From Bacteroidales bacterium (GTDB taxonomy: Bacteria > Bacteroidota > Bacteroidia > Bacteroidales > UBA932), in contig JAFYIK010000109.1 of NCBI GenBank assembly GCA_017538685.1, forward strand, positions 1 through 5,223: a stretch of 5,223 nucleotides of DNA. Direction: 5' to 3'. Positions within the stretch are counted from its first letter, which is position 1; every line of letters starts with the position of its first letter. Shown piece by piece: positions 1-5,223 of this stretch. The notes beneath the pieces were generated by a model. The model saw only the letters and a list, made by a program, of their open reading frames with translations. It searched no databases and had not been told where the DNA came from. Made by a program: the position numbers and the translations under genes.

Positions 1-1653
1 AAGCTTGAGCGATGCCTTGCGGGAAGCTAGCGAAGAGTCGCGCTGCAGGACTTCACGGCGGACCATAGAGCCGCCCTTGTCATACATATCCACAAGTCGG
101 GTGTACGGCGGGAGGCCGAAGGACTTGCGCTCGGCGAGGAGTTCGCCCAGTGCGGCGCTGATGCCCTTCCGGTCGGCGGGTCCCGTCCCTTCCGAAGCAA
201 GCGCGCGATAGACCGGATGGGAGGCCGCGCCGCACTGGACAATCAGCCGATCCGTATGAGTACGTATGGAGCAGAGCAGCTGCAGCGCCTTTTCGTCCGC
301 CCTGAAATCAGACCTGTCGAAAAGTGAGTCGGCCTGCAAAACCAGCGTCAGGGCGCTGTGTGAGGCAGATTTCCGGGCGGCGACCGCCGTCAGCAGCTGC
401 GGATCGCGGTCGGGCAGCAGCGAGCGCAGCTCGGCCACCGCATCGTCTTCCGTCTGGTAGCAGCGCACGACCGTGACCAGCGCATCGGCAGGCAGCGCGC
501 GTATCTCCTCCAGCGCCCTGCGGGAGTAGTTCCCCACCATCCCGCGTTTGTGCTTCTCGGCCGGGATATCGATTATCTCCACGGCGGGCAGCGTCTCGCT
601 CACCGGCATCAGCTCGTATTTGCCGCTGAGGCAATTGCTCAGGCTCTCGAGCGACGGACAGGCCGAACCCAGAATCAGCCGGGCACCGTGCAGCCGCGCG
701 AGCATCGCGGCCACATCGCGGCCGTTGTACAGCGGCGCGGGCTCGTTCTGCTTGAACGACACGTCCTGTTCCTCGTCCACTATCACAAGCCCCAATTCAG
801 TCCACGGCAGGAAAATCGCCGAACGAACACCTATCACGGCCACCGGGCTTGAAGCATCGCGCACGGCCTGCAGGACTTCCCTCTTCTGCTTGTCGGTGGA
901 GGTGGCGCCATAGAAGAGCAAACGGTCGCCAAGCCCACGGGCCAGGGCGTCGCGCAGATTGAAGCCGAAATCCGTCTCCGGCTCGAGAATCAGCACACTT
1001 CTTCCGGCATCCAGCGCCCTTCGGATCTCATCCAGATAGTACGGTACACGGTCCGTCCCGCGCAGCAGGACCGGTTTCTCCCTAAAATCTATCATATTCT
1101 GGAAGGCTTTATGAGTAGATTCCGAGCCCAGGGCCTCCATCTCTGTACGGGCAAGATTCAATTGCTCGAGAAGGCGTGACAATTCTTCTTCAAGCCTCGC
1201 CGTCACGGCGTCATTGTGCTTTTTCTGCAAGGCCTTCTCCCTCAATTCTACACTCTTCTCCAGCTTCGATATCTTCGCTTCAAGTGCCGAGCGCTTCTTC
1301 TGCCGAATCTGCGCAGAATGCTCGTCCATCTTCAGCGCCTGCAACTCGCCGCGCACTTTCGCAATAGGATAAGCCACCTTGTACACCTCGCCGAGCGTGC
1401 ACATATAATAAGAGGAGACGAACTCCCAAAGCTGAAGCTCCTTCTCAGAGATGTCCGCCAGGCCGGTATCGGCCGAATCTATCGAATAGACGGTAGCCAC
1501 ATCCGGCTGCCCGCCGACGCTCACAACCACACCCACATACTGCTTCCGCACAAAATGCACGGTCACCCTCTGCCCCACGTGAACCTCCTCCGTGGTCGAA
1601 TACCACGGATTCCAATCCAGCCTCAGAGGCAGACACACCTGGATGTAAGTCAT
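1..1653 (-). CDS. priA: PriA-family replication restart protein, ATPase-degenerate, 3' end cut by window edge
   Basis: This is a primosomal protein N' homologue; PriA recognises stalled forks in the cytoplasm and helps reload the replicative helicase. The frame is open for 551 codons from the ATG at 1653 and runs off base 1. Residues 1-97 match the PriA 3'-DNA-binding domain (TYIQVCLPL, VGQRVTVHF, YYMCTLGEV). Residues 110-176 are a charged, heptad-like helix where a winged helix is expected. Helicase lobe 1 is recognisable at 195-350: GRSVLILEPE (217-226), VRSAIFLP (276-283), DEEQD (293-297, normally DEEHD) and GSACPSLES (329-337). The P-loop is gone: GVTGSGKTE is replaced by RGTDR (198-202). 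There is no CxxC pair, so the zinc module is missing, and motifs IV-VI are absent. Later PriA landmarks survive: ADSLFDRSDFRADEKALQLL (441-460), ERKSFGLPPYTRL (508-520). Family membership is very likely; loss of ATPase activity is inferred. The start lies 4 nt after a promoter box. Confidence 0.9.
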   Translation of the reverse strand, partial: MTYIQVCLPLRLDWNPWYSTTEEVHVGQRVTVHFVRKQYVGVVVSVGGQPDVATVYSIDSADTGLADISEKELQLWEFVSSYYMCTLGEVYKVAYPIAKVRGELQALKMDEHSAQIRQKKRSALEAKISKLEKSVELREKALQKKHNDAVTARLEEELSRLLEQLNLARTEMEALGSESTHKAFQNMIDFREKPVLLRGTDRVPYYLDEIRRALDAGRSVLILEPETDFGFNLRDALARGLGDRLLFYGATSTDKQKREVLQAVRDASSPVAVIGVRSAIFLPWTELGLVIVDEEQDVSFKQNEPAPLYNGRDVAAMLARLHGARLILGSACPSLESLSNCLSGKYELMPVSETLPAVEIIDIPAEKHKRGMVGNYSRRALEEIRALPADALVTVVRCYQTEDDAVAELRSLLPDRDPQLLTAVAARKSASHSALTLVLQADSLFDRSDFRADEKALQLLCSIRTHTDRLIVQCGAASHPVYRALASEGTGPADRKGISAALGELLAERKSFGLPPYTRLVDMYDKGGSMVRREVLQRDSSLASRKASLKL

Positions 1654-1657
1654 ATAG

Positions 1658-1665
1658 CAAAGATA
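1658..1665 (-). promoter_or_regulatory. -7 box of the priA promoter
   Basis: Read on the minus strand this is TATCTTTG, an exact match to the Bacteroidota -7 consensus TAnnTTTG. A weak -33 element (TATG on the minus strand, plus-strand bases 1686-1689, one mismatch to TTTG) lies 20 bp upstream. The last G is only 4 bases from the priA ATG, so transcription would start at or within a few bases of that ATG. The call rests on the consensus match, the location in the divergent gap, and the direction. Confidence 0.6.
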
Positions 1666-1687
1666 ATGAATTTCAAGCCAGAATTCA

Positions 1688-1695
1688 TATATTTG
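1688..1695 (+). promoter_or_regulatory. -7 box of the peptidase operon promoter
   Basis: TATATTTG matches the Bacteroidota -7 consensus TAnnTTTG exactly. No clear TTTG is seen at the expected -33 position. The box ends 6 bases before the ATG at 1702, so the message would have almost no leader. This also argues against the in-frame ATG at 1666, which lies upstream of the predicted transcription start. A TATAAT string (1696-1701) directly follows, but it is the -10 of a different sigma-factor class and would place the transcript start inside the gene. Confidence 0.55.
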
Positions 1696-1701
1696 TATAA
1701 T

Positions 1702-3564
1702 ATGATACTGAGCATTCTGATCGCCCTTACGCTGGGCAATGTGATAGAAATAAAGCCGGAATCGAATCCGGAAGGAAAGATTCTGACTATGAAGGAAGCC
1801 ACGATCGACCGCAGCGTCTTCCCGCAATTCCCAAGAGTCAACCTTCAGCCAAGGGCCCCGTTCAAATACAGGGTGGATGAGGGAGAAGGCGTCTATTACA
1901 TAAATGAAAAAGACACCGTCTGGATCGCCAGGGACGAAGCCGAACTGCACTACGGCACTTCCGTCAGCCGCAATGAATTCGGTATCGACGGCGGGCTGTT
2001 TCCCTCCCCGAGCGGGGACAAACTCGCATTCTACGGCAAGGACGAATCCCTGGTCGAGACCTTCCCCCTTCTGGACATCGGCAAGTGCGCCCTCAGGCCG
2101 CTCAAATACCCTATGAACGGCACCGCCTCCGAGCGCGTGGACCTTCACGTCTACGACTGCGCGACCGCAAGGACTATCACCCTGAAAATAAACGACTTCG
2201 GGCCGGATAGATATATCACCGCCGTAAGCTGGATGGGCGAAGACACAATCCTCGCGCAGATCCTCGACCGCAGCCAGCACGACCTCAGGCTCAACCTCTA
2301 CGACGCCAACACCGGCGAGCAGATAAGGACCATACTCGAAGAGCACAACGACGCCTGGGTGGAACCCTACAGACAGCAGGTTCAGCTCTCGGACAAACTC
2401 TTCCTCTATTTCACCGACAACCGCGACGGCTTCAAAAGCATCTACCTCACGGACCTGGACGGCGGCATCAAACGCATAACCCCCGCGCCCGCGGACGCGC
2501 TCTTCATAGCCTATAAGAACGGTTACGTTTACTACAACAGCTTCGAAATCTCCCCCGCCGAGCAGCAGATTTTCCGCGTGAAACTCACCCTCGGAAAATC
2601 AGCCGCGAAATCCATAATCGGCAAGCCCGAGCGCATCACCAAGGAGCGCGGCTCTCACAACGCCTTCTTCATCGGCGACACCCTCATCGACCGCTACAGC
2701 AGCTTCACCGTCCCCGGCGTCCTGCAAAAATACGACGCCAACGGCAAACCGGCCGGCAAGCCCGTGAAGGTCGATGATCCTTTGAAAGACTACGCCGTCC
2801 CCGAAATCGAATTCGGCACAGTCCCCAGCGCCGACGGGCAATTCGAGAACCACTACCGCCTCTACAAGCCCCTCGGCTTCGACCCTGCGAAGAAATACCC
2901 TCTTATAGTCTATGTCTACGGCGGGCCACACTCGCAGATGGTGCGCGACAGCTGGCTGGGCGGTATCCGTATGTGGGAACTGCTGATGGCCCAGAAGGGC
3001 TATGTCGTCTATGTGCAGGACAACCGCGGCACCTCGGGCCACGGCGCGGCCTACGAAAAGGCGATCAACCGCCTGTGCGGCCAGGCCGAAATGGCCGACC
3101 AGATGGTGGGCATACGCGCGCTGCTCGAAAAGCCCTGGATCGACAGCGAACGCGTGGGAGTGCACGGCTGGAGCTACGGCGGCTTTATGACCATCTCGAT
3201 GGCCCTCACCTATCCAGACGTCTTCAAGGTGGCGGTCGCGGGCGGCCCGGTGATCGACTGGAGCTGGTACGAAGTAATGTACGGCGAGCGATATATGGAC
3301 ACGGAAGCGACCAATCCAGACGGCTTCGCCCTCACCCGCCTGCAGGACAAGGCGGACCAGCTCGAGGCAAAACTCCTCATCTGCCAGGGCGCACAGGACG
3401 TAACGGTCGTCTGGCAGCACTCCCTCAGCTTCGTGCAGGCCTGCATCAATGCCGGCAAACAAATCGACTACTTCCCCTTCCCCACGGCCGACCACAATAT
3501 GGTGCGTGAGGAACGCGTCTACCTATACCGGAAAATAACCGACTATTTCGATACCAATCTATGA
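1702..3564 (+). CDS. S9 family serine peptidase, dipeptidyl-peptidase IV-like, with a short propeller
   Basis: The predicted protein has 620 residues. Family S9 enzymes have a beta-propeller that gates an alpha/beta-hydrolase and usually release dipeptides from peptide N-termini. Propeller-like sequence covers about 60-380 (for example SPSGDKLAF at 102-110). The hydrolase covers about 385-620 and has a full triad: Ser491 in GWSYGG (489-494), Asp566 in GAQD and His598 in ADHN. Tyr406 in VYVYGGP fits the oxyanion tyrosine. VSRNEFG (88-94) sits where DPP IV has VYEEEFG; only the second of the two amine-binding glutamates remains (Glu92), so DPP IV specificity is not assured. The protein is about 100 residues shorter than typical homologues, and the shortfall lies before residue 90. 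The N-terminus has a hydrophobic run (ILSILIALTLG) but no basic n-region or clear cleavage site, so export is uncertain. The ATG at 1702 is preferred because it follows the promoter box; ATGs at 1666 and 1789 are alternatives. The gene overlaps the next one by 4 bases. Confidence 0.88.
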   Translation: MILSILIALTLGNVIEIKPESNPEGKILTMKEATIDRSVFPQFPRVNLQPRAPFKYRVDEGEGVYYINEKDTVWIARDEAELHYGTSVSRNEFGIDGGLFPSPSGDKLAFYGKDESLVETFPLLDIGKCALRPLKYPMNGTASERVDLHVYDCATARTITLKINDFGPDRYITAVSWMGEDTILAQILDRSQHDLRLNLYDANTGEQIRTILEEHNDAWVEPYRQQVQLSDKLFLYFTDNRDGFKSIYLTDLDGGIKRITPAPADALFIAYKNGYVYYNSFEISPAEQQIFRVKLTLGKSAAKSIIGKPERITKERGSHNAFFIGDTLIDRYSSFTVPGVLQKYDANGKPAGKPVKVDDPLKDYAVPEIEFGTVPSADGQFENHYRLYKPLGFDPAKKYPLIVYVYGGPHSQMVRDSWLGGIRMWELLMAQKGYVVYVQDNRGTSGHGAAYEKAINRLCGQAEMADQMVGIRALLEKPWIDSERVGVHGWSYGGFMTISMALTYPDVFKVAVAGGPVIDWSWYEVMYGERYMDTEATNPDGFALTRLQDKADQLEAKLLICQGAQDVTVVWQHSLSFVQACINAGKQIDYFPFPTADHNMVREERVYLYRKITDYFDTNL

Positions 3565-4907
3565 AACAGTACATCCAGGACAATAAGGAACGCTTCTTCG
3601 AGGAGCTGTTCAGCCTTCTGAGAATCCCCTCCATCAGCGCCAAGGCTGAGAACAAAGCGGATATGAAACGCTGCGCCGAAAGGCTTGCGGAGCTCCTGCT
3701 CGAAGCGGGAGCGGACGAAGCCGCGGTCTACCCAAGCAAGGGCAACCCGGTGGTCTACGGCCAGAAGATAATCGACCCGAAGGCCAAGACCGTGCTGGTC
3801 TACGGCCACTACGACGTCCAGCCGCCCGAGCCGCTCGAGAAATGGAACACGGACCCCTTCGAACCCGTCATCCACGACAACGCCATCTGGGCGCGCGGAG
3901 CCAACGATGACAAAGGCCAGCTATTTATGCACATCAAGGCCTTTGAATATCAGGTCCGCACGGGAAAGCTCCACCACAACGTAAAGTTCATCTTCGAAGG
4001 TGAAGAAGAAATCGGAAGCCCCAGCCTCCCCGACTGGATGCGCGAACACAAGGATCTCCTGAAGGCCGATATCTGCCTCGTCTCGGACACCACGATGATC
4101 AGCGAGAAAGTCCCGAGCATCAACTGCGGAATGCGCGGCCTTAGCTACCTCGAGGTCAAGGTCACCGGCCCCAACAAAGACCTTCACAGCGGTCACTACG
4201 GCGGCGCCGTCGCCAACCCCATCACCGTCCTCTGCGAGATGATAGCGAAGCTTCACGACGAGAACCAGCGAGTCGCCGTTCCCGGCTTCTACGACAAAGT
4301 CGTCGAACTGAGCAAGGAAGACCGCGAACTCCTCTCGAAGGCCCCGTTCGACCTCGACGAATACAAGCAATTCCTCGGAATCGACGAAGTGCGCGGCGAG
4401 AAAGGCTACACCACCCTCGAGCGCACGGGCATCAGGCCCTGCCTCGATGTCTGCGGAATCTGGGGCGGCTACACCGGCGAAGGCGCAAAGACCGTCCTTC
4501 CCGGCGAAGCTCACGCGAAGATCTCTATGCGCCTGGTGCCCAACCAGTTAAGCCGCGAAATCACGCCCCTTTTCAAGCGTTATTTCGAAAGCATCGCCCC
4601 TAAAGACGTCCACGTGGAAGTGAAAGAATGCGAAGGCGGCGACGGATTCCTCATCCCAATCAGCTCGGACGCTTACAAAGCCGCCGCCCGCGCCATCGGA
4701 GAAGTCTACGGAATCGAGCCCGTCCCCAGCCGCGGCGGCGGCTCTATCGCCGTCCTCGCCGAAATGCAGCAGATCCTCGGAATCGACCCGCTCCTTATGG
4801 GCTTCGGACTCGAACGCGACACAATCCACTCCCCCAATGAAAGTTACCTTCTCAAACAACTATTTGGAGGAATGGAATCTATCGCCCTGTTCTACCAATA
4901 CTATTAA
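3561..4907 (+). CDS. M20 family metallodipeptidase (cytosolic nonspecific dipeptidase/carnosinase-like)
   Basis: The predicted protein is a complete 448-residue two-zinc peptidase that splits dipeptides and, in some relatives, very short peptides. All the family landmarks are visible: YGHYDVQP (81-88) gives zinc ligand His83 and catalytic Asp85. ARGANDDKG (111-119) gives bridging Asp116. FEGEEEIGS (145-153) gives catalytic Glu149 and zinc ligand Glu150. VSDTT gives Asp176, and IHSPNES (422-428) gives His423. The lid/dimerisation domain carries DLHSGHYGG (208-215 and following) with His209, which reaches the partner active site in this family, and SMRLVPNQ with Arg324. RGGGSIAV (391-398) is the usual substrate-carboxylate loop. 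There is no signal peptide, so the enzyme should be cytosolic. Its ATG sits in the ATGA overlap with the S9 gene stop and has no Shine-Dalgarno sequence, which points to translational coupling. Residue roles are assigned by family analogy. Confidence 0.95.
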   Translation: MKQYIQDNKERFFEELFSLLRIPSISAKAENKADMKRCAERLAELLLEAGADEAAVYPSKGNPVVYGQKIIDPKAKTVLVYGHYDVQPPEPLEKWNTDPFEPVIHDNAIWARGANDDKGQLFMHIKAFEYQVRTGKLHHNVKFIFEGEEEIGSPSLPDWMREHKDLLKADICLVSDTTMISEKVPSINCGMRGLSYLEVKVTGPNKDLHSGHYGGAVANPITVLCEMIAKLHDENQRVAVPGFYDKVVELSKEDRELLSKAPFDLDEYKQFLGIDEVRGEKGYTTLERTGIRPCLDVCGIWGGYTGEGAKTVLPGEAHAKISMRLVPNQLSREITPLFKRYFESIAPKDVHVEVKECEGGDGFLIPISSDAYKAAARAIGEVYGIEPVPSRGGGSIAVLAEMQQILGIDPLLMGFGLERDTIHSPNESYLLKQLFGGMESIALFYQYY

Positions 4908-4921
4908 TAGAAGGAGCGGAG

Positions 4922-4940
4922 ACGCCCCACACGGAGGCGT
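4922..4940 (+). terminator. GC-rich hairpin just after the peptidase operon, possible terminator
   Basis: ACGCCCC pairs with GGAGGCGT across an ACAC loop: five pairs (4922-4926 with 4936-4940), one bulged A (4935), then two more pairs (4927-4928 with 4933-4934). It lies 15 bases past the M20 stop, the usual place for a terminator or a 3' stabilising stem. No T-run follows, so intrinsic termination is only one possibility. Confidence 0.35.
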
Positions 4941-5008
4941 GGCCACCCGAAATCATCTTGAAGCGGAGCGACAGTTTCGGTCTGAGAGGCCTGTCCACCC
5001 CCGGACAG
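4941..5008. other. Non-coding stretch with further inverted repeats before the insertion sequence
   Basis: No gene is credible here. CCGAAA (4947-4952) and TTTCGG (4975-4980) are perfect complements around a 22-base loop, and are flanked by two GGCC strings (4941-4944 and 4988-4991) that can also pair. Next comes CTGTCC (4991-4996), a six-base loop, and GGACAG (5003-5008), which ends exactly where the insertion sequence appears to begin. The stems are seen directly; any RNA or repeat-element identity is unknown. Confidence 0.4.
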
Positions 5009-5034
5009 TGATGTGCACCCCAAAAGTTGGACGG
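5009..5034 (+). repeat. Terminal inverted repeat (IRR) of the IS3-family element
   Basis: The sequence TGATGTGCACCCC followed by AAAAGTTGGAC has the form of IS150-group ends: a TG dinucleotide, four bases, GCACCC, then an AAAAGTTGGAC block. The outer edge at 5009 is chosen by aligning the spacing from TG to GCACCC. An edge at 5012 is the alternative. The matching left repeat is outside the window. Confidence 0.7.
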
Positions 5035-5048
5035 TTAATAATAGATAT

Positions 5049-5222
5049 TTACATGTTCTGAGTTCGGTATTGCACCGGACTCAGTCCTTTTAACCGTAGT
5101 TTGATTCGTTTATTGTTGTAGTAGTCGACATATTCCCGGAGAGCTGCTTTGAACTGCTCCATGCTGTCCCACTTGTACAAATATAGCAACTCTGATTTCA
5201 TTATCCCAAAGAAGTTTTCCAT
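5049..5222 (-). CDS. IS3-family OrfB (DDE) transposase, C-terminal 57 residues, 5' part cut by window edge
   Basis: This is the last part of the integrase-like transposase that cuts and joins IS ends. The visible reading begins [11 protein letters not shown], the end of the DDE catalytic core; the Glu in MENFF is the third acidic catalytic residue in this family. The rest, including [10 protein letters not shown] and [12 protein letters not shown], is the standard OrfB C-terminal signature. The stop codon is TAA (5051-5049). The first Met here is internal, not a start; the gene continues past 5223. OrfA and the frameshift site normal for IS3 elements are outside the window. The C-terminus is intact, so this end shows no decay. 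Confidence 0.93.
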
Positions 5223-5223
5223 C

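Follow-up and report, generated by a model that had tools for sequence, protein, structure and literature searches.

PriA restarts DNA replication that has stalled, and in Actinobacteria it has lost its helicase motifs. It is an open question why PriA keeps a helicase that Escherichia coli can live without. One report describes the PriA of Deinococcus radiodurans as a pseudohelicase that shows neither ATPase activity nor unwinding and that binds single-stranded DNA, forks and DnaB; the same text gives no clear priB or dnaT homologues for this species and argues that the PriA motor should matter in nature (PMC4504706). Actinobacterial PriA is called 'smaller and very divergent' in another paper (PMC1193525). 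For the E. coli protein, a third paper states that the 3′ DNA-binding domain (3′BD) and the C-terminal domain (CTD) bind the leading strand and a lobe-1 loop wedges into the fork junction, that pivoting of the cysteine-rich region (CRR) leads to a single-stranded DNA pore and to PriB docking, and that PriA-PriB restart in vivo does not require the PriA ATPase (PMC10175261). In free PriA, the CRR occludes the DnaT site, according to PMC13377028, and DciA has been proposed to act with PriA at forks in Caulobacter, according to PMC9825169.

How does the present locus compare with these systems? The window, that is, the whole stretch of 5,223 nucleotides that was analysed, carries on its minus strand a priA homologue that starts with an ATG at position 1653 and runs for 551 codons without a stop up to the window edge. 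The original prediction had placed this gene at 330..1066, which is wrong: it occupies positions 1-1653 and continues past the window start. The features are as follows.

1..1653, minus strand: priA homologue without motor (open reading frame, PF17764, TIGR00595 under its cut-off, phmmer to PriA structures); 3′ end cut by the window edge
1366..1653, minus strand: 3′ DNA-binding domain, aa 1-96 (PF17764 at aa 6-96; model pLDDT mostly 92-97)
1126..1365, minus strand: helical hairpin, aa 97-176, at the place of the winged helix (model helices 97-143 and 148-176)
604..1083, minus strand: helicase lobe 1 fold, aa 191-350 (boundary chosen from alignment and model)
1048..1062, minus strand: RGTDR, aa 198-202, what remains of the Walker A loop (mostly GVTGSGKTE in the intact PriAs of the genus)
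763..783, minus strand: IVDEEQD, aa 291-297, Walker B-like, most letters retained (alignment)
715..762, minus strand: conserved loop VSFKQNEPAPLYNGRD, 3′ of motif II (alignment)
169..603, minus strand: lobe 2 remnant, aa 351-495 (boundary chosen by us), zinc module and motifs IV-VI gone
247..306, minus strand: FRADEKALQLL, then CSIRTHTDR at the place of motif VI (alignment)
1..168, minus strand: start of the C-terminal domain, carrying ERKSFGLPPYTRL at 94-132
1702..3564, plus strand: S9/DPP-IV-type peptidase, divergent neighbour of priA (PF00326, PF00930)
3561..4907, plus strand: M20 dipeptidase, after the S9 peptidase (PF01546, PF07687; NF006053 above cut-off)
5055-5222, minus strand: C-terminal 56 aa of a transposase, running off the window end (integrase-core rve_2, 84 bits)

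We read the transposase as IS3-like. Rfam and tRNA scans gave no match in the window, and both peptidase genes occupy the same place in L001-L005 and L014 (L numbers denote PriA loci, and G numbers genomes).

The homology of the window protein to PriA is not due to chance. It matches solved PriA structures with phmmer (E 9e-20), and the Pfam domain PriA_3primeBD (PF17764) at 51.2 bits (E 1.2e-13, cut-off 22.7), which identifies the 3′ DNA-binding domain. The NCBIfam model priA (TIGR00595) is matched with an E-value of 6.7e-43 at 147 bits, below the cut-off of 230.35, so that by this rule the protein is not a canonical PriA. Its best NCBIfam score is to the PRK05580 models (182.6 bits), and PRK14873 reaches 62.8 bits at most. 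The fold of PriA together with its C-terminal domain marks the protein as PriA by descent: the model superposes on E. coli PriA 8fak with residues 2-551 on chain residues 2-710 and 455 residues aligned, and the two-lobe overall shape appears conserved in it. Mfd, RecG, UvrB and other helicases were also recovered in the structure comparison, at lower Z, and these matches were put down to the common helicase fold. The protein is 63-76% identical to L001-L005. Among the best 120 of 1210 database relatives, the nearest are P0001 (92% identical) and P0002 (91%), both of 564 aa, which run 13 residues beyond the window protein and end in FDVDPL. Five of these 120 carry a source name, and all five read 'hypothetical protein', the name under which motorless PriAs pass in databases.

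The landmarks that had been quoted from the sequence all lie where they were placed: YYMCTLGEV at residues 82-90, IVDEEQD at 291-297, FRADEKALQLL at 450-460 and ERKSFGLPPYTRL at 508-520. Between them, the described losses were confirmed. First, the Walker A signature GxxxxGK[ST] of an active PriA helicase is lacking, and RGTDR at 198-202 stands in place of GVTGSGKTE. Second, motifs V and VI (GTQ..KG.DF and Q..GRxGR) are absent, with CSIRTHTDR at 461-469 in place of QVAGRAGR. Third, the 551 residues hold seven cysteines and no CxxC, and none of the eight zinc cysteines of the CRR is present in the alignment. Fourth, the stretch from DEEQD to DFRADE has 156 residues as compared with 248-252 in six intact relatives (L160, L095, L022, L091, L158 and L159), and is thus 92-96 residues shorter. 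The sequence thus shows that the ATP-binding loop, the lobe-2 motifs and the zinc-binding CRR are lost. The change of DEEHD to DEEQD, also listed among the losses, is present but is a weak sign, since the intact loci L022, L029, L032, L035 and L036 carry DEEQD as well; the idea of a lineage-specific loss at this motif is weakened accordingly. These five were retrieved with the pattern VIVDEEQD, and the uniformity of DEEQD in L001-L033 is at least partly due to the use of that pattern. Motif II of 37 intact copies from the genome draws reads DEEHD in 35 and DEEND in 2.

Conservation and purifying selection are seen in the 3′ DNA-binding domain, in the loop that follows motif II and in the core of the C-terminal domain. 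In the VSFKQNEPAPLYNGRD loop, K301, Q302, P307 and R312 are retained in 96-100% of 25 degraded members of the genus, and among 71 degraded copies, 70 retain the ER-PP core of the C-terminal domain, the window copy being one of them. By its position, VSFKQNEPAPLYNGRD would correspond to the lobe-1 loop that is wedged into the fork junction in E. coli. At the place of the E. coli winged helix the model puts a helical hairpin that the original prediction had not described. In relatives its length ranges from nearly absent (L005, L013 and L014) to long, and the hairpin may be older than the loss of the motor, because intact L022 and L029 carry coil-like sequence there too.

How widespread is this loss? 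In the genus to which L001's organism belongs, 81 genomes were drawn: 39 have a PriA over the cut-off, 30 have a PriA-range hit below it, and 12 (G188, G196, G200, G201, G204, G210, G214, G224, G236, G237, G241 and G253) have no PriA-range hit among the matches listed; these 12 may reflect gaps in the drafts, copies that have decayed beyond the reach of the model, or full loss of PriA. All 29 aligned copies from the 30 genomes below the cut-off lack P-loop and zinc module, the thirtieth, in G227, lying at a contig end. G020, which passes the cut-off only through summed pieces, lacks both as well. As judged from genomes common to both draws, the genus belongs to the family of the Candidatus Cryptobacteroides avistercoris record. 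There, 123 of 149 genomes exceed the cut-off, and at least four of these (G047, G052, G071 and G103) lack the zinc module; a further 16 have a PriA-range hit that stays below the cut-off, which in G156 lies at a contig end, and the matches listed for the remaining 10 include no such hit. In the order of the Tannerella record, 191 of 198 genomes lie over the cut-off, one lies below it, and 6 have no match at 1e-15. From these three draws we conclude that the loss is concentrated in one gut Bacteroidales family. A separate degraded group, L149-L157, has EREEH or DREEH at motif II; what we take to be an ispH-like gene adjoins eight of these nine (not L154), as well as L140-L143 and the intact L159 and L160. 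Motif VI of the genus copies L081-L114, which are intact by sequence, is mostly GRCGRR or GRSGRR rather than GRAGRR. Finally, L017 and L140 have lost the zinc module and kept the P-loop, and L115 reads APAGSGKTE; because these three look like intermediate states, they suggest that the zinc module can go first.

Did the motor disappear once or several times? An RpoB tree of 73 genomes, of which 41 lack both zinc module and P-loop, 2 lack the zinc module and have a P-loop, and 30 are intact, requires 9 changes; for the intact label, well-supported branches force 7. Counting losses only, 9 are required, or 8 when branches below 95 are collapsed; 8 (7 collapsed) remain without G206, whose partial RpoB stands apart from the kin of its PriA, and 6 when the two P-loop keepers are also removed. 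A single group of 27 degraded genus genomes is rejected (p 6e-33). On a DnaB tree of 20 chosen genomes, degraded G229, G028 and G018 join intact G216, G239 and G185 with support 100/100, and uniting 11 degraded genomes in one clade is rejected (p 4e-8). A single origin is therefore rejected for the species by both markers, although the PriA tree within the genus does not reject it. We consider that several losses within one gut Bacteroidales family are indicated, their number depending on the tree and the PriA tree partly contradicting them. The original prediction that loss of the helicase motifs in Bacteroidota would be an independent case thus holds, and may understate the matter.

The main alternative is that the motor was lost once in the genus, and that horizontal transfer then replaced intact copies elsewhere or intact copies were regained. 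The PriA gene tree speaks for it, in that 53 degraded sequences group together (SH-aLRT 98; the 113-row tree omits L156, L033 and L021), all 25 zinc-less rows group with support 89 in a mixture-model tree of 64 rows chosen from 116 (a set leaving out L034, L037-L039, L042 and L047), and a placement of L018, L028 and L115 beside five intact copies from the sisters of their species is rejected by an AU test (p 0.0007). However, the program warns of long branches, and such branches, together with a shared loss of constraint, can attract one another and are the likely cause of this grouping; even on the PriA tree, the fully degraded label has to change three times. RpoB and DnaB, moreover, concur on the placement of G229, G028 and G018, whose priA adjoins the same gene, presumably parA-like from a visible motif, as many intact copies. 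The loci L018, L028, L115, L116 and L117 all have this downstream neighbour, and the window-type loci L001 and L003-L005 have a different one. We therefore regard transfer from a single loss as unlikely, while leaving it a real share of the probability.

A canonical priA elsewhere in the genome, which the original prediction had allowed for, was sought in draft genomes of relatives, mostly metagenome bins. Thirty-five were examined, 29 of which have a zinc-less copy (28 of these also without P-loop; L017 keeps one); no canonical priA was found in 28 of the 29, and G006 holds a fragment of one. A search for the PriA zinc ribbon in 65 genomes gave the same picture, with no match in 40 genomes with zinc-less PriA (38 also without P-loop; G017 and G047 keep it) and a match in all 24 with intact PriA, 23 of them above the curated cut-off; in G006 the ribbon was found, on its extra contig. 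The fragment in question, L234 on contig C77, is a canonical PriA fragment on a separate contig from degraded L006. It is 48-50% identical to its ten best matches among the PriA loci collected, with a GC content of 0.556 as compared with 0.503 for L006, and is perhaps a stray contig or else a true second copy. One draft genome, G151, has two PriA hits over the cut-off and is possibly a mixed bin. With the relatives' draft genomes as the basis for 'only', we consider it probable that the gene encodes the cell's only PriA, turned pseudohelicase.

What might such a protein do? Fork binding without ATPase would be expected from sequence and model. The protein would bind an abandoned fork, with the 3′ domain and C-terminus holding the leading strand and the lobe-1 loop holding the junction; as a motorless adaptor it would recruit DnaB, probably loaded by DciA, but would not itself unwind the lagging strand; any unwinding that is needed would be left to another helicase such as RecG. 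DciA is present in 62 and DnaB in 63 of 64 family genomes, and it is from this presence in genomes that DciA is named as a probable partner. RecG lies above the cut-off in 27 of 29 genomes, is partial in G018, and in G005 has its only match in an Mfd-sized frame. The PriC- and DnaT-like partners that had been raised as candidates were found in none of 29 genomes (21 zinc-less, 8 intact). Because neither was detected, loss of the CRR could amount to removal of a gate for which there is no partner. The winged helix and the CRR contact the parental and lagging strands in E. coli, and without them the protein may be less specific for forks. That relatives appear to have lost the same parts several times, with the rest of the protein conserved, points to the hold on the stalled fork as what matters in PriA. 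Rather more tentatively, and at somewhat less than even expectation, we propose that motor and zinc gate are disposable as a unit and were lost together many times in place in one gut Bacteroidales family, leaving a constitutively open fork clamp that would hand forks to DciA-DnaB.

The fold might instead have been kept for a changed job, such as that of a repair factor binding branched DNA, with restart proceeding without PriA. Replacement of the winged helix by the hairpin and loss of the CRR would fit this neofunctionalisation, but 93 alignment columns are conserved in intact and degraded genus members alike, and 28 of the 29 genomes have no other PriA while DnaB and DciA remain; we consider such a change of job quite improbable.

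A gene that has lost its motor could also be decaying on its way out, and the 12 of 81 genus genomes without a listed PriA-range hit and a slightly raised dN/dS might be taken in this sense. In 24 degraded pairs dN/dS is 0.08-0.29 (median 0.16), as compared with 0.06-0.15 (median 0.11) in the 9 computable of 10 intact pairs; for pairs including the window it is 0.12-0.16, a rough value with dS (1.4-1.9) near saturation. Constraint on degraded priA thus seems somewhat relaxed yet real. These ratios are well below 1, the frames are open, and 67 of the 71 degraded copies extend to a C-terminal D-V-D or a closely similar ending. Of the remaining four, the window copy is cut, L021 and L156 contain masked letters or are cut, and L008 has an altered end. 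The argument for a working gene rather than a fresh pseudogene therefore stands, and a decaying gene is very improbable. An error of assembly was ruled out together with it, given that a P-loop is absent from all of the best 120 among 1210 database relatives, and that none of these 120 reaches three CxxC pairs. That ATP is still bound or hydrolysed through a non-standard loop, as the DEEQD of the window, the APAGSGKTE of L115 and the P-loops of L017 and L140 might suggest, is hardly credible, since 72-100% of 25 degraded genus members have other residues at the Walker A G/K/T and at the lobe-2 glycines and arginines conserved in intact copies, and DEE at motif II survives in no more than 12 of the 42 degraded copies that the genome draws gave.

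If the motor has indeed been lost repeatedly and in place, intact and degraded sisters become natural experiments on the purpose of the PriA helicase; one example is intact G216 and degraded G028 and G018, sister lineages that are close on both the DnaB and the RpoB tree. The occurrence of normal and motorless PriA in one genus would allow a direct comparison of genome, repair genes and niche upon loss of the motor, and the degraded members reveal which PriA positions are under selection without ATPase or CRR.

Compared with the intact PriAs of its own genus (L081-L114), the window protein has the same 3′BD, post-motif-II loop and CTD core, and lacks their P-loop (mostly GVTGSGKTE), DEEHD or DEEND, eight cysteines and GRCGRR or GRSGRR (in most); the downstream gene of many of these intact copies is shared by part of the degraded ones. 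Unlike E. coli PriA (8fak), it has no winged helix, CRR or ATP site. Like actinobacterial PriA it is divergent and shortened, yet it scores higher to the PRK05580 models than to the actinobacterial PRK14873 models. As in D. radiodurans PriA, the Walker motifs are broken, Walker A in the window protein being disrupted and the letters of Walker B mostly kept; the paper on D. radiodurans describes substitutions, Lys to Arg in Walker A (PMC4504706), whereas here the zinc module is deleted along with Walker A and the lobe-2 motifs. The Deinococcota controls Deinobacterium chartae and Thermus composti keep the zinc ribbon, which is absent from the window and from all 40 relatives' genomes with zinc-less PriA. 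As to the zinc cysteines of actinobacterial PriA, the Corynebacterium control gave no match to PF18319, but Caulobacter gave none either. Unlike the Deinococcus type, moreover, the window protein has intact sisters within its genus. In the part of the literature that our search covered, no report of a motorless PriA in Bacteroidota was found. PriA pseudohelicases are known already; what differs here is that motor motifs and zinc module have been lost together, apparently repeatedly, in one family beside intact sisters.
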